Shown here: piece by piece, positions 1 to 5,571 of the stretch
Layout: the number at the start of each line of letters is the position of its first letter
Position numbering within the stretch: the stretch's first letter is position 1
Source of the DNA: Geminicoccaceae bacterium
Lineage (GTDB): Bacteria > Pseudomonadota > Alphaproteobacteria > Geminicoccales > Geminicoccaceae
NCBI GenBank assembly: GCA_030824835.1
Contig: JAPJRA010000292.1
Coordinates: 1 to 5,571 of the forward strand
Reading direction: 5' to 3'
Length of the DNA stretch: 5,571 nt
The notes under the pieces: generated by a model
Databases searched by the model: none
Seen by the model: the letters and a program-made list of their open reading frames with translations, nothing else
What the model was told of the DNA's origin: nothing
Position numbers and translations under genes: made by a program

Positions 1-33
1 GCTGGAAAGCCCGGCCCGTCCGGGCTTTCCAGC
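1..33. repeat. Perfect fold-back inverted repeat at the window edge
   Basis: Arms GCTGGAAAGCCCGG (1-14) and CCGGGCTTTCCAGC (20-33) are exact reverse complements around the 5-base loop CCCGT. The inner arm (20-33) encodes the expected kinase residues L-E-S-P. The outer arm starts exactly at base 1 and gives residues that do not fit the family. It could be a genuine hairpin or a terminator-like coincidence, but a contig-end fold-back artefact explains both the perfect symmetry and the position. Confidence 0.85.
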
Positions 34-1496
34 CAGATCCGCCCTCCCATCAGCTCGCACAAGCGCTTGCTGATGGCGAGACCAAGCCCGGTGCCGCCAT
101 ACCGACTGGACGTCGCCGAATCCACCTGACTGAACGACTGGAACAGCCGGTCGCGCTTGGATTCCGGAATGCCGATCCCCGTATCGCGAACCACGATCTC
201 GATCTCGCACGCCGCGTCCGGGCGATCCTCGTCCACCGCCGACCCGCCCGCGATGGAGGCCACCACCTCGCCGCTGTCGGTGAACTTGACCGCATTGCTG
301 AGCAGATTGAGCAGGACCTGCCGGACCCGGTTCTGGTCCCCGACCACGTCGGTAGGCGTGCCGGCCTCGATCGTACAAGCGAGCGCCAGGCGCTTCTCGG
401 CCGCGGCCTGGGCCACGACACCGAGCGCCCCCTCCACGCAGAGGCCCAAGTGGAACGGCCGGGCGTCCAGCTCGAGCCGACCGGCCTCCACCTTGGAGAA
501 GTCGAGGATGTCGTTCACGATCTGCAGCAGGGCGTGACCGCTCTCCTGGATGGTGCTGCAGAAGTCGCGCTGCTCGGCGTCGAGCTTGGTGTCCTGGAGC
601 AATTGCGCCATGCCGATCACCGCGTTCATGGGCGTCCGGATCTCGTGGCTCATCGTCGCGACGAAGTCCGACTTGTGCCGGCTTGCGGCTTCGAGCTGCC
701 GATAGAGTCGCGACAGCTCGTCCGCCATTCGATTCAGATTGGCCGCAAGGTCACCCAGCTCGTCACGGTTGGCAACCTCGACCCGGCCGGAGAAGTCGCT
801 GGCGGCCAGGGCCTTGAAGCGCTCGTCCATCCGCTGCAGCGGAACGATCAGCGACGACGAGATCGCGTAGCCGAGCAGGAGAGCCAGCACCACGCTCGCC
901 AGGGCCACCCCGACGAGCACGATCTGCGAGGCCAGGAACGCTCGATTGCCGGCATCGGCAGCCTCCAGCATGTCGGCTTCGGCACTGTTGATCAGCGCGA
1001 ACGTGTTGCGGGCTATCCGGTCGGCGAGTGGCACGGCCTCGTGAAGCTGGATCGCCCTGGCATCGTTGGAGCTGCCGGTGGCCACGGCAGAGACGATCTC
1101 GGTGCCCAGGCGGATGAGCTCGGCATAATCGGCCTTGATCGGCTCGATCAGCGCCTCGCGCTTGCGGCCGACGAATTCGGCGCGATCGAAGTCGTAACCG
1201 AACTGGCTGACGCGACGCAGCGTGACTTCGAGCGAGCGGGGATCGTCGGAGGCGAGGAATGCGGAGGTCACCGTATACAGCAGATCGGTGGTGTTGCTCT
1301 GCAGCTGCTGATAGGCCGCGATCTGCCGCTGCAGGTCGATGAGCTGGCCGGCACGCCGATCCGCGCCGTTGAGCACCCCGAGCCCGACAGCACCCAGGAC
1401 GATGAACATGGCGACGATGCCCAGGAACGCCGCCAGCAGCTTGGTCCGCACGGTCACCGGTATGCGACCGACCAGCTGAGGCAGCCAGCCCGTCAC
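1..1496 (-). CDS. Membrane-bound sensor histidine kinase (probably hybrid), C-terminus cut by window edge
   Basis: Sensor kinase of a two-component or phosphorelay system, inner membrane; 498 residues are visible with no stop. Seen: transmembrane helix about 20-42, a helical periplasmic region about 43-190, second helix about 192-213, HAMP domain about 213-266 (RDELGDLA near 244-251), HisKA with H-box [14 protein letters not shown] (phospho-acceptor His284), then HATPase_c with N-box [13 protein letters not shown] (Asn397, Asn401), G1 box DTGIGIP (438-444), F-box LFQSFSQVD and G2 box [11 protein letters not shown] (466-476). This H-box type is common in hybrid kinases, so receiver or Hpt domains may follow beyond base 1 (inference). 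The start is GTG at 1496-1494, overlapping the stop of the Sco gene (GTGA), with GAGG 10 nt upstream. The last few residues (GFPA instead of the usual G-S-T-F) fall in a fold-back hairpin and are doubtful. The periplasmic ligand is unknown. Confidence 0.93.
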
Positions 1497-2107
1497 GGCG
1501 CATCCGCCTCGGCCATCAGGTCGCGGACGTCGTGCTCGAAATCGTCCGGGTCGAAGGCCATCCCCATATACTGCACACGCAGATTGCCACCACGATCGCA
1601 GATCGACGTCAGCAGGTTGTGGATGACCTCGCCGTCGGGCTTCTTCTGGAATACGACCCCGTAGGCGCGGGCGACCGCGGCGATCTCGTCCGAGGTCCCC
1701 GTCAGATATGCCCACCCGACCGCGTCGCTGCCCAGCTGTTGGGCATAGACCGCCAGCACCTCGGCGGTATCGACCTCCGGATCGAGCGTGATCGAGACGA
1801 ACTCCACCTCACGGCCCACCGCCTGGCCCAGCGCGTCCTGCACACTCACCAGCTTCTGGGTCAGCAACGGGCAGACGTCGCCGCAGCTGGTGTAGATGAA
1901 GGTCACGACGGCGACCTTCCCTCTCAGGTCGCGCGCCGTGAGCCGTCCACCTCCCGCGCGTTCCAGGCTGAAGCCTGGGGCTGGCCCCAGCATTGGCAGG
2001 CGCTCGCCGGCAGCGTCGCTCTGGTGCGCGAGAACGCCGCGCGGCGCCACGCACGCCCCCGTCAGCAGACCGAGACAAACGCGCCGGTCGAGACCGCCAG
2101 CCCGCAC
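1493..2107 (-). CDS. SCO family (Sco1/SenC/PrrC) periplasmic thioredoxin-fold protein
   Basis: 204-residue exported protein of the Sco family. Family members bind copper and reduce or metallate the CuA site of cytochrome c oxidase, and some act in redox signalling (PrrC/SenC). Seen: an N-terminal signal with a Tat-like DRRVCLGLL stretch (residues 7-15) and a possible cleavage after VLA (27); the thioredoxin-like segment [15 protein letters not shown]; the copper/redox motif C-G-D-V-C (Cys75, Cys79) followed by [13 protein letters not shown] (106-114); and the conserved copper-ligand His163 in EVIHNLLTS. Length is normal for the family. The start is GTG at 2107-2105, 1 nt after the stop of the upstream binding-protein gene, with GAAGG 6 nt before it. 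The stop overlaps the kinase start. Being sandwiched between a binding protein and a kinase, away from any oxidase gene, suggests a signalling or redox-sensing role rather than oxidase assembly; this is inference. Confidence 0.93.
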
Positions 2108-2108
2108 G

Positions 2109-3137
2109 TCAGGCCTTCAGCTCTTTCTTGAGCTCGTTGTAGAAGCGCCAGTCGGTCCCGCGGGCGATGATCTCATCGGGCGCCTGGTCGATCAGGCCGG
2201 CCTCACGCAACCGGAGGGCATAGAAACGCATGCTGTCCTCCGGGTCATAATCGCGCCAAGCGATGTAGGGGATGTCGTGCAGGACCTGGAGGGCGACGTC
2301 GTAGTTCGGCGCCTGCCCGTGCTCGACCAGCCAGCCGGCAGCCAACTCCGGCTGCTGCGTGCACATCTGATTGGCCTTGAGCAGCGCCCGCAATGCCCGC
2401 TTGGTCGCGATCGGATAGGACTCCAGATACTGCCGCCGTACCGCGAGCAAGCAGCAGAAATAGTGCCGCCAGGGGTCGTCGGTGATCGTGTTCAGGATCA
2501 CGCGACCGGCCTTCTGGGCATGCAGCTCATAGTTCATGGGCGGGAAGCCGGCGATGGCATCGACCTCGCCCGCCTGCAGCATGCGGCCCCATTCCAGCGG
2601 GTTGGCCAGCACCCAGTCGATGTCGCGGCTGGGATCGATCCCGATATAGGCAGCCACGCTGGCCAACAGGTAGCGCTCGGGGCTGCCCAGGCCGTGCACC
2701 GCCAGGCGCTTGCCCTTCAGGTCGCGGATCGACCGGACACTCGGGTTGGCGAAGACCTCGACGCAACCGGCGTGCAGCCCGGACAGGACGACGACCGGCT
2801 GGCCGTTGGCGATCGGGAACACCCAATCCACCCCCAAGGCGGCGCTGATGTCGGCCTCGTCGCGGACCAGCGTCTGCGCCTCCGAGCCGTCGCTGCCCTT
2901 GGTGACGTACTGGATGTCGGTGAAGCCCTCCGTGCGCAGGAACTCATCGGCGATGTACTGCGGGGCATAACAGAGCACCGGAAAGTCGCGGTCGCGGATC
3001 AGCCGGATCCGTTTGGTCTCGGGCGGCTCGTCGGCGACCGCCGCGTTCGGCCCGAGACCGAGCCAGCCGGCCATGCCCATGGCTCCCAGGCCGCCTGCAA
3101 CGTCGCGCCGCTTCCAGCCTGCATCGCGTCCATACAT
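2109..3137 (-). CDS. Orphan NitT/TauT-type ABC transporter substrate-binding protein
   Basis: 342-residue periplasmic binding protein of the NMT1/NitT/TauT-like class; the ligand cannot be read from sequence. Seen: an N-terminal export signal with twin arginines (WKRRDVAGG, residues 8-16, then a Gly/Ala-rich hydrophobic stretch ending about AVA35), which fits Tat export; CYAPQYIADEFLRTEGF (56-72); the hinge-region LKGKRLAVHGLGSPERYLLAS (140-160); the family blocks DPWRHYFCC (221-229), PIATKRALRALLKANQMC (242-259), YDPEDSMRFYALRLREAGLI (297-316) and GTDWRFYNELKKELK at the C-terminus. Start: ATG at 3137 is chosen because GGAGG lies 5 nt upstream and the signal peptide then begins normally; an upstream in-frame start at 3197 would add 20 unlikely residues. 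First gene of a three-gene operon with the Sco protein and histidine kinase; no permease or ATPase is nearby. A role presenting a ligand to the kinase is inference. Confidence 0.93.
   Translation of the reverse strand: MYGRDAGWKRRDVAGGLGAMGMAGWLGLGPNAAVADEPPETKRIRLIRDRDFPVLCYAPQYIADEFLRTEGFTDIQYVTKGSDGSEAQTLVRDEADISAALGVDWVFPIANGQPVVVLSGLHAGCVEVFANPSVRSIRDLKGKRLAVHGLGSPERYLLASVAAYIGIDPSRDIDWVLANPLEWGRMLQAGEVDAIAGFPPMNYELHAQKAGRVILNTITDDPWRHYFCCLLAVRRQYLESYPIATKRALRALLKANQMCTQQPELAAGWLVEHGQAPNYDVALQVLHDIPYIAWRDYDPEDSMRFYALRLREAGLIDQAPDEIIARGTDWRFYNELKKELKA
2114..2118 (-). promoter_or_regulatory. Ribosome binding site of the Sco gene
   Basis: GAAGG on the minus strand, 6 nt before the GTG at 2107. 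It lies inside the last codons of the binding-protein gene. This supports the non-ATG start and implies translational coupling. Confidence 0.6.
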
Positions 3138-3142
3138 GAAAG

Positions 3143-3147
3143 CCTCC
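3143..3147 (-). promoter_or_regulatory. Strong ribosome binding site that fixes the binding-protein start
   Basis: GGAGG (within GGTGGAGG) on the minus strand, 5 nt before the ATG at 3137. It decides in favour of the 342-residue form over the longer form from 3197. Confidence 0.75.
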
Positions 3148-3264
3148 ACCCGTGACCCGCGGTCCGGCCGGAACAGTCGGACCAGTTGTGGCCGCACCCG
3201 GTGCTCGAGGTGCAGGCATCAGGCGCACCGCGTGGAAATGGCCCCGTCGCCATGCAGCACGCCA

Positions 3265-3286
3265 TATCGATTGCATGCAATGTATA
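3265..3286. promoter_or_regulatory. Candidate operator: 12-bp perfect palindrome with symmetric flanks
   Basis: ATTGCATGCAAT (3270-3281) is a perfect palindrome. After a 2-base mismatch on each side, TAT (3265-3267) and ATA (3284-3286) continue the symmetry. A second palindrome, GTATAC, lies at 3282-3287. The ATTG-N4-CAAT shape resembles operators of GntR/FCD-type regulators such as VanR (from memory). It is about 130 bases upstream of the binding-protein start and 185 upstream of xthA, so it could control either operon. No regulator gene is in the window. Confidence 0.4.
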
Positions 3287-3470
3287 CCACAGCGGCCCAT
3301 CCCGCGAGGCAAAGCTGGTGCCCGCAACCCCGGCACCGTCGTCTGTTGTGGTGCCCCATGCCCCGGCCTATTAGATCCGGGCCGCCTGCGACAGGTTCGG
3401 GTGGGCCCGCGTCGCACCGCGACTTCGGCCAGCTGCGAGCCCCGCAAATCTGCTCTCGAACACTGGGTTG

Positions 3471-4271
3471 ATGGGTGCCTTGCGGATAACGACCTGGAAC
3501 GCGAACTCGATCCGCCTGCGGGCGGCCTGCCTCGAGCGGATCGTGGCCGAGATCCGCCCGGACGTGCTCTGCCTGCAGGAGATCAAGGTCGAGGACGACC
3601 GCTTTCCCGCCGAGCTTTGCCGCAGTCTCGGCTTCGAGCACCTGCACGTGCACGGCCAGAAGGCCTATCATGGCGTGGCCGTGCTCTCCAAGGTACCGCT
3701 GGATGCGTGCCACAGCCGGCGCTGGTGCGGCATCGAGGACAGCCGGCACGCGATCTGCACCCTGCCGGGCGGCATCGAGCTGCACAATTTCTACATCCCC
3801 GCCGGCGGCGACGTGCCGGATGCCGAGCTGAACCGGAAGTTCAAGCACAAGCTCGACATGCTGGCCGAGCTGACCGACCACTTCGGCGGAAGGCGCGGGG
3901 ACGGCGCCCGGATGGTGCTGGTGGGCGACCTCAACATCGCGCCGCTCGAGACCGACGTCTGGAGCCATCGGCAGCTGCTGAACGTGGTCTCGCACACCCC
4001 CGTCGAGACCGAGGCCCTGCTCGGCCTGCAGGCGGCCTACGGCTTCGTCGACGCGGTGCGGGCGGTGGTGCCGCCGACGCAGAAGCTGTATTCCTGGTGG
4101 TCGTACCGCAACCGGGACTGGGACGCCTCCGACCGCGGCCGGCGGCTCGACCATGTCTGGCTGTCGCCGGAGCTGGCCCCCGCTCTGGTCACCGCCGAGG
4201 TGACCCGCGCCGCACGCGGCTGGGACAACCCCAGCGACCACGTGCCGGTCACGGTCGAGCTGGACGTCTGA
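3471..4271 (+). CDS. xthA: Exodeoxyribonuclease III (AP endonuclease, EEP superfamily)
   Basis: 266-residue cytoplasmic DNA-repair enzyme. The family cuts 5' to abasic sites and degrades 3' ends of duplex DNA using Mg2+. Seen, in order: ITTWNANSIR with Asn12; PDVLCLQEIK with metal ligand Glu37; GQKAYHGVAVLSK (Tyr66, His67); LHNFYIPAGGD; GDLNIAP with Asp153 and Asn155; DVWSHRQLLNVVSHTPVE; SWWSYRNRDW; RRLDHVW with Asp227; and the catalytic SDH motif Asp256-His257 near the C-terminus. All catalytic positions of the E. coli enzyme have counterparts and the length is normal (E. coli 268). The ATG at 3471 is preferred; a TTG sits directly before it at 3468 and another TTG at 3480 would also keep the fold. 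The ribosome binding site is weak (TGGG, 3 nt upstream). Only 3 nt separate it from pdxA, so the two are probably cotranscribed, although repair and vitamin B6 synthesis are not functionally linked. Confidence 0.96.
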   Translation: MGALRITTWNANSIRLRAACLERIVAEIRPDVLCLQEIKVEDDRFPAELCRSLGFEHLHVHGQKAYHGVAVLSKVPLDACHSRRWCGIEDSRHAICTLPGGIELHNFYIPAGGDVPDAELNRKFKHKLDMLAELTDHFGGRRGDGARMVLVGDLNIAPLETDVWSHRQLLNVVSHTPVETEALLGLQAAYGFVDAVRAVVPPTQKLYSWWSYRNRDWDASDRGRRLDHVWLSPELAPALVTAEVTRAARGWDNPSDHVPVTVELDV

Positions 4272-4274
4272 GCC

Positions 4275-5276
4275 ATGAGGGTCGTTCCACCCGTGGCGGT
4301 GACGATGGGCGAGCCCGCGGGCATCGGCGGCGAGATCCTGGTGGCGGCCTGGCGGCAGCTGGCTGCGGCAGGGCCGGTTTTCGTCGCGATCGACGACCCG
4401 GACCGGCTCCGGGCCCTGCCCGGCGAGACGCCGGTCGAGGTCGTGACCGACCCCGGTGATGCCGCCGCCGTGTTCGGCCGGGCGCTGCCGGTGCTGCCGC
4501 TCGGTCACCGGGTCGAGGCTTCGCCCGGGCAACCGGACCCGCGGCACGGAGCCGCCGTCGTCGCCAGCATCGCCCGCGCCGTCGCCCTGACCCGCGCCGG
4601 GGCCACGTCGGCCGTGGTGACCAACCCGATCCACAAGGCGACGCTCTACGCGGCCGGCTTCGGCTTCCCCGGGCACACCGAGTTCCTGGCGGAGCTCGCG
4701 GGCGGGGTGCAGCCGGTGATGATGCTGGCAGGCCCTTCCCTGAAGGTCGTGCCTCTGACCCTCCACGTCGCCCTGAGCGAGGTGCCGCGCCGGCTGGATG
4801 CCGCGCTCATCGTCCGCCAAGGCCTGATCGTGGCCGAGGCGCTGGGGCGCGACTTCGACGTCGCCGGCCCCAGGCTGGCGTTGGCGGGCCTCAACCCGCA
4901 TGCCGGCGAGGACGGTGCCATGGGCGACGAGGAGGCCCGGATCATCGCCCCGGCCGTGGCCGAGCTGCGGGCGCGCGGCATCAACGTCGTGGGGCCGCTC
5001 GCCGCCGCGTGGAACATGGTGTCGGCGGCCCGGGCCAGGTATGACGCAGCCCTGTGCATGTACCACGACCAGGCCCTGATTCCGATCAAGACCCTGGACT
5101 TCGACGAGGCGGTGAACGTGACTCTGGGGCTGCCGTTCGTGCGTACCTCGCCCGACCACGGCACCGCCCTGGACATCGCCGGCCGGGGCCGCGCCCGGGC
5201 CAGCAGCCTGATCGCCGCGATCGAGCTCGCCGACGCCATCGCCGGGCGAAGGCGGGTAGCGCCGGAGCGAGGATGA
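4275..5276 (+). CDS. pdxA: 4-hydroxythreonine-4-phosphate dehydrogenase, carrying an internal microinversion
   Basis: 333-residue cytoplasmic enzyme of DXP-dependent pyridoxal phosphate synthesis. The family oxidises 4-phosphohydroxy-L-threonine with NAD(P)+; the product decarboxylates to 3-amino-1-hydroxyacetone phosphate, the PdxJ substrate. Seen: [11 protein letters not shown] (10-20), TNPIHKATL (116-124), [12 protein letters not shown] (His134-Thr135, substrate binding), and metal ligands His164 (LTLHVAL), His209 (GLNPHAGE) and His264 ([17 protein letters not shown]), each two residues below E. coli His166/211/266. The C-terminus has [26 protein letters not shown]. Odd: residues 245-250 read A-W-N-M-V-S where the family has D-T-M/L-F-H. 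Inverting bases 5001-5029 restores [10 protein letters not shown] exactly. The lost Asp aligns with Asp247 of E. coli, a conserved active-site residue (from memory), so this allele is probably impaired. The frame is intact. Starts 3 nt after xthA with a weak ribosome binding site; its end overlaps pdxJ. Confidence 0.96.
5001..5029. repeat. Inverted-repeat-bounded segment in flipped orientation inside pdxA
   Basis: Arms GCCGCCG (5001-5007) and CGGCGGC (5023-5029) are exact reverse complements around a 15-base core, CGTGGAACATGGTGT (5008-5022). The reverse complement of the core, ACACCATGTTCCACG, placed between the same arms codes for the PdxA consensus A-A-D-T-M-F-H-A-A. In the given orientation that peptide can be read only on the minus strand. 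Breakpoints cannot be placed more finely than somewhere within the 7-bp arms. Confidence 0.88.
5264..5272 (+). promoter_or_regulatory. Ribosome binding site of pdxJ
   Basis: GGAG (5264-5267) followed by GAGG (5269-5272), inside the last pdxA codons. GGAG is 5 nt from the ATG at 5273 and 8 nt from the in-frame ATG at 5276, so either codon could be used; the overlap implies translational coupling to pdxA. Confidence 0.6.
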
Positions 5277-5571
5277 TGAACGAAGCGCCACTGCGGCTTG
5301 GGGTCAATCTCGACCACGTCGCCACCTTGCGCAACGCGCGCGGCGGGGTGCATCCGGACCCGGTGCGGTTCGCGCATCTGGCGCTGGAGGCCGGCGCCGA
5401 CAGTATCACCGTGCATCTGCGCGAGGACCGGCGCCATATCCGCGACGGCGACGTCGAGCGGCTGCTGGCCGAGATCACGGCGCCCTTGAACCTGGAGATG
5501 GCGGTCACGGCCGAGATGGTGGCCCTGGCCCGCCGGCTCTTCACCGGCACCGTGGACGAGCGCGTCGTCGA
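5273..5571 (+). CDS. pdxJ: Pyridoxine 5'-phosphate synthase, N-terminal part, cut by window edge
   Basis: First 99 codons of PdxJ, a cytoplasmic TIM-barrel enzyme that condenses 3-amino-1-hydroxyacetone phosphate (from PdxA) with 1-deoxy-D-xylulose 5-phosphate to make pyridoxine 5'-phosphate. Seen: [19 protein letters not shown] (7-25), [34 protein letters not shown] (45-61; HLREDRRH is diagnostic) and [12 protein letters not shown] (71-82). The start is ATG at 5273, overlapping the pdxA stop as ATGA; the next codon is also ATG (5276) and is equally possible. Odd: after residue 89 the family continues with R/K-P-H-x-x-C-L-V-P-E, but here the bases give [10 protein letters not shown], and neither other forward frame recovers the motif. 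The last ~32 bases may therefore not belong to pdxJ, or the contig end is chimeric. About 240 residues would be expected in full. Confidence 0.95.

What the first reader, a model, noticed from the sequence alone, without database searches (positions are those of the whole stretch)
5001..5029. Frame-preserving microinversion in pdxA that removes the conserved A-D-T-x-F-H motif
Seen directly: 7-bp perfect inverted repeats flank a 15-bp core; as given the codons read [10 protein letters not shown], but after reverse-complementing 5001-5029 in place they read [10 protein letters not shown]. Known: PdxA proteins carry G-P-L-x-A-D-T-x-F about 18 residues before M-Y-H-D-Q, exactly this spacing. Chance recovery of the full motif by inverting a segment bounded by inverted repeats is very unlikely. 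The flipped form loses the conserved Asp (E. coli Asp247 position), so PdxA activity is probably lost or reduced. Explanations: a template switch at a transient hairpin in the cell, a reversible flip in a mixed population, or fold-back during amplification or assembly. The segment is far shorter than known recombinase-driven invertible switches, so template switching or artefact is favoured.
Basis: partly seen in the sequence, partly recalled or inferred. Interest (0 to 1): 0.85.

Follow-up and report, generated by a model that had tools for sequence, protein, structure and literature searches.

The report
Tiny hairpin-flanked inversion in pdxA
In this bacterial DNA, fifteen letters inside a vitamin B6 gene lie back to front between two short mirror-image repeats, which would likely disable the enzyme; the flip was probably made by a DNA-copying slip, more likely in the sequencing tube than in the living cell.

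Summary
Window 5001-5029 in pdxA has 7-bp perfect inverted-repeat arms around a 15-bp core. Inverting it turns [10 protein letters not shown] into [10 protein letters not shown], letter-identical to the closest relative found (P0001, 95% identity). Of 108,900 in-silico flips in pdxA, this one gains 45-51 bits against homologue profiles; the best elsewhere gains 7.3. The lost Asp (E. coli position 247) is present in 234 of 234 homologues. None of 102 other pdxA genes shows a comparable flip.

This is a microinversion of the inverted-repeat-flanked kind known from primates, yeast and plastids, best explained by a double template switch. Whether a cell or the laboratory made it cannot be decided without reads. 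I lean to the laboratory: the gene is otherwise intact; the window's left end is a 14-bp hairpin (arms of 10 bp or more at 0 of 32 control contig ends) where a kinase gene leaves its family consensus; the right end leaves the PdxJ consensus; and library chemistry is reported to invert spacers between inverted repeats (PMC10908179). No recombinase gene was recognised in the window. Loss of PdxA activity is inferred, not tested.

The parts
4275..5276 (+). pdxA, 4-hydroxythreonine-4-phosphate dehydrogenase, 333 aa, open frame kept
   Evidence: NCBIfam NF003699 449.8 bits over cut-off 378 and TIGR00557 375.1 over 290.35; Pfam PF04166
5001..5007 (+). left inverted-repeat arm GCCGCCG
   Evidence: pair I7
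5008..5022 (-). 15-bp inverted core; its reverse complement encodes the D-T-M-F-H motif of the family
5023..5029 (+). right inverted-repeat arm CGGCGGC
   Evidence: pair I7
4992..5031 (+). second overlapping inverted repeat (arms 4992-4998 and 5025-5031, 26 nt between), an alternative pairing for the hairpin
   Evidence: pair I6
1..33 (.). terminal hairpin: 14-bp perfect arms 1-14 and 20-33, 5-nt loop; read (inferred) as a fold-back chimera at the contig end
5537..5571 (+). right-end tail (start approximate) where pdxJ stops matching its family
   Evidence: 40 of 40 homologue places carry the usual continuation; PF03740 match ends at residue 88
5276..5571 (+). pdxJ start (pyridoxine 5'-phosphate synthase), overlapping the pdxA stop; runs off the window
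3468..4271 (+). xth-like exodeoxyribonuclease III, control gene, no flip signal

Best explanation
The 15-bp core at 5008-5022 of pdxA is inverted between two 7-bp inverted-repeat arms, and it was likely flipped by a DNA polymerase that switched template twice at this hairpin, more probably during amplification or library preparation than in the cell. Shown: the inversion relative to all homologues examined, its boundaries at the repeat, and a gene otherwise in open frame and close to P0001. Shown in the same window: a 14-bp hairpin at the left end and a departure from the PdxJ consensus at the right end; that these are chimeric molecules is inferred. Inferred: a 3' end that had copied the first arm paired with the complementary arm on another strand, copied the spacer backwards, and returned to the original template at the second arm. 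Inferred: at low coverage the chimeric molecule became the consensus. If such an allele existed in a cell it would be predicted to encode an inactive PdxA.
For: Flip optimum exactly at the repeat, +45 to +51 bits against at most +7.3 elsewhere. The window's best flip gains 52.75 bits; 102 other pdxA genes (the distinct ones among 112 loci) reach at most 17.6, median 8.3. Six contiguous substitutions lie in the core against 9 scattered over 327 residues relative to P0001, so no other decay is seen. The motif is invariant: Asp 234/234, Phe 234/234; Asp in 102/102 loci genes, 98 by regular expression and 4 read by eye. Terminal 14-bp hairpin; the kinase reads SPDGPG-FP there, whereas the 21 parsed homologue places have Ser (18) or Thr (3) next (12 of 33 places not parsed). 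Terminal arms of 10 bp or more: 0 of 32 other contig ends; in internal 80-mers, arms of 10 bp or more 3 of 3,000 and of 12 bp or more 0 of 3,000. Right-end divergence of pdxJ in comparison with 40 of 40 places. Sonication libraries yield chimeric reads with inverted spacers between inverted repeats (PMC10908179 abstract and one section).
Against: The published artefact model, as I read that section, gives one junction per chimeric read; this consensus has two clean junctions, so two switches, or chimeric reads from both sides, are needed. Such artefact calls are reported as low-frequency, and coverage here is unknown. The core's repeat lies 542 nt from the nearer window end. The same signature is found as real mutations in genomes (PMC8755829, PMC8604942). 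Chimeric contig ends do not prove an internal chimera, and I assume, without knowing, that the window ends are contig ends.
Confidence: 0.55

Rival explanations
1. The same double template switch happened in the cell during replication or break repair, and the contig records a real, recent pdxA loss allele in a bacterium that would probably need vitamin B6 from neighbours.
For: Shape matches natural microinversions: 59 human-chimpanzee events of 17-33 nt, all flanked by inverted repeats, 28 of them with 4-7 nt arms (PMC8755829); ten coding spacer inversions in yeast (PMC8604942). Both junctions are exact and the gene is otherwise clean.
Against: The motif is invariant in the homologues examined, pdxJ next door matches its family over its first 88 residues, and none of the relatives examined carries the flip, so a fixed allele must be very recent. 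The yeast spacer inversions had arms longer than 9 bp and 2-5 bp changes. The window ends look chimeric.
Confidence: 0.33
2. A reversible switch: the segment flips back and forth in the population and turns PdxA on and off.
For: Perfect arms are kept in both orientations, so a second template switch would restore the gene (sequence itself). In yeast, the spacer of one gene, SPO75, changed form more than once, with a reversal (PMC8604942 passages).
Against: No recombinase gene recognised among the window's genes; 29 bp in total is too short for a looped synapse, as PMC8755829 argues for segments under 33 bp. Relatives examined show one orientation only.
Confidence: 0.05
3. The inverted peptide A-W-N-M-V-S is a natural, working variant of PdxA, or arose by clustered point mutations.
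For: The frame stays open and the protein still scores above the PdxA family cut-off. The open frame is weak evidence: 920 of 953 tested 15-nt flips in pdxA keep it open.
Against: Its reverse complement gives the relatives' motif, at repeat boundaries; Asp and Phe invariant in 234 of 234; among the 120 listed of 7,062 hits to this region none is above P0001's 87% identity.
Confidence: 0.02

Closest known systems
Inverted-repeat-flanked microinversions between human and chimpanzee (PMC8755829; abstract, one section, part of the Discussion seen)
   Same: Short exact inversion, inverted-repeat arms at the boundaries, arm length in their 4-7 nt class
   Different: Bacterial coding gene; minimal core 15 nt against their 17-33 nt; one sequence only, no reads; origin in a cell not shown
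Spacer inversions by template switching in yeast genes (PMC8604942; abstract and passages seen)
   Same: Inversion of the spacer between inverted-repeat arms inside coding DNA, frame kept
   Different: Yeast cases had arms longer than 9 bp, 2-5 bp changed and at most two replacements from the inversion; here arms are 7 bp, spacer 15 bp, six replacements in an invariant motif
Library-preparation chimeras at inverted repeats, PDSM model (PMC10908179; abstract and one section seen)
   Same: Spacer between inverted repeats appears reverse-complemented
   Different: Reported as low-frequency soft-clipped reads in human DNA; here two junctions in an assembled consensus
Quasipalindrome template-switch mutations in E. 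coli (PMC7202029; passages seen)
   Same: Polymerase template switch at an inverted repeat in bacteria
   Different: Reporter events there correct imperfect arms through an intramolecular switch; no word beginning with inversion occurs in that paper's main text
Small inversions in chloroplast hairpin loops (Kim and Lee 2005, seen only as cited in passages of PMC12928735)
   Same: 5-50 bp inversions between short inverted repeats forming stem-loops
   Different: Cited arms 11-24 bp; plastid genomes
Intragenic invertons of bacteria (Chanin et al. 2024, seen only as cited in passages of PMC11868660 and PMC11892184)
   Same: DNA inversion inside a bacterial gene
   Different: Recombinase-driven by my recall; here very short, no recombinase gene recognised, only one orientation known

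Membership tests
Inverted-repeat-flanked microinversion | Segment is the reverse complement of the ancestral state | tested here: met
   protein-level identity with P0001 after inversion; DNA of close relatives was not available, so exactness at every base is not shown
Inverted-repeat-flanked microinversion | Inverted repeats at the boundaries | tested here: met
   flush arms of 7 bp or more at only 2 of 5,450 15-nt cores, this one included
Inverted-repeat-flanked microinversion | Length 17-33 nt as in PMC8755829 | tested here: inconclusive
   15 nt minimal core, up to 29 nt with arms
Inverted-repeat-flanked microinversion | Present in cellular DNA | not testable with these tools
   No reads; no whole genome held
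Library chimera at inverted repeats | Reverse-complemented spacer between inverted repeats | tested here: met
   PMC10908179 section
Library chimera at inverted repeats | Minority, soft-clipped reads | not testable with these tools
   No reads available
Library chimera at inverted repeats | Another fold-back-like hairpin in the same contig | tested here: met
   Terminal hairpin 1-33; its reading as a chimera is inferred
Recombinase-driven inverton | Recombinase nearby and a segment long enough to loop | tested here: not met
   No recombinase domain in the six proteins scanned with Pfam; 29 bp in total; the rest of the genome could not be searched
Recombinase-driven inverton | Both orientations in one population | not testable with these tools
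   No reads
PdxA enzyme family | Family profile score above cut-off | tested here: met
PdxA enzyme family | Invariant Asp and Phe of the A-D-T-x-F motif | tested here: not met
   Ala245 and Met248 in the window

The most novel reading that the evidence does not exclude
A recombinase-free hairpin switch: in-cell template switching at a 7-bp inverted repeat flips the conserved motif of PdxA in and out of register, so that a free-living alphaproteobacterium toggles between making vitamin B6 and depending on its neighbours. It would be far smaller than the recombinase-driven gene switches known to me.
Probability: 0.05. Interest if true: 0.85.

Novelty: new member of a known kind. Interest (0 to 1): 0.36.

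Why it matters
If cellular, it would be a clean case of a six-residue jump in a conserved bacterial enzyme by one template-switch event, and would suggest that such microinversions can pass unnoticed in databases as odd substitutions. If an artefact, it shows that assembled metagenome genes can carry hairpin-made, frame-preserving false mutations that a frame check would rarely catch: 920 of 953 tested 15-nt flips in this gene keep the frame open. The flip scan used here could look for both kinds in bulk.

Tried and rejected
Recombinase-driven inversion: no recombinase gene recognised in the window, segment too short. Natural functional variant: motif invariant in 234 of 234 homologues. Unusually stable hairpin as cause: z-scores near 0 (0.03, -0.30, 0.45). 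Second copies of the inverted form: a search weighted on residues 226-270 listed 120 of 7,062 hits with none above P0001's 87%. That database shows only representatives of 90% clusters, so a variant inside P0001's six-member cluster would stay hidden. Other microinversions in the window: none in xth. The flip scan was not run on the kinase, SCO1, NMT1-like or pdxJ genes; homologues of all four were fetched. DNA of close relatives: one genome-contig scan gave at most 63% identity in the 80 loci kept, and whole-genome searches at most 65% in the rows listed. Fold-back origin of the right-end tail: its longest match elsewhere in the window is 11 nt, so its source is unknown. Paper searches that found nothing: intragenic inversion with three other terms (0 papers), PdxA with Asp247 (0 papers). 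Structure prediction was not run, since it would not show activity.

Full report
What is there. The window carries, from left to right, a sensor histidine kinase (minus strand, running off the left end), a SCO1/SenC protein and an NMT1-like binding protein (both minus strand), an xth-like exonuclease III, pdxA and the start of pdxJ. No whole genome is held for it, so it is probably a metagenome contig. Named hits point to Geminicoccaceae or near kin: PdxA at 75% and exonuclease III at 82% identity to proteins labelled Geminicoccaceae bacterium (P0006, P0256).

The observation. The inverted repeat and the 15-nt core are exactly as described. Reverse-complementing 5001-5029 turns residues 245-250 into D-T-M-F-H-A and changes nothing else. 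The closest relative found, P0001, has precisely that sequence; it differs from the window at 15 residues, six of them these contiguous ones. In 234 PdxA homologues the first and fourth of these positions are Asp and Phe without exception. In the alignment of P0001 with the E. coli chain 1ps7, residue 245 corresponds to Asp247. I recall, from no call, that the annotated metal ligands of E. coli PdxA are His166, His211 and His266; a search for PdxA with Asp247 found no paper.

Chance. Scoring flips of 4-120 nt in pdxA (108,900 flips) against homologue profiles gives one outstanding optimum, the minimal core 5008-5022, with the symmetric extensions through the arms scoring the same: +45.2 bits, +50.7 with the larger profile. 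The best flip outside this site gains 7.3 bits, and in xth 4.3 bits among 85,418 flips. Applied to 102 other pdxA genes (flips of 8-60 nt), the best gain is 17.6 bits with a median of 8.3, against 52.75 for the window. Inverted repeats of this size are common, with 22 pairs in pdxA, and the hairpin is not unusually stable. But only 2 of 5,450 15-nt cores, this one included, have flush arms of 7 bp or more. The inversion is therefore real as a statement about this sequence.

Signs of chimeric molecules in the same window. Bases 1-33 form a perfect 14-bp hairpin with a 5-nt loop. On the kinase strand the reading is ...WLESPDGPG followed by FP, where the repeat turns back. In the 21 parsed homologue places (of 33) the next residue is Ser (18) or Thr (3). 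The Pfam HATPase match ends at residue 498 of 501. Among 32 definite contig ends in fetched loci, none has a terminal arm of 10 bp or more (the longest are 7 and 6); of 3,000 internal 80-mers, 3 have one of 10 bp or more and none of 12 bp or more. At the right end pdxJ matches its family to about residue 87, then reads [10 protein letters not shown], where 40 of 40 homologue places continue into a VPE...TTE stretch. That tail does not look like a fold-back (longest match elsewhere in the window 11 nt) and its source is unknown. Both ends thus look chimeric, one of them by hairpin. This assumes that the window ends are contig ends.

Mechanism. A flip flush with short inverted repeats and no other change is the expected signature of two template switches. 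PMC8755829 (abstract, one section and part of the Discussion read) reports 59 such events of 17-33 nt between human and chimpanzee, all repeat-flanked, 28 of them with 4-7 nt arms. It argues that recombinases cannot loop so short a segment, and offers break-induced replication as an alternative for very short or imperfect arms. [quoted passage not shown] PMC10908179 (abstract and one section) describes library preparation yielding reads with reverse-complemented spacers between inverted repeats. PMC7202029 (passages) concerns template switching at quasipalindromes in E. coli.

In the cell or in the tube. For the cell: two clean junctions, an interior position, and agreement with natural events. 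For the tube: an invariant motif destroyed in an otherwise undamaged gene directly upstream of pdxJ, none of the relatives examined with the flip, and chimeric-looking window ends including a hairpin. A deleterious natural allele should be rare in its population, while an artefact molecule needs only low coverage; this is reasoning, not a measurement. I therefore put 0.55 on an in-vitro double switch, 0.33 on an in-cell one, and 0.05 on a reversible switch. Read counts would settle it.

Novelty. Among the searches made, judged by the titles and abstract openings listed (some lists were capped, for example 12 of 83 papers), none showed a bacterial enzyme gene altered by a spacer inversion of this size. 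That is a limited search of open papers and no proof of absence. The kind of event is known; this is a further member, of uncertain reality in the cell.

Noticed in passing
window 1-33: Perfect 14-bp hairpin with 5-nt loop at the very start of the window; the histidine kinase leaves its family consensus there, so the contig end is probably a fold-back chimera.
   Followed up: yes
window about 5537-5571: The last roughly 35 nt of the window do not match PdxJ although about 87 residues before them do; probably a chimeric contig tail of unknown source.
   Followed up: partly
window 3468-5571: xth, pdxA and pdxJ lie in a tight row, with the pdxA stop overlapping a pdxJ start. PdxA and exonuclease III hits share several contig lengths (36685, 34709, 3862), which suggests the xth-pdxA neighbourhood recurs in relatives.
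   Followed up: no
L049 pdxA: A Mesorhizobium complete genome has 11-bp perfect inverted-repeat arms around the same D-T-M-F-H motif in the normal orientation, so the site can carry a longer hairpin without being flipped.
   Followed up: no
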